Source: Euhalothece natronophila Z-M001
GTDB lineage: Bacteria > Cyanobacteriota > Cyanobacteriia > Cyanobacteriales > Rubidibacteraceae
Direction of reading: 5' to 3'
Assembly: GCF_007904085.1 (NCBI RefSeq)
Contig: NZ_CP042326.1
Location: 620,001-684,000 of the forward strand
DNA length: 64,000 nt
Part shown: positions 1-64,000 of the stretch, piece by piece
Layout: every line of letters starts with the position of its first letter
Position numbering within the stretch: the first letter of the stretch is position 1
Notes under the pieces: generated by a model
The model's input: the letters and a program-made list of their open reading frames with translations, nothing else
What the model was told of the DNA's origin: nothing
The model's database searches: none
Translations under genes and position numbers: made by a program

Positions 1-309
1 GCCCCTTGGATTTATACTAAGTCTGGTTTAATGGTGGGTTGGGATGAAACGGAAGCAGAAGTGAAAGCAGTTCTCGATGATCTGCGCGAAGTGGATTGTG
101 ATATTGTCACAATTGGACAGTATTTACAGCCCACAGAAAAGCATCTAGGGGTTAAACAATTTGTTACCCCAGAAACCTTTGAAAATTGGCGCAAGTACGG
201 GGAAGCGATTGGGTTCTTACAAGTGGTATCCTCTCCTCTGACTCGCAGTTCTTATCACGCAGAACAAGTCCAAGAATTAATGGCTCAATATCCTCGTTCA
301 AAAGGATGA
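1..309 (+). CDS. lipA: Lipoyl synthase, C-terminal part (5' end outside window)
   Basis: The frame enters from the left edge, so only the last 102 residues are present and the radical-SAM and auxiliary-cluster cysteines lie outside. [20 protein letters not shown] and [12 protein letters not shown] form the C-terminal signature of LipA, which inserts two sulfurs into protein-bound octanoate to make lipoyl groups for 2-oxoacid dehydrogenases. In characterised LipA a serine of the RSSY motif ligates the auxiliary 4Fe-4S cluster; that motif is intact here. The next gene follows 75 bases later on the same strand and has no obvious functional link. Confidence 0.93.
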
Positions 310-384
310 AATCCTGCGACCACGGGAACTTATTGGGGCAACAGTAGTTCTTGATAAAGGACAATTATTAGTTTTCTTGTTGTC

Positions 385-990
385 ATGTTGTCTCGCAAAC
401 CCTTTCGTTTTCTACTTATAGTCGGATTAGCGGCTATCTTGACCGTTATCATCTCGATTCCGGTTCGCTTTGTACTGGTTAAACTCCAAAATCCTGAACC
501 GGAAGCTATCCTCATGCTAGGGGGGGATTTGTTTCGGGAAGACTTTACTGCAGAATTTGGTCAGCAACACCCTAATCTCGAAATTTGGATTTCAGGGACT
601 TATCCTGAAGGTCGTCGGATATTAGAAGAACATGACCTTGATCCGGATCGGGTTCATTATGACGATCGCGCGACAGATACGGTTACAAATTTCACCACAA
701 TGATCGAACCCCTGAAACAGAATCATATTTCCCATGTCTATCTCATTACCTCTGATCATCATATGCCACGTTCTACCGCCATTGGCATGATCATTTTTGG
801 TAGTCGTGGCATTACGTTTACCCGTGTTCCTGCTCCCTCTGACCAATCCCCGGAAACAACGCTTCGGATTGCCCGTGATGTGGGGCGTTCTTTCATGTGG
901 CTCGTAACAGGTCGCACAGGGGCAAGTTTTAACCCCCGATTGTCCTCCCAGATCAAGCCCTTACTCTCCGTTATACCTCAACACAACTAG
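385..990 (+). CDS. DUF218 (YdcF/SanA/ElyC-type) membrane-anchored protein
   Basis: A 201-residue protein with one N-terminal membrane segment (about residues 6-28) and a DUF218 domain. ILMLGG near residue 43, DDRATDTVTNF near 92 and TSDHHMPRS near 123 are the typical conserved blocks. Members of the family affect envelope or peptidoglycan homeostasis in other bacteria, but the chemistry is not established and I assign no substrate. Its last 30 bases overlap the 3' end of the convergent amylase-like gene, so the two transcripts are antisense to each other at their ends. Confidence 0.8.
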   Translation: MLSRKPFRFLLIVGLAAILTVIISIPVRFVLVKLQNPEPEAILMLGGDLFREDFTAEFGQQHPNLEIWISGTYPEGRRILEEHDLDPDRVHYDDRATDTVTNFTTMIEPLKQNHISHVYLITSDHHMPRSTAIGMIIFGSRGITFTRVPAPSDQSPETTLRIARDVGRSFMWLVTGRTGASFNPRLSSQIKPLLSVIPQHN

Positions 991-3069
991 ACTTCTTGCC
1001 CCAATTTTTAGGGGAATCACATGAGGATTATTGGAGTATTGACCAGTGGTGGTGTCGAGCATTATTCCTTCCTGATAGGCAGTGCAGGTTTGAAATTGCT
1101 CTAAAACAGACTGCGATCCCGCCATTAAACTCTCCCCATCAAAAATAACCTGCCACTGACCGAAAAATCCTTCAGGAACAGGTAATTCATACCTTTCATC
1201 GCCAGCAAAGGTCTGTGTTCCTAAATTAAAAACAATCAATAGTGATTCCTCTTTACTAAAATGACTACGGCGGAAAACGCAAATTAAGCCAGTACTACTA
1301 TTACTGTGGTGCATTTCGGGGAAGATTAAAGACTCTCGCCCTTCTTCATTGAGTTTGGTATAGTGACGAAAAATATTCCGCAACTTAATCATGTCACGGC
1401 GATGCTGTTCATGGGTCTGATAGATGATCAGCGGCGATAACCCCGTCTCTTGCCAAGTTTCTGATTGTTCGGGGGTCATGCCTTCCCAAGTGACTTTCCA
1501 TTCTTGGGGATCATCTAAGGCCCCTAAACTGAGACTATCCACTCCAGGGGTAAACATATAGCGCGATCGCGCAATAAACATGGTCATCGCTTCTGCGAGT
1601 CGCACCGTACGGCGCACATAATCTAAAAGATGATGCTCATTTAATGCCCCCAGTTCTATCAACTCTTGACCCTGATTTTTCGCTAACTGTGCTGGATGAC
1701 CGCCATACGCCCAGTTAACATGAGGGCGACCAGCTAGAATATGAGGGCAGAACCAAGTTTCATCATGGAGTTGGGCATAAACGGCTTCTGGGCGTTGGGA
1801 ATGAACAACATCACTAATATGATGCGCGATCGCGTCGGTATTAGGAACTAAATGATGATCTCGAATGGCAACAGGCTTATACAATTCCTCAACAATAGAA
1901 AAGCCCATTGGGGCATAAAAGATATCAATAAAGTCCTGTACCACTGGATTTTGCGACACCTCAAAGGTTTCTCCCAAAGTAAGCACTTCTGGACAAACGT
2001 TTCTCAACTCCGCCTTTAACTCCCGTAAAAACTGTTCGGCATAATTTTCGTCACGCTGACAATACTGCAAAATTAAACCATCAATATAATCAATCCGAAT
2101 AATTTTCAGATGATAGGTTTTAATAAACGAGATAATTTTCTCAATTAACATCCGCCGAAGTTCAGGGATAGCAAGATTTAACATCCATGTGCCATAATCT
2201 CGAAATAAATAAGCCTCATAATCCACAAAGGTTGTATTGTCTAATCCCTCTACTTCATCCATCGATCCTGGAAACGGTTTCTTGACCTGGTGAGCAAAAA
2301 TGAGATCAGGGATAATTTGAATATTCTCCTTGTAAAAGCGATCAACTAATTTTTTAAACTCTTGTGGCGACCCAATTTGCCAATCTAATTCCACAAAATT
2401 GTAAGTTAAATAATTATACTTTGGATTTAAACTGCTACGATTTGCCACAGAAGCCCCAACCGGAGCCATAATTTCATCAATTCCCAAGTCTGCTAAACAC
2501 CCTGGAAGATCAGTTTTCAGGATACGACTTGCCAGAGATTGATTCACTAAATCTTCATCACGGTTATTCGGGGCGTATTTGCCATTTTTATAGCCAAATA
2601 GTAGCCCTTCGAGAGTGGTTTCTAGCAAGACACGACCCTGATTAATATTTGGTGGTTGATGTTGCCATTGATAAGTAAGACTAGGAACATAAATTTTTTC
2701 ATAGCGGTTAGCAAGATTATTAAGGGGAACAATCGGTTGCCAATCTTGTCCTGATTTTTTATAGCGAAAGGTTACTTCTGTTCCTTCGGCAATATTTTCG
2801 AGTTGCAACCACCAAACGGGATGCTCTTGATCAGGGGGACTTAGTCTTTTCCACGTCCCATCAACATTCACTTCTACTGCAAAAGCTTCAGGATTTTTAT
2901 CTCCTTCTGGCAAATACACTGCAAGATACAGATCCACTGTGCCATCGGAATAAACTTGCGTCACTTGCGAGAGATATTGAGGTGAGTAGCCACAAGCCCA
3001 ATCTTGTGAATTTTCCAGATGACGTTCTTTTATAAATTTTGAAATTAGAGAACTAACATTAATTGCCAT
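961..3069 (-). CDS. GH13 alpha-amylase-like glycoside hydrolase
   Basis: A 702-residue protein. The first ~120 residues form a beta-rich N-terminal domain, followed by a GH13 barrel. The catalytic triad can be placed: nucleophile Asp ~327 in RIDYIDG, acid/base Glu ~367 in TLGETFE and third Asp ~436 in LHDETW. There is no signal peptide, so it probably acts in the cytoplasm on glycogen or maltodextrin. I prefer the ATG of MAINV; an in-frame TTG three codons upstream is possible. It diverges from the amylase gene on its right across a 179-base gap. Exact specificity (hydrolase or transferase) cannot be read from sequence. Confidence 0.8.
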   Translation of the reverse strand: MAINVSSLISKFIKERHLENSQDWACGYSPQYLSQVTQVYSDGTVDLYLAVYLPEGDKNPEAFAVEVNVDGTWKRLSPPDQEHPVWWLQLENIAEGTEVTFRYKKSGQDWQPIVPLNNLANRYEKIYVPSLTYQWQHQPPNINQGRVLLETTLEGLLFGYKNGKYAPNNRDEDLVNQSLASRILKTDLPGCLADLGIDEIMAPVGASVANRSSLNPKYNYLTYNFVELDWQIGSPQEFKKLVDRFYKENIQIIPDLIFAHQVKKPFPGSMDEVEGLDNTTFVDYEAYLFRDYGTWMLNLAIPELRRMLIEKIISFIKTYHLKIIRIDYIDGLILQYCQRDENYAEQFLRELKAELRNVCPEVLTLGETFEVSQNPVVQDFIDIFYAPMGFSIVEELYKPVAIRDHHLVPNTDAIAHHISDVVHSQRPEAVYAQLHDETWFCPHILAGRPHVNWAYGGHPAQLAKNQGQELIELGALNEHHLLDYVRRTVRLAEAMTMFIARSRYMFTPGVDSLSLGALDDPQEWKVTWEGMTPEQSETWQETGLSPLIIYQTHEQHRRDMIKLRNIFRHYTKLNEEGRESLIFPEMHHSNSSTGLICVFRRSHFSKEESLLIVFNLGTQTFAGDERYELPVPEGFFGQWQVIFDGESLMAGSQSVLEQFQTCTAYQEGIMLDTTTGQYSNNPHVIPLKIGARSLVVLRYNGE

Positions 3070-3248
3070 TTTTATCAAGTAAGGTATCGTTAAATTTGTT
3101 TTGTTAAGCTAATATGTGTATTATTAACGGTATGTTAAGTGTAATCAACCTAGCTATTATCAATCGATGTCAAGAAATTGCAACTTTTGATCAAGATTGA
3201 TATTCCCAATTCTAAATTTGCTGTTATATAAATTACAAAGTATAATAT

Positions 3249-5789
3249 ATGGACTTTATTTCGCTTTGGCTAGCTTACCAACTGAGTGTTGTCTCGCCAT
3301 CGTCTGATCTTGCTACAGATTCTAGCAAAGAGGAAGTACAGTTTGTTTTTAATGTGTCCTCTACGCAAGATAACCAAGCAGATAGTACAGGCAAAACCAT
3401 TAAGTTCAATTTATCTCCAGAAGGGGAGTCAATAGAGGAAGGGGTTGTTGATGCGGCGCGATCGCTGCAACTTGCCTTTGAAAGTGATGGCTCTGGTTCT
3501 TTTTGGTCTGGCTTTTTTAATACCCTCAAACAGGGGGTTTTGCGAGTCATTGAAGCGGTACAACAATTAATTATCAATGTTCAAGAATCGGTGCAACCGA
3601 GTAGTAGTAGTGAAGAAACTACAGTTAAGGAAATAATCCCGAAAGAATCCTATGCGTTGCGCTATCTGGGAATTGAAGATATTAACCGTCTAACAGGGCT
3701 TTCTGCTACGGAAATTAATGATTTTGCCCCCATGGAGAAAAAGCCTGTGGTTAGCCCTGATGTCAAATCCCTACACTTAGCCTCAGTAGAAAAGTTAGAA
3801 AAAGAGCCAGAAAAAGATATCTTTGACCCCCAAGTTGGTACAAAATTTCATGAAGATGGTTCAGTGACCTTACGGGTTTTAGTGGGTAATGATTTTGAAC
3901 GCCTCCATGTCATTGGAGACTTTAATAATTGGGGAGACACAGACAACTTAGCGGCTTATACCCTGCAACCTACGGAACAAAATCCTCATGTCCATGCTGT
4001 CACCCTTCCCCCTAATGACTATCATAAGAAACAATATCGCTTAGTGGATCAAGATGGAGAACAACGGGTGGATTTAGGGGCAACTTTACTTTCTACCCCT
4101 GCATTTAATGAGCGATTTTATGAAGATCAAAAGAGCCATGAATTAAATTCTGTGTTCTGGAATCCCACCCCTATTCCTGAAGAAGAACGCGCCCCCACGT
4201 TAGATTTACGCGGTAAGCAGTTAACCATTGCTGAAACCGATGTTCTCTCTTTGGCAATGAAATGGCAATGTCAAAATCCTGACTCTGACTTTTATGGGGA
4301 TACGGGGGAAGAACACATCCCTCGCTTATACAATTTTGTCCGCGAGTGTGGACTCCCCGAAGCTATGGCAAAATTAGGCTATAACACCGTGGAGTTTATG
4401 CCTCTCGATACCCATGTGGATTTTTGGGAACCAGGGGCTGAGTATCTTCCAGATTGGCGATACAGTTATCAAACCATTAGCTTTTATGGGAAACATCCCG
4501 ACTTTGGTAGCCCTGATGAACTGCGGCAAATGGTGAATGCTTTTCATAAGTCTGATGTAGCTGTTCTCTTGGATGTGGTTTATAGTCACTATTCGCCTCG
4601 GGGGAATAACCCGCCGCGAGAGTTTGCCCCTGCTGGCTTTTCCCAATATGTTTCCCAAGATGGAGGGGAGTTGTATGGTGCCGCTTGGACAGAGTGGGGA
4701 ACCCGTCGCTTTAATTACACCCCAGAAATTCGGAAAAATTTGATTGATGCGGGATTAGTGAACTTAATTGATTATGGGTTTGATGGCTTACGCATTGATA
4801 ATGTCAATGGTATTGATGCCCAGCCCTACGGACGGGAGTTCTTAAAAGAATTAACAGCGGCCGTGGATAAATATCGTCCTCAGTCAGTGGTTATTGGCGA
4901 GGGGTATTTTGGCGATCCTTACCTGAATCGATCGCGCGATAATGGTGGCGCTGGTTTACTCACGACTTACAGCGATCGCTTTTATCTCTGGTTTACGGAA
5001 AATCTACTCAAATATGTGGATGAGATTGACACTCGCAAGCTAGATTATATGCTCTCTGAAGACTGGCCCCTTGCTATGTTGTATTATCCAGGGAATCATG
5101 ATGAATTTGCTAATCCTGGTAACCCCTTTCAAGCAAGAGGTCGGTATTTAGCTGATGCAATTGATGGGGGAGAACATAACCAGAAGATCCGTTCTTGGTC
5201 AGCCTTAACCCTCTTTGCCAGTTCCTACTATTTAGATATGTTCCAACTGTGGACGATGCAGGAAGGAAACCTGAATAGTAACGCCCCTATTAACTGGTCT
5301 AAGTTGACAGAAGAGGAAGTGGCGCAAATGGTGCAGTTTCAAGGAGATATGAAACGCTTTTTCCGCGCACAACCAGCGTTTGCTCCCTATAATATGCACC
5401 GTAATATGTTGCATTGGGTGGATCATGAAAATAAAGTGGTCACTTTTGAGCGGATTGATTTTGAAACAGGACAACGAGTTTATGCGGTAACGAATTTAGG
5501 GGATCATGAAATTGAGAATTATAAAATTCCTGTATTCCCCGAAGATGCGAAATTTGAAGTTGCTCTAGACAGCGATCGCGCAATTTACGGTGGCGAAGAA
5601 AATAATCCCAAATTTATCAAAGCCGCCGATCATGAGGTAGAGTTTTCTTTGGATGCTTATGGGGTGGTTGGTTTAGTCCAAGCTGATGGCTATCAACCTG
5701 AACCCACTGGAGATATTCCAGCAGAAGAACCCATTGAGCGTCCTCGTTTTGAAAACGACTTCTTCTACAACACGAAATACCGTCCGTAA
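3249..5789 (+). CDS. GH13 alpha-amylase/branching-enzyme-like protein with CBM48-type domain
   Basis: A protein of 846 residues. About 190 N-terminal residues look low-complexity or linker-like. They are followed by an E-set/CBM48-like domain (LHVIGDFNNWGD near residue 220) and a GH13 barrel with all four conserved regions: LLDVVYSHY, GLRIDNVNG (nucleophile Asp 517), VIGEGYF (Glu 551) and PGNHDE (Asp 618). The domain order resembles glycogen-branching and related enzymes, but the long N-terminus is unusual. There is no clear signal peptide. The pullulanase gene starts 3 bases after the stop, so the two are almost certainly co-transcribed and act on the same glucan. Confidence 0.85.
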   Translation: MDFISLWLAYQLSVVSPSSDLATDSSKEEVQFVFNVSSTQDNQADSTGKTIKFNLSPEGESIEEGVVDAARSLQLAFESDGSGSFWSGFFNTLKQGVLRVIEAVQQLIINVQESVQPSSSSEETTVKEIIPKESYALRYLGIEDINRLTGLSATEINDFAPMEKKPVVSPDVKSLHLASVEKLEKEPEKDIFDPQVGTKFHEDGSVTLRVLVGNDFERLHVIGDFNNWGDTDNLAAYTLQPTEQNPHVHAVTLPPNDYHKKQYRLVDQDGEQRVDLGATLLSTPAFNERFYEDQKSHELNSVFWNPTPIPEEERAPTLDLRGKQLTIAETDVLSLAMKWQCQNPDSDFYGDTGEEHIPRLYNFVRECGLPEAMAKLGYNTVEFMPLDTHVDFWEPGAEYLPDWRYSYQTISFYGKHPDFGSPDELRQMVNAFHKSDVAVLLDVVYSHYSPRGNNPPREFAPAGFSQYVSQDGGELYGAAWTEWGTRRFNYTPEIRKNLIDAGLVNLIDYGFDGLRIDNVNGIDAQPYGREFLKELTAAVDKYRPQSVVIGEGYFGDPYLNRSRDNGGAGLLTTYSDRFYLWFTENLLKYVDEIDTRKLDYMLSEDWPLAMLYYPGNHDEFANPGNPFQARGRYLADAIDGGEHNQKIRSWSALTLFASSYYLDMFQLWTMQEGNLNSNAPINWSKLTEEEVAQMVQFQGDMKRFFRAQPAFAPYNMHRNMLHWVDHENKVVTFERIDFETGQRVYAVTNLGDHEIENYKIPVFPEDAKFEVALDSDRAIYGGEENNPKFIKAADHEVEFSLDAYGVVGLVQADGYQPEPTGDIPAEEPIERPRFENDFFYNTKYRP

Positions 5790-5792
5790 CAC

Positions 5793-8700
5793 ATGACTCA
5801 AATCCTCTCGAAGGTAACAGGGAGAGGAAGTAAACCCTCTTCCTGGAAAAAAATAATTTTATGTAGCCTTATTGCCTTCTTTTTTGTTTGGAGTCAGCCC
5901 GCTTTTGCTGATTCCAATTCCGCGCTAAATTGGGTAGGCAATATGTTTCCCTCAGGCAATTCCAATATTATTCTGCCGAAAGGGGAATCTTTTAGTGTTT
6001 ACACCCAAGTCTATAAAAAGGGAGTGACTCCTTCTTACCGACAAAGCAATAATATTGCTTGCACACTTTACTGGGGGGAAGTAAAGCGTTTTGGTGGCAA
6101 TTGGCAAAACGTTACTACTACTCCCATGTCTTATATTGGCGATACCAATCAAAATGATGAGTATCGTGCAATAATTAGCCCTAATACGGGGTTATATGAA
6201 TACACCACACGCTGTATTGAAGAAGATACTGGAAGTGTGCGCTGGCAAAGTGGCGGCAATGGTCGTCTAACCGTTAGTCCAGTTCCCAATGCTCCAGAAC
6301 AAAGACAGGCGCTGTGGATTAACCAAAATAACATTGCTTGGAATCAAAGCGCAGGGGTAACTTATGAGCTTCATTATGCCCCCAGTGGTGATGTACGAGT
6401 GCCAGTTCGCAGTGGGGAAGGAATTACTCTCCGAGAAAAAGGACAATTCCTTTGGGATGAATATCCGAAATTTCCCAATATTGGTGGTTATGATCGTTGG
6501 CAAATTCCGTCGGCGGCTAAACCTCTGATTCCAGCCATTTTGAAAAGTGAAACCGCGATCGCGGCTTATGATGAAAATGGCAAACTCATTGATGCCACAG
6601 GGCTTCAACTGCAAGGCGTTCTCGATGATCTTTATAGCTATAGTGGCGATCTTGGGGTAATTTATAATTTCGGTACGCCAACGCTGAAACTGTGGGCTCC
6701 CACAGCTAAATCTGTTACTCTCCATCGGTATGAGGATCCCAATCCTAATACAACTGCCTATACTCACGAAATGCAGTTTGATCCAGAAACAGGAGTTTGG
6801 ACAGTGATCGGCGATCGCAGTTGGGATCGGCAGTATTATCTCTATGAGGTGGAAGTTTATGTTCCCTGTACTGGAAAATTTGAGAAAACCTTTGTCACAG
6901 ATCCCTACTCGGTGAATCTATCTGAAGATAGTCGCCTCAGTCAGATGGTGGACTTGTATGAAGACCCCAGATTAAAGCCTGAAGGCTGGGATCAGATTAG
7001 TAAATCTCCTCTAACTGCCCCTGAAGACATGGCAATTTATGAGGTTCATGTTCGAGACTTTAGCCGCAATGATGCCAAAGTGCCAGAGCGCGATCGGGGG
7101 ACGTTTAACGCCTTTACCTATAACGGAAAAAATGGCAAACCTCTCTCCAACGGCATGAGTCATCTCAATGATCTCGCCGAAGCTGGATTAACCCATATCC
7201 ATCTTTTACCTTCATTTGATTTTGCCTCCGTTGAAGAAAATCCCCAAGCGCGAATTAACCCCAATCCTGATATTCTTGCTAGCTTTGCCCGCGACTCAGT
7301 ACAGCAACAAGCCATTATTGGCTCAACTCGCGGAAACGATAGCTTTAATTGGGGCTATGATCCCTATCATTACGGCGTTCCCGAAGGCAGTTATGCCACT
7401 GCCCAAGATGATGCCACACGCATCCTTGAATTTCGCAAAATGGTGCAAGCCCTTAACGAAAGCGACCTAAAAGTGGTGATGGATGTGGTGTATAACCATA
7501 CCTTTGCCAATGGGCTTTATACCCAAGCTGTTCTCGATAAAGTAGTTCCTGGCTATTACCATCGCTATAACAACGAAGGCTATCAAGTTAACTCTAGCTG
7601 TTGTGCTGACACCGCTACCGAGTTTGACATGATGGAAAAACTCATGGTGGACACGATTAAGCGTTGGATTAAAGCCTATAAAGTGGATGGCTTTCGCTTT
7701 GACCTGATGAACCTGCACACAGTAGATAACATGGTGGAATTACGAGACACCATTAGTCGCATGACCCCCACCCAAGATGGGGTAGATGGCAGCAATATTT
7801 ACCTCTACGGTGAAGGTTGGGACTTTGGTTCAGCAAAAGGAAAAGGACTCCATCACGCCAATCAATACAACATGGCTGGTACTGGCATCGGCACCTTTAA
7901 CGATAAAATCCGTGATGCCGTTCATGGGGGGTATTCTACCAATCCAGAAGAAATCCACCGTCAAGGCTTCATTAATGGTCAATCCTATGATTGGAATGGT
8001 TATTTCTATAATGACCGCTTTCGCAATAATTTGCGGACAACCACTGATAAATTGCGAATTAACCTCGCAGGTAGCCTGCAAGACTTCCACATTATTGATA
8101 AAAATAATAATGAAGTCTCTGGCTTAGAACTGGATGGAACGGGTTATGTTAAAGATCCCCAAGAAACCGTCAACTATATTTCCAAGCATGACAATGAAAC
8201 CCTCTTTGACTTAAATATGTTCAAGCTGCCTCTGGGTCACTCAGGAAGTGCTGTTACCAGCATGAAAGAGCGAGTTCGCGCTCAGAATTTGGGTTTAAGT
8301 CTTGTTGGTTTGAGTCAAGGGATTCCCTTTTTCCATTTAGGAAGTGATATGTTGCGGTCTAAGTCTTTAGATCATAATAGTTATGACTCTGGAGACTGGT
8401 TTAATCGCGTGGACTTTACCTATACCAAGAGTAATTTTGGCGTGGGATTGCCCCCTGCTTGGAATAATCAAGAACGATGGGAAATCATGGCTCCCTTATT
8501 ACGAAATTCCAAATTTGATCCAACAGAGGAGCATATTTTGGATAATGTCAGTCATTTCCAAGATGTTCTGAAAATCCGCCGTAGTTCTCCTTTATTCCGT
8601 TTGCGAACGAAAGAAGAAATTGAACAGCGGGTGCAGTTTCATAATATGGGAAAAGACCAAAAAGATGCTTTGATCGCCATGTCCATCAGTGACACTGTCG

Positions 8701-8924
8701 GGGATAATTTAGATCCCAACTATAACCAGATTGCGGTTTTCTTTAATGCGGATAAGTTCCAAAAGAAAATTACAATTCCTGAGTTTGCAGGGTCTAAGAT
8801 GGTCTTACATCCCGTACAAAGCAATTCTCGGGATAATGTGGTTAAAAGATCACAATTTGATCTAGAAACAGGTCAATTTGAAATTCCCCCCCGTACTGCA
8901 GCGGTTTTTGTCAACCCTGAGTAA
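5793..8924 (+). CDS. Secreted pullulanase-type GH13 debranching enzyme
   Basis: A 1043-residue protein with a positively charged N-terminus, a hydrophobic signal segment ending near AFADSNS (about residue 42), beta-rich N-terminal domains and a GH13 barrel. Catalytic regions are complete: VVMDVVYNHT, GFRFDLMNLH (nucleophile Asp 637), YGEGWDF (Glu 674) and SKHDNE (Asp 800). NWGYDPYHYGVPEGSY is the characteristic block of type I pullulanases, which hydrolyse alpha-1,6 branch points. The signal peptide implies periplasmic or extracellular action, unlike the neighbouring amylases. A strong hairpin follows the stop codon. Confidence 0.9.
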   Translation: MTQILSKVTGRGSKPSSWKKIILCSLIAFFFVWSQPAFADSNSALNWVGNMFPSGNSNIILPKGESFSVYTQVYKKGVTPSYRQSNNIACTLYWGEVKRFGGNWQNVTTTPMSYIGDTNQNDEYRAIISPNTGLYEYTTRCIEEDTGSVRWQSGGNGRLTVSPVPNAPEQRQALWINQNNIAWNQSAGVTYELHYAPSGDVRVPVRSGEGITLREKGQFLWDEYPKFPNIGGYDRWQIPSAAKPLIPAILKSETAIAAYDENGKLIDATGLQLQGVLDDLYSYSGDLGVIYNFGTPTLKLWAPTAKSVTLHRYEDPNPNTTAYTHEMQFDPETGVWTVIGDRSWDRQYYLYEVEVYVPCTGKFEKTFVTDPYSVNLSEDSRLSQMVDLYEDPRLKPEGWDQISKSPLTAPEDMAIYEVHVRDFSRNDAKVPERDRGTFNAFTYNGKNGKPLSNGMSHLNDLAEAGLTHIHLLPSFDFASVEENPQARINPNPDILASFARDSVQQQAIIGSTRGNDSFNWGYDPYHYGVPEGSYATAQDDATRILEFRKMVQALNESDLKVVMDVVYNHTFANGLYTQAVLDKVVPGYYHRYNNEGYQVNSSCCADTATEFDMMEKLMVDTIKRWIKAYKVDGFRFDLMNLHTVDNMVELRDTISRMTPTQDGVDGSNIYLYGEGWDFGSAKGKGLHHANQYNMAGTGIGTFNDKIRDAVHGGYSTNPEEIHRQGFINGQSYDWNGYFYNDRFRNNLRTTTDKLRINLAGSLQDFHIIDKNNNEVSGLELDGTGYVKDPQETVNYISKHDNETLFDLNMFKLPLGHSGSAVTSMKERVRAQNLGLSLVGLSQGIPFFHLGSDMLRSKSLDHNSYDSGDWFNRVDFTYTKSNFGVGLPPAWNNQERWEIMAPLLRNSKFDPTEEHILDNVSHFQDVLKIRRSSPLFRLRTKEEIEQRVQFHNMGKDQKDALIAMSISDTVGDNLDPNYNQIAVFFNADKFQKKITIPEFAGSKMVLHPVQSNSRDNVVKRSQFDLETGQFEIPPRTAAVFVNPE

Positions 8925-8944
8925 TCTATTTCCCCGTGAATCCT

Positions 8945-8980
8945 CCTCGACTACAGTGTTAGCTTAGTCGAGGCTTCCTT
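8945..8980 (+). terminator. Hairpin terminator of the amylase-pullulanase pair
   Basis: A perfect 9-base stem, CCTCGACTA with TAGTCGAGG, separated by an 11-base loop and followed by a pyrimidine-rich stretch. It lies 20 bases after the pullulanase stop codon, the usual position for an intrinsic terminator, although the T run is weak. Confidence 0.6.
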
Positions 8981-9009
8981 ATCCTTCCAAATCACTGCCA
9001 TTCCAAACT

Positions 9010-9116
9010 TATAGTCGTTCCAATTCAGTTCCGTAGTGCAGCCATCTTGGCTGCTACTAGGGAGCAAGATGCTCCCACTACTTTTAGGTTGCTGTTTTTT
9101 ATTTGGAATCACTATA
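9010..9116 (+). mobile_element. 107-base MITE, copy 1
   Basis: Near-identical copies lie at 12691 and, inverted, at 58224. The ends are imperfect terminal inverted repeats (TATAGTCGTTCCAA against TATAGTGATTCCAA, 12 of 14 matching) that start and end in TA, as expected for a Tc1/IS630-type target. The centre holds two adjacent perfect hairpins, GCAGCC-atctt-GGCTGC and GGGAGC-aagat-GCTCCC, framed by GTAGT/ACTAC; the two loops are exact reverse complements. It has no coding capacity. This copy has removed or displaced the N-terminus of the PIN toxin gene to its right. Confidence 0.85.
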
Positions 9117-9502
9117 TCAGCGCATTCATTGGAGTGACTGGACCCAGTCGGGAACTGATCCGAGGTTGTTTGCAAGGTAGTTATCAACCCTTAATGGGGA
9201 ATGCTCTATTTTTGGAGTATGAATCGGTGATTGAACGAAAAGAAATTCAAGCCAATTGTCCACTTTCTGAGTCTGAGAGCAAGGCGTTGCTGGAAGCCTT
9301 TTTAAGTGTTTGTCAGTGGATTAATATCTACTATTTGTGGCGACCAAATCTGAGGGATCAAGCGGACAATCATTTAATTGAGCTTGCCGTAGCAGGGAAC
9401 GCGATCGCGATCGTAACTAATAATGTTAAAGATTTTCAGAAAACCGAATTACTCTTTCCCGAGTTATCAATCTTAAAACCAGAAGACATGATGAGGAGAT
9501 AA
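9047..9502 (+). pseudogene. PIN-domain toxin, N-terminus replaced by MITE sequence
   Basis: From about residue 23 onward the frame reads as a PIN-family toxin: YISAFIGVTGPSREL, then the LEYESV, ADNHLIELAV and TNNVKDF blocks that carry the later acidic residues. The first ~23 residues come from the 107-base MITE, so the essential first motif (an Asp in a DTNV-type context) is missing. Upstream of the MITE I find no matching 5' fragment in any frame, so that piece was probably deleted. PIN proteins are RNases; this one is likely inactive. It is followed 6 bases later by its antitoxin gene, which is also broken. Confidence 0.7.
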
Positions 9503-9508
9503 GTAAAA

Positions 9509-10088
9509 ATGGCAACTCTCACGATTCGCATCCCAGAGGAGAAACATGAACGTCTCAAAGCTTTAGCAGAAGGGCTGAGAATCCTACGACTACAACTCGC
9601 GCGTTCCTTTGCGCCGTACGACGGCGCAGGGTCACTCGTCAATTTTAATTTAGTCGGTAGACGGGGCGTATAAACATCTGGGGAGACCCCAGATGACAGC
9701 CCCTCATGAATCAGCCCAGTTGTGGTAAGATAAATAAAGTAGGCCTTATATTCAAGAGCTAATCGCCACCTACTAATTGATACAGAATTAATTTCTGAGA
9801 AACCTTCAACCGAGGGGCATCCGGGAGAAGTAAAATAAAGCTCCGACTCGTATCCGAACCGATAGGTGGAGTTGGTGAGAAGCCCCAACCACATCGAAAG
9901 ATTGGTTGGGGAGTATGTCACCCCAAAGTCGAGGAATCAGTGTTAATAAACTGATGGAAGAACTTTCAACGATTGCGCTAACTGAATTTGACGCTCATAC
10001 TCGTTTCCAAGCGATGGCATCCAGAGGTAATCCCGAACAAGGGCTGAAATTATTGGATAAACTTGATGCTCGTTCTGCAAGTCAGTGA
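9509..10088 (+). pseudogene. RHH antitoxin of the PIN pair, split by an IS200/IS605-type insertion
   Basis: The 5' part begins MATLTIRIPEEKHERLKALA, a ribbon-helix-helix start. It then runs into the 355-base insertion and stops after 54 codons at 9673. The matching 3' part resumes at 9924 with QSRGISVNKLMEEL and continues through DAHTRFQAMASRGNP to a TGA at 10088. Joining 9568 to 9924 restores one frame of about 75 codons, the usual size for such antitoxins. Toxin and antitoxin of this operon have been inactivated by unrelated elements, so no active toxin remains to be neutralised. Confidence 0.75.
9569..9923 (+). mobile_element. Non-autonomous IS200/IS605-type element with hairpin ends
   Basis: About 355 bases; boundaries are good to a few bases because they were found by restoring the split antitoxin frame. 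Near the left end is a perfect hairpin (GCGCCGT-acg-ACGGCGC at 9611-9627). Internally there is ATCTGGGG-aga-CCCCAGAT, and near the right end CCCCAACCA/TGGTTGGGG (9883-9911) followed by AGTATGTCAC. Subterminal hairpins, no inverted repeats, no target duplication and a GAAGCCC...GGG-AGT-CAC right end are the pattern of IS200/IS605 elements and their TnpB guide-RNA ends. No tnpA or tnpB is present. The left 114 bases recur at 57843. Confidence 0.65.
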
Positions 10089-10245
10089 AGCCGTCTGAAA
10101 AGGCTATTCTTAACCAACGGTCAGAAGCAGGCACCTTCCGTTAAGGAAGGCGTAAGCTCTGACTAACGACTAACCCTTGAGGTTTAGTCGCAGGATGCGT
10201 CGGGGCATCTGCTCAATAATGAATGGGGAGTGGCAGGGTAAGTCA
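10089..10245. other. Structured intergenic segment sharing a hairpin with 57.99 kb
   Basis: The stretch between the broken antitoxin and the next gene contains stacked stems: CGGTCAGA paired with TCTGACT around CCTTCC-gttaa-GGAAGG, then GACTAA/TTTAGTC, then GATGC/GCATC. The first motif (ACCAACGGTCAGA ... CTCTGAC) recurs at about 57998-58030, next to another copy of the IS605-type left end. It may be the 3' guide-RNA-like part of a related element or an independent small RNA; no gene is seen. Confidence 0.4.
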
Positions 10246-11250
10246 TTAAGAACCTGACCAACTAATCCACTTATGAGAAATACCGCGCTCAGTTGCTACT
10301 TGCTGTAATTCAACATCCCCAATATTGGCACCAGTCAGGAGTGCAGCGCTTAACTCGACATCCGTTAAGATTGCCCCGCTTAGATCAGCATTAGAGAAAT
10401 CAGCACCTCTCACGTCAGCACCTTTTAAATTAGCTCGTCCCAGTTTAGCCCCAACTAGACTCGCTCCGATCAAGTTTACTTGACTCAGATTAGCACTCCT
10501 TAAATCAGCATAATCAAGGTCAGCATCTGTCAAATTAGCAGAACTAAGGTTACTTCTAGATAACTTAGCTTCAGTTAAATCAGCATGGCTTAAATCAGCC
10601 TCACTAAGGTCAATTTCTTCCAGATTGGCTCCTTTTAAATTGGCACCATGTAGGTTAACTTTGGAGAAGATTCGTTCCCCTTGCTCTTTTCGGGATAGTA
10701 ATTGAATAGCATCCATTTTTTGACCTCCTATTTTTGGTGATGAAAGACTTATTTTACTGGAGCGATTAACTGAGTGATCGGATGGAATAATATCCATCGG
10801 TTTTTGAGCAGCTAGATAGGTAATGGCATTTTGAATCGCTTCTTGTGTTGAACTTGAAAAATTGTTCCCTTTTTGACAATTAACTGCTGGTATCAAAATC
10901 CAGAAAGCATTGGGCTGTTTATGGTAAGTCAACTGGGTAAAAGATAGCAGTACAGATGGCGGGTCTAAAGAATTTATTTCAAATTTCTCCTTTTTGGAAT
11001 TAGGAAGAAAATGTTTAACAATTATCTCTGGTTTCAGGTTGTTAAATGGCACATAAGAGCCAACAAAGACAACTGTTTTTGCTTGAATCATGAAAGAAGC
11101 AAGCCTAGGAGTAAGATATTCAACGCTGAGAGCCTCTGTATCTTTCCAGTCTTGTTGTTGGATAATTTCAGCAATACGGCATCCAGCCCCTTCATCAGAT
11201 TTTTCGCGATTGCCGTAACCGATTACTAAACGAGATTTAGTTAATTTCAT
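10246..11250 (-). CDS. Hydrogenase-maturation-protease-like domain fused to pentapeptide repeats
   Basis: A 334-residue protein in two parts. Residues ~5-160 look like the HybD/HyaD peptidase family: RLVIGYGNREKSDEGAG resembles its GNPLRGDDGVG-type start with one acidic ligand position kept. Residues ~205-315 are about 20 A(D/N)LxX pentapeptide repeats (ANLKG, ADLSH, ADLTE, ANLTD and so on), which fold into a right-handed beta-helix. No signal peptide or membrane segment is seen. No hydrogenase genes are nearby, so a role in NiFe maturation is not supported. Such fusions could be protein-interaction scaffolds; I assign no function. Confidence 0.7.
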   Translation of the reverse strand: MKLTKSRLVIGYGNREKSDEGAGCRIAEIIQQQDWKDTEALSVEYLTPRLASFMIQAKTVVFVGSYVPFNNLKPEIIVKHFLPNSKKEKFEINSLDPPSVLLSFTQLTYHKQPNAFWILIPAVNCQKGNNFSSSTQEAIQNAITYLAAQKPMDIIPSDHSVNRSSKISLSSPKIGGQKMDAIQLLSRKEQGERIFSKVNLHGANLKGANLEEIDLSEADLSHADLTEAKLSRSNLSSANLTDADLDYADLRSANLSQVNLIGASLVGAKLGRANLKGADVRGADFSNADLSGAILTDVELSAALLTGANIGDVELQQVATERGISHKWISWSGS

Positions 11251-11621
11251 TGTTTTTTATTAAGATGATTTTATATTCTATTTTGATCTTAATGGTTAAT
11301 TTATTATTTTTGTATAAAAAGTATGCTTTTCTTAATAAAAGATAGGATTGCTTAAAATATATATATTAAATTAGTTTAAGAGAGAGTATTTTTTCTTAGG
11401 TAAATTTCAACAAGTAGCAGTAATTAATCTCGCGTAGTGAGCCGACGGAAAGCGCCTAACTTTTGCCATTTGCGAAACTGCTGTCCAAGGAGGTAGATCG
11501 TGAACCAAGCCCTCCACTGACAGCATTTATGGAAGAAATAAAATATTCCATTCAGAACTTCTCGCACATCACTTGCTTATAAATTGGGGTTAGATGTAGC
11601 AACTTTTTAAGAAATGCGAGA
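11251..11621. other. AT-rich gap between two minus-strand genes
   Basis: It contains a decayed transposase fragment (listed separately) and AT-rich DNA upstream of the pentapeptide gene. I see no other gene, RNA or clear promoter here. Confidence 0.5.
11428..11525 (-). pseudogene. Remnant of an IS5-family transposase
   Basis: Read on the minus strand, pieces in two frames spell the N-terminal block of IS5-type transposases: CQWRA, then HDLPPWT in a second frame, then QFRKWQKLGAFRR back in the first. The order matches the usual QWRxLPxDxPPW...YxxFRxW signature, so at least two compensating indels have occurred. No inverted repeats or remaining transposase body are visible. Confidence 0.6.
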
Positions 11622-12500
11622 TTAGGAAAGGCGACTGACACGACTTGATTGCAGTTGGTTAATGAGTTGGAGAATTTCTCGTCGCGCCTTTTGATTTCCT
11701 TGAGATTGAAACTGTTTTGCCCCTGTCATTAAATCTTTGAGGGCGGAATTAGTATCATTTACTTGATAATAGGCTAATCCTCGGCTGACATAGTAAGAGG
11801 GATTATTCGGTGCTTTTTCTAAAGCCCTAGTAAAGTGTTTAATTGCAGTCTTATGTTCTCCCAAATAATGACAGACACATCCCAAGTTATATAACGAACG
11901 GCTATCATTTTGGTTTAAGTGAATTGCTTGGGAAAAGTCTTGTCTTGCTTGGTGGTATTGGTTTTGTTCTAAATAGACAATCCCTCGATCATTATAAATG
12001 GTTGCTTTTTCTTGTTCACTAAGATGCTGGGTATTTTCTAGGGCTTGGTTGTAATCAGAGAGAGCTTTAGGTAATTGCGCGATCGCGCTGTAAGCTAATC
12101 CCCGATTATATAGGGCTTGAGTATGGTTTGGTTCTTGACTTAAAATGTAATTATAGTCATTAATAGCAGCGTTATAATTTTGATGGCGATAGTAAGCTAA
12201 CCCTCGCCAAAGATAAGCATTAATTGAGTTAGAATTTTCTTGAATAACCGCAGAACAATCCGCGATCGCGCTTTCTAATTTTTCTAAGTTTAATTGTGTT
12301 AAACAACGATATTGTCTAGCTTGAGAATTTTCAGGCTCATCTTTTAAAACTTGATCAAACGTTAACAGAGCTTCTTGATAGTTTTCTTCTTGAATTTGTT
12401 GAACTCCCAACGTCATTAAATCTAAAGGAGTAGCGACGGCTGGAAATTCCATTGAGATAATCATAAATGGAATCATTAGGAATTGAACAAGACGTAACAT
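11622..12500 (-). CDS. Exported tetratricopeptide-repeat protein
   Basis: A 292-residue protein with an N-terminal signal-like hydrophobic segment (LVQFLMIPFMIISMEFPAVA, cleavage near residue 24). About seven TPR units follow, with the typical A-x-x-x-Y/N-R-G-x-A and D-Y-x-x-A-L patterns at ~34-residue spacing. TPR proteins mediate protein-protein contacts; the partner is unknown. ATG 12500 is preferred over an upstream in-frame TTG. It is not in an operon with its neighbours. Confidence 0.75.
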   Translation of the reverse strand: MLRLVQFLMIPFMIISMEFPAVATPLDLMTLGVQQIQEENYQEALLTFDQVLKDEPENSQARQYRCLTQLNLEKLESAIADCSAVIQENSNSINAYLWRGLAYYRHQNYNAAINDYNYILSQEPNHTQALYNRGLAYSAIAQLPKALSDYNQALENTQHLSEQEKATIYNDRGIVYLEQNQYHQARQDFSQAIHLNQNDSRSLYNLGCVCHYLGEHKTAIKHFTRALEKAPNNPSYYVSRGLAYYQVNDTNSALKDLMTGAKQFQSQGNQKARREILQLINQLQSSRVSRLS

Positions 12501-12605
12501 CAACTAACCTCTTAACTCAATCTTTTTTTACATTTCTAAAATTAATAAAAAGCAAGGTACATCATTTTGCACCCTGCTATAGCAGTTTTCAATCTCATGA
12601 GGTAT

Positions 12606-12656
12606 TTGTCCTTCGTCCTTTGTTGTTTGTAAACCAATGACCAATGACTAATAACT
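12606..12656. repeat. Dispersed short tandem repeat of GGACAAA / CATTGGTC type
   Basis: Intergenic words such as TCCTTCGTCC, CCAATGACCAATGACTAA and related heptamers occur here and again near 20990, 22672-22740 and 60573-60712. This matches the short-tandem-repeat (STRR) class common in cyanobacterial intergenic DNA. No function is evident. Confidence 0.6.
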
Positions 12657-12690
12657 CAGTTTGTACCTCAATAGACTAAGAAACGCTATA

Positions 12691-12797
12691 TATAGTCGTT
12701 CCAATTCAGTTCCGTAGTGCAGCCATCTTGGCTGCTACTAGGGAGCAAGATGCTCCCACTACTTTTAGGTTGCTGTTTTTTATTTGGAATCACTATA
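12691..12797 (+). mobile_element. 107-base MITE, copy 2
   Basis: Essentially identical to the copy at 9010 in the same orientation, with the same TA-ended inverted repeats and twin hairpins. It ends 5 bases beyond the petJ stop codon, so its hairpins may serve as a 3' end for that transcript. Confidence 0.85.
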
Positions 12798-12802
12798 AAC
12801 TA

Positions 12803-13123
12803 TTACCAGCCTTTTTCTGCTTGGCTTAAAACATACTCAGCAACTGCCTCAATTTGAGATGAAGTTAATCTTCCTCGAAATGCAGGCATCGCTCTTTTTC
12901 CATTGGTAACTTGTTGGACAATGTTTTCTTTAGAGTCCATATTGTATCGAGCTAAAGCATCTTGTTTTAGAGTTTTATTTGCCATAATCCGATTGCCTCC
13001 ACCAGCATGGCAAGCCGCACAGTTAGCCTGAAAAATTTGCTCACCACTAGGAGCCGCTTGAACAGGAGAAGCAATAACTAAGAAAGTCACTAACAGAAGA
13101 GATGCAATTATTTTCCGAATCAT
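12803..13123 (-). CDS. petJ: Cytochrome c6 (cytochrome c-553)
   Basis: A 106-residue precursor with a signal peptide to about residue 23 (cleavage after PVQA), giving a mature lumenal protein of ~83 residues. CAACH (35-39) is the haem-attachment motif, and Met 79 in RAMPAF is the likely sixth haem ligand. Cytochrome c6 carries electrons from the cytochrome b6f complex to photosystem I or the terminal oxidase, replacing plastocyanin when copper is scarce. It is divergent from znuA across a 237-base intergenic region, so metal-responsive control of both sides is plausible but unproven. Confidence 0.93.
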   Translation of the reverse strand: MIRKIIASLLLVTFLVIASPVQAAPSGEQIFQANCAACHAGGGNRIMANKTLKQDALARYNMDSKENIVQQVTNGKRAMPAFRGRLTSSQIEAVAEYVLSQAEKGW

Positions 13124-13326
13124 AGAACCATATTTTTTTCACTTCAGTGCTTATAAAATAAGATAGGTGACGTATAAGAATCAAAAGACAGGCTGTCTTA
13201 TAACCTGAGCAGTCGTAACTCAAGTGTTGCTAACTTGAGGATAGGTGAGGCATAATGATAACTATTTTCACACTAGCCTAAAAGCGGTTTACTTTCAGCA
13301 ATAGCTAGTTGTGGTTATTAAAAAAT

Positions 13327-13339
13327 AATGATTATCATT
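13327..13339. promoter_or_regulatory. Zur/Fur-type operator-like palindrome upstream of znuA
   Basis: AATGATTATCATT is a perfect palindrome around a central T and lies 21 bases before the znuA start. It resembles the TGATAATnATTATCA boxes bound by cyanobacterial Zur and the related Fur box. A weaker half-like match (AATGATAACTATT) lies near 13254. Position and the zinc-uptake operon behind it support a zinc-repressed promoter. Confidence 0.65.
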
Positions 13340-13360
13340 CTAAATAGAAGTTGAGTAATA

Positions 13361-14953
13361 ATGAAGAAGATGCCCAATAGACTAGGACAACGCTTACCAC
13401 TGATTCTTGCTTCTGCCTTTGCACTAGGTTTAGCCAGTTGTGAACCTAACGATCTTGCCACGAACGGAGCAGACGACGTTGATGAAGCGGAGGACTTAAC
13501 AATTGTCACCACTTTTATACCAATGACTAATTTTACTAAAGCAGTGGTCGGCGATCGCGCAGAAGTGGAACAACTCCTTCCCCCTGAGTCTGGAGCGCAC
13601 CACTATCAAGGAACACCGGGGGATGTTCAAATGCTTGCCAATGCCGATGTTTTGGTTAAAAATGGCTTGGATATGGAGTTTTTCTTAGAGGATACGATTG
13701 ACAGTGCTGATAATCCTGATTTACACACCATTGACACCAGTCAAGGGATTGCAGCCCTAACGTGGGATGAAATAGAAGCGGCTCGCGAAATTGATGCTGA
13801 TGATCATGACCACGATAATGGACATAGTCATGACCACGACCACGATCATGAAAACAGCCATGACCACGATAATGGGCATAGCCACGATGATAACCACCAT
13901 GATCATGAAAACAGCCATGACCACGATAATGGGCATAGCCACGATGATAACCACCATGATCATGAAAACAGTCATGACCACGATAACGGGCATAGCCACG
14001 ATGATAACCACCATGATCATGAAAACAGTCATGACCACGATAACGGGCATAGCCACGATGATAACCACCATGATCATGAAAACAGCCATGACCACGATAA
14101 CGGGCATAGCCACGATGATAACCACCATGATCATGAAAACGACCATGACCACGATAATGGGCATAGCCACGATGATAACCACCATGATCATGAAAACAGC
14201 CATGACCACGATAATGGGCATAGCCACGATGATAACCACCATGATCATGAAAACAGCCATGACCACGATAATGGGCATGATCATACCCACGATCACGATA
14301 ACGGGCATAGTCATAGCCACGATCACGGAGACTATGACCCTCATATTTGGCTTGATCCTAAACGTGCCATCCAACAAGTAGAGAACATTCGTGATGGCTT
14401 AATCGAAGTTGATCCTGCAGGAGAAGAGGTTTATACCGAGAACGCTGCTGCTTATATTGAGGAATTAGAAGCTCTAGACGAAGAACTTTCAGAAAAACTC
14501 AGCCCCTATGCTGGGCAAACCTTTGTGGTGTTTCATGATTTAGCCAATTACTTTGCTGACAGCTACGATCTGCGTTCAGAATACTTAGTGGGAGTTCCTG
14601 CAGAAAATCCGTCTCCTGATGATGTCAGACGAGTCATGGATACAGTCACAGAGTATAATATTCAAGCAGTTCTCACTGAACCGCAAGCAGAAGAGGGCTT
14701 TTCAGCCCTAGCTGATGACCTAGATATTACTGTAAGTGTATTTGATCCCATTGAAACGGGCGATTCTGATTCCCTAGAGCCTGAATACTATTTAACGACG
14801 ATGCGTCAAAATGTAGAAAATTTAGCAAATACTTTTGAAGCCACAGAGCAATCTCACTTACCATTAAATATTATTCCTCACCAAGAGAGAGTTAGTTATT
14901 CAAAGGAAGTAGAATCACCCCAAGTAATTGTCCTTGGCTTTCAGGAGAAATAA
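13361..14953 (+). CDS. znuA: Zinc ABC transporter substrate-binding lipoprotein with giant His/Asp loop
   Basis: A 530-residue ZnuA-type cluster-9 binding protein. The lipobox LASC places the lipidated cysteine at residue 27. The N-lobe has SGAHHYQGTPGDV (His ligand region) and the C-lobe has DPHIWLDP and FVVFHDLANYF. Between the lobes, residues ~146-323 are almost entirely His, Asp, Asn, Gly and Ser, built from a 19-residue unit. Typical ZnuA loops are far shorter (tens of residues). The protein should capture periplasmic Zn(II) and hand it to ZnuB. znuC starts one base after the stop, so translation is coupled. Confidence 0.92.
   Translation: MKKMPNRLGQRLPLILASAFALGLASCEPNDLATNGADDVDEAEDLTIVTTFIPMTNFTKAVVGDRAEVEQLLPPESGAHHYQGTPGDVQMLANADVLVKNGLDMEFFLEDTIDSADNPDLHTIDTSQGIAALTWDEIEAAREIDADDHDHDNGHSHDHDHDHENSHDHDNGHSHDDNHHDHENSHDHDNGHSHDDNHHDHENSHDHDNGHSHDDNHHDHENSHDHDNGHSHDDNHHDHENSHDHDNGHSHDDNHHDHENDHDHDNGHSHDDNHHDHENSHDHDNGHSHDDNHHDHENSHDHDNGHDHTHDHDNGHSHSHDHGDYDPHIWLDPKRAIQQVENIRDGLIEVDPAGEEVYTENAAAYIEELEALDEELSEKLSPYAGQTFVVFHDLANYFADSYDLRSEYLVGVPAENPSPDDVRRVMDTVTEYNIQAVLTEPQAEEGFSALADDLDITVSVFDPIETGDSDSLEPEYYLTTMRQNVENLANTFEATEQSHLPLNIIPHQERVSYSKEVESPQVIVLGFQEK
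13853..14251 (+). repeat. 57-base tandem repeats encoding the ZnuA metal loop
   Basis: Seven full 57-base units (19 codons, of the form NSHDHDNGHSHDDNHHDHE) and part of an eighth, with only a few synonymous changes (AGC/AGT, AAT/AAC) and one Ser-to-Asp change. Near identity at DNA level implies recent expansion by slippage or recombination. All units keep the frame, so copy number can vary without disrupting znuA. Confidence 0.9.
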
Positions 14954-14954
14954 T

Positions 14955-15713
14955 ATGCCAGATTCGGTGCTAGAGATTGACGAGTTAACAGTTTATCGGG
15001 GAACAGCAGTGGCAGTAGAGAAAGTTTCCTTTTCTTTAATGGAGGGAACTGATACGGCAATTGTTGGCCCCAATGGAGCAGGGAAAAGTACCCTTGTTCA
15101 AGCGGTTTTAGGGATTTTGCCCCGACATTCAGGAAATGTCTTTGTCTTAGGACAACCCTTAAGTCGCAAAGGTTACTTAACCCCGCAAGCTCGTCAAAAA
15201 GTCGCTTATCTCCCACAAAATTTCTTGTTTGATCGGCGGATTCCGATTATTGTGGAAGAATTTGTGGCTCTAGGCTGGCATCGTTTAGGGGTGCAACTCC
15301 CTTGGTCAGATCGCAAAAAATGTAGTTTAGCGGTGGAAGAAGCTCTAGCACGGGTGGATGCTTCTTATTTGAAGCGGAAGCCCATTAGTCAACTTTCTGG
15401 GGGAGAAACCAAGCGCATTTTATTGGCTTACTGCTTGGTGCGTCCCCGTCGCTTATTAATTTTAGATGAAGCCCCAGCAGGGTTAGATATTCGTGGCGAA
15501 TCAGAGTTTTATCAATTACTCCATCAATTAAAAGAAGAACAAGGTTGGGCAATTTTACAGATTTCCCATGATCTCGATATGGTAAGGCGACACTGCGATC
15601 GCGTGGTTTGTTTGAATCGTCACATTTTATGCGAAGGTAAACCCGAATGGGCGCTATCTCCCGAGAATTTATCGAGAGCTTACGGTTCTGAATTTGTTGG
15701 CTATCGAGGGTAA
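14955..15713 (+). CDS. znuC: Zinc ABC transporter ATP-binding protein
   Basis: A 252-residue ATPase with Walker A GPNGAGKST, the ABC signature LSGGETKR, Walker B RLLILDEAP and the switch histidine in QISHDL. It energises uptake by ZnuABC at the cytoplasmic membrane. ATG 14955 directly follows the znuA stop and has AGGAG 8-12 bases upstream, which decides the start over an in-frame TTG inside znuA. Its normal partner znuB lies 1 kb downstream, separated by a toxin-antitoxin module. Confidence 0.9.
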   Translation: MPDSVLEIDELTVYRGTAVAVEKVSFSLMEGTDTAIVGPNGAGKSTLVQAVLGILPRHSGNVFVLGQPLSRKGYLTPQARQKVAYLPQNFLFDRRIPIIVEEFVALGWHRLGVQLPWSDRKKCSLAVEEALARVDASYLKRKPISQLSGGETKRILLAYCLVRPRRLLILDEAPAGLDIRGESEFYQLLHQLKEEQGWAILQISHDLDMVRRHCDRVVCLNRHILCEGKPEWALSPENLSRAYGSEFVGYRG

Positions 15714-15834
15714 GGAAATATCAGAATATCATTAAAAGAAGTGACAGTTTTTTTAGAAAATTAAAGTTGAATCTTATTCCTTAAAATCAAGTAAACTTTA
15801 TAAATCAACCATTTTTCTGTCATATTTTATAATC

Positions 15835-16182
15835 ATGCTGGAGATAAACGATATTTCTACCCCAATTGAACTGCCGATGAAACAAATTGCTGAATTTTGT
15901 CAACGTTGGCAAGTCATTGAGTTTGCGCTGTTTGGTTCAGTGCTACGGAATGATTTTCGTTCAGACAGCGATGTGGATGTCATGGTGCAATTTCATCCCG
16001 ATGCTCACCCAAGGTTTAGAACATTAGATCAAATGGAAGCAGAACTAAAAACGATGTTTCATCGGGAGGTTGACTTAATTACTCGTGAAGGGATTGAAGC
16101 CAGTCGCAACGACTTACGCCGTCGTGAAATCCTTTCCTCGATTCAGGTGATTTATGCAAAGAGATCGTTAATTCCTGCTTGA
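15835..16182 (+). CDS. Minimal nucleotidyltransferase (MNT/MntA-type antitoxin)
   Basis: A 115-residue protein with the nucleotidyltransferase signature FGSVLRNDFRSDSDVDVMVQF (GSx10DxD) and a third acidic position in REVDLIT. Such MNT proteins AMPylate and silence HepT HEPN-domain RNases in MNT/HepT toxin-antitoxin systems. The partner hepT follows with overlapping ends. The module is inserted between znuC and znuB. The catalytic Gly-Ser and both aspartates are present, so the protein may be active even though its partner gene is damaged. Confidence 0.85.
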   Translation: MLEINDISTPIELPMKQIAEFCQRWQVIEFALFGSVLRNDFRSDSDVDVMVQFHPDAHPRFRTLDQMEAELKTMFHREVDLITREGIEASRNDLRRREILSSIQVIYAKRSLIPA

Positions 16183-16489
16183 TATACTGCAATCAGCAGA
16201 ACTGGTTGTAACCTACACTGAGCAATGCACGAAAGCTGAATTTTTGGAAAATATGCAACTTCAAGATGCTGTCATTCGAAGGCTTTTGGTGATTGCTGAA
16301 GCCGCAAGACGAGTTTCCGAAGAGACTCGACAAAGGTTTTCCAATATTGCCTGGCAGGAAATCAATGGTATGCGAAATCGATTAGTTCATGAATATGATG
16401 ATGTAAATCTGAATATTGTCTGGGATGTCGTTCAATTTGAGATACCAGAATTGATCCAAGAATTGAAATCAAACACTTCTCTTGAATAA
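16154..16489 (+). pseudogene. HepT-type HEPN toxin with an in-frame stop at codon 6
   Basis: From the expected ATG the frame reads MQRDR, TAA, then FLLDILQSAELVVTY and on through RRLLVIAEAARRV to the HEPN active-site motif RNRLVHEY. The frame is intact apart from the single TAA at 16169-16171. Unless an alternative start (for example TTG 16244, which would lose the first helix) is used, no full toxin is made. A nonsense mutation so early in a toxin is a common route to silencing. Confidence 0.7.
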
Positions 16490-16526
16490 GGAGTGTTGAT
16501 GTAAGCAGTGTCGGAGAGTCGCTATT

Positions 16527-16645
16527 TTATATTCTTGCTATGGCGCGATCGCGCTCTCTTTCAATCATTTGTTGACGCTCTCCCATTAAATCAAAGATTA
16601 TGATGGGAGTCTTATCAGGACGCTAGATAAAATAATACGCTAACA
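16527..16645 (-). pseudogene. Unidentified gene remnant between hepT and znuB
   Basis: The minus strand reads RPDKTPIIIFDLMGERQQMIERERDRAIARI and then stops; a stop codon also lies just upstream in the same frame. The composition looks like the end of a real soluble protein, but I do not recognise the family. It also contains a hairpin-like CTCCCAT...ATGGGAG sequence. Confidence 0.3.
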
Positions 16646-16725
16646 TTATTGACACTAGTGCTTGGCTAGCCATGCAAATGCTTCACGGTAGTTGGATTCC
16701 TAAATTAAACAAGGCTTGAAAAAGA

Positions 16726-17562
16726 ATGTCCTTAGAAATAGAAATTACACGGGTAATTGAGTTATTTGAGCTTCCTTTTATGCAGCGAGCAGTGATAGGA
16801 GGAGCTTTAACTGGTTTAATTGGAGGATTTCTTGGCAGTTTTACCATTTTACGGCAATTATCGTTTTTTAGTGATGCTTTAGGGCATTCTGCACTATTAG
16901 GGATTAGTCTTGGGTTATTATTAGAGGTGAATCCCTCTGTGGTTTTATTACCCTTTGCGGTTTTCTTTGCCCTCGGTGTGGGTTATCTCCTCCAGCGCAC
17001 CGAATTATGGACAGATGCCCTGCTCAATATTATTTATTCTTCGTCTCTTGCCATTGGGATTATCATTCTCAGTTTTGTGCGTCGCCAAACAGGAATTAAT
17101 AACTTGCTATTTGGGGATATTTTGGCAATTCGACAATCAGATATTATTCTGAGTGGCTTCCTTTTAGTCGGTTGTATTTTATTTATTGGGCTGACTCTAC
17201 GCACCCAAATGTTAATGATTTTGCATGAACCTTTAGCAGTTGCCCGAGGGATTTCGGTATCTCTACACCGTACCCTATTTATTGTTTTATTATCCCTTGT
17301 GGTTGCGATTGCGATTAATGCAGTAGGGGTATTACTGGTTAGTGCTTTTGTGGTGATTCCTGCAGCAGCTGCCCGATTAATGAGTTCAAGTTTTATTCAC
17401 TATATCTTTTTATCCGCAGGGTTAGGAACAGTTTGTGCGGTGTTAGGAGTCTTTTTCTCGGCAGTGTTTAATTTACCTTCAGGGCCAACGATTGTTGCGA
17501 CACAATTAGGGATTTTTCTAAGCGCGATCGCGTTTTCTCAGGTTAGACTTTTAACGAGTTGA
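16726..17562 (+). CDS. znuB: Zinc ABC transporter permease
   Basis: A 278-residue integral membrane protein with about eight hydrophobic segments and the ABC-3 family pattern: FSDALGHSALLG near residue 50, then AVGVLLVSAFVVIPAAAARL near residue 200, the likely ATPase coupling region. It forms the membrane channel of ZnuABC. It belongs with znuAC although 1 kb of toxin-antitoxin and remnant DNA now intervenes; whether it still shares their transcript is uncertain. Its last 12 bases overlap the convergent methyltransferase gene. Confidence 0.9.
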   Translation: MSLEIEITRVIELFELPFMQRAVIGGALTGLIGGFLGSFTILRQLSFFSDALGHSALLGISLGLLLEVNPSVVLLPFAVFFALGVGYLLQRTELWTDALLNIIYSSSLAIGIIILSFVRRQTGINNLLFGDILAIRQSDIILSGFLLVGCILFIGLTLRTQMLMILHEPLAVARGISVSLHRTLFIVLLSLVVAIAINAVGVLLVSAFVVIPAAAARLMSSSFIHYIFLSAGLGTVCAVLGVFFSAVFNLPSGPTIVATQLGIFLSAIAFSQVRLLTS

Positions 17563-18654
17563 AGATGGCTTATGGGCAACCCAATATTTACTCGCAAAAT
17601 GATTGCTAATTGAGGTAATTTGAAAACCAGCATCAGTCAGTCGCTTTTCAAAATCATCATAAATATAATGTTTGTAATAGGGTTCGTGGAACATCGCAGG
17701 AAAGTTTTCCATCATCGGTTTTAATTCTGGGCTATCTACGGCTTGAATTGAATCGCAAATAACTAGAACTCCCTCTGGTTTTAAAACCCGAAACATTTCA
17801 TTAATAACATTTTGACGTGCCGTTGCTGGTAACTCATGGAAGGTAAAAACACAACTCAAACCATGAAAATAGTCATCAACAAACGGCAGAGACTCTGCAT
17901 TTCCTTGTATTAATTGCGGTAATTCCCCTGGAATTTCTGAGAGTAATTGATTGGCTTTTCGTAAATAAGCTGGAGATAAATCCACGCCATACAAAGAAAC
18001 CTTAGATAGCATTCCTCGTAAGAAGCGAAGGGTGCGCCCAGTTCCACAAGCAACATCTAAAATTTTTGTATTTCGAGATTCAAGCGAAGTAATGTCACTT
18101 AACCCAGTTTTTAAGGGGGCTAAAATGCGTCTTCGCATGGCATCAGCTGCCCCATTAAATAGCAATTCTACTTGTAGATCATAAAGATTTGCTGATAAAT
18201 CACTTAAATAACCATCGGTTTGATGATGAAAATTTTGCAAATAGTAGCTAGGGTATCCTTCTGTATCAATATCAGCAGAAAATTCTTGATAACGCTTCTT
18301 TTGTATCCTTTCCACAGTCGGAATTAAATCCATCCATACCATAGGATAGTATTGGAAAAAATCATTCCAAGCATTGTCAAATAAAACGCTTTTCGGATAA
18401 ATTCCTTGTTCGGCTTCTTGCCAATCAATTTCTAGAAGTTGATCTAAACGCTGTCGCATTTTGTTAATCACTTCAGGGGGTAAAGACTGAATATTTTCCT
18501 CTCGTTGGGGAACCATGAAGTTAGTTAAACGAGAACTCATCGTTTTATGGTTTAAGGCAAAGACAGTCTTACTTTGTTGAAAAGCCTGATACGCAAATTT
18601 GAACACAGGATTGAAAGCCTGTTCCCATGGCTGGAAAGAGACAGAAGAGCCCAT
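17551..18654 (-). CDS. Class I SAM-dependent methyltransferase
   Basis: A 367-residue protein. The N-terminal ~190 residues are helical and specific to this subfamily. The C-terminal half is a Rossmann methyltransferase with ILDVACGTGRTLRFL (motif I, SAM binding), LYGVDLSPAYL (motif II) and GLSCVFTFHELP. Substrate is unknown; similar domains methylate quinones, sterols or small acceptors. It overlaps znuB tail-to-tail by 12 bases. Confidence 0.75.
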   Translation of the reverse strand: MGSSVSFQPWEQAFNPVFKFAYQAFQQSKTVFALNHKTMSSRLTNFMVPQREENIQSLPPEVINKMRQRLDQLLEIDWQEAEQGIYPKSVLFDNAWNDFFQYYPMVWMDLIPTVERIQKKRYQEFSADIDTEGYPSYYLQNFHHQTDGYLSDLSANLYDLQVELLFNGAADAMRRRILAPLKTGLSDITSLESRNTKILDVACGTGRTLRFLRGMLSKVSLYGVDLSPAYLRKANQLLSEIPGELPQLIQGNAESLPFVDDYFHGLSCVFTFHELPATARQNVINEMFRVLKPEGVLVICDSIQAVDSPELKPMMENFPAMFHEPYYKHYIYDDFEKRLTDAGFQITSISNHFASKYWVAHKPSSTR

Positions 18655-18811
18655 AATGAAACTTTAAGGTAAGTGTATCGTTTTGTTAAGATACATTATA
18701 GCGAAGAATCAAAAACCTGAGAGGAGCGCGATTGTCTTCGATAAATGGTAGAACCATTCGCGTTTTCTCAGGGTCAAATCAAATTGCTAATTGTTAACTT
18801 CGTTTGGTTTC

Positions 18812-19429
18812 TTAAGCATTAGCCCATAACCAAGGAAGAGAGGCTTGCTGTTGACGTTCAAATGCAGCAATTTTTTCGTCTTTTTGCAAAGTTAAACTGA
18901 TATCATCCAAGCCATTCAGTAAACAATGTTTCCGAAATTCATCAACGTTAAAAGTAATCGTTTCACCATTACTGCGTTTAATTATTTGTTCCGATAAATC
19001 AACAGTCATGGTTGCAGTTTCTGGGTTTTGAGAATCATTCATCAGCGTATCTACTTTAGGCTGAGATAAGGTGATGGGTAAAATCCCATTTTTAAAGCAA
19101 TTATTAAAGAAAATATCGGCAAAACTAGGGGCGATGACACAGCGGATGCCAAAATCAAGTAACGCCCAAGGTGCGTGTTCGCGCGATGAACCACAGCCAA
19201 AATTTTCCCCAGTAATGAGAATCTTTGCATCACGATAGGGGGACTGATTAAGAATAAAATCAGGAATTTCTTCCCCTGTTTGTTGAAACCGCAACTCATC
19301 AAATAAAAATTGCCCTAACCCAGTTCTTTTAATCGTTTTTAAGTGTTGCTTGGGGATAATCATATCCGTATCAACATTCATCATGGGAAGAGGGGCAGCA
19401 ATGCCAGTTAAGCTGTTAAATTTATCCAT
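18812..19429 (-). CDS. leuD: 3-isopropylmalate dehydratase small subunit
   Basis: A 205-residue protein with the swivel-domain signatures [12 protein letters not shown] and [17 protein letters not shown]. With LeuC it isomerises 2-isopropylmalate to 3-isopropylmalate in leucine biosynthesis. It starts 6 bases after leuC, so the two form an operon. Length and motifs are as expected. Confidence 0.93.
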
Positions 19430-19435
19430 AATTTC

Positions 19436-20845
19436 CTACTTGTCTAATTCTCGTGCATCGGTTAATTTGCCAGTAATTGCAGCCGCAGCCGCCATCGCAG
19501 GGCTAACTAAGTGAGTACGTCCACCGCGCCCTTGTCGCCCTTCAAAGTTACGATTAGAGGTAGAAGCACACCGTTCACCAGGGGCAAGTTGATCAGCATT
19601 CATGGCTAAACACATAGAACAGCCCGGTTCGCGCCAATCAAACCCTGCTTGGGTGAAAATAATATCTAACCCTTCTTCTTCCGCTTGATGCTTCACTAAC
19701 CCTGAACCTGGAACAATCATGGCATAAACATTATCAGCAACTTTACGCCCTTCTACGACTTTTGCCACTTCTCGCAAGTCCTCGATACGGGCATTAGTAC
19801 AAGAGCCAATAAAAACTTTATCCACAGGAATATCAGTTAATTTAGTGCCTGGAGTTAAGCCCATATATTCTAACGCCCGCTTAACCGCTTGCTGACGATT
19901 GGGATCAGCAAAAGAGTTGGGATCAGGAACTTTCTCTGTAATCGGTAACACATCTTGTGGACTGGTGCCCCAGGTTACTTGGGGGATAATCTCTTCTGCT
20001 TTTAAGACGACTTCCTTATCATAGGTTGCGCCGGGAGCAGAGGGTAAGGACTGCCAATAGGCTACAGCTTGTTCCCAATGAGAACCTTGTGGGGCAAAGG
20101 GACGACCTTTAATATAGTCAAATGTAGTTTGATCAGGGGCAATTAAGCCTGCTCTTGCACCCGCTTCAATGGACATATTACAAATGGTCATCCGTCCTTC
20201 CATGCTTAAATTTTGGATGGCTTCCCCTGCATATTCGATCACATGACCTGTGCCGCCAGCAGTGCCAATTTTACCAATAATGGCGAGGATGATATCTTTT
20301 GCCGTTATCCCAAGGGGACATTTCCCTTCCACGGTAATTCTCATGTTCTTGGGTTTTCTCGCTTGTAGGGTTTGGGTGGCGAGAACGTGCTCTACTTCTG
20401 AGGTTCCAATGCCAAACGCTAGTGCGCCAAATGCTCCATGAGTGGAGGTATGACTATCACCGCAGACAATGGTCATCCCGGGTTGCGTTAATCCCTGTTC
20501 GGGGCCGATAATATGGACAATGCCTTGGCGTTCGTCGCTCATGCGAAATAGGGGAATCCCAAATTCTGTGGCGTTATTTTCGAGGGTTTCCACTTGCAGG
20601 CGACTTTGTGGCTCTTTAATGCCTTCTGAACGGTCAGAGGTGGGAACATTATGATCAGCGACGGCTAAAGCGGCTTGCGGTTGACGGGGCTTGCGATTGG
20701 CTAAACGTAATCCTTCAAAGGCTTGGGGACTGGTTACTTCATGGATAAGATGACGATCAATGTAGAGTAAACAAGTGCCGTCGTCTTGTTCATCCACTAG
20801 ATGCTGATTCCAGATTTTATCGAAGAGAGTTTGTGGTTTACTCAT
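19436..20845 (-). CDS. leuC: 3-isopropylmalate dehydratase large subunit
   Basis: A 469-residue aconitase-family protein. Cluster cysteines are visible in [10 protein letters not shown] and in [25 protein letters not shown] and [14 protein letters not shown] are typical LeuC blocks. The enzyme needs a 4Fe-4S cluster and works with LeuD in the cytoplasm. leuC is the promoter-proximal gene of the pair. The 192 bases upstream contain a short dispersed repeat but no recognised leader peptide. Confidence 0.94.
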
Positions 20846-21037
20846 GGCTGAGGAGTGGTTTTAAAAAATACTGGTAAAATCTATTTTGCCAAATTTTGGA
20901 TAACGTAGCATAGAATCAAGACAGAATTTCCGAATCTCAGGAAAGTTCCCTCTCAGGTGTTATTAGTCATTGGGCTACAAATGTGTTCCTGAAGCTGTCG
21001 AATAACAAAGGACGAAGGACAAATAACGAATAACAAA

Positions 21038-21814
21038 TTAAACAACTTTTCCTTGTCGAAATAAGTGAGAATGTTGCGGATGATAAAGTTGCGATCGCGC
21101 TTCTACTTGTTTCCCTGCCAAAGCTGGACTCACTAAATACATGGTGGTGCGAATTAAATCTTCTTCCCGAGAAATTTTTGCCATTTCACTTAATGGCACT
21201 ACTCGAATTTTTTCATCTTCCCAACCTAACCGATAGCAAATTGCCACTGGGGTATCTGGGGGATAATGTTCTAATAATTTAGCTTGGGCTGACTCCACAT
21301 GACGGGCAGCTAAATATAAGGCTAAACTAGCTTTATGGGCGGCGAGAGAAGCTAATTCTTCCGCTTCTGGTACTGAAGAAGCCCGACCACTAATTCGGGT
21401 TAAAATAATGCTTTGTACTAACCCCGGAACTGTCAACTCTACCCCTAATTTGGCAGCGGCATCTTGAAACGCCCCAATTCCTGGCACTAACTGCACTGGA
21501 ATCTGCGCTTCAGCAAGGGCTTGCATTTGTTCATGAATAGCACTATAAAGGGTTAAATCCCCAGAATGTAATCGCACCACTGATTTATTGTTCCGTACCC
21601 GTTCAATCATTAACGGAATAATATCTTCTAGGGTTTTACTCCCTGTGGGAATTAATTCTGCATCGGAACGAACATCTTTTAATATTTGTTTTGGTACTAG
21701 GGAATTAGCATATAAAATGACATCCGCTTGGTCTAAAATTTTCTTTGCTTTAATGGTTAATAAATCAGGATCACCTGGACCGGCTCCCACAATATAAACA
21801 GCAGAATTGAGCAT
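21038..21814 (-). CDS. cobM: Precorrin-4 C11-methyltransferase
   Basis: A 258-residue tetrapyrrole methylase with YIVGAGPGDPDLLT at the N-terminus, YANSLVP near residue 36, LHSGDLTLYSAI near 82 and VPGIGAFQDAAAKLG near 110, the pattern of CobM/CbiF. It methylates C11 of the corrin ring precursor during (pseudo)cobalamin synthesis. The gene lies 8 bases downstream of lgt and is probably co-transcribed with it. No other cob gene is in the window. Confidence 0.9.
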   Translation of the reverse strand: MLNSAVYIVGAGPGDPDLLTIKAKKILDQADVILYANSLVPKQILKDVRSDAELIPTGSKTLEDIIPLMIERVRNNKSVVRLHSGDLTLYSAIHEQMQALAEAQIPVQLVPGIGAFQDAAAKLGVELTVPGLVQSIILTRISGRASSVPEAEELASLAAHKASLALYLAARHVESAQAKLLEHYPPDTPVAICYRLGWEDEKIRVVPLSEMAKISREEDLIRTTMYLVSPALAGKQVEARSQLYHPQHSHLFRQGKVV

Positions 21815-21822
21815 AGTTATTA

Positions 21823-22662
21823 TTAATTATTATTTACCTTTTCGGAAACTACATCAGGGAGATTTCGCCTAAACCCATAGAGCCAAACTAATCCCGCAAT
21901 GCCAAAAATAATTCCCAAGACACTAATCAGTTGTGCTACTTCAATTGATCCTAGCATTAAACTGTCCGTTCGTAACCCTTCAATCCAAATTCGTCCTGAA
22001 CTATAGGCAACTAAATAAACACAAGCAAGCGTTCCAATTTGATACCGTCTCGGATGCCGTAATCCCCAAAAGAATAAGTAAATTAGTACAAGAAAAACGC
22101 CAACATTCCAAATAGATTCATAAAGAAATGTGGGATGAAAAAATGATTCATTGGCATATTCTGGAGGACGATTAGCTGGTGGAATATAAAGTCTCCAAGG
22201 TAAATCAGTGGGACGACCAAAGGCTTCAGAATTAAAAAAGTTGCCCCAGCGTCCGATGGCTTGTCCTAAAATTAAAGCAGGGCTAACAATATCAGCTAAT
22301 TGCCAAAATGAGACTTTATTCAGTTTAGAAAAAATCAAAGTCGCGATCGCGCCACCAATAATTGCCCCATGAATTGCAATTCCGCCCTGCCAAATCGCAA
22401 TAATTTCTTGGGGACGTTGAGCATAATTTTCCCATTGAAAGGCAACATAATAAAGTCTCGCCCCCGGAATCGCCGCTAAGACTAACCAAATCGATAAATC
22501 AGCAATTAATTCAGGATTTACTTGGCGACGTTGGGCTAAATATTGGGATAAAAACACACCAATAATAACAGCAGTCGCAATTAATAAGCCATACCAACGG
22601 ATAGAAATTGGGCCCAGTTCCACTAAAATTGGGCCAGGAGATTGAAATTGAGCAAGTATCAT
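21823..22662 (-). CDS. lgt: Prolipoprotein diacylglyceryl transferase
   Basis: A 279-residue polytopic membrane protein with seven predicted spans. [12 protein letters not shown] and [15 protein letters not shown] are the Lgt signatures; the latter carries the conserved Arg and Asn around the active site. Lgt transfers diacylglycerol from phosphatidylglycerol to the lipobox cysteine of prolipoproteins such as ZnuA encoded in this window. It heads the lgt-cobM pair. Confidence 0.93.
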
Positions 22663-22671
22663 TTTTTGTTA

Positions 22672-22745
22672 GTCATTAGTCATTGGTCATTAGTCATTAG
22701 TTATTAGTCATTAGTCGTTGGTTTACAAACAACGAAGGACAAACA
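22672..22745. repeat. TTAGTCATTGGTCATTAGTC short tandem repeats
   Basis: Heptamer-like repeats (CATTAGT, CATTGGT) followed by GAAGGACAAACAACAAAGGA words fill the gap between lgt and the next gene. The same words occur at 12606, 20990 and 60573. This is STRR-type intergenic DNA; no coding or hairpin structure is seen. Confidence 0.7.
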
Positions 22746-22758
22746 ACAAAGGACAAAT

Positions 22759-23367
22759 CTATTTGTGGGAGAATACCACAGATAAATTATTAGCAGGCAT
22801 AGCAATCACCTGTTGTAATTGTAATTGATTGGCTTGAGCTAAAGAAACCACATCTTCTAAATCTCGCACCCCCCACTGGGGATTTTGCTGTTGCAGACTC
22901 AAATCAAAACGGGCATTACTTTCAGCCGTATGCACTCCTTCCCGCTTAAATGGCCCATATAAGTACAAAATGCCCCCTTGAGGGAGTAACTCCCCTGCAC
23001 CCTGCATTAAGCCTTCACAAGCCTGCCAAGGGGCAATATGAATCAGATTAATACAAACGATCGCGCTGATTTCTTGATTGTCCGACAGCCAAGGATCATT
23101 AGTTTGCACATCAATGGCTAACGGTGGGTAAAGGGAGTCACAAGGAAACTCCTCTTCCCAAGCTAGAATACTCTCCCTTAAAATCGGGTTAGCTTCAGAA
23201 GGAAGCCACGAACGAGGTTTTAAGCGAGGGGCAAAATACACCGCGTGTTCCCCAGTTCCACTGGCAATTTCTAACACAGTTCCTGTGGGCGGTAAAACTT
23301 GCTGTAAAACTGCTAGAATGGGATCACGGTTACGTTCAGTGGCTGGAGCAAATTGTTTTTCTTTCAT
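22759..23367 (-). CDS. DUF938 family SAM-dependent methyltransferase-like protein
   Basis: A 202-residue protein starting KQFAPATERNRDPIL, the DUF938 hallmark, with a SAM-binding motif VLEIASGTGEHAVYFA near residue 32 and NLIHIAPWQACEGL near 128. DUF938 proteins are annotated as methyltransferases without a confirmed substrate. The ATG overlaps the stop of the upstream SPOR-like gene by 4 bases (ATGA), indicating translational coupling. Confidence 0.8.
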   Translation of the reverse strand: MKEKQFAPATERNRDPILAVLQQVLPPTGTVLEIASGTGEHAVYFAPRLKPRSWLPSEANPILRESILAWEEEFPCDSLYPPLAIDVQTNDPWLSDNQEISAIVCINLIHIAPWQACEGLMQGAGELLPQGGILYLYGPFKREGVHTAESNARFDLSLQQQNPQWGVRDLEDVVSLAQANQLQLQQVIAMPANNLSVVFSHK

Positions 23368-24197
23368 CGACCAAAATACACTCTTGCTCTGTCTAATCCC
23401 TCAGATCGTAGTTGCTCATTCCAGCGACTAGCTTCATGACGATTTTCAAATGGGCCTACCGCCACATGAGTTCCTCTCGGGGCATCTCGTTGTAAAATTA
23501 AGTCAGAACTAACGCCTGCTTGTTCTGCCCTCTGTGCCATTCGTGAAATTTGTTCTTGATTGCCAGGAATAACCACATAATAAGCACGAGGGTTAGCTTC
23601 TCTTGGTGTAGTAGAATCTTGGGAAGTGCTTGGAGGAGCATCTGTCGTTTGAAAATCATCACTATCAGCAGAAGGGGGTTGAGTCGTGAAAGAAATCCAA
23701 TCAGAACTATCTGAGTCACTCTCATCAGCAGGAGACAGAGAAATCGTTTCCCGAGAGGATGACTGATTTTGTGATCCCTCAATGGTCACAACTTCCGCTT
23801 CTATCCCTTCCTGGGCTAATTCTTCTACTATCGAGTTAGCTTTGGCTTGATCCGAAAATAGTCCCACTTGAATAACATTCTCACCGCGACGGACAAACGC
23901 TTCAGGTTCTACTCGGCGTATCACTGAGAGTAACTCATCACTGGTACCATGAACTTGCACACGGAAGGTACCATGATTATTTTGTGGTGAGGTATCACTA
24001 GGAACTTCCTCCGGCATCTCATTCGGTAGAGATGGATCTGGGCTAGGAGAGTCACTTGGGGCTTCAAATTCGTATTCTGTATTATTATCTGATGGGGGTG
24101 GTGGTAAGGCTTGAGCAAGAACACTGCTAGCACTTAAAAGGAGAAAGGAGTTTGCAATTAGAAAAGAACGACTGAGGAAGGTCATAGTTTGTAGCAT
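23364..24197 (-). CDS. Exported protein with two SPOR-like repeats
   Basis: A 277-residue protein with a signal peptide (cleavage near SVLAQA, about residue 29) and acidic, Ser/Pro-rich linkers. Two ~70-residue modules with the SPOR pattern follow: ENVIQVGLFSDQAKANSIVEEL near residue 104 and GTHVAVGPFENRHEASRWNEQL near 247. SPOR domains bind denuded peptidoglycan glycan strands, so a periplasmic envelope role is likely. It is coupled to the downstream DUF938 gene. A second in-frame ATG four codons later is also possible. Confidence 0.7.
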   Translation of the reverse strand: MLQTMTFLSRSFLIANSFLLLSASSVLAQALPPPPSDNNTEYEFEAPSDSPSPDPSLPNEMPEEVPSDTSPQNNHGTFRVQVHGTSDELLSVIRRVEPEAFVRRGENVIQVGLFSDQAKANSIVEELAQEGIEAEVVTIEGSQNQSSSRETISLSPADESDSDSSDWISFTTQPPSADSDDFQTTDAPPSTSQDSTTPREANPRAYYVVIPGNQEQISRMAQRAEQAGVSSDLILQRDAPRGTHVAVGPFENRHEASRWNEQLRSEGLDRARVYFGR

Positions 24198-24319
24198 AGG
24201 TCTCTTGAAAGTAGTGGGGTAATTATTAGGAATGCCCAGAGAATCTGGCGAAATGATAACAACATCTTAGTGGACGATGCTAGCCTAGAAAAGTGTCGGT
24301 TTTTTCTGAGCCTAAATTT

Positions 24320-25375
24320 ATGAGTAAAAAAGTCGTTGTTGGTTTATCAGGAGGCGTAGATAGCTCCACTGCAGCAGCAATCCTACATCATCAGGGATAT
24401 GACGTGGAAGGGGTGACTTTATGGTTAATGAAAGGAAAAGGACAATGTTGTTCTGAGGGGATGGTTGATGCTGCTTTTATTTGTGAACAGCTAGGGATTC
24501 CCCATCATATTGTGGATAGTCGTGAGGCGTTTCAAAGTAACATTGTTGATTATTTAGTCTCGGGGTATGAGTCGGGAGTAACGCCTTTACCCTGTTCTCA
24601 ATGTAATAAGGCGGTTAAATTCTCTCCGATGCTGACTTATGCCCGAGAAGAATTAGGAATTGACTGTGTAGCCACAGGACATTATGCTCGCATTAAGTAT
24701 GATCCAGACCAAGATCGCTATCAATTATTACGAGCGCGCGATCGCGCTAAGGATCAATCCTACTTCCTTTATGATCTACCGCAAGACCTTTTAGCACACA
24801 CCATTTTTCCTCTAGGAGAGAAAGAAAAAACTGAAACTCGTGAAATTGCCCAAGACTATAACTTAAAAACCGCAGATAAACCAGAAAGCCAGGACTTATG
24901 CCTTGTGGAAGCCCATGGTTCGATGCGTACCTTTTTAGACGAACATATTAACCAAAAAGAAGGGGAAATTGTTGATCAAGAAGGGAATGTTTTAGGACAT
25001 CATCAAGGGATTCATCACTACACTATTGGACAGCGGAAAGGATTAGGTATTGCAGCTGCAGAACCTCTTTATGTGATTAAATTAGACCCAGCGATGAATC
25101 GAGTTATTGTTGGCAATCGTGACAGTGGTACTCGCAGTGAATGTACCGTGGGACGCATGAACTGGCTAGGTATCCCCGAACCAGAAACTCCCATTCAAGC
25201 TGACGTGCAAATTCGCTATCGATCGCGCCCTGCAAAAGTGAGTGTGATCCCCCTCGAAAAAGGTCGGGTAAAACTAATTTTTGATGATCCTCAATTTGGC
25301 GTTACCCCTGGTCAAGCGGCGGTTTTATATGATGGGGATGTGGTTCTCGGTGGGGGAATTATTGAACGCTTCTAG
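24320..25375 (+). CDS. mnmA: tRNA-specific 2-thiouridylase
   Basis: A protein of about 351 residues with the PP-loop [11 protein letters not shown] at the N-terminus, PCSQCN carrying one catalytic cysteine, ESQDLCLV carrying the other, and GHYARI and GQRKGLGI blocks. MnmA thiolates U34 of tRNAs for Lys, Glu and Gln using ATP and relayed sulfur. ATG 24320 leaves the usual short lead before the PP-loop; an in-frame GTG nine codons upstream is an alternative. The stop shares four bases (CTAG) with the stop of convergent thrC. Confidence 0.92.
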
Positions 25376-26490
25376 AAACCCATCACTTGAGCAACTGATT
25401 CTAATTCAGAGGCAACCCCTGCCTTGACTTGGGCTTGGGCATGATCGATCGCGCTTTGGGGATCTTTTAAGCCATTTCCTGTTAACACACAAACCACAGT
25501 GGCATTATTAGGAATTTGATCTTTAACCTTTAACAAGCCTGCCACAGAAGCGGCGCTTGCCGGTTCACAAAATACGCCTTCTTCTCGCGCTAAAATGCGA
25601 TAAGCCTCTAATATTTCCTCATCAGTCACCGCATTAAATTCTCCCTGACTAGCATCTTCCACTGCTAAAGCCCGTTTCCAGTTTGCTGGATTGCCAATAC
25701 GAATAGCAGTGGCTACTGTATTCGGAGACTTCACAGGATGTCCTTCCACAATTGGGGCTGATCCTACGGCTTGGAAGCCCATCATGCGGGGCAACTTTTC
25801 ACATTTCTGATGCTGGTGGTATTGACAAAACCCCATCCAATAGGCTGAGATATTTCCTGCATTACCCACAGGAATACATAGCCAGTCGGGGGCATCTCCC
25901 AATTGATCCACTACTTCAAACGCTGCAGTTTTCTGTCCTTCGAGGCGATAAGGATTAACCGAGTTAACTAGCGTTACAGGATATTTGTGTGCAATATCGC
26001 GCACTAAATTAAAACAATCATCAAAATTTCCATCAATGGCAATCACTTCTGCGCCATAGAGAAGGGCTTGGGCAAGTTTTCCGAGGGCAACATAGCCATC
26101 TGGGATCAGAACAAAGGCTTTTAAACCAGCACGAACCGCATAAGCAGAAGCAGCGGCGGAGGTGTTACCTGTACTGGCGCAAATAACCGCTTTTGCCCCA
26201 TCTTCCTTGGCTTTAGAAATCGCCATAGTCATTCCCCGATCCTTAAAGCTACCAGTGGGGTTTAGACCATCATACTTAACATAAACCTTAACCCCTCTTC
26301 CTACTCGTTCCGAAAGGCTATAGGCTGGAATTAAAGGGGTATTCCCTTCATGGAGGGTTACTACGGGAGTTTGATCACTAACGGGGAGAAAGGAACGATA
26401 GGCTTCAATCAGACCAGACCACTTTGTCCGATCTTGAACATAATTATTTGGCGTTGTATAGGCGGTAGCTGGCGAAACTCTTGTGGTCAC
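25372..26490 (-). CDS. thrC: Threonine synthase
   Basis: A 372-residue PLP enzyme of fold type [10 protein letters not shown] contains the Schiff-base lysine, [15 protein letters not shown] is the phosphate-binding loop region, and [13 protein letters not shown]-like and [10 protein letters not shown] blocks are in the expected order. It converts O-phosphohomoserine to threonine. Its length matches the short bacterial type. A 267-base gap upstream contains the candidate structured RNA described separately. Confidence 0.9.
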
Positions 26491-26540
26491 GGGTTTCTTT
26501 AGGGTGATGGTGTCGCTTCTAAAATAATAGACTAATAACC

Positions 26541-26650
26541 AAGGGAGGGCGCAAAACCCAGCTCAGTAGAATAGCAAGGTTGGCGGAGGAGTCAGGGGAT
26601 GAATCTGACAGGGGAAACAAGTAACCAACCTTTAGGAATGCGCCTGACAT
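26541..26650 (+). ncRNA. Candidate structured small RNA between helicase and thrC genes
   Basis: Three nested perfect stems are seen: GGCGCA/TGCGCC (26548-26553 with 26639-26644), AAGGTTGG/CCAACCTT (26576-26583 with 26625-26632) and GTCAG/CTGAC (26591-26595 with 26605-26609). They enclose an unpaired GGGGAAACAAG. On the plus strand this resembles the Yfr2-type cyanobacterial RNAs, which I recall as sharing a GGAAACA loop motif. Strand, ends and family are inferred; it could also be a leader of thrC read on the other strand. Confidence 0.35.
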
Positions 26651-26757
26651 CGAAAATCTCAATAAAATTACTTATGATGTCGGTTTATCCTTGGAAAATA
26701 GCTCTCGTCCTCACTGTACCATAAAAGTTTAGCAAATGTGAGCGAAATTAACGATCA

Positions 26758-28164
26758 TTACGAGCGTTTCGCAGAAGCAGAACGAATTGAGGGCTTATTA
26801 GACCCACGTTTGCTACGAGGCTTGGGTTTTGGACTATCACTGGGGGGATCTTGCCAGTTTTCATCTAACCAATTGGGGCGACTTTCATCGTAAATCATTT
26901 GTAAGGCGGCTGCCGCGATTGCGTGAGGATCATACTCATCACTGAGTTCTCGCACTAAGGGTAAGAAGGAAGCCATCCGTTCGCCCCCTAAGCTATTGTG
27001 CAAGTCTTCTCGTAATTTTTCTAAGCGTTGGGCTTCAATTTCGGATCGCTTGGGAATAGAAAGGAAATTCAGCCGTTGACGTAAACGCCCTTCAATTTGA
27101 CGGAGGGTATGACGATCGCGCGGTAAACTTAAGCTAACCGCAATCCCTTCTTTTCCAGCGCGTCCAGTGCGTCCAATGCGATGAATATAAGTTTCGATAT
27201 TATCAGGAAGATCGAAGTTAATCACATGGGAAAGATTTTCCACATCTAAGCCTCGCGCTGCAATATCAGTAGCCACCACTAAGCGCACTTGGTTATTCCG
27301 AAAGCGTTGCACTAAACGTTCCCGTTGAACTTGGCTTAAGTCGCCATGATATTCATCCACACTGTAGCCACTGGCTTGTAACTGCTGATTAATTTCGTTA
27401 GCCGTGCGTTTGGTACGAACAAAAATTAATGCTGATTCGGGGTCTTCTACCGCTAAAATTGGCTTAAGAGCTTGGATTTTATTCCAGCCTCGGGGAACTT
27501 TATACACCCGTTGTTGAATTTGTTTCGGGCTACCTTTGGGCTGTTGGATTTTCAGGCGCACCGGCTCATCCATAAACTGTTTAATCAAGTCTTGGATTTG
27601 TCGGGGCATGGTTGCGGAAAAGCAAGCGGTTTGTCGCTGTTCTGGCGCTTTACGGAGAATTTCTCGCACATCATCAATAAAGCCCATACTGAGCATTTCG
27701 TCGGCTTCGTCTAACACCACATAGCGTAGAGTCTCAAAACGAAGGGCTTTCCGATTGAGAAGGTCAATGATGCGCCCTGGGGTTCCCACGATCACTTGCA
27801 CGCCACGCTTAAGCTGTTGGATTTGTCGATCAATGGACTGACCGCCATAGACGGTTAAAACCTTCAGAGCGCGATCGTGAGAAAAAGTTTTCATCGCGTC
27901 GGCTACCTGCTGCGCTAATTCCCGTGTTGGGGTCAAAATTAACGCCTGTACCGCCGTCTGTTCCACATCAATTTGTTCTAAAATGGGCAGGGAAAAGGCA
28001 GCAGTTTTGCCGGTTCCCGTTTGGGACTGACCTACCACATCCTTGCCTTTCAGGATTTCAGGGATGGCTTGTGTTTGAACATCAGTCGGTTGCTCGAAGC
28101 CCAGTTTCTCTAATTGCTTTGATCTTGCTTCAGAGATACCGAGACTTTGAAAAGAAATTGTCAT
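26758..28164 (-). CDS. DEAD-box RNA helicase (CrhR/DeaD-like)
   Basis: A 468-residue DEAD-box helicase. The Q motif is QPTDVQTQAIP, motif I SQTGTGKTAA, motif Ia PTRELAQQ, motif II DEAD, motif III SAT, motif V ATDIAARGLD and motif VI HRIGRTGRAG. A C-terminal extension ends in a Ser/Arg/Lys-rich tail. Length and extension match the redox- and cold-responsive cyanobacterial helicase CrhR, but orthology needs a tree. ATG 28164 is preferred over an upstream TTG. A 551-base AT-rich region precedes it, which could hold a long cold-responsive leader. Confidence 0.88.
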   Translation of the reverse strand: MTISFQSLGISEARSKQLEKLGFEQPTDVQTQAIPEILKGKDVVGQSQTGTGKTAAFSLPILEQIDVEQTAVQALILTPTRELAQQVADAMKTFSHDRALKVLTVYGGQSIDRQIQQLKRGVQVIVGTPGRIIDLLNRKALRFETLRYVVLDEADEMLSMGFIDDVREILRKAPEQRQTACFSATMPRQIQDLIKQFMDEPVRLKIQQPKGSPKQIQQRVYKVPRGWNKIQALKPILAVEDPESALIFVRTKRTANEINQQLQASGYSVDEYHGDLSQVQRERLVQRFRNNQVRLVVATDIAARGLDVENLSHVINFDLPDNIETYIHRIGRTGRAGKEGIAVSLSLPRDRHTLRQIEGRLRQRLNFLSIPKRSEIEAQRLEKLREDLHNSLGGERMASFLPLVRELSDEYDPHAIAAAALQMIYDESRPNWLDENWQDPPSDSPKPKPRSKRGSNKPSIRSASAKRS

Positions 28165-28715
28165 AGAAATGTAATTCTGCAATATTTTGTTACCTTCTTC
28201 TTAGCTTACCGCTAATCCCCAATTTTTGGTAGTTTTTTTTTTGCGCTTATTGCCATGATTAGCTTTTCATCTGCCTTGAGGAAATTAGATAAGCAAATTA
28301 AAATATTTAGATAATTTAGATTGGTTTTACTTATATACAAAACTTAACACAAAACGAATTTTCAGGATTAGAGCCTCTAAAACTTGCAATCTTCTATATT
28401 TTTTTGCTATTGTCAAGGGAAATGATGGGTTTTTGTTTTTAAACATCAAAATATATCTCTCTAATCGCGATTATGTCGTTAAATAGTATTCATATTCCCC
28501 AATTCTTGAGCTTTTGCTAATACATTAAGTTATATAACGAGATGGAATTTAATCAGGGAATAAATTGACAATATAAAAATAATGTGGTAAGCGAAAAACA
28601 GCAAATTAATATTTAAACTTGCTACCCTGTGAAAATAAAAGATAAACAACCCGCCCTAGATTTGGTCATTGGGAGATTGTCTGTCGAAGGGATGGGGTTT
28701 TAGACCCATGTTTTA
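28165..28715. other. 551-base AT-rich divergent intergenic region
   Basis: It lies between the divergent helicase and N-acyltransferase-like genes. I see A/T tracts but no gene, repeat or strong hairpin. It must contain both promoters. A long 5' leader would fit the known cold regulation of crhR genes, but nothing in the sequence proves it. Confidence 0.4.
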
Positions 28716-29921
28716 ATGATGACGAATCATCCAAGTTCTTCTTCTCAATATACAGTGCGCTGGCAAGAACAAATCAACAATATTCCTAAGGAAAAATGGG
28801 ATGCTCTTGCTTTACCACTTTCGACTCCCTTCTTAGAATGGGAATGGTTACATAATCTAGAAAAGTCTGGAAGTGTTACGCCTCGTCGCGGTTGGCAACC
28901 TTGTCATTTAACCATTTGGAAAAATCGTAACCTCGTTGCTGCCGCCCCTCTTTACTTAAAGGGTCATAGTTATGGCGAATTTGTCTTTGATCACCAATGG
29001 GCAAATTTAGCCTATCAGTTAGGGATAAACTACTATCCCAAGTTATTAGGAATGACTCCTTTTACTCCTGCTGTGGGGTATCGGTTTTTAGTTGCTTCGG
29101 ATGAGGATGAAACGCTTTTAACGGAAATTATGGTAAAAGCCATTGAAGAATTTTGTTACGAGCAAAAAATTACTGGTTGTCATTTCTTATTTGTTGATCC
29201 TGACTGGAAACCAATGTTAGAACAATTTGGTTTTCGGGGGTGGCAGCACCATAGTTATATTTGGGAAAATTCTGGTTTAAATAGTTTTGATGATTATTTA
29301 CAACTATTTAATGCGAACCAACGGCGAAATATTAAACGGGAGCGAAAGAAAGTAGAAAAAGCAGGACTGGAGATGAAAGTTCACGCTGGCGATGATATTC
29401 CCCATTGGATGTTTCCATTAATTTATCAATTTTATAGTCGCACTTGTGATCAATTTTTTGGCATGAGTAAGTATCTCACTCGTCAATTTTTTGAGCAACT
29501 TTACCCTAATTATGTTCAACGAGTTGTGGTATTTGCTGCTTATACTGAAGATTATCATCGCCCAGTGGGATTATCATTTTGCTTGCGAAAAGGAGAAAAT
29601 CTTTATGGTCGTTATTGGGGATGTTTAGAAGAATTTGATTGCTTACATTTTGAAGCCTGTTATTACAAACCCATTGAATGGTCAATTGAACAGGGAATAA
29701 AAATGTTTGACCCTGGTGCAGGAGGTCGTCATAAACGCAGACGAGGCTTTCCAGCTAAAGTTAATCATAGTTTGCATTATTTTTATCATCAACGGATGAG
29801 TCAAATATTAAATGCTTATATTGATGAAATTAACGAGATGGAACAAGCAGAATTAGAAGCCATTAATCAAGATTTACCTTTTGCTAAGAAAGAAATTAAT
29901 CTTGATCCCAATCTGGTTTGA
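28716..29921 (+). CDS. COG3146-type (DUF482) putative N-acyltransferase
   Basis: A 401-residue soluble protein of the GNAT-like/FemAB-like family often labelled peptidogalycan biosynthesis protein. Characteristic segments are FLEWEWLHNLEKSGSV near residue 39, CHLTIWKN, NANQRRNIKRERKKVE near 208, SFCLRKGENLYGRYWGC near 288, FEACYYKPIEWSI and FDPGAGGRHKRRRGF near 330. Substrate is unknown; related folds transfer aminoacyl or acyl groups. It is monocistronic on the plus strand. Confidence 0.8.
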   Translation: MMTNHPSSSSQYTVRWQEQINNIPKEKWDALALPLSTPFLEWEWLHNLEKSGSVTPRRGWQPCHLTIWKNRNLVAAAPLYLKGHSYGEFVFDHQWANLAYQLGINYYPKLLGMTPFTPAVGYRFLVASDEDETLLTEIMVKAIEEFCYEQKITGCHFLFVDPDWKPMLEQFGFRGWQHHSYIWENSGLNSFDDYLQLFNANQRRNIKRERKKVEKAGLEMKVHAGDDIPHWMFPLIYQFYSRTCDQFFGMSKYLTRQFFEQLYPNYVQRVVVFAAYTEDYHRPVGLSFCLRKGENLYGRYWGCLEEFDCLHFEACYYKPIEWSIEQGIKMFDPGAGGRHKRRRGFPAKVNHSLHYFYHQRMSQILNAYIDEINEMEQAELEAINQDLPFAKKEINLDPNLV

Positions 29922-29923
29922 AC

Positions 29924-31402
29924 TTAATTGGGTTCATAAGGAACAAAGTCATAACCCGTACCGGAACGAGAGGGGCTTGCTGGTTGTACTTCCACCATCA
30001 CTAAATCTCCGTCTCTATCTCCTGATGGTAGAAACTCAATCGGTTGCATTACCCCCTCTGCGGAAAAATCACTATCCGATAAAGCATTTTTAAGTCCTTC
30101 ACGAGTGGGGCTTTGTTCTAAAGCCTGCGCGATCGCGCTCATGGCATCATAAGTCATAACTGTTGCCCAATTGACATCAGCGCCCCAAAGTTCCCGAGAA
30201 GTTTGTACAAAATCCTCACTTCCTGGTTGCTCAATATGCCAAGGAATGGGAATCACCATCCCCACGGCATTTTCTCCCCCTACTTCTAGAGTTCTAACCC
30301 CATAAAGATTGCCAATATCCCCAATGAGAGGCAATTCTCGATTATTAACATTAACAATTTCTAATGCTCGGCTCACCGTTTCAGGGGCGGGAATAAAGAC
30401 GATTGTTTCTGCATCCCGTTCCTTTACTCTTTCTAGTTCTCTCCGAGGACGAAAGCCACCAGCACTCAAATCAATTTCTGCAACCACACTTCCCCCCCGA
30501 GTGGCAAGGGCACTTTTGAATTCTCGATTTAAGGATAAACTATAACCACTGTCAGAATCGTAAAAAATAGCAACATTAGATACTTCTAAATCATTAAGAG
30601 CATATTCAGCCATTGCCGCTCCCACAAAGAAATTACTGGGAATGGTACGAAACACATAATCACTTGCACCAGAAATTTCCGTGCTGGTACTAACGGGGTT
30701 AACTAACACCAGTTCATTTTCATCATACACAGGAATTGTGCCTAAAGTGGTGCCACTACTCCAATGTCCAGTTACTGCTAAAACTTCCTCCCGTTGGGCT
30801 AATTCTTCTACTACCTCTTTTGCCACTTCTGAGTCGTCATCATCATTAACAAGCATTAGCTTAATGGGTGTGCCATTAATGCCACCAGCTTCATTAATTT
30901 CATTCTGGGCTTGGGCATAGCCGCGTAACATTTCCAGAGAAAAGAAGACAGTATCATCAATAATGGGAACAGTGACTGCAATGGTATAGGCTTCTTCATT
31001 GCCAATTCGTGCATTATTAAGATAAATGAGAGATTCTGGATCATTACGGTTTTCTTGTAAGGCTTGTTCAAAGTTCGCAATGGCTTGGTCATAATTGCTA
31101 TTAGCCATCGCCTCAGTTCCTTGTTGCTTGTAATTTAAAGCCGTGGAACTATCTAAGCCAAAGTCAACTAAAACCCTTTCCCCACTGCTAAAACGTTGAC
31201 TCAGGGGAGAATCCTCAGTAGTGGGCTGATCTACTTCCTCCTCAGTTGCTTCTTCTTGGGGAGGCGTTGTGGTTTCTTCTGTTGTAGTTTCTTCTGTAAC
31301 TGTTTCATCATCGCCATTGCTGAAAAATTGAAAAGCAATTCCCCCCAAAACGAGAATAACCAAAATATAAACAATGGGTGGTGGCCCTTTTTTAGTAGCC
31401 AT
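29924..31402 (-). CDS. Membrane-anchored TPR/periplasmic-binding (Leu/Ile/Val-type) protein, paralog A
   Basis: A 492-residue protein. After MATKKGPPPIVY comes one membrane span (about residues 10-27), then an acidic Thr/Glu-rich linker. A TPR-like pair of helices (NYDQAIANFEQALQENRNDPESLIYLNNARIG) near residue 110 leads into a type I periplasmic-binding domain (FFSLEMLRGYAQAQNEINEAGG, VLAVTGHWSSGTT, NPVSTSTEISG). No permease or ATPase genes are adjacent, so it may be a tethered sensor and not a transport component. It is closely related to the next gene upstream. Confidence 0.75.
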   Translation of the reverse strand: MATKKGPPPIVYILVILVLGGIAFQFFSNGDDETVTEETTTEETTTPPQEEATEEEVDQPTTEDSPLSQRFSSGERVLVDFGLDSSTALNYKQQGTEAMANSNYDQAIANFEQALQENRNDPESLIYLNNARIGNEEAYTIAVTVPIIDDTVFFSLEMLRGYAQAQNEINEAGGINGTPIKLMLVNDDDDSEVAKEVVEELAQREEVLAVTGHWSSGTTLGTIPVYDENELVLVNPVSTSTEISGASDYVFRTIPSNFFVGAAMAEYALNDLEVSNVAIFYDSDSGYSLSLNREFKSALATRGGSVVAEIDLSAGGFRPRRELERVKERDAETIVFIPAPETVSRALEIVNVNNRELPLIGDIGNLYGVRTLEVGGENAVGMVIPIPWHIEQPGSEDFVQTSRELWGADVNWATVMTYDAMSAIAQALEQSPTREGLKNALSDSDFSAEGVMQPIEFLPSGDRDGDLVMVEVQPASPSRSGTGYDFVPYEPN

Positions 31403-31449
31403 AAATTTTGTTACTCCTTATTTTTGGTTCTTTAACTATCCGTTCTCAG

Positions 31450-31726
31450 AAGTCTCCCGACAGAATCTTTGATTTGTCGGTGAGATGAATGAGAACAGTC
31501 GTGCTATAATCGAAAAATCTTCGGATGGGGAACTTTTTTCGGCGAAAACCAAGCCAAGATATAAAAGAATTTTTGATTCTCTTCCATCCAATTATCTATA
31601 AAGCTCGGGAGCCGGGCTGTTCGCCTATCGCCTTGGTGTAAGACTTCTCTTTTCCTACGATTAGAAAAGCAACCGATTGGGTAGGAAGCTCCCGTTAGAA
31701 TCTTCGATTTAACGGGAGTAGCTCAC
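31450..31726 (+). mobile_element. Putative IS200/IS605-type derivative with two matching hairpins
   Basis: Two hairpins share almost the same loop: CCGACA-gaatctttgatt-TGTCGG (31457-31480) and CTCCCGTTA-gaatcttcgatt-TAACGGGAG (31689-31718). The second is followed by TAGCTCAC, the form of TnpB-type right ends. Between them are further short stems and a TATAAT at 31505. The right end overlaps the stop codon of the paralog B gene. No tnpA or tnpB is present. This accounts for the 320-base gap between the two paralogs. Confidence 0.5.
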
Positions 31727-33195
31727 TCTAAAGGCACAAAATCATAGCCAGTTCCCGAACGAGAGGGATCTGCTGGTTGTACTTCGACTAAGGTTAATTG
31801 TCCGTCACGATCGCCGGAAGGAAGAAAACGCACAGGTTGTACAACCCCTTCTGCGGAAAAGTTATCACTGGCTAAAGCATTTCTAATTCCTTCACGAGTG
31901 GGATCTTGTTCTAAAGCCTCAGCGATCGCGTTCAGGGAGTCATACGCCATTACTGTTGCCCAGTTCACATCTCCTCCCCAAAGTTCGCGAGAGGTTTGCA
32001 CAAAATCTTCATCTTGCGGTTCTAAAATATGCCAAGGGACAGGGATAACCATTCCCACTGCATCTTCACGACCAACATCTAAAGTTCTAATGCCATAGAG
32101 ATTGCCAATATCACCAATGAGGGGAAGATCTTGTTCATTAACATTGACAATTTCTAAGGAACGATCCACGGTAGCTGGGGAAGGAATGAGAACAATCACT
32201 TCCGCATCTTGCTCTCTCACATTTTGTAGTCGATCTCTAGCGCGAAATCCAGACTCACTCAGATCATATTCTCCAACCACGCTACCGCCACGAGTAGAAA
32301 GCGAACTAGATAACTCTCTACGCAGGGATAAACTGTAGCCACTATCAGAATCGTAAAAGATGGCAACATTCTGCGCGTCAAGATCATCTAAGGCATATTC
32401 AGCCATGGTTGCACCAACAACAAAGTTACTCGGGATTGTCCGAAAAACATAATCACTAATGCCAGAAATTTCGGTACTGGTACTGACAGGATTAAGTAAT
32501 ACAAGTTCATTCTGATCATAAATTGGGGCAGCGGCAAGGGTAGTGCTACTACTCCAATGTCCGGTTACAGCTAAAATATTATCTCGATCCCCTAATTCTT
32601 GAGCAATTTCTGTGGCTTCTCGCGCCCTATCCGAATCATTTACTAAGGTTAGCCTAATGGGAGTGCCATTAACTCCCCCAGCTTCATTAATTTCATTTTG
32701 GGCTTGGGCATAGCCTCGTAACATTTCTAAAGAGAAGAAAACGGTATCAGCATCAATGGGAACAGGAACAGCAATATCATAAGCCTCATCATTGCCAATG
32801 CGAGCATTATTCAGATAAATTAGGGCTTCTGGATCATTGCGATTTTCGGCTAAGGCTGCCTCTAAATGATCGACTGCTTCTGAATAATTTTGAGACGCGA
32901 TCGCTGCTACCCCTTGCTCTTTAAGTTCAACAAACTCCTGAGAAGCAGAACTAGAGCTAATGAGGACTTTATCACCAATGCTAAACCGATGACTTAGATC
33001 AGAAAGTTCAGCAGAATCAGGTTCTCCATTTCCCCCATTGTCAATTGCCCCATCTTCAATTGCACCATTGCCATTTTCAACAATATCATTCTCTTCTCCA
33101 CTGGCTAACATCTGATAAACTTGATAGCCACCAAAACCGAGAACTAAAACACCTACAATATAAACAATGGGCGGTGGTCCTTTTCTCTTAGACAT
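31723..33195 (-). CDS. Membrane-anchored TPR/periplasmic-binding protein, paralog B
   Basis: A 490-residue paralog of the preceding protein with the same order: KGPPPIVYIVG anchor, acidic Asn/Gly-rich linker, TPR-like segment (QNYSEAVDHLEAALAENRNDPEAL) and type I periplasmic-binding domain ending SGTGYDFVPLE. ATG 33195 aligns with the start of its paralog and has an AGG eight bases upstream; a longer N-terminal extension is not supported. The linker is the least conserved part. A hairpin with IS605-type right-end features abuts the stop codon. Confidence 0.75.
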   Translation of the reverse strand: MSKRKGPPPIVYIVGVLVLGFGGYQVYQMLASGEENDIVENGNGAIEDGAIDNGGNGEPDSAELSDLSHRFSIGDKVLISSSSASQEFVELKEQGVAAIASQNYSEAVDHLEAALAENRNDPEALIYLNNARIGNDEAYDIAVPVPIDADTVFFSLEMLRGYAQAQNEINEAGGVNGTPIRLTLVNDSDRAREATEIAQELGDRDNILAVTGHWSSSTTLAAAPIYDQNELVLLNPVSTSTEISGISDYVFRTIPSNFVVGATMAEYALDDLDAQNVAIFYDSDSGYSLSLRRELSSSLSTRGGSVVGEYDLSESGFRARDRLQNVREQDAEVIVLIPSPATVDRSLEIVNVNEQDLPLIGDIGNLYGIRTLDVGREDAVGMVIPVPWHILEPQDEDFVQTSRELWGGDVNWATVMAYDSLNAIAEALEQDPTREGIRNALASDNFSAEGVVQPVRFLPSGDRDGQLTLVEVQPADPSRSGTGYDFVPLE

Positions 33196-33317
33196 AGTTT
33201 TAACCTCGCAATCCTTTTTTGTTATTTTGCCATTAATTAATGAATATGGCGAATTAAGATACACTGCAAGGTAAGTATTTGTGATTGATGAGATTACTTA
33301 AAGGCAATAGTAGGGTC

Positions 33318-34004
33318 ATGGGTATGAAAAAGTTTATTTATTATCTTTTTGGTGAAAGAGCTGGCCGATTAATTGTTGTTTCTTGGAATTGGTTATGGGG
33401 AGTTTCTGAGCCGTCAGAACAAGAACAGGCAGTTAGTGAGGCTCAAAAATCACTACAAGAGATGCAAGCCTCTGTGGAAAAACTCACTCAAGCGGTAGCG
33501 GTACAAGTTCAAAATTATCAAGAAGCTGAGGCCCACTATAGTAAAAAAGTTAAAGAATATCAAGATTTAGAAACCAAAGCCAAAGCCTTAAAAGCAAGCG
33601 GTAATAAAGAATCAGCTCGCTTAACGATGATCCAAGCAGTACAATTAGAGAAAGTTTTACCGCAGTTAAAAGAAAACGTGGAAAATGCAGAGAAATATGT
33701 TACCGCTGCCAAACAACAGTTAATGCGCCAAAAAGAAAAGCTAGAAACTTATAAGAGTGAATTGGCAAATATGCAAGCGGTTCAAGAAGTCAATGCGGCG
33801 TTAGAACAAATGGCAGCGGTGAATAATAGCTACAATATTGATGCGGCTAAGTCTCAATTTGAAGCGGCGAAAGAAACAGTCGAGAATCACCAAATCGAAG
33901 CTCAAGCCAAATTTGAATTATCTCAAAATGCTGGCGAGAATTTTGATCAAAAAATGGAAGATATGAGTCTAGAAGAGGAAGTGTCTCGCCGTTTGGGAGA
34001 CTAA
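33318..34004 (+). CDS. PspA/IM30-like coiled-coil protein
   Basis: A protein of about 228 residues, almost wholly alpha-helical with long Glu/Lys/Gln-rich coiled coils (for example NYQEAEAHYSKKVKEYQDLE near residue 70) and an N-terminal segment ERAGRLIVVSWNWLWG that could be an amphipathic membrane-binding helix. The pattern fits the PspA/IM30 (Vipp1) family of membrane-remodelling proteins, though it diverges from classical Vipp1. Two in-frame ATGs (33288 and 33324) are alternative starts. It ends one base before the convergent lepA stop. Confidence 0.6.
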   Translation: MGMKKFIYYLFGERAGRLIVVSWNWLWGVSEPSEQEQAVSEAQKSLQEMQASVEKLTQAVAVQVQNYQEAEAHYSKKVKEYQDLETKAKALKASGNKESARLTMIQAVQLEKVLPQLKENVENAEKYVTAAKQQLMRQKEKLETYKSELANMQAVQEVNAALEQMAAVNNSYNIDAAKSQFEAAKETVENHQIEAQAKFELSQNAGENFDQKMEDMSLEEEVSRRLGD

Positions 34005-34005
34005 A

Positions 34006-35814
34006 CTATTGTTCCAGCTTTAAGACTGCCATGAAGGCTTCTTGGGGAACATCAACTGTACCAATGGCTTTCATGCGCTTTTTCCCTTTGGCTTGTTTTT
34101 GTAAGAGCTTTTTCTTCCGAGAAATATCGCCGCCGTAGCATTTGGCTAACACATCTTTCCGTAACGGAGGAATATGGGCGCTGGCAATAATGCGTGTACC
34201 AATTCCCGCTTGCACAGGAATTTTAAACTGTTGGCGCGGAATTAATTCTTTGAGTTTCTCCACTAAGGATTTTCCCACATGATAAGCCTTGTCTCGGTGA
34301 ACAATCATGGCTAGAGAATCTACAGGCTCGTTATTTACCATAATATTAAGTTTTACTAACTCGTTGGGACGATAGCCCAGAAAGTGATATTCCATACTGG
34401 CATAACCGCGCGATCGCGATTTCATTTGATCAAAAAAGTCAGTAACTACCTCGGCTAAGGGCAATTCATAAATTAAGGTAGTGCGAGTGGGAGTAAAATA
34501 TTTCATATCTTTAAATTCTCCCCGTCGCCCTTGACATAATTCCATTAGGGGCCCCACATAGTCTTCTGGGGTAATCACTTCTAAATGAATATAGGGTTCT
34601 TCCACCACTTCTCGTTCTTGCGGTGACGGTAACTGGCTGGGGTTATCTACCTCAATAATTTCCCCATCATTGAGCATTACTCGATAAATTACCGAAGGAG
34701 CTGTTACCACTAAGTCTAAATCATACTCTCGTTCTAAGCGTTCTTGGACAATTTCCATGTGTAGTAAGCCTAAAAAGCCACAGCGAAACCCAAACCCCAT
34801 TGCGCTTGAGGTTTCTGGTTCATAAGAGAGGGCCGAATCATTGAGCTTCAGTTTATCTAAAGCATCCCGTAAATCGGCATAATCATCAGTTTCTGTGGGA
34901 AATAAGCCACAAAAGACCATGGGTTTAGCCTCTTTATAACCCGGTAAGGGGGAGGTAGCTGGTTGACTGGCGAGGGTAATAGTATCGCCAACTCGGGCAT
35001 CTTCTACCGCTTTAATGGAAGCAGCAATATAGCCCACTTCTCCAGCATGGAGTTCTTCAACAGGGACTTTTGTCGGGGAGAGAATGCCAATTTCATCAAT
35101 TTCGTATTCCTTTTTAGAAGCCATGAGGCGGATGCGATCGCCGACTTTGACTTTGCCATCCACTACTCGAAAATAGACAATTACCCCCCGATAAGGATCA
35201 TAATAGCTATCAAAAATTAATGCTCGTAGAGGGTCTTCTGTGGTATCACTAGGAGGGGGGATGAGATGAACAATGGCTTCTAAAATTTCATTAATTCCTT
35301 TCCCCATCTTTGCAGAAGCCATAATCGCATTACTGCAATCTAACCCAATCGCTTCTTCAATTTCTTCTAATACCCGTTCTGGTTCTGCCCCAGGTAAGTC
35401 AATTTTATTTAAAACTGGGATAATTTCTAAATCTTGTTCAAGGGCAAGATAAATATTGGCGAGGGTTTGCGCTTCTACCCCTTGTGACGCATCGACGACT
35501 AATAATGCTCCTTCACAGGCGACTAACGACCGAGACACTTCATAGGAAAAATCCACGTGGCCGGGGGTATCAATGAGGTTTAAGACATACTCTTCTCCAT
35601 CTTTGGCGGTGTAACTCATCCGCGCGGCTTGCAGTTTAATGGTAATCCCCCGTTCCCGTTCCAAGTCCATGTTATCGAGGAACTGCTCTTTCATTTCCCG
35701 TTCTTTGACGGTTTCAGTCCAACGCAACAGTTGATCCGCTAAAGTGGATTTACCGTGATCGATATGAGCGATGATCGAGAAATTACGAAAACGAGAAACA
35801 GGAACGTTAGTCAT
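34006..35814 (-). CDS. lepA: Elongation factor 4
   Basis: A 602-residue translational GTPase with G1 [11 protein letters not shown]2 RGITIK, G3 DTPGHVDF and G4 NKIDLPGA, followed by EF-G-like domains and the LepA-specific C-terminus ([19 protein letters not shown]). EF4 acts on ribosomes and is linked to stalled or back-translocating complexes and to stress tolerance. Length matches the family. It diverges from the sulfurtransferase gene over 208 bases. Confidence 0.95.
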
Positions 35815-36022
35815 AGAAGTTTTTTGTTGCTAAATGCGCGATCGCGACTGACAATGGCTACGATCTTAAACCTAATCATTATTTTAACGATTCTTTAGTA
35901 AGCGTGTACATTTCAGACTTGAATCATCCTCAGGTCGTCTGAAAAAGTAACTTCTTTGCCCTGTTTTCATAGCATAGGCTCTACAATGAAAAACGGTTAT
36001 TAGCATTGAATAAAACTACTTT

Positions 36023-36847
36023 ATGGATTCTGTTGTTGCAATTGATTGGCTGGTTAATTATCTCGATGATCCCAATGTGGTCATCATTGACTGTCGCTTT
36101 CAATTATCGGATCCCAGTTGGGGAAGAAAGCAATATGAAGCTAGTCATATTCCCAACGCTTATTACCTTGATCTCAATCAAGATTTATCCTCACCAGTTC
36201 AAAAACACGGCGGACGACATCCCCTCCCTGATCCTGAAACCTTAGCCTCAAAATTAGCGAACATGGGCATTCATTTTTCTCATACCCAAGTGATTGCCTA
36301 TGATGATTCCCGTTGCGCCTTTGCTGCCCGACTATGGTGGTTGTTACGGTATCTAGGGCATGATCAGGTGGCTGTGTTAAATGGGGGATGGAACGCCTGG
36401 CAAAATGCAGGTTATCCCACAACAAGCGAAATTCCACCAGCAAAGACAGGTGATTTTATTCCTCAAGTGCGACAAAATTGGGTTGTCAATCGAGAAGGAG
36501 TGAAAGCGCGTCAAAAAGACCCAAATGCGGTAATTATTGACTCTCGCGATGCGGATCGCTATCGGGGGGAACGGGAACCCATTGACCCAGTAGCAGGTCA
36601 TATTGAGTGGGCAGTAAATTTTCCCTGGAAAACGGTTACTGATGAACAAGGGAATATTTATTCACCGAGTGAACAACGCCAACGCTGGCTAAAAGGGGAG
36701 GTAACGATTGATGAAAATCAAGAAAAAATTGTCTATTGCGGATCAGGGGTCACTGCTTGTGTCAATTTGTTGTCTTTACATCTAGCGCAACTGGATCAGG
36801 GCAAGCTATATGCCGGAAGCTGGAGTGACTGGTGTTCTTATCTTTAA
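36023..36847 (+). CDS. sseA: Thiosulfate / 3-mercaptopyruvate sulfurtransferase
   Basis: A 274-residue tandem rhodanese. The first domain (VVIIDCRFQL near residue 19) lacks an active-site loop. The second ends with YCGSGVTACVNL near residue 240, whose first Cys is the catalytic persulfide carrier; the CGSGVTA loop is typical of mercaptopyruvate-type enzymes. It moves sulfur to cyanide, thiols or thioredoxin in the cytoplasm. A TACAAT -10-like hexamer lies about 40 bases upstream of the start. Confidence 0.85.
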   Translation: MDSVVAIDWLVNYLDDPNVVIIDCRFQLSDPSWGRKQYEASHIPNAYYLDLNQDLSSPVQKHGGRHPLPDPETLASKLANMGIHFSHTQVIAYDDSRCAFAARLWWLLRYLGHDQVAVLNGGWNAWQNAGYPTTSEIPPAKTGDFIPQVRQNWVVNREGVKARQKDPNAVIIDSRDADRYRGEREPIDPVAGHIEWAVNFPWKTVTDEQGNIYSPSEQRQRWLKGEVTIDENQEKIVYCGSGVTACVNLLSLHLAQLDQGKLYAGSWSDWCSYL

Positions 36848-36884
36848 CTCTTTCTTTACGTTACCCTAAAGTAGGGTATTTCTA

Positions 36885-37361
36885 ATGGTAAAAGTTATGT
36901 TGAAAGCAAATGTTTTGCCTCTCAAATATGGGTTATTGGCGGTTACACTTTTCAGTGTCGTAATTCTGCCCAATCATCGCTCGATCGCGCAATCAGCAAA
37001 TGGTAATGGCAATAATCGGATGACAGTTACCTCTGATATTCAGGAAGCTAATTCTGAAACTGGTGTCATTAGTGCTAGGGGCAATGTGCGAATTAATTAT
37101 CCCGTTCAAGAATTAGAAGCAACTTCCGCGCAAGCCCAATATTTCCAAGGAGAACGACGGTTAGTTTTAACGGGGGATGTTGACGTAATGCAAGCAGGTA
37201 ATAATATTCAAGCGGAAAGAGTTACCTATTTTATGGAGGAAGGGCGCTTTGTTGCCACGCCAAAAGAACAAGAACAAGTCAGATCCACTTTTGTGATTCC
37301 TGAAGGGAATAATAACGGTGAAAATGGAGAACCCGACCTGAATCTGCCGGGAATGGAATAA
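36885..37361 (+). CDS. LptA/OstA-like periplasmic LPS-transport protein
   Basis: A 158-residue protein with a signal peptide (ending near RSIAQS) and an OstA-like beta-jellyroll: MTVTSDIQEANSETGVISARGNVRI, ATSAQAQYF and GDVDVMQAGNNIQAERVTYF show the repeated LptA pattern. LptA bridges the periplasm for lipopolysaccharide transport. It lies 7 bases upstream of lptB, which supports the assignment. It ends in an Asn/Gly/Glu-rich tail. Confidence 0.85.
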   Translation: MVKVMLKANVLPLKYGLLAVTLFSVVILPNHRSIAQSANGNGNNRMTVTSDIQEANSETGVISARGNVRINYPVQELEATSAQAQYFQGERRLVLTGDVDVMQAGNNIQAERVTYFMEEGRFVATPKEQEQVRSTFVIPEGNNNGENGEPDLNLPGME

Positions 37362-37368
37362 GTTAGCA

Positions 37369-38097
37369 GTGAATTTAGTTCTAAAGCAGATTTACAAATC
37401 CTATGGCAAGGCTGCCATTGTCAGAGGGGTTAATTTAATGGTTACTCCTGGGGAAATTGTGGGGTTACTGGGGCCAAATGGGGCTGGAAAAACCACGACT
37501 TTTTATATTGCGACAGGCTTGGTGAAGCCAGATCAGGGTCAAGTTTGGCTAGGAGAAAAGGAAATTACCAATTTGCCGATTGATCAGCGATCGCGCTTAG
37601 GAATTGGTTATCTCCCTCAACAACCAAGCATCTTTCGCCATCTTACCGTTGCCGATAATCTTCGTTTAGTCATCCAGCAAAATGGTTATTCTTCTGCTAG
37701 AGGAAAACAGCGTCTAAGAACCTTATTAGAGGAATTTCATCTGGAAAAAGTCGCCACAACAGAAGGGAATCGGATTTCTGGTGGAGAACGACGGCGCACC
37801 GAGTTAGCACGGGCTTTAGCGATTGGTGACCAGGGGCCACAATTTTTATTATTAGATGAACCTTTTGCTGGGGTCGATCCGATCGCGGTTTCAGAATTGC
37901 AAGTATTAATTAATCACCTGCGATCGCAGAATATGGGAATCCTCATTACCGATCATAACGTCCGAGAAACCCTAGAAATTACAGATCGCGCTTATATTAT
38001 GAGTGAAGGAGATATTCTCGCCTCGGGAAAAGCAGAGGAACTCTATCAAGATCCCTTAGTACGCCAGTATTACTTGGGGGATAAGTTTGAAGTGTAA
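37369..38097 (+). CDS. lptB: LPS export ABC transporter ATP-binding protein
   Basis: A 242-residue ATPase with Walker A GPNGAGKTT, signature ISGGERRRTE, Walker B FLLLDEPFAGVD and switch His in ITDHNVRET, the standard LptB form. It drives lipopolysaccharide extraction from the inner membrane with LptFG. It starts with GTG just after lptA, so the pair is an operon. A hairpin terminator follows. Confidence 0.92.
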   Translation: MNLVLKQIYKSYGKAAIVRGVNLMVTPGEIVGLLGPNGAGKTTTFYIATGLVKPDQGQVWLGEKEITNLPIDQRSRLGIGYLPQQPSIFRHLTVADNLRLVIQQNGYSSARGKQRLRTLLEEFHLEKVATTEGNRISGGERRRTELARALAIGDQGPQFLLLDEPFAGVDPIAVSELQVLINHLRSQNMGILITDHNVRETLEITDRAYIMSEGDILASGKAEELYQDPLVRQYYLGDKFEV

Positions 38098-38100
38098 AGC

Positions 38101-38132
38101 AAAAAAGTAGCAGAAGCGTTAACTCCTGCTAC
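38101..38132 (-). terminator. Terminator between convergent lptB and cp12
   Basis: GTAGCAG (38107-38113) pairs with CTGCTAC (38126-38132). On the minus strand the stem is followed by six T residues (AAAAAA at 38101-38106 on the plus strand), making a good intrinsic terminator for cp12; in the other direction it may also stop lptB transcripts. Confidence 0.65.
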
Positions 38133-38160
38133 CCCATAAAAATTAAACTAAAAATTAATT

Positions 38161-38385
38161 TTAGTCGTCATAAACCCGACATTCTGCCGCGTCAGGGTTC
38201 TCATCGCAATACTGTTCTAAAGAGGTTTTCTTGGGCTTACTAGAGCGTTGATGAGAATATTCGGCTTGGAGTTCTTCAACAGTATCCCAAGCAACAGCGC
38301 AGTCTTGAGAGTCACTTCCTTCTTCGCCACATACTTCTCGGGCCTCTTGACGCTGTTTTTCAATTTGTTCTTCAATATTACTCAT
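38161..38385 (-). CDS. cp12: CP12, Calvin-cycle regulatory protein
   Basis: A 74-residue, highly charged and probably disordered protein. It has the two CP12 cysteine pairs: VCGEEGSDSQDCAVAWD (residues ~18-29) with the AWDTVEELQAE core, and the C-terminal LEQYCDENPDAAECRVYDD. In the dark CP12 forms disulfides and ties GAPDH to phosphoribulokinase, switching off carbon fixation. The C-terminal motif for GAPDH is intact. Confidence 0.92.
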   Translation of the reverse strand: MSNIEEQIEKQRQEAREVCGEEGSDSQDCAVAWDTVEELQAEYSHQRSSKPKKTSLEQYCDENPDAAECRVYDD

Positions 38386-38538
38386 AATTGTTACTCCTTT
38401 GAAAAAGGTCTGCTTAGACTAGGAAAAAATTTAGTAGGACTTTCTATCTACTTTTACCACCTTAACGTACATTACTCGATTGACATCTCTATCGAGAGAA
38501 TTTAATTTGAGCTTTATAATCTCCCCTGAGTCACTTCT

Positions 38539-38964
38539 CTATTGTTCGGTCGAAAGGCGAAGGGTATAAGAATCACTGCCGCCATCTTTATCGCCAACAT
38601 AGATTCTGTATTCTCCAGGCACCCAAACCCCAGACATAGAAGGCTCTTGATCAGAATCGGGTAAGAGGCAAAAACGCCCATCTGGCCCCTCAACGAGGAG
38701 AGTGGCACTACTGCTAGCCCCTTCTAAACTCATTCGCATATAGTTCATTTTTTCGGTTACTTCAATCACTTCTTGAGGGGTGTCAGAAATGAAACCGCAA
38801 TCGCTACTATCAACATCCCCACCCGAGGTTACTTCGCTAGTAATGGGTTCTGAAAGTTCACCATTGATAGAAATTGATTCGGCAAGGGAGCGAGTTGTGG
38901 TTAAACCGAATAAAATGGTGGCAAGGGTAGTTGTAAGGAGGAGAGTATAATACTTAGGTTTCAT
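38539..38964 (-). CDS. Exported protein of unknown function
   Basis: A protein of about 141 residues with a signal peptide (KPKYYTLLLTTTLATILFGL, cleavage near SLAES). The mature part is small, acidic and beta-rich, with two cysteines (DSSDCGFIS and RFCLLPD) that could form a disulfide, and the phrase GVWVPGEYRIYVGDKDGG, reminiscent of beta-sandwich pre-peptidase domains. I do not recognise the family. ATG 38964 places the signal peptide at the N-terminus; an upstream ATG at 38991 is possible. Confidence 0.6.
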   Translation of the reverse strand: MKPKYYTLLLTTTLATILFGLTTTRSLAESISINGELSEPITSEVTSGGDVDSSDCGFISDTPQEVIEVTEKMNYMRMSLEGASSSATLLVEGPDGRFCLLPDSDQEPSMSGVWVPGEYRIYVGDKDGGSDSYTLRLSTEQ

Positions 38965-39096
38965 GATAAAAGTTGTAGAAGTCCAGACCATTGCTGAGGT
39001 TTCTATTACTATTATTGCCTACTCTCTCACTTCATCGCATTAACCTGTTCACCTTCATTAGCTGTCCATTATTTAACTATTTAGAGGAATAAAATT

Positions 39097-39465
39097 ATGA
39101 ATCAACCTAACACTGACTGGGAAAAACGACTACAAGAATTAGAAGCAGAAGTGAATGAAAGTAGTCAGCAACAACAAACATCTAGCCAAAAAACAAATTT
39201 TTCTGCCCCATCTCCCCTTAATATGGGATCTCAAGACTTCTCTCAGCAAATGCAGGGAATTAAAGGGCAAGTGCAACGCTGGTTTCAGGGACTCCCTTTA
39301 ATTGGGAAAGTGATTGTTGTCGCCATTGGGATTGGTGTCAGTTTATCTTTATTAAAAACTGTTTTCCAATTAGTTACTTCCGTCTTAACCTTAGCGATTA
39401 TCGGGGCTTTGGGATATGTTGGTTATAAAGTGTTTATTGGCGATAAAAACTCATCGGCCAGTTAA
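39097..39465 (+). CDS. Small membrane protein of unknown function
   Basis: A 122-residue protein. The first ~65 residues are hydrophilic and Gln/Ser-rich (DWEKRLQELEAEVNESSQQ, helix then linker). The second half has two adjacent hydrophobic segments (IGKVIVVAIGIGVSLSLLK and LVTSVLTLAIIGALGYVGY) and a short charged tail. Similar small proteins are widespread in cyanobacteria without known function. It lies 14 bases before the aldo-keto reductase gene and may be co-transcribed with it. Confidence 0.65.
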   Translation: MNQPNTDWEKRLQELEAEVNESSQQQQTSSQKTNFSAPSPLNMGSQDFSQQMQGIKGQVQRWFQGLPLIGKVIVVAIGIGVSLSLLKTVFQLVTSVLTLAIIGALGYVGYKVFIGDKNSSAS

Positions 39466-39479
39466 GGAGTAATTAGATC

Positions 39480-40442
39480 ATGCGCGTTTTAGGCAAGTCT
39501 GAGGTCAAAATTTCCCCCATTTTAATGGGAACTTGGCAAGCGGGAAAAGCGATGTGGACGGGGATTAAAGATGAGGAAACCATTCAAGCAATTCGCTCAG
39601 GAGTGGAAGCAGGAATTACCACCATTGATACAGCCGAAATTTATGGGGAAGGTTATTCGGAACAAATTGTTGCCCAAGCGGTTGCCGATATTCGGGAAAA
39701 AGTACAGTTAGCCAGTAAGGTTTTTCCCACCCACTTAAAGTATGATCAGGTAATTGAAGCCTGCGATCGCTCCTTGAAACATCTGAAAACCGATTACCTC
39801 GATTTATATCAGATTCATTGGCCCAGTGGTTCCTTTAATAGCGAAATTGTCCCGATTTCTGAAACCATGGAGGCGCTGAATCATCTCAAGCAGCAAGGAA
39901 AAATTCGCGCGATCGGGGTATCGAATTTCTCACGAGATCAACTTGCCGAAGCGCAACAATATGGGCAAATTGATAGTGTGCAGCCTCCCTATTCCCTCTT
40001 TTGGCGACAAGCAGAGAAAGAATTAATCCCCTATTGTGTGGAAAATGAGATTACTGTGCTTGCTTATTCCTCTCTCGCCCAAGGCTTATTAACGGGCAAA
40101 TTTGGCCCCAATCATCAGTTTGAAGAAGGGGATCATCGCTCGAAAAATAAGCTGTTTCAGGGAGAGAATTATCAACGCGCCTTAAGCGCGATCGCGGATT
40201 TACGTCCGATTGCTGAGAAAAAGGGCTGTACCTTAGCTCAACTCGCCCTAGCATGGCTGATTGCTCAACCCAATACCTGCGCGATCGCGGGAGCAAGAAA
40301 TCCTGAACAAGCCCTAGGAAATGCTAAAGCCCTTAATATTAATTTATCAGACGCTGAACTAAACGAGATTGATCAAATTGGACGTAAAGTAACTGATCAC
40401 TTATTAGACGAAAATCCCGTTCTTTGGACATTTAAAGTTTAA
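39480..40442 (+). CDS. Aldo/keto reductase
   Basis: A 320-residue NADPH-dependent reductase with the family tetrad visible: Asp and Tyr in TTIDTAEIYGEGYSE (near residues 50-60), Lys in QLASKVF near 80 and His in LYQIHWP near 116. SNFSRDQLAEAQ and the GARNPEQALGNAKAL cofactor region are typical. Physiological substrate unknown; probable role in aldehyde or ketone detoxification. Confidence 0.88.
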   Translation: MRVLGKSEVKISPILMGTWQAGKAMWTGIKDEETIQAIRSGVEAGITTIDTAEIYGEGYSEQIVAQAVADIREKVQLASKVFPTHLKYDQVIEACDRSLKHLKTDYLDLYQIHWPSGSFNSEIVPISETMEALNHLKQQGKIRAIGVSNFSRDQLAEAQQYGQIDSVQPPYSLFWRQAEKELIPYCVENEITVLAYSSLAQGLLTGKFGPNHQFEEGDHRSKNKLFQGENYQRALSAIADLRPIAEKKGCTLAQLALAWLIAQPNTCAIAGARNPEQALGNAKALNINLSDAELNEIDQIGRKVTDHLLDENPVLWTFKV

Positions 40443-40510
40443 GGAAAACATGGCACAATATAAGTGACCTCTTTAACACTTAAGTATTTTCAAGGGCTTA
40501 TTCGTTTTCA

Positions 40511-41434
40511 ATGTTTTTCTTACCCTTGAGGCCCCGCCTATTAATCCTAATCTGTAGCTACTTTGTCCTTAGTTATGCCCCTAGCGCCTTCGCTTTATCA
40601 GAATGGGAATTTAATCCTGAAACTTCGCATTTACAGTTTACACTTGAAGACTCACTCACCCCAACTTATTTTTTCCTTGATGATCCCAAGCGCATTGTCA
40701 TTGATATTCCTAAAACGCAACTAGAAGGAGACTCAATTCAGCAAAATTACCAAGGGCTAATTCAAGAAATTCGCATTGGGCAATTTGAAGAAGAAACTGC
40801 TCGCATTGTTCTCGAACTCGCTCCAGATGCAACATTAGCCTCTGATGAGATTTCTTTAAATGCCACTGCTAAGGGGGAGGAGAAGCAATGGCAATTGAAC
40901 CCAACCCTTGAGAAAGTTGAATTTCCGCTTTCTACTCTTATGACAATCCCCTCTTTAGAAGAGAAAGCTGTGATTTCCTCTCAGCAAAAAGTACAAGTTC
41001 CCTCACCCCCCTCAGAACAAGCCAGAAGCTCTCAGGAGTCTTCTTCAGAATTGACATTACCAGCAGGAACCGAATTTCAAGTTCGTTATCGTGGCGAGAC
41101 CTCTTTAAAATTAGAAGTAGATCAACCTTGGCAAGAGGTACTATTTCTAGAAAGCGAGTTAACTAATGAGGAAGGCGAGTTAATTGCTTCCAACCAAACC
41201 CCAGTCATTGGAAAATTTGAAACCACATCTGAGGGAACTCGATTTGTTACTCAAGCCCTGATTACAACAGTTGAGCCGACAGCAACTAGAGAACTTAACA
41301 CGGTAATTCCACTAAAAGCACATTCCTCCTTGATTAACAATCCAGAATCCAAATCAAGCTCGAACCAGATCACTATTTGTCCTGATACGCTATTGACATT
41401 AGAATTGAGAGAAGACTGGAATTATCAAAGATGA
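40511..41434 (+). CDS. AMIN-domain exported protein
   Basis: A 307-residue protein with a signal peptide (LRPRLLILICSYFVLSYAPSAFA) and an N-terminal AMIN-like domain (LQFTLEDSLTPTYFFLDDPKRIVIDI, IRIGQFEEETARIVLEL). AMIN domains target amidases and secretin-type proteins to the cell wall, so peptidoglycan binding is likely. The C-terminal part is of unknown fold. Its stop overlaps the ATG of the cyclase gene (ATGA), implying coupled expression of a wall-associated protein with a cAMP-type signalling enzyme. Confidence 0.75.
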   Translation: MFFLPLRPRLLILICSYFVLSYAPSAFALSEWEFNPETSHLQFTLEDSLTPTYFFLDDPKRIVIDIPKTQLEGDSIQQNYQGLIQEIRIGQFEEETARIVLELAPDATLASDEISLNATAKGEEKQWQLNPTLEKVEFPLSTLMTIPSLEEKAVISSQQKVQVPSPPSEQARSSQESSSELTLPAGTEFQVRYRGETSLKLEVDQPWQEVLFLESELTNEEGELIASNQTPVIGKFETTSEGTRFVTQALITTVEPTATRELNTVIPLKAHSSLINNPESKSSSNQITICPDTLLTLELREDWNYQR

Positions 41435-43089
41435 AACTAACCACTGAGCTGGCTTTAAAAATTAATGTTGAAGGGAGTCCCGAGCAAACTCTAGAGGTGT
41501 CTCAGGATCAACTCATCTTTGGTCGTTCCTCACAATGTGATGTATATCTTCCCTATTCGGAAATTTCCCGCCAGCACTGTCAATTGCGTCGCCTCGCAAA
41601 AGGGCAATGGCGAATTGAAGACTTAGGGAGTACGAATGGGACATTTTTAAATCAGTCTCTCCTTACGGAGCCGAAGCGTCTCAAAAATGGGGATGTGATT
41701 GAAATTGGCAATGTTCTAGTGACAGTGGAATTATCTTCTGAAGTTGCTTCTGCCGAATCAGCGATCGCGCACTCAGAAAAGCCTAATCGGACAGAAGTAC
41801 AAACCATTCTCCGTAATGCGGAAGAATTAAGACAACGGTGGATGGATGGGGATAAGGTTAAAGATCCCCTTAGTACCGAGCATATTGCTCATGCGCGTTT
41901 ACAATATATTGTTGAAATTGCCCGAGGCTTAAATAGTGCTGAATCCATTGAGGCGATTTTCTCGCAAGTGGAAGAGATAATTTTCCAAGAACTTCGTACT
42001 GTAGAACGATTAGCCTTATTAATTGATGTAGAAGGAACTGGAGATTTAGAATTATACAAAGCCGCTTCCCGTAAAATTAAGAGTTCTAATGGGGATCGCT
42101 CCTACCGTCAAGATATAAGTGATCTCTATGAAGGTCATTGGATTAGTCATTCAATTTGTGATCAAGTCTTTGAGGAAAAGGTTGCGATTAAAACGAAAAA
42201 TGCCCAATTAGATGAGCGATTTTCTGAAACCAAAAGTATTTTAATGAAAGGAATTGGGGGAGCGTTAGCAGTTCCTTTATGGAATGAAAAACAGGTAGTA
42301 GGAGTTTTCTATGCTGATGCCACCACAGGGTTTGATCACCTTGATCCGAGTCAAGATCAGGATTTAAGCTTTTTCTCTACCATTGCCAATTTAGTTGCTT
42401 CTAGTGTCCAACGTTGGCTTCTTACCCGACGCTTACAGCAACAAGAACGAATCCGTCAACGACTAGAGCGGTATCACTCGCCAGCGGTGGTTCAACAGTT
42501 AATTACTTTTGGGGCAACTGAAGATACTTTACTCACTCCCGTGGAAGCAGATGTCAGTGTTTTATTTGCTGATATAGTTGGTTTTACTGCTATTTCTGAA
42601 GAATTAGCGCCAGAAGAGGTGGCAAAATTACTGAATTGTTTTTTTGAAGAAATGTTAAAACCCCTCTTTGCCATGGGGGGAACCTTAGATAAATTCATTG
42701 GTGACTGTATTATGGCGTTTTTTGGCGCACCTGAACCGCAGTCGGATCATGCTGATCGCGCTGTGAAAGTGGCAAAGGCGATGCTGGAACGCCTAGAACA
42801 GTTAAACCAGTCTCAGACATTCTCTCATCCCTTAGAATTGCGAGTGGCGATTAATAGTGGAAAAGCGGTGGTAGGAGATGTTGGTAGTTCCCAGCGCGTG
42901 GATTATACAGTATTAGGGGGAACTGTCAATTTAGCGTCTCGTTTAGAAGCAGTTTGTAAGCCTGGAGACTGTGTGATTAGTGAAAATACTTTCAATCGTC
43001 TTAACTATCAGACTCAGTTTTCTCCAATCGGCAAATCTAAGTTTAAGGGGATTGATCAAGCCATTACGGTTTATCGCGCCGAATGGTAA
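41431..43089 (+). CDS. FHA-GAF class III adenylate/guanylate cyclase
   Basis: A 552-residue soluble protein in three parts. The FHA domain (residues ~8-95) has FGRSSQCDVYLPYSEISRQHCQL, keeping the phosphothreonine-binding Arg, Ser and His. A GAF-like sensor spans about 150-330. The class III cyclase domain (about 365-552) has VLFADIVGFTAIS and FIGDCIMAFFGAP, both with the metal-binding Asp. It makes a cyclic nucleotide, probably cAMP. FHA suggests control by protein phosphorylation. Confidence 0.88.
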   Translation: MKLTTELALKINVEGSPEQTLEVSQDQLIFGRSSQCDVYLPYSEISRQHCQLRRLAKGQWRIEDLGSTNGTFLNQSLLTEPKRLKNGDVIEIGNVLVTVELSSEVASAESAIAHSEKPNRTEVQTILRNAEELRQRWMDGDKVKDPLSTEHIAHARLQYIVEIARGLNSAESIEAIFSQVEEIIFQELRTVERLALLIDVEGTGDLELYKAASRKIKSSNGDRSYRQDISDLYEGHWISHSICDQVFEEKVAIKTKNAQLDERFSETKSILMKGIGGALAVPLWNEKQVVGVFYADATTGFDHLDPSQDQDLSFFSTIANLVASSVQRWLLTRRLQQQERIRQRLERYHSPAVVQQLITFGATEDTLLTPVEADVSVLFADIVGFTAISEELAPEEVAKLLNCFFEEMLKPLFAMGGTLDKFIGDCIMAFFGAPEPQSDHADRAVKVAKAMLERLEQLNQSQTFSHPLELRVAINSGKAVVGDVGSSQRVDYTVLGGTVNLASRLEAVCKPGDCVISENTFNRLNYQTQFSPIGKSKFKGIDQAITVYRAEW

Positions 43090-43462
43090 TTTGGAACATT
43101 ATTTTTATGATACATTAACCTACTTTACGGGAGGCTGTGGCGCGATCGCGTTTTCTCTTCTTATCATCATTGTTGGCAAAACAGTCTCAAGTGCGACAGA
43201 AAACTATAGTATAGCGCGATCTATGCTTCACTCAATCGCGATTAGAAATAATTGCTAAATTGGGAAGTAATTTTATTCAAAGTTTTAAAACTTAAAGTCC
43301 GAATGGGAATAGCGAGCAAGATGCTCGCACTACTCATAAGATTTCTAACTGTAGTGGGAGCGTCTCGCTCCCTAACTTCAAAATCTTTAGGAAAAGAAAG
43401 CAATTTCGCAGCTTTTTCTTACTAAAAGGTAAAATCAGTTCTGCTTAGTTCAATCATTTATA
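43090..43462. other. Gap with MITE-like hairpin motifs
   Basis: Between the cyclase and the coiled-coil gene. Near 43303-43376 are two hairpins, GCGAGC-aagat-GCTCGC and GGGAGC-gtctc-GCTCCC, in a context (GCACTACTC ... GTAGTGGGAGC) that resembles the core of the 107-base MITE, without its terminal repeats. No gene is seen. Confidence 0.5.
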
Positions 43463-44038
43463 ATGAAAATACCATCGTCATGGCAGAACTTCCTTGCCCT
43501 TCTACCAGGAACGCTTTTAACGGTTCTGACCATTACCGTCGCCTTTCTACGCTTTTATGATGAACAAGACTTCACAATCCTCGGAGAAATTAGAGAACCA
43601 AGAGTCTGGAGTAACCGACTCACCGTGGCAGCCCTCATGGTGGCAGTGGTTAATTTCGGCGTTGAGTGGAACCGTCGAAACCGAGAAACAAATCGCTTGG
43701 CTCAAGAAGAGCAGAGAAGAAGCGAGGAAGAGAGACGAAGAGAGAATGAAAGAATTGAACAAGAGAGAAGAAGAAGCGAGGAAGAGAGAAGAAGAATCGA
43801 AGAAATTGCACGAGCAGAGAATGAAAGAGCTGAGAGAAGATACCGAGAAATACAGCGCGATCGCGCAGCAGATCGAGAAAGAAACCGAGCAGCTGAAGAA
43901 AGAGAACGAGCGGCTCGCCGTGCTAGAATCCAAAATCGATGGTATCTTCTCCAAATACGGTATCAACTCCAACCCAACCAATTCAACCGAAGAGCCTTAA
44001 ACGATTTCCTAGCTTTCTTACAAGAGTATGGAGAGTAA
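43463..44038 (+). CDS. Membrane protein with Arg/Glu-rich coiled coil
   Basis: A 191-residue protein with two hydrophobic segments (LALLPGTLLTVLTITVAFL near residue 11; LTVAALMVAVVNFGV near residue 53), then ~85 residues of alternating Arg/Glu (for example EEERRRENERIEQERRRSEEE), a single long helix or coiled coil, and a C-terminal domain (WYLLQIRYQLQPNQFNRRALNDFLAFLQEYGE). I do not recognise a function. Host-like codon use supports this frame over a second overlapping open frame at 43557-44000. Confidence 0.6.
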   Translation: MKIPSSWQNFLALLPGTLLTVLTITVAFLRFYDEQDFTILGEIREPRVWSNRLTVAALMVAVVNFGVEWNRRNRETNRLAQEEQRRSEEERRRENERIEQERRRSEEERRRIEEIARAENERAERRYREIQRDRAADRERNRAAEERERAARRARIQNRWYLLQIRYQLQPNQFNRRALNDFLAFLQEYGE

Positions 44039-44157
44039 ACTGTTATTGAATTGAGTTTAGATTGAGAGCGCGATGTGCGTAGCACGCTTGCCTTTGGCTT
44101 ATCGCGCTTTCACTTCAGCTCTCACAACTGGTTGCCGTAAAGCAAAATCCAACCAAC

Positions 44158-44619
44158 ATGGTCACAGAATCTCAACAAGCACAAAAGCCACTCTATGAAA
44201 CCGATTATTACCTCTGGATTTTAAAAACGGTTCAAAAACTCCAAAATCGAGAATTGGAAGCGATTGACTGGGAGAATCTAATTGATGAGGTATCGGATTT
44301 GAGTCGGCGGGAAAAAAGAAAACTACAAAGTTTATTAAAACGGCTATTTGAGCATCTGCTGAAACTCAAATACTGGGAAAATGAAGCAGAGAGAAATCGC
44401 AGACATTGGCGGGGAGAAATTGCTAACTTCCGCCAACAAATTAAATATCAGTTAGAAGATAGTCCGAGCTTAAACTCCTACTTAAAGGAAATTTTTAATC
44501 AATCTTATCGAGATGCGAGAGTGATTGCATCGGAAAAATCAGGATTATCCCTTGGCATCTTTCCTGAAGAACCGATCGCGCCTTTAGAGCAAATTTTAGA
44601 TGAAAACTGGTTACCATAA
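44158..44619 (+). CDS. DUF29 family protein, copy 1
   Basis: A 153-residue helical protein with the DUF29 pattern: LYETDYYLWILKTVQKLQNRELEAIDWENLIDE, SRREKRKLQSLLKRLFEHLLKLKYW and a C-terminal ILDENWLP. DUF29 proteins are abundant in cyanobacteria and their function is not established. Forty-five bases downstream is a Uma2 gene, an arrangement repeated at the second copy. The sequence before its ATG (AACTGGTTGCCGTAAAG) looks like the 3' end of another DUF29 gene. Confidence 0.85.
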   Translation: MVTESQQAQKPLYETDYYLWILKTVQKLQNRELEAIDWENLIDEVSDLSRREKRKLQSLLKRLFEHLLKLKYWENEAERNRRHWRGEIANFRQQIKYQLEDSPSLNSYLKEIFNQSYRDARVIASEKSGLSLGIFPEEPIAPLEQILDENWLP

Positions 44620-44664
44620 AGTAAAATCAAATCCTCATCGAAGCCGTTTTACCTAACTGAAATC

Positions 44665-45282
44665 ATGAGTGTTGCTCTCAACCGTTCCCTAATTTACCCT
44701 GATAGTGATGGCCAGCCCATGGCAGACAATACCAAACAATTTCGCTGGATTGTTCTGATCAAAGAAAACTTAGAACTCCTGTTTGCTAACGATCCAGAAG
44801 TCTTTGTAGCCGGGGATTTACTATGGTATCCCGTAGAAGGTCATCCCGAAATTCGCGTTGCTCCTGATGCCATGGTAGTATTTGGCAGACCAAAAGGCGA
44901 TCGCGGTTCTTATCGTCAATGGGAAGAAGACAATATTGCCCCCCAAGTAGTGTTTGAAATCCTTTCTCCTGGCAATCGACTCAGGGAAATGACTCGTAAA
45001 TGGGAATTTTATGATCGCTATGGCGTAGAAGAGTATTATATATACGACCCTGATGATAATGAGTTAGAAGGATTGCAGCGCCAAGAGGGAAGACTGAGAG
45101 TGATTCCAGAAATAGATCATTGGGTAAGCCCAAGATTAGAAATAAAATTTGTTCCGACTCCAGAAACTTTAGAAATTTACCGTCCTGATGGTAGAAAATT
45201 TTTATCGACTCTTGAACTCGAACAACGAGCTGAAAAATTAGCAGCCCAGCTTAGAGCATTAGGAGTTGAACCAGACGTTTAA
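44665..45282 (+). CDS. Uma2 family nuclease-like protein, copy 1
   Basis: A 205-residue PD-(D/E)xK-fold protein (DUF820/Uma2). Candidate active-site residues are Asp in RVAPDAMVVFGRP, Glu in VVFEILSPGN and Lys in MTRKWEFYDRYG. YYIYDPDDNELEG is the usual following strand. Uma2 proteins are expanded in cyanobacteria; nuclease activity is predicted from the fold and not shown here. The gene forms a unit with the DUF29 gene upstream and is nearly identical over its first ~310 bases to the copy at 45979. Confidence 0.85.
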   Translation: MSVALNRSLIYPDSDGQPMADNTKQFRWIVLIKENLELLFANDPEVFVAGDLLWYPVEGHPEIRVAPDAMVVFGRPKGDRGSYRQWEEDNIAPQVVFEILSPGNRLREMTRKWEFYDRYGVEEYYIYDPDDNELEGLQRQEGRLRVIPEIDHWVSPRLEIKFVPTPETLEIYRPDGRKFLSTLELEQRAEKLAAQLRALGVEPDV

Positions 45283-45327
45283 TCCATTTCTGAACAGTAA
45301 AAACCATGTTCTTGCTATTGGTTTTTA

Positions 45328-45421
45328 GGGTTAGACAAATCTAGATTTGAATTAACTGCGCGATCGCGCCTCCCAGGATTAGACAAATCTATAATTGAAT
45401 TAACTGCGCGATCGCGCCTCC
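45328..45421 (+). repeat. Two tandem ~48-base repeats containing HIP1 palindromes
   Basis: Two direct copies of a unit with TTAGACAAATCTA, GAATTAACTG and CGCGATCGCGCCTCC, differing at a few positions. They lie in the spacer between DUF29-Uma2 units 1 and 2 and may mark a recombination junction. Confidence 0.7.
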
Positions 45422-45471
45422 TAATAAAATAATAAATAACAACTGGTTGGCATAAAGTCAAAGCAAAAAGC

Positions 45472-45933
45472 ATGGTCGTACCATCTCAAAAAAAACAAAA
45501 AAAACTCTATGAAACCGATTACCATCTTTGGGTATTAGAAACTGTTAAAAACTTACAAAATAAAGAGTTTGAAGCGATTGATTGGGAAAACTTAATTGAG
45601 GAAGTATCAGATTTGGGGCGGCGAGATCGGAAGAAGCTGAAAAGCCTGCTTAAAAAATTAATAGAACATTTACTGAAACTCAAATATTGGCAAGCTGAGA
45701 AGAGTAGGAATCAAGGACATTGGCAAGCAGAAATTACTAACTTTCGTCAACTCATTCAAGATGAATTAGAAGATAGCCCGAGTTTGCAACCTTATCTGCA
45801 TGAAATTTATCCTCAATGTTATACCGAAGCCCGAAAAATTGCCTCTCAACGTTCTCAACTTCCCCTAAATACCTTCCCTGAAGAACCGATCGCGCCTTTA
45901 GAGCAAATTTTAGATGAAAACTGGTTACCATAA
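45472..45933 (+). CDS. DUF29 family protein, copy 2
   Basis: A 153-residue paralog of the first DUF29 protein, the same length and clearly alignable (LYETDYHLWVLETVKNLQNKEFEAIDWENLIEE, ILDENWLP end), but diverged through the middle. Its last ~55 bases, the 45-base spacer and the start of the next gene are nearly identical to unit 1, which indicates duplication or gene conversion limited to the junction. Function unknown. Confidence 0.85.
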   Translation: MVVPSQKKQKKLYETDYHLWVLETVKNLQNKEFEAIDWENLIEEVSDLGRRDRKKLKSLLKKLIEHLLKLKYWQAEKSRNQGHWQAEITNFRQLIQDELEDSPSLQPYLHEIYPQCYTEARKIASQRSQLPLNTFPEEPIAPLEQILDENWLP

Positions 45934-45978
45934 AGTAAAATCAAATCCTCATCGAAGCCGTTTTACCTAACTGAAATC

Positions 45979-46659
45979 ATGAGTGTTGCTCTCAACCGTT
46001 CCTTAATTTATCCTGATAGTGATGGCCAGCCCATGGCAGACAATACCAAACAATTTCGCTGGATTGTTCTGATTAAAGAAAACTTAGAACTCCTGTTTGC
46101 AAACGATCCAGAAGTCTTTGTGGCGGGGGATTTACTATGGTATCCCGTAGAAGGTCATCCTGAAATTCGCGTTGCTCCTGATGCTATGGTAGTATTTGGC
46201 AGACCAAAAGGCGATCGCGGTTCTTATCGTCAATGGGAAGAAGACAATATTACCCCCCAAGTAGTGTTTGAAATCCTTTCTCCTGGCAATCGGGTAAAAG
46301 AAATGACCCGAAAACTACAGTTTTATGAACGTTATGGAGTAGAAGAGTATTATATATACGACCCCGATGAGAATGAATTAGAAGGATTGCAGCGAAAAGA
46401 AGGCAATTTAGAGTTAATAGAAGACATGAATGGCTGGGTGAGTCCCCAACTAGGCATTAAGTTCGTTTTAACTCCTGAAACCCTAGAAATCTATCGTCCT
46501 GATGGTAGAAAGTTTTTGTCTTCTCTGGAATTAGAACAACGCGCTGAACAAGAAGCTGAACGAGCGCAACAGGCAACTCAACGAGCCGAACAAGAAGCTC
46601 AACGCGCCAACCGTCTAGCGGAGCAATTGAGAGCCTTGGGGATTGATCCTGAAACCTAA
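45979..46659 (+). CDS. Uma2 family nuclease-like protein, copy 2
   Basis: A 226-residue paralog of copy 1 with the same PD-(D/E)xK candidates (PDAMVV, FEILSPGN, MTRKLQFY). It has an extra C-terminal heptad-like stretch, EQEAERAQQATQRAEQEAQRANRLAEQ, that could form a coiled coil. The 5' ~310 bases match copy 1 almost exactly; the 3' part is diverged, suggesting recombination within the gene. Confidence 0.85.
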   Translation: MSVALNRSLIYPDSDGQPMADNTKQFRWIVLIKENLELLFANDPEVFVAGDLLWYPVEGHPEIRVAPDAMVVFGRPKGDRGSYRQWEEDNITPQVVFEILSPGNRVKEMTRKLQFYERYGVEEYYIYDPDENELEGLQRKEGNLELIEDMNGWVSPQLGIKFVLTPETLEIYRPDGRKFLSSLELEQRAEQEAERAQQATQRAEQEAQRANRLAEQLRALGIDPET

Positions 46660-46711
46660 CTTACCCTTGAAACTGCCTATAATATAAGTAAGTCTAACAG
46701 GAATTTTGGTT

Positions 46712-47398
46712 ATGACTTCTCTCTCAGTTCCCTTCCAAAAACCCCCTATTCTGGAAAACGGCGATCGCGTTACTCGTGATGAATTTGAGCGACGCTACCA
46801 TCGGATGGGCAATGTCAAAAAAGCGGAATTAATTGAAGGAACTGTCTATATGCCTTCTCCAGTGCGAGCAACGCGACATGGAAATCCTCACAGCTTAATG
46901 ATCACTTGGCTTACAGTTTATGGCGCAAAAAATCCCCATTTAATGGTTTGTGATAATACAACTGTTCGTCTTGATTTTGACAATGAACCGCAACCAGATG
47001 GGCTATTGCGTCTGGAGGAAGCAGTGGGGGGAAATTCTCGGATTAGCGAAGATGATTATCTTGAAGGCGCACCGGAATTAATCGTGGAAATTGCCAGCAG
47101 TAGCGCGTCCTATTATATACACGATAAGTTACAAGTTTACCGTCGCAATGGGGTACGGGAATATTTGGTTTGGTTGGTGGAGGATCAGGAGTTTCGGTGG
47201 TATATTTGGCAGGAAGGAACTTATCATCAACAACAGGGGGATGATTCTGGAGTTTTGAAGAGTCCCTTCTTTATTGGGTTGTGGTTGGATGTATCAGCCC
47301 TGTTAGCAGGAGAGATGCAACAGGTGCTATCGGTGCTGAATTCTGGAATTAATTCCTCAGAACATCAATCTTTTGTTGAGCAGTTAGGTAACACTTAA
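46712..47398 (+). CDS. Uma2 family nuclease-like protein, copy 3 (full-length, second subfamily)
   Basis: About 228 residues from ATG 46712. It has the ENGDRVTRDEFERRYHRM start common to this subfamily, Asp in EPQPDGLLRLEEA, Glu in LIVEIASSSAS and Lys in HDKLQVYRRNG, then EYLVWLVEDQEF. An in-frame TTG two codons upstream is a less likely start. Its 3' two thirds are nearly identical to the truncated copy at 48833 and partly to the remnant at 48016. Predicted nuclease, target unknown. Confidence 0.85.
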   Translation: MTSLSVPFQKPPILENGDRVTRDEFERRYHRMGNVKKAELIEGTVYMPSPVRATRHGNPHSLMITWLTVYGAKNPHLMVCDNTTVRLDFDNEPQPDGLLRLEEAVGGNSRISEDDYLEGAPELIVEIASSSASYYIHDKLQVYRRNGVREYLVWLVEDQEFRWYIWQEGTYHQQQGDDSGVLKSPFFIGLWLDVSALLAGEMQQVLSVLNSGINSSEHQSFVEQLGNT

Positions 47399-47442
47399 TC
47401 AGCAAGCGCGATGTCCCTTGGCGACCGTCTAAAGTACATCGT

Positions 47443-47478
47443 GCAGTTCGATCAAGTCTTAGATGAAAACTGGTAGTC
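47443..47478 (+). pseudogene. 3'-end fragment of a DUF29 gene
   Basis: The sequence reads QVLDENW and a stop, the exact end of DUF29 proteins, with no upstream body. It sits just before DUF29 copy 3 and is one of several such 3'-end scars that precede DUF29 genes in this region. Confidence 0.6.
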
Positions 47479-47499
47479 CTAAAGTCAAATTAAATAAAA

Positions 47500-47961
47500 A
47501 TGGTAGCAGAATCAAAGCAAGCGCAAAAACAACTTTATGAAACTGATTATCATCTCTGGGTAGTAGAGACTGTAAAAAAACTCCAAAATCGAGATTTTAA
47601 CACGATTAACTGGGAGGATTTGATTGATGAGGTATCTGATTTGAGTCGGCGAGAGAAGCAAAAATTGAAAAGTTTACTCAAAAGGTTGGTGGAACATTTG
47701 CTAAAACTCAAATACTGGGAATCTCAACTTAAAGAGAACGAAGCACATTGGAAAAGAGAAATTTTGAATTTCCGTCAGCAACTCCAAGAAATTTTAGCTG
47801 ATAGTCCGAGCTTAAAGCCATATATCAAGGAAGTTTATCCTGAATGCTACCGAAAGGGGCGCAAACTTGCCTCCACTGCCTCAGGATTACCTTTAACGTC
47901 TTTTCCTTCGGAACCAATCGCGCCCCTCGATAAAATTTTAGATGAAAACTGGTTGCCATAA
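47500..47961 (+). CDS. DUF29 family protein, copy 3
   Basis: A 153-residue DUF29 protein (LYETDYHLWVVETVKKLQNRDFNTINWEDLIDE, LKSLLKRLVEHLLKLKYW, ILDENWLP end), intact like the other two. The partner Uma2 gene expected 45 bases downstream is here reduced to a fused remnant. The first half is closer to copy 1 than to copy 2. Function unknown. Confidence 0.85.
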   Translation: MVAESKQAQKQLYETDYHLWVVETVKKLQNRDFNTINWEDLIDEVSDLSRREKQKLKSLLKRLVEHLLKLKYWESQLKENEAHWKREILNFRQQLQEILADSPSLKPYIKEVYPECYRKGRKLASTASGLPLTSFPSEPIAPLDKILDENWLP

Positions 47962-47997
47962 GTTATGCTGATCTTATAATCAATCTTAAATGTGCTA

Positions 47998-48171
47998 TGA
48001 CAACAATTATCGCCAGATGAGTCGGGAATTTTGAAAAGTCCCTTTTTCCCTGGGCTGTGGTTGGATGTATCGGCATTATTAGCAGGAGAGATGCAACAGG
48101 TGCTATCTGTGCTCAACTCAGGAATCAGTTCCTCAGAACATCAAGCCTTGGTTGAGAGGTTCAATAATTAA
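47998..48171 (+). pseudogene. Fused Uma2 remnant
   Basis: A 5' start of one Uma2 type (ATG, MTTIIA) is joined after about six codons, out of frame, to the C-terminal ~50 codons of the other type (DESGILKSPFFPGLWLDVSALLAGEMQQ ... HQALVERFNN, stop). The catalytic core is gone. It is evidence of recombination between Uma2 paralogs. Confidence 0.65.
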
Positions 48172-48188
48172 AGAAAGAGCTAAATATT

Positions 48189-48773
48189 ATGACTGCCATC
48201 ATTATTCCTAATGGATTTAAAGTGACCTCCACACAGTTCGACGAACTTGCAGAGAGTAACACAGATGTTCGCATGGAACTAACAGCACAAGGAGAATTAA
48301 TTACTATGCCTCCAACGGGTGGCAGTGCGGGAAAATGCAACTTTAATCTTTACCTAGATTTAGGCTTTTGGAACCGAAGCACTGGTTTAGGTGTCGCTTT
48401 TGACTCCTCAACGATTTTTATTCTGCCCAATGGAGCCAGACGTTCTCCAGATGTGGCTTGGGTGAGGTTAGAAACCTGGCAATCCTTAACTCCAGAAGAA
48501 CAAGATGGATTCCCTCCCCTAGTTCCAGACTTTGTAATTGAATTAGTCAGCCCTAGCGACCTGAAAAAACAAAATTATAAAGACCTACAAGGAAAGATGC
48601 TGGAATATTTAGAGAATGGTGTCAGACTAGGATGGCTAATTGAGCCTAAAACTCGCAAGGTAGAAATTTATCGTCAGGGGCAGGCGGTTGAGATTCTGCA
48701 AAACCCGAAATCTCTTAGTGGAGAAGATGTCCTCCCTAGCTTTGTTCTCAACTTAGACCTGATTTGGAGCTAG
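48189..48773 (+). CDS. Uma2 family nuclease-like protein, copy 4 (third subfamily)
   Basis: A 194-residue Uma2 protein with Asp in RRSPDVAWVRL, Glu in DFVIELVSPSD and Lys in LQGKMLEYLENG, then LIEPKTRKVEIYRQG. The N-terminus (MTAIIIPNGFKVTSTQFDEL) matches the 5' stub in the remnant just upstream. It belongs to a different Uma2 subfamily from copies 1-3. Complete and probably functional; target unknown. Confidence 0.85.
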   Translation: MTAIIIPNGFKVTSTQFDELAESNTDVRMELTAQGELITMPPTGGSAGKCNFNLYLDLGFWNRSTGLGVAFDSSTIFILPNGARRSPDVAWVRLETWQSLTPEEQDGFPPLVPDFVIELVSPSDLKKQNYKDLQGKMLEYLENGVRLGWLIEPKTRKVEIYRQGQAVEILQNPKSLSGEDVLPSFVLNLDLIWS

Positions 48774-48832
48774 AAACAACCCTCCCTCAGTGATCACGTA
48801 TCACGTGACCACTGAGAAATTTGAGTGACATC

Positions 48833-49324
48833 ATGACTTGGTTGGGAGTCTATCGTGCAGCTACTCCAAGGGTTTATAGTGCTGATAATACAACAGTTCG
48901 ACTCGATTTTGACAATGAACCGCAACCTGATGCTCTGTTGCGTCTGGAGGAAGCAGTGGGGGGAAATTCTCGGATTAGCGAAGATGATTATCTTGAGGGC
49001 GCACCGGAATTAATCGTGGAAATTGCCAGCAGTAGCGCATCCTATGATGTACACGATAAGTTACAAGTTTACCGTCGCAATGGAGTACGGGAATATTTGG
49101 TTTGGTTGGTGGAGGATCAGGAGTTTCGGTGGTATATTTGGCAGGAAGGAACTTATCATCAACAACAGGGGGATGAGTCTGGAGTTTTGAAGAGTCCTTT
49201 CTTTATTGGGTTATGGTTGGATGTATCAGCCCTGTTAGCAGGAGAGATGCAACAGGTGCTATCGGTGCTAAACTCAGGAATTAATTCCTCAGAACATCAA
49301 TCTTTTGTTGAGAAGTTGGGTTAA
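48833..49324 (+). CDS. Uma2 family protein, N-terminally truncated copy 5
   Basis: The frame begins within the family's second helix (MTWLGVYRAATPRVYSADNTTVRLDF) and lacks ~60 residues present in copy 3, while keeping the Asp (EPQPDALL), Glu (LIVEIAS) and Lys (HDKLQVY) positions. From DNTTVRLDF on it is nearly identical to copy 3 at DNA level. An imperfect palindrome lies just before it. Likely a partial duplicate; folding without the N-terminus is doubtful. Confidence 0.65.
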   Translation: MTWLGVYRAATPRVYSADNTTVRLDFDNEPQPDALLRLEEAVGGNSRISEDDYLEGAPELIVEIASSSASYDVHDKLQVYRRNGVREYLVWLVEDQEFRWYIWQEGTYHQQQGDESGVLKSPFFIGLWLDVSALLAGEMQQVLSVLNSGINSSEHQSFVEKLG

Positions 49325-49450
49325 GTTGAATTCTCTACTTTGCGCGATCGCGCTATAGAAGAATATCCCTTACAATGTAGAATAGCCAGTATGCTGTTGC
49401 CTGACAACCAATAGTAGCAAACGTCTCACCCATAAGCTAGGGATTCCAAA

Positions 49451-49643
49451 ATGACTGCTAATCTTGAACAAACCGTCTTACAAAAGTTTCGTAAACTCTC
49501 TGTAGAAAAACAAAAAAAGCAATACAAACGTAGAAGATTTAGGTTTATATAAGCTCTATCGCTATATTAATGATCAAGGAAACTGCGAAGAAAGCATCAG
49601 CGCGATCGCTTCCAATATTTTGTATCGCAGTAGTACAACATAG
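49451..49643 (+). pseudogene. Two broken antitoxin-like fragments
   Basis: From ATG 49451 the frame reads MTANLEQTVLQKFRKLSVEKQ, the start of DUF2281-type antitoxins, then loses homology and stops near 49552. In another frame, 49522-49643 reads VEDLGLYKLYRYINDQGN ... AIASNILYRSSTT and a stop, like the end of a different small protein. Both look like remains left by recombination. Nothing else is visible in the 363-base gap here. Confidence 0.45.
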
Positions 49644-49687
49644 AATGTAGAAGGGATGCCAACCTTGTTTCGCTCACTAGCTCTATC

Positions 49688-50032
49688 ATGACTCGAATTA
49701 AACTTCGCTCGATAACACCTCCCCTCAACTTTGATGAAGCAGGAGGGATTCGCATTGGTCAGACTCGCGTTACCCTTGATAGTTTACTCGCTGCTTATCA
49801 GGCTGGAGCGACCCCTGAAGAGATTGTAGTGCAATACCCAATCCTGACGCTAGAAGAAATTTATGCAGCAATTACATACTATCTCACCCATCCCCAGCAA
49901 GTTGAAGACTATTTAGAGGAGCGCCGTCAAATAGCTCAACAGCGAAGAACCCAGATTGCTCAAGACAACAACTTGATGGGCTTAAGGCAACGTTTGCTTG
50001 ATCGCGGTCAATCTAAAATCAGTAATATCTAA
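49688..50032 (+). CDS. DUF433 family protein (probable antitoxin)
   Basis: A 114-residue protein with the DUF433 core GGIRIGQTRVTLDSLLAAYQAGATPEEIVVQYP ... LEEIYAAITYYL. DUF433 proteins have a winged-helix-like DNA-binding fold and usually sit directly upstream of DUF5615 PIN-like toxins. Here the toxin gene starts immediately after the stop but is cut short by an insertion sequence. Confidence 0.85.
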   Translation: MTRIKLRSITPPLNFDEAGGIRIGQTRVTLDSLLAAYQAGATPEEIVVQYPILTLEEIYAAITYYLTHPQQVEDYLEERRQIAQQRRTQIAQDNNLMGLRQRLLDRGQSKISNI

Positions 50033-50143
50033 GTGCGCTTACTAACTGACGAGAATTTCAATGGCGCAATCTTACGTGGCTTGATTAGGCGCTTACCTGA
50101 GCTAGACCTAGTCCGTGTTCAGGATGTTGGGGATTTGCAATAA
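50033..50143 (+). pseudogene. DUF5615 PIN-like toxin, 5' fragment
   Basis: A GTG start directly abuts the DUF433 stop. It reads RLLTDENFNGAILRGLIRRL ... LVRVQDVG, the canonical N-terminus of DUF5615 (with the DENF acidic motif), then enters insertion-sequence DNA and stops after 36 codons. The remaining two thirds are not found on the far side of the element, so the toxin is lost. Confidence 0.75.
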
Positions 50144-51418
50144 AAAAGGATACCCATCAGAACGAACCAACAGTAACTGACCATTTGGGCAAAGATTCTG
50201 AAGGATGCCAATCAACTCGATAGTCTGCTAAAGACTCAGGGTCAACTTTGACACCAGTTTGATAAAGCTTAGTGACATGGTGAACCACAGGCTGAGAACC
50301 TTTCCAACTCATCTTACTTGCCCATCTCAGAGCCGTGTCAATAGAGTCCAGAATCGCTCCGTTCCAGAATTGTTCAAGGGCAGCCCAACAACGCTCAATG
50401 GGATTGTATTTACTATGATAGGGAGGATAGTAAATTAAGCGAATCTGGAGCTGGTAATGACGAGAAAATTCTACAATCCTTTTGATGAACTGAGTGCGAT
50501 TGGAACGGGTAGCACTGCCGCCATCCAAGTTAATGGCTAAGGTGTTAACCTCGGGAAAGTTTCCTTGATTGCTTTTCCACCAGTGCTCTAGACAATCAAC
50601 AATGAAATCTGAGGTTTCAGGGGACTCACTCATGTAAAGAGCTAAGTTGTCTGTACGGAGGTTAAGAATCCCAAAGGGAAGTAGAGTCGTGTGCCATTGA
50701 GTATCATGGTCATCGGCTTGAGGGGGAGCTTGGCGACGGTCTTTCCCACCCCGTGAGAGGTTTCCTAGTTTGACTTTGGCTTTCGAGTCAATTGAGATGC
50801 GTAAGACGGTTGGGTCATCATCGGCCGCTTGATTAGCTGTTGCCACTTGTTCAAAAATAGCATCAGTTTCAGGGATTTTCTTCAATGGCTTGGTTTTTAA
50901 GGTTTTTTTAAACGGTAGCCGAGGCGATTTAACATTGCTCCAATTGTTTGTCGGGTTGGTAATTGTTCATCGCTGTATCCTTTTTCCCTAATCAGAGCAT
51001 TTCTCACCGCTTGAGCACTCATGCGGCTATACTGAAATGTGGTTTGGAATTTTGGGTCGGCTTGAGATTGTTCCTCTACTAGGTCGCGAATCTCCTTTCC
51101 TAAATTGGGCAAGTTTTCTTCGCTTTTTTTCCGACCCCGCTCCTGATACTTGTCCTGATAGGAGATTCCCCTTTCCAGATGGTCAAGACCTCTTTGAACA
51201 CACACTCTCCCCCAACCCATTTGCCTTTCTGTCCGACGGGCTGAACCTTGAAAGTAGTCAAGGCACACCTGAGCGACAAACACTCGTTTTTTCTCTCCTG
51301 TTAATTTTCTCGCTGCATCTTTAAGAGTTCTTTTGAACTGTTCGTTTAACTCTTGCATCCTCTTTTTACCAATATCATCTCTTCTAGTTTCTTGGGTAAT
51401 TCATTTTTTCGCAAGTCC
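50131..51418 (-). mobile_element. ISAzo13-like (IS630-superfamily) insertion sequence
   Basis: About 1.29 kb. Imperfect terminal repeats are visible: GGATTTGCAATAAAAAAGG with TACCCA on the left against GGACTTGCGAAAAAATG with TACCCA on the right, reverse-complemented. It contains two transposase frames on the minus strand. The flanks are two different truncated genes (DUF5615 on the left, HepT on the right) and not halves of one gene, so insertion was accompanied by a deletion or by recombination with another copy. Exact ends are uncertain by a few bases. Confidence 0.7.
50157..51358 (-). CDS. ISAzo13-like transposase, two frames joined by -1 frameshift
   Basis: The first frame (51358-50897, 153 residues) has an N-terminal helix-turn-helix region (SARRTERQMGWGRVCVQRGL) and ends GYRLKKP. 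The second (to 50157, ~242 residues) is a DDE catalytic domain with SIDSKAKVKLGN, AINLDGGSATRSNR and YHSKYNPIERCW, which carry the D-D-E residues. They overlap at TTA AAA AAA (seven A, plus-strand 50903-50909), a canonical A AAA AAA slippery site in the right phase for -1 shifting, giving a fused protein of ~400 residues. Confidence 0.75.
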
Positions 51419-51634
51419 CTTACGCAAACCGATAATTTTTGACCAAGGAATTTGAGAATAGTTTTGCCTTAATTGGGAAGAGAGGGCGCAGGTAGCTTCA
51501 CCAATAATTTGTAAGTGATACAACACCCAAACCTGAAGCATTTCATCATCCTCAATTTTATTAAAGTCAACTCGACCTTGAATACGCTCGATGGCCTCCA
51601 AAATATCCTGTAGTCGTCTTAAATCCCGCCTCAT
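51401..51634 (-). pseudogene. HepT-type HEPN toxin, 3' end cut by the insertion sequence
   Basis: It reads DLRRLQDILEAIERIQGR ... LYHLQIIGEATCALSSQLR ... IPWSKIIGLRKGL and then runs into insertion-sequence DNA. The RNxxxH active site and last helix that should follow IIGLR are missing, so the RNase toxin is inactive. It overlaps the MNT gene upstream by 4 bases, the normal arrangement of the pair. Confidence 0.75.
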
Positions 51635-51930
51635 AAAGGTTTTGCTTCTTGCAGAATCCGATCTCGCAGACGAGATTTTAAGCCTTTCTCTGTGACGACA
51701 TCTACCCGAACTCTCAGCAACGCTTCTAAATCTTCAATCAGTCCCATTGGAAACCAAGATGATCGATGGGAGCGATCATAATCGACCAGAAAATCTACAT
51801 CGCTGTGATCGCTGGCTTCTCCTCGCACAACAGAACCAAAAACACGAACATTATATGCTCCATGACGTTGAGCAACAGTTAAAATTTTGTCCCGTTGTTG
51901 AAGTAAATCATCCAAAGTGAGCATTGGCAT
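51631..51930 (-). CDS. Minimal nucleotidyltransferase (MNT antitoxin)
   Basis: A 99-residue protein with VRVFGSVVRGEASDHSDVDFLVDY (GSx10DxD) and a third acidic site in VRVDVVTEKG. It is the antitoxin partner of the truncated HepT gene downstream and is intact. Two ATGs (51930 and 51924) are possible starts. It is only distantly similar to the MNT of the znu locus. Confidence 0.85.
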   Translation of the reverse strand: MPMLTLDDLLQQRDKILTVAQRHGAYNVRVFGSVVRGEASDHSDVDFLVDYDRSHRSSWFPMGLIEDLEALLRVRVDVVTEKGLKSRLRDRILQEAKPL

Positions 51931-51990
51931 CCCCTCTTCCTACTTACGCTTGGCAACAGTTATTAGATTACTTCTTCAACCCTAGAAATA

Positions 51991-52083
51991 CGCGATCGCG
52001 CCTGAGTGATTGATTAAAAATTTTAGCAAGTGGAAAATTTGATGCGATCATAGAGATCGGGATTTCCACAGTCAGCAAGTTTG
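51991..52083. repeat. Dispersed ~90-base repeat, copy 1
   Basis: A segment with CGCGCCTGAGTGATTGATTA, ATTTTAGCAA and GATTTCCACAG recurs with ~80 percent similarity by eye at 52929-53025 and in part at 57811-57846. Each copy follows or overlaps the 3' side of an accessory gene. No open frame is conserved across copies. Confidence 0.6.
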
Positions 52084-52100
52084 GTGACGCGGTATTTTCC

Positions 52101-52880
52101 TTACTCAGCGCTGCCTCCCGATTCGGGTAACTTGCCAAAAGTGTTTTGATAGCGGGCTAATTCTGCTTGTAGAGTGGCAACTCTGCGTTGTTCTTCGTTT
52201 AACTGTTTGCGTTTTTGCTCTTCTCGTTCTACCGTTGTCGGAATCCAGTTTCCTTCTTCATCAAACCAGTGCAACCACAGCCTTTCAATTCCTTCATATC
52301 TCCCTTGCCATAAGCCTAATCCTAGCTCAATACTGGGAATCCAGAGAGGAGAGTTGGTGATGTCAACAGGTTGATAACGTTCAGCTTGTAGGGTAAATAC
52401 TTGCAACTCATTAGTGTAACGGTTGAAGATCACGTAATAAGGCACTCGCAACACCTGTTCATAAACCTCCCATTTTGTCGGGGGTTGATTAACCTCTCGT
52501 AAAGTTTGCCCCAAATCTTCTTTTTCCGTACCTGGTGAAAGTAACTCCACCACAATTAAGGGATCGACTCCTTCTTGCCAAATCACATAGCTTAAGCGTA
52601 AATCTTTTTCTTCATATAACCAAGATACCCCTACCACAGCAAACCAATCAGGACGTTTATACCATTGTGTATGACAAGGATCGTAGTAGAGATTGAGGTC
52701 AGTTCCTGTAAAGACCTTATCTAGAGGATAATTGGCAGGGCGAAAGGTTTCTTCCAGTAGCCGAGGTTGATAAATATGGAATTGATCAGAGCCTCCCAGC
52801 TCCTCTGGGTCTTCACTCTTGAGATCATACATTGTTGGCAGTATTTCTTTTGGAGAGCGAGGCGGATTCGTTTGATACAT
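52101..52880 (-). CDS. Uma2 family nuclease-like protein, copy 6 (long form with coiled-coil tail)
   Basis: About 259 residues starting MYQTNPPRSPKEILPTMYDL. It has Asp in YKRPDWFAVVGV, Glu in LIVVELLSPGTEKED and Lys in PPTKWEVYEQVLRV, then YYVIFNRYTNELQVF. The C-terminus (EREEQKRKQLNEEQRRVATLQAELARYQ) is a predicted coiled coil. An upstream GTG at 52922 would add 14 residues and is less typical. Complete gene, function unknown. Confidence 0.82.
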   Translation of the reverse strand: MYQTNPPRSPKEILPTMYDLKSEDPEELGGSDQFHIYQPRLLEETFRPANYPLDKVFTGTDLNLYYDPCHTQWYKRPDWFAVVGVSWLYEEKDLRLSYVIWQEGVDPLIVVELLSPGTEKEDLGQTLREVNQPPTKWEVYEQVLRVPYYVIFNRYTNELQVFTLQAERYQPVDITNSPLWIPSIELGLGLWQGRYEGIERLWLHWFDEEGNWIPTTVEREEQKRKQLNEEQRRVATLQAELARYQNTFGKLPESGGSAE

Positions 52881-52928
52881 GGGATTACTTCTAAAAATGG
52901 GAACTAATTTTTGTGCTGGCACTGAGCT

Positions 52929-53025
52929 ACAATCGCGCCTGAGTTATTGATTAAGCATTTTAGCAATTGGAAAGTTCAATGCGATTATAGAGATAGCGCG
53001 ATCGCGATTTCCACAGCAAGAGAGT
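52929..53025. repeat. Dispersed ~90-base repeat, copy 2
   Basis: Matches the copy at 51991 with the same order of words (CGCGCCTGAGT, ATTGATTA, ATTTTAGCAA, GATTTCCACAG). It overlaps the last codons of the damaged Uma2 gene to its right, which end inside the repeat. Confidence 0.55.
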
Positions 53026-53329
53026 CTAACGAAATTTTGCCATTAAGATCATTATGAAGCGTCAATAACCAATGATAATCATCTTGCTTGATATACTGTT
53101 CTACTTGCACCCGATCAGGTTCAATTAAGAGATATTCTTGAAAGCTGGGAAGACTACGGTAAGTTAAGAATTTCTCACTACGGTCATAATTTCGAGTTGA
53201 TGGCGATAAAACTTCTGTAATCAGTAAGGGATTAGTCACCGCTGTTTCATAGCGTCGCTCAAATTCTCTACGGGTAAGGCGATCGCCGTTTTCTAATCTG
53301 GGAATTGGATCAACTTTATTACGCTGCAT
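52985..53329 (-). pseudogene. Uma2 gene with internal deletion
   Basis: The N-terminus PRLENGDRLTRREFERRYE is that of a full Uma2 protein, but it jumps after ~30 residues to PLLITEVLSPSTRNYDRSEKFLTYR, the second half. About 60 residues including the first active-site Asp are missing. Glu (ITEVLS) and Lys (SEKFLTY) remain. At 114 residues it is unlikely to be an active nuclease. Its start overlaps the next gene by 11 bases. Confidence 0.65.
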
Positions 53330-53963
53330 TTTCCCTCACCCACTGACGAAATTGTTTTAAGGTTGCGGTTTCTCCAATTTCTAAACTTTGCTGAATCAAT
53401 TTAGGAATTAAATTTAGGTCTAGAAAGGGAAAGATTTTACTTGCTTTGACTTCCTGATAAGTCTTACTCTCTTCTTCGAGAAGAAAAACTTTCAGTTGAT
53501 CGCCCTTATATTGCCAAACTTCAGGAACTCTAAAATTGGCATAAATTGGCAATTTATTTAATGAACCACTGGTAATGTCAATTTCTAAAACTAAATCAGG
53601 AGGCGGATCAATCTCTAAATCAATTTTTTGTTTCCCTCTGACTCGGAATTCATTTTTGATGTAATGGCAGGAATCTGCTTCTACTCCTTGTTGCAGAGGT
53701 TTAGACTTTAAAGTTAGTGACCCAAACTTTTTGAGATTAAGACCTAGTTCATCAGTAATTGCCCGAATTAAATCATCAATAAAACGGTTATTATTTTCAT
53801 GTTGCCCTAATGGACTCATTACTTGTAAGGTTTTCTGATAGTAAGTTAAACGTTTATTTCGGTTATCTCCTAAGTCTTCTAAAAGCTGATTAAATGTCTC
53901 CCAACTAACAGGATGTAACTGAATATAATGTTCCGCGATCGCTGCTTCTAATGTAGTTGTCAT
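53319..53963 (-). CDS. Uma2 family nuclease-like protein, copy 7
   Basis: A 214-residue protein of a further Uma2 subfamily: LHPVSWETFNQLLEDLGDNRNKRLTYYQKTLQVMSPLG, then Asp in VEADSCHYIKNE, Glu in DLVLEIDITSGS and Lys in SLNKLPIYANFRVPEVW. The core is complete. It is upstream of, and overlaps, the deleted Uma2 gene, so both were probably one operon. Confidence 0.82.
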   Translation of the reverse strand: MTTTLEAAIAEHYIQLHPVSWETFNQLLEDLGDNRNKRLTYYQKTLQVMSPLGQHENNNRFIDDLIRAITDELGLNLKKFGSLTLKSKPLQQGVEADSCHYIKNEFRVRGKQKIDLEIDPPPDLVLEIDITSGSLNKLPIYANFRVPEVWQYKGDQLKVFLLEEESKTYQEVKASKIFPFLDLNLIPKLIQQSLEIGETATLKQFRQWVRENAA

Positions 53964-54058
53964 AATTACCGAAAAGACTCAGACTGAACTTTGCTTTTGA
54001 TTTTAACCAACAGATACTCACGGCTAAGGCTCAGTTAACGTTAGGCAAGCCCAAGTCG

Positions 54059-54106
54059 CTGAGAAGCCCCAACTACATCGCAAGATTAGTTTGGGAGTAT
54101 GTCGCA
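54059..54106 (+). mobile_element. Solitary IS200/IS605-type right end
   Basis: GAGAAGCCCCAACTA ... TAGTTTGGGAGTATGTCGC matches the right end of the element at 9569 at about 37 of 44 positions, including the stem (one mismatch) and the AGTATGTC tail. No left end or transposase is visible nearby, so this is a fragment. Confidence 0.6.
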
Positions 54107-54272
54107 TTAGCTGTGGGCACGAAGGACATTATACTTCCACCTTATTACCTTGGTGGAGTGCCAAAACGATAACAATTAGCATTGGTCAGTTTGGAATTAG
54201 ATTTGAACTGAAAATGTCGCTCAATTTGCACCCGATCTTAAATTCTCACTTGAAAAATAGTTTTTTCTCAGG

Positions 54273-55708
54273 TTAATTGACGGCCACTTCTCCTTGGGCT
54301 TGTAACTGCCAATATTGAGCATAACGTTCTCCAAGACTCAACAACTCTTGATGAGTTCCTCGCTCAACAATTTCTCCTTGTTCTAACACTAAAATTTGAT
54401 CTGCCCCTGTAATGCTTGATAAGCGGTGGGCAACGACCAAAACCGTTCGATCTTGCTGAAACATTGCTAAAGCCTGTTGTACAAGTCGCTCTGACTGACT
54501 ATCTAATGCACTAGTGGCTTCATCCAAAATTAAAACTTCTGGTTGTTTGAGAATTGCTCTAGCTAAAGCCACCCGTTGTCTTTGCCCTCCAGAAAGACGA
54601 TATCCCCGTTCCCCAACGATTGTGTCATAACCATTGGGTAAAGCAGCAATAAAATCATGAGCTTGAGCATCTTTGGCTGCTTGAATGACTTCTTCTTCAG
54701 TTGCTTCAGGCTTACCGTAGCGAATATTCTCAATAATCGGCTGATTAAAGATAAAAGTATCTTGACTGACAACCCCCATCTGCTGTCGCCAAGTTTCTAA
54801 ACTATAGGCTTTTAAATCCACATTATCAATGGTGATTTTTCCTTCTGTGGGATCGTATAATCCTGTCAGTAGATCAGCAATGGAAGATTTTCCCGCCCCT
54901 GAACTGCCTACTAAAGCCGTGACTGAGCCTTGAGGCATGACAAAGTTAATATTGTGTAGCGCGGGTGCTTGATCAGAAAAATATTGAAGTGTTACATTTT
55001 CAAACTCAATTTTCTCTTTTAATCCTTTAAAGATTTTCCCGCCAACTCGACTCCATTCTTTATCTTCCGTAGTTAGAATTTCAGTCAAACGCTCTAACTT
55101 GCCTGAGTTTTTAGCAAAACTATTAAAAAGTCTTGCAAATCCACCTAATGTCGCTGATAGTCGATTCAAGGCAGCAATAAAGGTAAATAAAGCAGGAAAA
55201 ACGAGTGCTTGTTCATCACTTAACACAATAAAACCTATAATTAAGAGCAGACCAACAATGGTAATTGTCAGAGATTGATTCACAGGGCCAGTTACTTTTG
55301 AGAGTCGTGCTTGCTTTTCTTGTAGCGGTAATAAGTCATGACTAATGAGGTGATGGATAGTACCAGTCGCTTGACGTTGTCGCCCAAAACTGTGAATTAA
55401 ACGCAACCCTTGGATAGTTTCTACAATCTGTTTGCTAATGCTAACTTGTGCTTGTGTAAGTTCCCGAGAATTTTCCTTAATTAAAGGAATTAAGTAACGT
55501 TGAATTAAAAATAATCCACTTCCTAACACAAGAGCGATTAAGGATAAGAAAGGAGAAATGGCGAGTAAGACAACAAGGTAGCCTAACATTGTTAAGCCTT
55601 TAACGAATAATCTTTCCCAAAGAGTAATCTCTGTTTTGACAGCACCTTGAGCATCGCCAATATACTTCGTTAAGTCTCCAATTTTATAACTGCTTACACA
55701 AGAGAAAC
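54273..55708 (-). pseudogene. ABC exporter, C-terminal part (gene split by IS701-type element)
   Basis: From the insertion junction the frame reads SFSCVSSYKIGDLTKYIGDAQGAV, then membrane spans and a full nucleotide-binding domain: Walker A VGSSGAGKSS, Q-loop VSQDTF, signature LSGGQRQRVALARA, Walker B VLILDEATSALD and H-loop VAHRLSS. This is the MsbA-like lipid or peptide exporter type with fused membrane and ATPase domains. A frame starting inside at 55589 is open, but the first membrane spans lie beyond the element. The matching N-terminal part is at 57165-57590. Confidence 0.8.
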
Positions 55709-55712
55709 TTAA

Positions 55713-57164
55713 CCCTCTTTTGTCATTTTCCGAGATAAAATGATAAGAAAGGAAAAGTAAGAATAAAGAGGGAAGCGACTGCTCATGATGGATGTAGCTT
55801 TACAGATTCGTCAACACCTACCGCGAGACCCAGAACCTACTAGCGCGATCGTAGACAACTATTGTGGTTACTATCAAGACCTGTTTCAAGATGTGAGAAA
55901 TTATGAATGCTTTAAATTTTTACATTTAGGACTCATCGCACCGATTAAACGAAAATCTCTACCAGAAATTGCCAAAGTCGTCGGGATTACTTCTGCACAA
56001 TCTCTACATCACTTCCTTGCTAACTCACCTTGGTCAGTAGAACAATTAAGAGAAAGAAGATTACAAAAAACTAAAGAAGCCTTAAAGGGAAAAGCAATCA
56101 CCGTCATTATTGATGAAACTGGAGATAGAAAGAAGGGAAATCGTACCGATTATGTCGCTAGACAATACTTAGGAAGTTTGGGCAAAATTGACCAAGGAAT
56201 CGTCTCGGTCAATGCTTATGGAGTGTATCAAGATATCACTTTCCCCTTAAAGTTTAAGGTATTTAAGCCCAAAGGAACTCTCAAACCAGGGGATAAATAC
56301 CAAACCAAGATTGAATTAGCCATAGAACTGATTCAAGAGTTAATTGATTTTGGCTTTAACATTGACCTAGTTTTAGCAGATAGCTTGTATGGAGAAAGTA
56401 GCAATTTCATCAATACTTTAACTCACTATCAGCTCTCCTATGTAGTAGCAATTAGAAGTAATCATAGTGTCCTACTGCCCCCAGGACAAAGGGTAAGAGC
56501 CAATAAATGGTGTCAATTTACTCGCACCTTTAGTGATAACAGTTCCGAAACCAGATACATTCGAGAAATTGTTTATGGCAAGAGACGAAAAATCACTTAT
56601 TGGGATCTCACCACTGACCCAGAAACTTTGCCCAGTAATGGGACCTCTTTTGTTATGACCAATCTTCAAGGGAAGGTCAAGAAAAAACTAGGAGACCTTT
56701 ACGGTTTAAGAACTTGGGTGGAATATGGATTTCGCCAATGTAAGCAAGAATTGGGTTGGAAAGATTATCGTTTCACCAAGTTTTCTGAGATCGAGAAGTG
56801 GTGGGAAATCATTTACTGTGTTTATTTAATGGTGAGCTTACAAACGCCAGGTTTTAGCTCTTTTGAGCAAGATGAAGACAGTGATGATAAGACACAACCA
56901 TCAACAAGTAATAATTCTCCTCAACATCCCAATTGGAGGAAGGGAAATAGCTGGAAAGATGCCTTACATAACCTACGTTTAGTTATGGAACCATGGTTCT
57001 TATTTTGGTTAGTTGTCCCTTGGCTAGAGATGTTTAATAATGACCACTTATTATTGGGGTTTCAGCATTTATTTTCTTCTGTTCATCAAGTTAAAATAGG
57101 TTTTTAAGAGTTGATTAGAACTCATTATTTTTTACTTCTTGCTTCGGAAAGTGACAAAAGAGGG
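55713..57164 (+). mobile_element. IS701-type insertion sequence with TTAA target duplication
   Basis: 1452 bases. Terminal inverted repeats CCCTCTTTTGTCATTTTCCG and its counterpart on the right match at 19 of 20 positions. The element is flanked by TTAA on both sides (55709-55712 and 57165-57168), and removing it plus one TTAA restores the ABC exporter frame exactly (ATG TCT TTA AGT TTC). A 4-base YTAR-type target fits the IS701 family. It carries one intact transposase gene and looks recent. Confidence 0.88.
55785..57107 (+). CDS. IS701 family transposase
   Basis: A 440-residue DDE transposase. VIIDETGDRKKGNRTDYVARQYLG near residue 109 holds the first Asp, VLADSLYGESSNF near residue 200 the second, and the later WVEYGFRQCKQELGWKDYRF block the catalytic Glu. 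Order and length fit IS701. The gene is complete between intact inverted repeats, so the element may still be mobile. A second ATG directly follows the first. Confidence 0.85.
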   Translation: MMDVALQIRQHLPRDPEPTSAIVDNYCGYYQDLFQDVRNYECFKFLHLGLIAPIKRKSLPEIAKVVGITSAQSLHHFLANSPWSVEQLRERRLQKTKEALKGKAITVIIDETGDRKKGNRTDYVARQYLGSLGKIDQGIVSVNAYGVYQDITFPLKFKVFKPKGTLKPGDKYQTKIELAIELIQELIDFGFNIDLVLADSLYGESSNFINTLTHYQLSYVVAIRSNHSVLLPPGQRVRANKWCQFTRTFSDNSSETRYIREIVYGKRRKITYWDLTTDPETLPSNGTSFVMTNLQGKVKKKLGDLYGLRTWVEYGFRQCKQELGWKDYRFTKFSEIEKWWEIIYCVYLMVSLQTPGFSSFEQDEDSDDKTQPSTSNNSPQHPNWRKGNSWKDALHNLRLVMEPWFLFWLVVPWLEMFNNDHLLLGFQHLFSSVHQVKIGF

Positions 57165-57590
57165 TTAAAGACATGATGCGCCGAAAGACTAAATCTTTCA
57201 TCTGTGCGCCAATTCTTGCTTTTAAGTACCCAGCACTAACTCCCCCCAAGTATCTTAAACCACTTCGTAGGTATTGTGTTAAAACAGCAATAATAATTAA
57301 GCCTAAAAATAATTGACCCTGTTGCCAACCTCAAGATAGGGGGCTAACCAATTCAGACGATTGATATTGGAAATAGAACCTTCTTCTAAAACTCTGAGGG
57401 CAACATAGATTAATCCAAAAGTTCCTGCTTCTAGAACCGACGCTAATAAATGACTGTTAAATGAAATTAGAATCAAGCGCCGATTATAATTCGCGGTTTT
57501 TAAAATTATCCGATAAGCTGGACTTTTAACATTTTTAGATAAAAACTTCTTCAAAGAAAAAAAAGGGGTTAGCGTTTTTTTAGCAGACAA
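57165..57590 (-). pseudogene. ABC exporter, N-terminal part with frameshift
   Basis: The first frame reads from ATG 57590 (SAKKTLTPFFSLKKFL ... LLASVLEAGTFGLIYVALRVLEEG ... LAPYLEVG) and then stops at 57303. The continuation is in another frame, QQGQLFLGLIIIAVLTQYLRSG ... GYLKARIGAQMKDLVFRRIMSL, up to the IS701 junction. So besides the insertion the gene has a one-base-type frameshift near 57325 and is dead twice over. The first spans of the exporter membrane domain are recognisable. Confidence 0.75.
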
Positions 57591-57648
57591 AGGAACACTC
57601 CTTTTTATGATATAAATTAAATTAATTTTAATAGGTCTTTATCAGAAA

Positions 57649-57810
57649 TTATGATATCAAATAATAATTGCTTTGCTGTTTGCTTGAAGTTTCCTTGTTA
57701 AGTTGTTTAAAATACTCACTTAGCTGTAATTCTTGAAACAACAACTGTTTTTCTTCTGTTGAGAGATTCATGATTTCCTGAGAAATTTCTTTAACTAATC
57801 GAGAGTTCAT
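57649..57810 (-). CDS. Small antitoxin-like protein
   Basis: A 53-residue frame, MNSRLVKEISQEIMNLSTEEK then QLLFQELQLSEYFKQL, helical and charged. The first half resembles the N-terminus of small cyanobacterial antitoxins (leucine-rich EIxxLSxEEKxxLxxxL pattern). No toxin gene follows on the minus strand; the degraded exporter lies downstream. It may be a truncated antitoxin. Recognition is weak. Confidence 0.4.
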   Translation of the reverse strand: MNSRLVKEISQEIMNLSTEEKQLLFQELQLSEYFKQLNKETSSKQQSNYYLIS

Positions 57811-57842
57811 AGGTGATCGCCCCTGAGTGATTGATTCATCAT

Positions 57843-57956
57843 TTTAGCAGAAGGGCTGAGAATCCTACGACTACAACTCGCGCGTTCCTTTGCGCCGTAC
57901 GACGGCGCAGGGTCACTCGTCAATTTTAATTTAGTCGGTAGACGGGGCGTATAAAC
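57843..57956 (+). mobile_element. IS200/IS605-type left end, second copy
   Basis: These 114 bases appear identical to 9562-9675, including the GCGCCGT-acg-ACGGCGC hairpin, and then diverge at ATAAAC. The matching right end is not present. Both copies follow TTTAGCA, which is therefore a candidate target motif. In this copy TTTAGCA belongs to the dispersed ~90-base repeat, whose continuation is missing. Confidence 0.65.
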
Positions 57957-58223
57957 CTCCGACCCAACTTGAACTTTAACTTAGTTAAAGTAGCTTTTTT
58001 GACCAACGGTCAGAGAAGGCGCCTGCTCTGACTTTTAAAACATCTTCTTAAACATAGCTTACCCCTAAGTAACCCTCTACCCTTGAAAATTAAGAGGGGA
58101 CTTAGGAGGGACGGAGATCTAAAAGACCATCAACGCTCTGCTCCTACCATTAATCAAGTTACTATTGGTTTTTTGTTGTAGTAATTATTTGAATTGTAAG
58201 GGAAATCAACTAAATTAGCAACT

Positions 58224-58330
58224 TATAGTGATTCCAAATAAAAAACAGCAACTTAAAAGTAGTGGGAGCATCTTGCTCCCTAGTAGCAGCCAAGATGGCT
58301 GCACTACGGAACTGAATTGGAACGACTATA
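58224..58330 (-). mobile_element. 107-base MITE, copy 3 (inverted)
   Basis: Reverse complement of the copies at 9010 and 12691, same length, TA-ended terminal repeats and complementary-loop hairpins; I see a single-base difference near the centre. It lies between the IS605-type left end and the tnpB remnant. Confidence 0.85.
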
Positions 58331-58352
58331 GACTCACCTATGATTATCAATA

Positions 58353-58541
58353 CTATTGATACTCTCCCGCTAACTTTCGTATAGCGGGAGATTCTTCAGA
58401 TCGATCCTGAACGGTTGTATCAAGCAACTACTAATACGTTGGAGAAACTGGTTCTCCTTCGCTTTACTTAAACTTAGGTGCTTCCTGAGTATGTTCAGTG
58501 CGCCATTAGCGTCTGCATCTTATTCCCTGCAAACACGGGAA
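58353..58541 (-). pseudogene. TnpB C-terminal remnant with IS605-type right end
   Basis: On the minus strand the frame reads RVCRE, a stop codon, then DADANGALNILRKHLSLSKAKEN and on to ...DLKNLPLYES, stop at 58370. NGALNILRK is the hallmark of the RuvC-III/zinc-finger tail of TnpB. The 3' end overlaps the hairpin CTCCCGCTA/TAGCGGGAG followed by AGTATCAA, the element's right end. The remnant begins at the egtB stop codon, so the rest of tnpB was lost there. Confidence 0.65.
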
Positions 58542-59783
58542 TTAATTTTTCGCACAACGAAACCCTGCAAAAATTTGACGTAAATGGGGATAATACCAAT
58601 TGCGCCAACTACTGCTTAAGGCTTGTGGGCGGGTTGCCCAACTGCCACCGCGTAATACCCGATGTTGGTCATCAAAATAAACCTCGGAATAACCGCGATA
58701 GGGAAAGGCTTCAAAGTTGGGATAGGGGGAAAACCAAGAGGCTGTCCATTCCCAAACATTTCCCAGTAAATCATAAGCCCCATAGTGACTTTCTCCAGCA
58801 GGATAGGAATTAACAGGAGTCGTTTGCCCCACTCGGGTATCAAAATTACCATGAGACGAGTTCGGAAAATCATCGCCCCAAGGATAAACTGTAGATTTTT
58901 CCAAAATAGGATTCCAACGAGCAGCTTTTTCCCATTCTGCTTCGGTGGGGAGTCGTTTGCCCACAAAATTAGCGTAGGCTTCCGCTTCATACCAACTTAC
59001 CCCATAAACGGGATGATTGTCCCAAGCTGGATTTTCTGACCAATAAAGGGGCTTTGCGACGGGGTTATTTTGTAACCATTCCCATCCTGCTTTTGACCAC
59101 CATTGACGGGTTTGATAGCCCCCTGCTTCAATAAATTCTCGATATTGCCCACAGGTTACGGGATACCGATCAATCCAATAGTGATTTAAATACACGCGAT
59201 GACTGGGACGAGCATTATCTTGAGGATTCGTATCACTGCCCATGATAAACTCTCCTGCTGGTACTTCGATCATCTCTGGTAAAACTTCCTGATTAGGAGT
59301 TGAGGAAACCAGAGGATAGTCAGGAAGAGTTTGGAGTTGTTGCAGTTGTAGAATTAAGCTAATGGTTTCACTATGCTGACATTCGTGTTGAATCAGCCAC
59401 CACCAGAGACGACTTTGCTGTTCAATGGGGGCAATTTCCAGATACTCTAGAACTGCACTGCGAATTTCATGGAGATAGTCGAGAATCTCATCTGTGGGAG
59501 GAAGATTTTGTCGCTCTGCTTTGGGGAGAATATCGGCAGCAAATAATTTACGATATTGGGGATATAATGGCGGTATTCCTTTCAGATGTTCTAGGATCCA
59601 TAATCCTTCAGTAAAGGCAATATGCCCTAAATGCCATCCCACAGGGCTAAACTCATCATGGGCTTGATGACAAAAGGTTTTAAAGTCAACTTGATCAAAT
59701 AATTCTAAACTGCGATCGCGCACTTGTTCTAGCGCATTATAAATAGCATTACGGTGTGATTTGGCTTGTGTAAACGTTTCCAT
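58542..59783 (-). CDS. egtB: Ergothioneine biosynthesis sulfoxide synthase EgtB
   Basis: A 413-residue protein from ATG 59783. The N-terminal DinB-like domain carries metal-ligand histidines in GWHLGHIAF and QHECQHSET. The C-terminal FGE-sulfatase domain has EVPAGEFIMGSD, DRYPVTCGQYREFI, RLPTEAEWEKAARW, LGNVWEWTAS and VLRGGSW. EgtB joins hercynine to a cysteine-type thiol through a C-S bond using O2 and iron. Longer upstream starts would overlap egtC fully and are unlikely. It overlaps egtC by 35 bases, so the genes are coupled. egtD is not in the window. Confidence 0.88.
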   Translation of the reverse strand: METFTQAKSHRNAIYNALEQVRDRSLELFDQVDFKTFCHQAHDEFSPVGWHLGHIAFTEGLWILEHLKGIPPLYPQYRKLFAADILPKAERQNLPPTDEILDYLHEIRSAVLEYLEIAPIEQQSRLWWWLIQHECQHSETISLILQLQQLQTLPDYPLVSSTPNQEVLPEMIEVPAGEFIMGSDTNPQDNARPSHRVYLNHYWIDRYPVTCGQYREFIEAGGYQTRQWWSKAGWEWLQNNPVAKPLYWSENPAWDNHPVYGVSWYEAEAYANFVGKRLPTEAEWEKAARWNPILEKSTVYPWGDDFPNSSHGNFDTRVGQTTPVNSYPAGESHYGAYDLLGNVWEWTASWFSPYPNFEAFPYRGYSEVYFDDQHRVLRGGSWATRPQALSSSWRNWYYPHLRQIFAGFRCAKN

Positions 59784-60564
59784 CCTCTCCCACAGAAATA
59801 ATACTTTGTTCTGGACAACGCTTCCAGTTTCCCTCAAATAATGGCTCCGATGCAATGATGATGGCTTCAGGATAGTTGGGATCATCCTCCAACCAGTATA
59901 AAGTGGGGGCAGGAGAACGACTAGCAAACCGACTTGCCACTAATTGCTTGCCATCCGTAACCAAAATATTGGCGCAAAAATAAACATTTCCCTCCGCTTG
60001 GGCAATATCTGCTAATTGCTTAAGGGCTGTTTCTACAGCTTGTGCTAAGGAGAGTTTGGGTTGAGTGTATAACTGATTCAGAATTAACGCAAAAATATGT
60101 TCTGAGTCTGTTGTCCCATGAATATGAAGATAAACATCATCATGCAAACTCAGTCTTATGGGGCGATACAGGGTTTTGCGAAACTGATTAATATAGCCAT
60201 TGTGTGTGAATAATAAAGGGGGAGAGAGAGATAACCCTTCACTGCTAAAGGGCTGACAATTGCTCAAATCAACTGCTAATCCAGGAGTAGCACTGCGAAC
60301 ATAACCTAGCCAACAAGCAGCTTCCACATAGCGACTAATTTGCGGTAGATTAATATCTCCCCAAATGGGCATTGTTTGCTTGTAAATATAGGGAAATGCC
60401 TTTTTTTCTGGATGAAACCAGCCTAAACCAAACCCATCAGCATTCATGATGGCAGATTCCATTTCTTTAGGTTGATAGGCTTGTACCACTAAAGAATGGG
60501 ATGGCTGGCATAAAAGTTGATCAATTTGCACAGATGAACCGAGGTAACCTAAAAGACGACACAT
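59749..60564 (-). CDS. egtC: Class II glutamine amidotransferase EgtC
   Basis: A 271-residue Ntn hydrolase. The N-terminal MCRLLGYLG exposes the catalytic cysteine after Met removal; MNADGFGLGWF, RSATPGLAVDLSNCQPF and LFTHNGYINQF are the expected glutaminase blocks. In the EgtABCDE pathway EgtC removes the gamma-glutamyl group from the sulfoxide. Adjacency to egtB supports that role even if the cyanobacterial substrate is cysteine-based. Confidence 0.85.
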   Translation of the reverse strand: MCRLLGYLGSSVQIDQLLCQPSHSLVVQAYQPKEMESAIMNADGFGLGWFHPEKKAFPYIYKQTMPIWGDINLPQISRYVEAACWLGYVRSATPGLAVDLSNCQPFSSEGLSLSPPLLFTHNGYINQFRKTLYRPIRLSLHDDVYLHIHGTTDSEHIFALILNQLYTQPKLSLAQAVETALKQLADIAQAEGNVYFCANILVTDGKQLVASRFASRSPAPTLYWLEDDPNYPEAIIIASEPLFEGNWKRCPEQSIISVGEDGNVYTSQITP

Positions 60565-60572
60565 AATGATTT

Positions 60573-60712
60573 GTTATTAGTCATTGGTCATTAGTCATTA
60601 GTCATTGGTCATTAGTCATTAGTCATTAGTCATTGGTCATTAGTCATTAGTCATTGGTTTACAAGCAACGAAGGACAAAGGACCAAGGACAAAGGACAAA
60701 CAACGAATAATC
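60573..60712. repeat. CATTAGT/CATTGGT short tandem repeats
   Basis: At least ten CATTAGT or CATTGGT units followed by GGACAAAGGACCAAGGACAA words fill the gap between egtC and minE. This is the longest such tract in the window. Related tracts lie at 12606 and 22672. Typical STRR DNA. Confidence 0.75.
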
Positions 60713-60734
60713 AAGAAATTAGTCTGGGAGAGCC

Positions 60735-60995
60735 TTATTTTTTAACCCGACGAATGGGAAGATTTGCAATTAAAGCTGTCATTCCTTCTTCGCTTTCAAG
60801 ACTGAATTCTGTACTATTGGGGTCAATTTCTACATAGCGAGCAACCACTTCTAAAATTTCTTGGCGCATAGATTCGAGAGTTTCTTCACTTAAACCTGAG
60901 CGATCATGAGCAACAATGAGTTTTAGTCGCTGCTTGGCTTGTTGACTACTCGATTTAGCAGAATTGCGCTTAAAAAGTTTGTCTAAAATAGCCAT
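60735..60995 (-). CDS. minE: Cell division topological specificity factor MinE
   Basis: An 86-residue protein. The N-terminal LDKLFKR is the membrane-targeting helix; the [33 protein letters not shown] region is the MinD-binding helix and beta-dimerisation core. MinE drives MinD off the membrane and generates pole-to-pole oscillation. It is the last gene of minC-minD-minE, 61 bases after minD. Confidence 0.95.
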
Positions 60996-61056
60996 AGTTC
61001 GTTATATTTAATTCCTTGTTATGGGGTAAAAAATTGTTATGTGATTGGGCAAAAGC

Positions 61057-61854
61057 TCATTCACTAAACCAACGGCGAATCCGCTTGAGTAAATTGTCTT
61101 GGTAAGCAGCCAAGTCCATAAACTCTACTTTTTCGCCCCCTAATCGTCGAGCAATATTATTGAAGGCTTGCCCTGGAACAGATAACTTTTCTTCTAATAC
61201 TAACGGTTCACCACGGTTACTAGAAACAATAATTCGCTCGTCATCAGGAATAATCCCAATCAGAGGAATAGCAAGAATTTCTAAAATATCTTCTACACTC
61301 ATCATGTCATTGGCTTCAATCATTTCTTGGCGCACTCGATTAACAATGAGTTTGGTATTACTAATATTGTTTGCTTCTAATAAACCAATCACTCGGTCAG
61401 CATCTCGAACTGCTGCGACTTCAGGAGTGGTGACAATAAGGGCTTCAGTTGCAGGCGCGATCGCGTTTTGAAAGCCCATTTCAATTCCAGCAGGACAATC
61501 AATGACAATATAATCATAGTCGGGACTGAGACGACTTACTATATCCTTCATTTGTTCCCGAGTAATGGACTCCTTACCGCGACTTTGGGCAGCTGGTAAT
61601 AGCACTAAACCAGAACGACGTTTATCTTTGACGAGGGCTTGTTCAAGACGGCATTCGCCATTAATCACTTCAATGGCTGTATAAACGACTCGATTTTCTA
61701 ACCCTAATAATAGGTCTAAATTCCTTAGCCCAAAATCAGCATCCACAAGAGCAACTTTATTGCCTAATTTCGCTAGTGCGCTTCCAATGTTAGCCGTGGT
61801 AGTAGTTTTGCCAACGCCACCTTTTCCAGATGTAATAACAATAATTCGACTCAT
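61057..61854 (-). CDS. minD: Septum site-determining protein MinD
   Basis: A 265-residue ParA/MinD ATPase with deviant Walker A GKGGVGKTTTTAN, switch DADFGLRNLD, DCPAGIEMGFQNAI and the C-terminal amphipathic membrane helix DNLLKRIRRWF. It recruits MinC to the membrane to block FtsZ away from midcell. Length and motifs are standard. Confidence 0.96.
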   Translation of the reverse strand: MSRIIVITSGKGGVGKTTTTANIGSALAKLGNKVALVDADFGLRNLDLLLGLENRVVYTAIEVINGECRLEQALVKDKRRSGLVLLPAAQSRGKESITREQMKDIVSRLSPDYDYIVIDCPAGIEMGFQNAIAPATEALIVTTPEVAAVRDADRVIGLLEANNISNTKLIVNRVRQEMIEANDMMSVEDILEILAIPLIGIIPDDERIIVSSNRGEPLVLEEKLSVPGQAFNNIARRLGGEKVEFMDLAAYQDNLLKRIRRWFSE

Positions 61855-61898
61855 AATAATTTAAATTGCTTAAAAATTAAACCTCTATAATTACTTAC

Positions 61899-62672
61899 TT
61901 AGTTTGGCAGGTCTTCCCATAATTCTGTTTCTTTGATAAAGCGGTGGGTTTTCAGAAAGTCTAACCCCCGAGTAATACGAATCCCCTCGGTACTCACATA
62001 GGCAATTTCTGGTTGCATATCGTGAGGCGTGGTATTGGGAGCCCGAGCCACTACATCGTCAATTCTTAACTGTGTCGGTTGCATTTGTAAAGCCAAAATA
62101 CGACAAGCGCGATCGCCTTGACAGCCAGCATGGGCAACGCCTCGCAGTCTCCCCCAAATAATAATATCTCCTTGGGCAATTACTGCTCCTCCTGGATTAA
62201 CATCCCCAATAACAATTAGAGTTCCATCGTGGCGAATTTCCATGCCTGAACGAACAGTAGTTTGCAGATAAAGGGGATCTCGATTTTTAATTTGATTCCG
62301 TTCAATGGGGGCAAGCAGTACGTTAGGTGAGGGCTGTGTTACGGAGTACCCCGCACTAGCAGCAGCAACAGCAGTTTGGCGACGAGTGGTTTCTATATTA
62401 GTGAGGGATAATTCTACTTGGGAGAGGGCTTGCGCGATCGCGCTTAACTGTGAGGTATCCAATAAGCGATCCCGTGCTTTGAGGGTAACTGAGGTTTGTG
62501 GCTGCCAAAACTTCTCACTACCATTCAGATGATGTTTCAAATTTTGCCATAATGAGTCCCAATCATCAGTGGCTTCCGTTGTCGGGGCTGGGGGCAGAGA
62601 TAATAACACTTGATTTTGGTCACGCTTTAAACGGACAGGGGAATCGTCTGTCGTTTGACCATTTTGGTTCAT
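61899..62672 (-). CDS. minC: Septum site-determining protein MinC
   Basis: A 257-residue protein with an N-terminal FtsZ-inhibiting domain (residues ~12-105), a linker and the C-terminal beta-helix seen in TTVRSGMEIRHDGTLIVIGDVNPGGAVIAQGDIIIWG ... GVAHAGCQGD, which binds MinD. The N-terminal part is divergent, as usual for cyanobacterial MinC. First gene of the min operon, 44 bases before minD; it diverges from the glutathione S-transferase-like gene over 195 bases. Confidence 0.92.
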   Translation of the reverse strand: MNQNGQTTDDSPVRLKRDQNQVLLSLPPAPTTEATDDWDSLWQNLKHHLNGSEKFWQPQTSVTLKARDRLLDTSQLSAIAQALSQVELSLTNIETTRRQTAVAAASAGYSVTQPSPNVLLAPIERNQIKNRDPLYLQTTVRSGMEIRHDGTLIVIGDVNPGGAVIAQGDIIIWGRLRGVAHAGCQGDRACRILALQMQPTQLRIDDVVARAPNTTPHDMQPEIAYVSTEGIRITRGLDFLKTHRFIKETELWEDLPN

Positions 62673-62867
62673 AAGATCACCAGTAAAGAGAATAAGTTAA
62701 CAACTAGGGGAAGCAATGTCTCCTCCTATCTTAGGACTAAAGCTATTTCCTTAAAAGGGAGAATTGTTTTTGCTAGCAAGGGCTGATTGTTAAAATTCTA
62801 ACCGTTAATCCTAAACTCGTTATCATAGTTCTAGTAAGTCTTAAATTCAAGCCAGTGACTACGTAAA

Positions 62868-64000
62868 ATGGAAGCCTTAAGTTGGGAAGAATTAGAAGCT
62901 CGTAGTAACTTAGAGCGCGATCGCGTTAATGGTGCAACTAATCCTCAAGCACGATTACGCCTCTTTGGTCATGATGAATCAGAGGTGCGAGTAACTTTAT
63001 ATCGGGATCATCATGCCTGGTGTCCTTACTGTCAAAAAGTTTGGCTGTGGCTAGAAGAGAAACAAATCCCCTACCGCATCGAAAAAGTAACCATGTTTTG
63101 CTATGGGCAAAAAGAACGCTGGTATAAGCGCATTGTTCCCTCAGGAATGCTTCCTGCGTTAGAACTAGATAATCGCTTACTCACAGAAAGTGATGATATT
63201 TTAGTCGCCCTCGAACAGGCTTTTGGTTCCTTAGGGTGGAGTATGACGGATCCGAAAGTCATGTCTTTACGAAAATTAGAAAGATTATTATTTCGCGCCT
63301 GGTGTACTTGGCTGTGTTATCCCACTCGTAACCGACGAGAAGAGGAAAAAAACCGCGATCAATTTCTCAAAACCATGCAACAGGTGGAAAAAGCCCTTAG
63401 TGAAACGCCGAGTCCGTATTTTCTAGAAGATTTCAGTGTGGTTGATGTTATTTTTACGCCTTATGTCGAGCGAATGAACGCTAGTCTCTTTTATTACAAG
63501 GGCTACTCTATGCGAGAAGAAAACCCCTACTTTGCAAAATGGTTTGATGGCATGGAAACTCGCTCCACCTATCGGGGAACGCAGAGTGATTTTCATACTC
63601 ATGCCCACGACTTACCGCCACAGATGGGAGGTTGTTATGCCAATGATGACCCCCAGACTAAACTTAATCAAGCGCGGGTAGATAGTGGCCCCTGGATGGG
63701 CTTACCTGATGTCAATTACCCTGAACCTGAAACTTCACGTCAAGAAGCATTACATCGTGTTCTCAAACATCGTCAAAATCTCATCAAAGTTAATCCAGTT
63801 TCTGAGGAAATTTTTGACCCTGCTTTACGTTGTGCCTTAACCCATTTGATCACAGGAGAAGTTTGTCCCCCTCCTGCTGGGGCAGCCACTGGTTTAAGAT
63901 ATCTGCGCGATCGCGTGAGTGTTCCTCGGGATATGTCCATTTATGCGGCGAAACGGTTACGGGAATCTCTAGAAAAAACTGCTAGTTTAGACAGTCAAAA
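62868..64000 (+). CDS. Glutathione S-transferase-like protein (3' end outside window)
   Basis: The frame is open from ATG 62868 ([20 protein letters not shown]) to the right edge, 377 codons. A thioredoxin-like domain with [19 protein letters not shown] near residue 51 and [18 protein letters not shown] near 92 is followed by a helical GST C-terminal domain ([19 protein letters not shown] near residue 185) and then a ~120-residue C-terminal extension. The CPYC motif suggests an omega-like or reductase-type GST. The extension makes it longer than typical GSTs (~220 residues). Substrate unknown. Confidence 0.85.

Follow-up and report, generated by a model that had tools for sequence, protein, structure and literature searches.

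A transposase-free IS200/IS605 derivative in a cyanobacterial antitoxin gene and its possible role as a stand-alone TnpB guide-RNA gene

An antitoxin gene of Euhalothece natronophila Z-M001 is split by a short segment with hairpins near both ends, which raises the question of what this segment is and whether it might supply a guide RNA to TnpB proteins encoded elsewhere in the 3.52-Mb genome. The window analyzed here is the whole 64,000-nucleotide stretch that contains the locus. Joining position 9566 directly to 9922 gives GCTTTAG followed by CCCAAAGTCGAGG and yields an uninterrupted antitoxin reading frame of 74 codons that reads ...KALAQSRGISVNK..., where the uninterrupted homologues of relatives have KALAKSRG or KALAQSRG. 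The restored frame also matches the layout of the uninterrupted homologues at L114, L115, L119, and L127. The element so defined is 355 bp long, lies directly 3′ of a conserved TTTAG, and ends in GTATGTCAC. The original prediction gave the same length but placed the element at 9569–9923; this placement preserves the same antitoxin frame but disagrees with where the other copies end, at GTCAC before variable bases, and comparison of the copies gives 9567–9921 instead (Table 1). That the bases following the right end are antitoxin codons, as had been proposed, is borne out by the sequence and by the reconstructed empty site.

To judge from the copies found elsewhere, the element is real and not a chance arrangement, and the initial observation is confirmed. 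A full copy with 99% identity lies at C1:3151399 of the same genome, which holds seven TnpB-less copies in all, the window copy and L002, L003, L004, L005, L006, and L008 (82–99% identity over the matched parts), together with several solo left-end pieces. Diverged TnpB-less copies are present in three congeneric genomes (G002, G003, and G004), and some copies of the family are truncated or interrupted. The occurrence of copies at other places in the genome and in congeners indicates a mobile family rather than a one-off deletion, and we regard it as practically certain that the element is a mobile IS200/IS605 derivative. It contains neither tnpA nor tnpB, being too short for either, and no TnpA or TnpB match overlaps it. 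As had been anticipated, it has hairpins near both ends (the left one being CGACTA...TAGTCG), no terminal inverted repeats, and no target duplication. It is inserted 3′ of the fixed short motif TTTAG, the empty site being exact. The bases 5′ of TTTAG are unconserved across left ends, and the element then opens with CAG, CAT, or CAA; because the left-end search pattern demanded TTTAGC, the independent evidence for the motif is only this non-conservation upstream. A classical MITE was rejected, as terminal inverted repeats and a target-site duplication are both absent. Its sequence marks it as related to the TnpB-carrying IS200/IS605 (IS1341-group) elements, without a transposase gene and with both hairpin ends retained, and its near-terminal hairpins and ends homologous to those of tnpB elements make it similar to the PATEs, the palindrome-associated transposable elements of Haloquadratum walsbyi (PMC3119063).

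Table 1. Features of the interrupted antitoxin locus (window coordinates)
Feature	Position	Strand	Evidence or remark
Interrupted antitoxin gene, 5′ part	9509–9566	+	ORF and homologues
TTTAG target motif (candidate TAM), outside the element	9562–9566	+	precedes every left end found
Whole element (non-autonomous IS200/IS605-type)	9567–9921	+	copies with differing flanks; empty-site reconstruction; empty homologues
Left end CAGAAGGGCTGAGAATCC, then hairpin CGACTA...TAGTCG with nested insertion in loop	9567–9661	+	homology to tnpB-element left ends
Nested 47-bp palindromic insertion in left-end hairpin loop	9596–9642	+	missing from L004, L005, L006, L008
Nested 45-bp palindromic insertion beside left-end hairpin, GGGGC..ATCTGGGG-CCCCAGAT..GCCCC	9662–9706	+	missing from L006, L051
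Extended -10 promoter-like box TGG TAAGAT	9723–9731	+	aligned 5′ of the helix in cross-genus copies; mostly TATAAT
RNA 5′ domain, helix GUAGG/CCUAC around AAGAGCUAAUCGCCACC	9739–9773	+	conserved across genera; UA to CG compensatory change
Scaffold hairpin CCGAGGGGCAUCCGG	9810–9824	+	CG to GC double changes, Halothece versus Moorena copies
Core scaffold stem GCUC...GAGAAGC, inner hairpin ACC-GAUA-GGU	9840–9882	+	strong covariation, stand-alone and tnpB-borne
Right-end hairpin CCCCAACC...GGTTGGGG	9883–9911	+	most pairs show compensatory changes
Right-end terminus AGTATGTCAC, guide directly 3′	9912–9921	+	(nearly) invariant in aligned copies
Candidate guide, antitoxin codons CCCAAAGTCGAGGAATCAGT	9922–9941	+	empty-site reconstruction; guide role inferred from TnpB biology
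Interrupted antitoxin gene, 3′ part	9922–10088	+	ORF and homologues

The left end, which is homologous to those of the tnpB elements L063, L079, L081, L083, and L086, is enlarged by two nested palindromic insertions that the original prediction had overlooked. L006 is without both, and L004, L005, and L008 are each without one. The placement of the 47-bp insertion is ambiguous by 2–3 bp; a second copy of it lies at 57879–57919 of the window, inside a solitary left end belonging to this element family (57843–57959). The 45-bp repeat recurs, inverted, at the right-end hairpin of the tnpB elements L074, L083, and L086. Repeats of this type sit at corresponding positions of the two IS200/IS605 ends, with the orientation reversed at the right end, and were seen at the right-end hairpin of L074, L075–L077, L083, L086, and L034. 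In Haloquadratum, the SMR-A repeats are likewise described as inserting into the palindromes near the ends of PATEs and IS605 elements (PMC3119063). Upstream of the antitoxin gene, a repeat of about 107 bp with inverted termini (TATAGTCGTTCC...GGAATCACTATA, 9010–9116), which also flanks L010, L012, L018, and L019, lies at the 5′ end of a PIN-type toxin-like ORF (9047–9502); with this repeat in one gene and the element in the other, both genes of the toxin-antitoxin pair appear interrupted. Elsewhere in the window, ARAGORN called a tRNA-Pyl at 40902–40993 on the minus strand, which is unexpected in a cyanobacterium and probably false.

The original prediction held that the element would depend on a TnpB encoded elsewhere and suggested a genome search for a full element with the same ends. 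The genome has about 50 TnpB matches as against one intact TnpA gene (G000:C1:286601), the right end of whose element differs (ATGTCAA). A search for full elements found L075–L077, L079, L081, L083, and L086, which share the left end and have a homologous right end. The matching tnpB subgroup (L075–L077, L079–L081, L083, and L086) has in common with the element the left end TTTAGCA..GAGAATCC-hairpin-ATGAATC, wherever a left end was found, and the right-end scaffold, which in these elements overlaps the 3′ coding end of tnpB (…SSKAQSRTEAQAGAAEKP…). The genome has at least eight tnpB genes of this subgroup that encode the RuvC and zinc-finger motifs, and the prediction of a TnpB elsewhere is thus borne out; their products retain GID(L/M)G, IAHEKLN, the CxxC zinc finger, and DRDxNA. 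The Moorena tnpB elements L135 and L138 end in the identical GGAGTATGTCAC, and their scaffold is almost the same. The proposal that the right end corresponds to the 3′ part of a TnpB guide RNA is supported by its match to the tnpB 3′ scaffold in both sequence and covarying structure, and a single model (R2) detects the stand-alone and the tnpB-borne forms. As in an omegaRNA, the 3′ end of the RNA coincides with the end of the element and is followed by external bases that, in the empty site, adjoin the candidate TAM. In this genome, the matching tnpB genes have GTAATTCAC at their ends instead of GTATGTCAC, and pairing of the window RNA with their TnpBs is for this reason only plausible.

The right side of the element carries a conserved RNA gene of about 190 nt, in which a -10 box, a dedicated 5′ hairpin domain, the TnpB guide-RNA scaffold, and the right-end hairpin follow one another; the first two parts had escaped the original prediction. 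Stand-alone copies have TATAAT, TATACT, or TACAAT as the box, where the window copy has TAAGAT, and its distance to the 5′ helix is near-constant at 7–11 nt. The 5′ domain is kept in loci of the Halothece group, Moorena, Nostocaceae, Calothrix, and Okeania, with the consensus AAGAGCUAAYCGCCACC enclosed by GUAGG...CCUAC and a variable linker 3′ of the helix. Within the scaffold, the CCGAGGGGCAUCCGG hairpin is found also in the tnpB coding end of L135 and L138, and the core stem has the consensus GCUYRNC...GNYRAGAAGC with its inner hairpin, after which come the right-end hairpin and GUAUGUCAC. The core stem of the window copy is altered (GCTCCGACTCG versus GCTCATCGAG).

Alignment of the copies argues that this structure has been under selection. 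In the mixed alignment of 13 tnpB-borne and stand-alone scaffolds, 94.6% of cells are paired, with double changes in 13 of 20 pairs, as compared with 26–47% paired in slid controls. The alignment of 28 stand-alone copies gave 95.2% of cells paired and double changes at 15 of 27 pairs, its slid controls reaching 37–52%. None of 500 shuffles attained the covariation score of either alignment, a statistic that is inflated by relatedness, and we therefore give more weight to the slid controls and to the double changes between genera. Compensatory changes in the helices span Halothece, Moorena, and Nostocaceae copies, and the window RNA alone folds better than its shuffles (z of -2.98). The suggested search with known covariance models was negative: no Rfam family was matched at the gathering score in the whole window, and the related loci gave only chance-level matches at E values of up to 1. 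The covariation shows that the structure was under selection at some point, a signal that may in part be a legacy of tnpB ancestors, and we consider it very likely that the element family is an expressed RNA gene.

We wondered whether the element might instead be a passive PATE or MITE, an internally deleted IS200/IS605 element moved by TnpA in trans, whose scaffold is kept as transposition DNA and has no function as RNA. PATEs of this kind have been described in Haloquadratum (PMC3119063), transposition needs the terminal hairpins as DNA, and several of the copies are truncated or carry nested insertions. Yet the conservation and compensatory changes go far outside the terminal hairpin and take in the core stem, the GGGGCAUCC hairpin, and the 5′ domain; this last domain is absent from the tnpB elements examined, the -10 box is retained across genera, and a scaffold variant that is TnpB-less still retains the pairing of the core stem. 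We judge a purely passive element to be unlikely. The absence of the 5′ domain from the tnpB elements examined, together with its own covariation, also led us to drop the idea that the middle of the RNA is leftover tnpB coding sequence.

The distribution of the RNA was followed with the 5′ domain. Model R1, run over 390 genomes with nine candidates scored per genome, missed most carriers, and a DNA pattern was more effective. The exact 5′-domain pattern matched 78 stretches of the species-level genome collection, nearly all of them in Moorena and the remainder in Okeania, Nostocaceae/Calothrix, and Halothece-group records, apart from a few chance matches. Each genome of the genus Moorena has 9 to 30 pattern matches. 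Exact matches in Treponema, Pseudoalteromonas, and Marinimicrobium were set aside as chance because the promoter-box spacing or the right end is missing, and two-mismatch matches outside Moorena, Okeania, Nostocaceae/Calothrix, and the Halothece group were mostly chance-like according to control counts. The pattern had no match in viral contigs.

Both forms were counted in two genomes, and there the stand-alone copies are as numerous as the scaffold-matched tnpB genes or more so. Among the scaffold matches retrieved from Moorena bouillonii, those with a recognizable right end comprise 9 in tnpB, 17 scored as stand-alone with the 5′ domain, and 8 scored as stand-alone without it; of these 8, five are visibly altered or interrupted forms of this RNA, whereas the other three are mis-anchored and have no scaffold. 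The totals are thus about 20–25 stand-alone versus 9 tnpB-borne, rows without a recognized end being other right-end types that are excluded from the count. For the present genome, model R2 gave 7 full stand-alone copies versus 5 tnpB-borne scaffolds, or 7 versus 8 when three tnpB genes (L075–L077) whose right ends are interrupted by the nested repeat are added. Among the genomes checked, tnpB with a matching scaffold co-occurs with stand-alone copies in G000, G002, G003, G004, G048, and G507.

Two kinds of divergent copies bear on what the RNA may do. A second scaffold variant, TTAACGTTGGTnnGCCCAAGTCGCTGAGAAGC, keeps the pairing of the core stem and was found in seven instances from six congeneric genomes; it was seen only in TnpB-less copies, with tnpB never immediately upstream (7/7). 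A right-end scaffold fragment of this TnpB-less type, without the 5′ part, lies at 54012–54105 of the window. In the Okeania copies (L280 and L281), the box and the 5′ domain are conserved and the 3′ scaffold has strongly diverged, as if the 5′ domain had a role of its own. An independent small RNA, regulatory or acting as a decoy that titrates TnpB or TnpA and sharing the scaffold incidentally, would fit the separate 5′ domain, the promoter-like box, the TnpB-less scaffold variant, and the Okeania copies, but we hold it to be quite improbable because in the copies examined the 3′ end always coincides with the right end of the element and is followed by unrelated host sequence, an arrangement required of a guide RNA but not of a regulatory one.

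The reading that we favor, and consider probable, is that the element represents a mobile omegaRNA gene with its own promoter, one that employs TnpB already resident in the cell and moves by means of TnpA, both acting in trans; a role as TnpB guide in trans seems equally probable for the family as a whole. The Y1 transposase TnpA, supplied in trans, would move the element as single strands, and RNA polymerase would start just 5′ of the 5′ hairpin and continue through the right end, so that the downstream host bases could become the guide. TnpB from other elements would load the stand-alone RNA and cut empty copies of the site flanked by TTTAG, and this cutting could cause the element to be copied back and retained. 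We infer the guide role of the downstream bases and the retention through TnpB cutting from the known biology of TnpB (PMC10278001 and PMC8612924). In the case of the window copy, the candidate guide CCCAAAGTCGAGGAATC immediately follows TTTAG in the empty antitoxin gene and would direct TnpB to the uninterrupted antitoxin allele. That this particular copy is still active is somewhat doubtful, its chances being lowered by the altered -10 box (TAAGAT) and core stem. On balance, we lean toward the wider proposal that, in several cyanobacterial genera, resident TnpB nucleases are parasitized in trans by mobile guide-RNA genes that stand alone, bear a promoter, and have a dedicated 5′ domain, protein-free elements that would home and persist by means of borrowed RNA-guided cutting.

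Several known systems resemble parts of this arrangement. PATEs, like the element, are short and transposase-free, without terminal inverted repeats or target duplication, and have near-terminal palindromes in common with IS605-type transposons that are often invaded by small mobile repeats; in one of them, HqIRS71, some of the 3′ coding region of tnpB survives (PMC3119063). In the sections of that report drawn on here, PATEs are described as fused ends or degenerate remnants, and a promoter, a dedicated 5′ RNA domain, and a covarying guide-RNA structure are unreported; unlike PATEs as so described, the element carries an RNA gene conserved across several cyanobacterial genera. The omegaRNA or reRNA of IS200/IS605 TnpB also has a 3′ scaffold that overlaps or equals the right end; the guide comes directly after it, and the left end has a TAM (Nety et al. 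2023, PMC10278001; Karvelis et al. 2021, PMC8612924). In those systems, the RNA is either a processing product of the tnpB mRNA of its own element or is situated at the 3′ end of that mRNA (PMC10278001; PMC8612924), whereas the present element lacks tnpB and its RNA has a separate promoter-like box and 5′ domain. The haloarchaeal sotRNAs (Rfam RF02656 and RF02657), non-coding RNAs that overlap the tnpB 3′ end (cited in PMC12558985), lie within tnpB, and our element sequences match neither family. PATEs and TnpB guide RNAs are thus already known, and a search of the open-access literature turned up no description of a TnpB guide-RNA lineage that stands alone and bears a promoter, a lineage that on this basis appears to be new. 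Guide RNAs encoded apart from their nuclease are known for IscB, whose omegaRNA (HEARO) has copies without an iscB gene, although there both the nuclease and the RNA family are different.

Cas12 descends from TnpB, and CRISPR required guide RNAs that were uncoupled from the nuclease gene. If our reading is correct, a TnpB guide-RNA lineage with its own promoter, often outnumbering the matching nuclease genes, would represent such an uncoupling outside CRISPR. It would also offer ready-made trans guides for TnpB tools and would account for the persistence of protein-free IS200/IS605 derivatives.

Follow-up and report, generated by a model that had tools for sequence, protein, structure and literature searches.

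Why should a sequence that normally encodes the end of a DUF29 protein lie immediately upstream of every DUF29 gene in a cluster? The question is raised by a 64-kb stretch of Euhalothece natronophila Z-M001 DNA (contig NZ_CP042326.1, positions 620,001 to 684,000; hereafter the window, in whose coordinates positions are given), where a first-pass annotation had reported such a motif before all three DUF29 starts and proposed that the unit expands by recombination at the DUF29 3' end. Searching the window for AACTGGTTGCCNTAAAG with up to 3 mismatches returned 6 matches against a chance expectation of 0.87, and none of 100 shuffled sequences reached six, the largest count being 4, which bears out the reported motif. 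Three matches precede DUF29 start codons, at 44126 (0 mismatches), 45441 (1) and 47468 (2), ending 15, 14 and 15 nt 5' of the ATGs at 44158, 45472 and 47500, respectively. The other three, at 44605, 45919 and 47947, are the stops of the DUF29 genes, confirming that the motif is the DUF29 3' end. Across the organism's whole genome, 6 of the 9 matches with at most 2 mismatches fall within the window, and the reversed AACTGGTTGCCNTAAAG used as a control pattern gives 2 matches at the same threshold. The AACTGGTTGCCNTAAAG repeats upstream of the window's three DUF29 genes, referred to below as scars, are a genuine feature. By Pfam the cluster holds three DUF29 genes and five Uma2 genes; it also has one Uma2 3' fragment (Table 1). 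The genome as a whole contains six DUF29 matches.

Table 1. Features of the DUF29-Uma2 cluster, in window coordinates.
Feature	Position	Strand	Basis
Scar 1, DUF29 3' tail relic, ~17 nt	44126..44142	+	relic stop 17 nt before the ATG
DUF29 gene, paralog group C	44158..44619	+	Pfam PF01724, E 2.3e-49; tree
Homogenised tract, copy 1 (DUF29 tail, spacer, Uma2 5' part)	44563..44978	+	407/416 identity to 45877-46292
Uma2 gene	44665..45282	+	Pfam PF05685
Scar 2, degenerate DUF29 3' tail, GCGATCGCGCC site to relic stop	45406..45455	+	alignment
DUF29 gene, paralog group A	45472..45933	+	Pfam, E 8.2e-51; tree
Homogenised tract, copy 2	45877..46292	+	identity to copy 1
Uma2 gene	45979..46659	+	Pfam
Uma2 gene, Uma2-B	46706..47398	+	Pfam; positional counterpart in G005, G001
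Scar 3, DUF29 3' relic with palindromic insert, frame broken by TAG	47404..47482	+	alignment
DUF29 gene, paralog group B	47500..47961	+	Pfam PF01724; tree
Uma2 gene 3' fragment, array debris	48003..48165	+	comparable fragment in G001
Uma2 gene	48189..48773	+	Pfam
Uma2 gene, 5'-truncated	48821..49324	+	Pfam

All scars in the window lie in sense orientation, are homologous to the DUF29 tail and end at its stop, and scars 2 (~45406-45455) and 3 (~47404-47482) extend further than had been noticed. Scar 2 aligns without gaps over 50 nt with two DUF29 tails (34/50 and 36/50 identical), the alignment reaching back to a GCGATCGCGCC site at ~45408. From 47404 on, scar 3 aligns with the DUF29 tails of relatives; the codons of the DUF29 end said to survive near 47443 are indeed present (GAT CAA GTC TTA GAT GAA AAC TGG) and are followed by an in-frame TAG at the position of a Leu codon in intact tails. 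Scar 1, at ~17 nt, is the shortest and weakest single case of the three. It matches at 15/15 positions in an ungapped test over 70 nt, for a score of 15 where the null reaches at most 6.0. A second test, over 250 nt, gives it a score of 30, with 27 the highest among its shuffles; because this second test had just 15 shuffles for each gene, and several genes rose a little above their own maximum at places other than the tail, the case for scar 1 is not based on it. The region from 44122 to 44619 aligns contiguously with positions 4010-4507 of locus L125 in the relative G005 at 80%. In scars 1 and 2 the last 17 nt appear better preserved than the preceding bases, which is unexpected under plain neutral decay.

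To place the scars in context, we examined the 52 full-length DUF29 genes with a retained start in six searched genomes of the genus. Classed by eye and alignment, 10 of these have a DUF29 gene or long fragment upstream, 8 have a short relic and 34 have neither. The short relics belong to the window (3), G003 (2), G005 (2) and G001 (1); a ninth relic (G005, L126) lies in front of a broken DUF29 gene and was left out of the census. Six of the eight exceed their own shuffled maximum at the tail in the 250-nt test, those before G005_L125_4045 and G001_L153_5347 pass only the ungapped test (9.0 and 8.9, where the null reaches at most 6.0), and the two G003 relics fail the ungapped test, in which gaps are disallowed. 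This ungapped comparison of each gene's own tail flagged 13/52 genes of the genus, one of which, G002_L141_2441, matches 46 nt from its ATG, likely by chance. Taken by length, the remnants range from a two-piece pseudogene in G005 through a fragment of ~200 nt in G001 and relics of ~35-46 nt in G003 and G005 to the relics of the window, with coding capacity lost through the in-frame TAG in scar 3 and a TGA inside the tail of the G003 relics. The distance from relic stop to the next ATG is 16-17 nt in the window, and the corresponding spacer in the genus cases with a tandem copy or long fragment is 12-43 nt in 7/10 and ~80-117 nt in the remaining three (G002_L161_4339, L131 and L132, in the last two of which the upstream copy is cut by the contig end).

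The most direct evidence on the origin of a scar comes from the scar 3 locus. The gene order in the window is A, Uma2, Uma2-B, scar 3, B, and that in G005 is A, a Uma2 5' fragment, Uma2, Uma2-B, a two-piece DUF29 pseudogene, two intact DUF29 genes, B, so that a pseudogene and two whole genes stand where the window has only the scar. Scar 3 aligns with the tail of this pseudogene, and the two share a palindromic insert that lies at a GCGATCGC-like site; an insert almost identical to it is also present within intact DUF29 genes of G003. In G001 a DUF29 piece of ~200 nt follows Uma2-B. The window segment from 47438 to 47961 aligns contiguously with tail, spacer and gene B of G005 at 85.6%. The orthology of Uma2-B to its G005 counterpart rests on position, the G005 gene being closer in DNA to the truncated Uma2 at 48824-49372 of the window (81.9%) than to Uma2-B (78.1%). 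The remaining Uma2 genes differ between the two gene orders. Since scar 3 sits at the place of a relative's whole neighbours and pseudogene, it points to loss, not expansion.

The tree of the 52 genes leads in the same direction. Group A unites the gene at 45472 with G003_6597 and G005_L124_3399 (support 100/99); all three have a relic, each decayed in a different way, and the G003 copy has lost most of the motif. Group B joins the gene at 47500 with G003_7071 and G005_L124_7422 (100/100), each of which has an intact DUF29 gene immediately upstream. Group C pairs the gene at 44158 with G003_10763 (98/88) within a larger clade containing G002_L161_3760 and G005_L125_4045 (98/92). Among these three group C orthologs none was found directly behind an intact DUF29 gene, and two of the three, those in G003 and G002, lack a scar and differ in their upstream region. 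On the simplest reading of this tree, the window's three DUF29 genes would be old paralogs with separate orthologs, predating the species split, and would therefore not have been made by recent expansion. A recent triplication of the window's DUF29 genes is rejected on the basis of the 52-gene tree.

The first-pass annotation had suggested looking for the same upstream scar at DUF29 loci elsewhere, and there it proved not to be general. Of 113 DUF29 genes found outside the genus, 99 remained once 10 identical copies and four genus genes (L007, L020) had been dropped. Homology to the DUF29 tail was detected upstream by tblastn in 17/99: an intact neighbour accounts for 15 of these, a fragment for one (L013_5108), and for the last (L009_486) a broken copy that runs into the end of the locus. 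As a control, 27/334 other ORFs also had DUF29 homology upstream, mostly from an intact DUF29 gene next door; the loci are centred on DUF29 and so offer no clean background. A general DUF29 upstream element is rejected, as most of the DUF29 genes examined outside the genus are without it. Tandem DUF29 arrangements occur in several lineages (for example L008, L018, L023, L050, L019, L169, L170 and L172), and the L008, L018 and L023 arrays have no scar within 70 nt upstream of their first gene. The ungapped own-tail test flagged eight of the 99 genes outside the genus. Seven of these stand in tandem; the eighth, L169_3867, heads an array in a different genus. Upstream of L169_3867, with no DUF29 gene before it, is an exact short copy of the array tail (24/24; ~28 nt by reading) together with its spacer, and this scar is identical to the spacers after the array's first three genes. 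This scar arose independently, and its tail sequence differs from that of the Euhalothece scars; the same kind of scar thus recurs, tied to arrays. To judge from these comparisons, the scar accompanies tandem arrangement and not DUF29 genes generally.

These observations make it very probable that the scars are 3'-end relics of DUF29 genes formerly located directly upstream in head-to-tail arrays, left behind by ordinary gene decay. We favor this reading because such arrays exist in the genus, the scar spacing matches theirs, G005 retains neighbours at the site of scar 3 and the reading frame is broken, and we rate it slightly lower than we otherwise might on account of the L169 array and the caution over Uma2-B orthology. 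For scar 1 an origin as a tandem relic would follow by analogy with the others. The parent of scar 2 is not seen whole, its group A orthologs also bearing relics, and the relics are traceable to DUF29 tails but not to individual parent genes. Deletion by way of the repeated DUF29 tails may have taken out the upstream copies, or Uma2 genes may have replaced them, and the few dozen bases nearest the surviving gene would have been kept because the adjoining spacer holds that gene's start region. Later exchange would then have homogenised the DUF29 tail and Uma2 5' part between units 1 and 2. Retention of the tail by way of the spacer fits the observed spacing; yet the group C orthologs in G003 and G002 manage without a scar.

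That last point also bears on a different interpretation, in which the scar is a functional leader, such as a translation start region or part of a promoter, that resembles a tail only because arrays place tails there. The constant distance to the ATG, 16-17 nt in the six relics measured, and the better-preserved last 17 nt would suit such a role, as would an AGGA directly after the stop at two junctions in the genus (G003, G001). Against this, the window's spacers have no AGGA, the G003 ortholog in group A functions as a counterexample in having lost most of the motif, and the scar is missing altogether from the two group C orthologs just mentioned. We therefore regard a leader as an unlikely explanation, and any leader function may apply to the spacer only, not to the coding tail.

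Recombination within the cluster brings us to the proposal closest to the original one, that the DUF29 3' end is the site of unit duplication, where recombination between the front tail and a gene's own tail could amplify or delete the gene. Recombination with an edge in the DUF29 tail did occur in this cluster: the tract beginning at 44563 is identical at 407 of 416 positions to a copy 1314 nt downstream, and units 1 and 2 keep this constant 1314-nt offset from the scar through Uma2. Both the start of the tract inside a DUF29 tail and the constant offset speak for unit duplication, and the L169 array, whose front scar and first three spacers are identical as tail recombination would leave them and whose members could be young, is the reason we rate this proposal higher than we otherwise would. 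However, identity falls off on both sides of the tract (76/123 just before it, 84/102 after), marking it as a patch with diverged flanks, and its left edge lies in the tail of an intact DUF29 gene and not in a scar, so it records a homogenisation event, not the origin of the scars. This tract (44563-44978) is the only young copy in the window, where no young copies have a junction at a scar. The age and separate orthologs of the three paralogs, the correspondence of scar 3 to a place of neighbour loss and the arrays whose first gene lacks a scar (L008, L018, L023) further weigh against it, and the tree already leans toward a separate array history for each of the window's genes. Taken together, the evidence makes a duplication site improbable; the part of the first-pass proposal that stands is a recombination edge in the DUF29 tail, and the part that does not is the scars as a sign of expansion.

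The abundance of Uma2 genes, predicted PD-(D/E)XK nucleases, raises the further idea that, in a homing-like manner, they insert themselves into DUF29 genes or take their place, leaving the DUF29 tail behind. Scars 2 and 3, and the scars or fragments in L125, L126, L124 and L153, do follow Uma2 genes or tails, but relic start points vary, L144, the site of the two G003 relics, contains no Uma2 match, and Uma2 is rarely near DUF29 outside the genus. There, a link between the two families was looked for and not seen, with any Uma2 in 8/79 loci by a search model built from the Uma2 genes of the window and genus loci, which distant Uma2 may escape. We consider homing very unlikely, and equally so its extension, that Uma2 recurrently replaces the upstream DUF29 gene by targeted exchange at the tail and that a selfish nuclease family uses the arrays as landing sites.

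Truncated pseudogene remnants are a general phenomenon in tandem gene arrays, and the DUF29 scars resemble them in consisting of 3' pieces that deletion leaves before the next member, in their graded decay among relatives and in their broken frames. Nothing essential sets them apart, although here they are very short, with three within 3.4 kb, and we file them as a fresh instance of these already known relics. In the portions of PMC2701414 that concern them, cyanobacterial Uma2 genes are described as lying mostly in cassettes of paralogs and as predicted PD-(D/E)XK endonucleases. The window resembles the cassettes described there in having several Uma2 paralogs close together, and differs from that description in that its Uma2 genes are interleaved with DUF29, a family absent from the main text of that paper. 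In the literature searched, neither DUF29 nor PF01724 was found as a whole word, nor anything on these arrays; the relevant passages of PMC12038448 concern DUF2996, and PMC3710099 contains no whole-word DUF29. The solved member of the family (PF01724), 3fcn, has one chain that matches the window's second DUF29 gene by sequence, but the title of its entry gives the function as unknown, and it has no bearing on the scars.

For the DUF29 family, the comparison provides a stepwise decay series of gene tails within one cyanobacterial genus. It also carries a caution, that repeats of gene tails are not to be called recombination signals without recourse to orthologs: a repeated motif that stands out in front of genes can be left over from tandem neighbours since lost, and be neither a mobile nor a regulatory element.

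A remnant of the DUF29 3' tail also lies before a DUF29 gene outside the genus: at L169, a DUF29 array locus, the first DUF29 gene of the array is preceded by a short sequence that duplicates the array's tail and spacer exactly, an independent scar in a genus other than that of the window. Within the genus, a DUF29 5' fragment upstream of a DUF29 gene in G003 matches another copy at 42 of 43 nt, and is array debris from the end of DUF29 opposite to the 3' relics.

Some DUF29 tails, in both intact genes and relics, are interrupted at a GCGATCGC-like site by a palindromic insert. A GCGATCGC site also accompanies a direct repeat in the window (two copies of 47 nt, 94% identical), the second copy of which overlaps the start of scar 2. 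The relic at scar 3 adjoins the end of the Uma2 gene Uma2-B, and in G001 a DUF29 fragment begins directly where Uma2-B homology stops, one running into the other; given this continuity, the final codons of Uma2-B may derive from the relic.

Coordinates of the DUF29- and Uma2-associated features
Feature	Window	Other loci
47-nt direct repeat	45327-45421	
Uma2-B	46706-47398	
DUF29 relic	from 47404	
Palindromic insert in DUF29 tails	47404-47450	L124 (G005); G003 C1 250485 and 251568
DUF29 5' fragment		G003 L147 ~12804-12847
Tail and spacer copy		L169 ~3810-3867
Near-identical Uma2 stretch	48165-48788	G005 L124rc (reverse complement of L124) 4564-5187

At the DNA level the window and G005 share one Uma2 stretch with 96% identity, whereas the remaining matches between the window and L124 reach only ~71-87%, and its position in the order differs between the two loci; together, these sequence comparisons suggest a recent transfer or exchange of this stretch.
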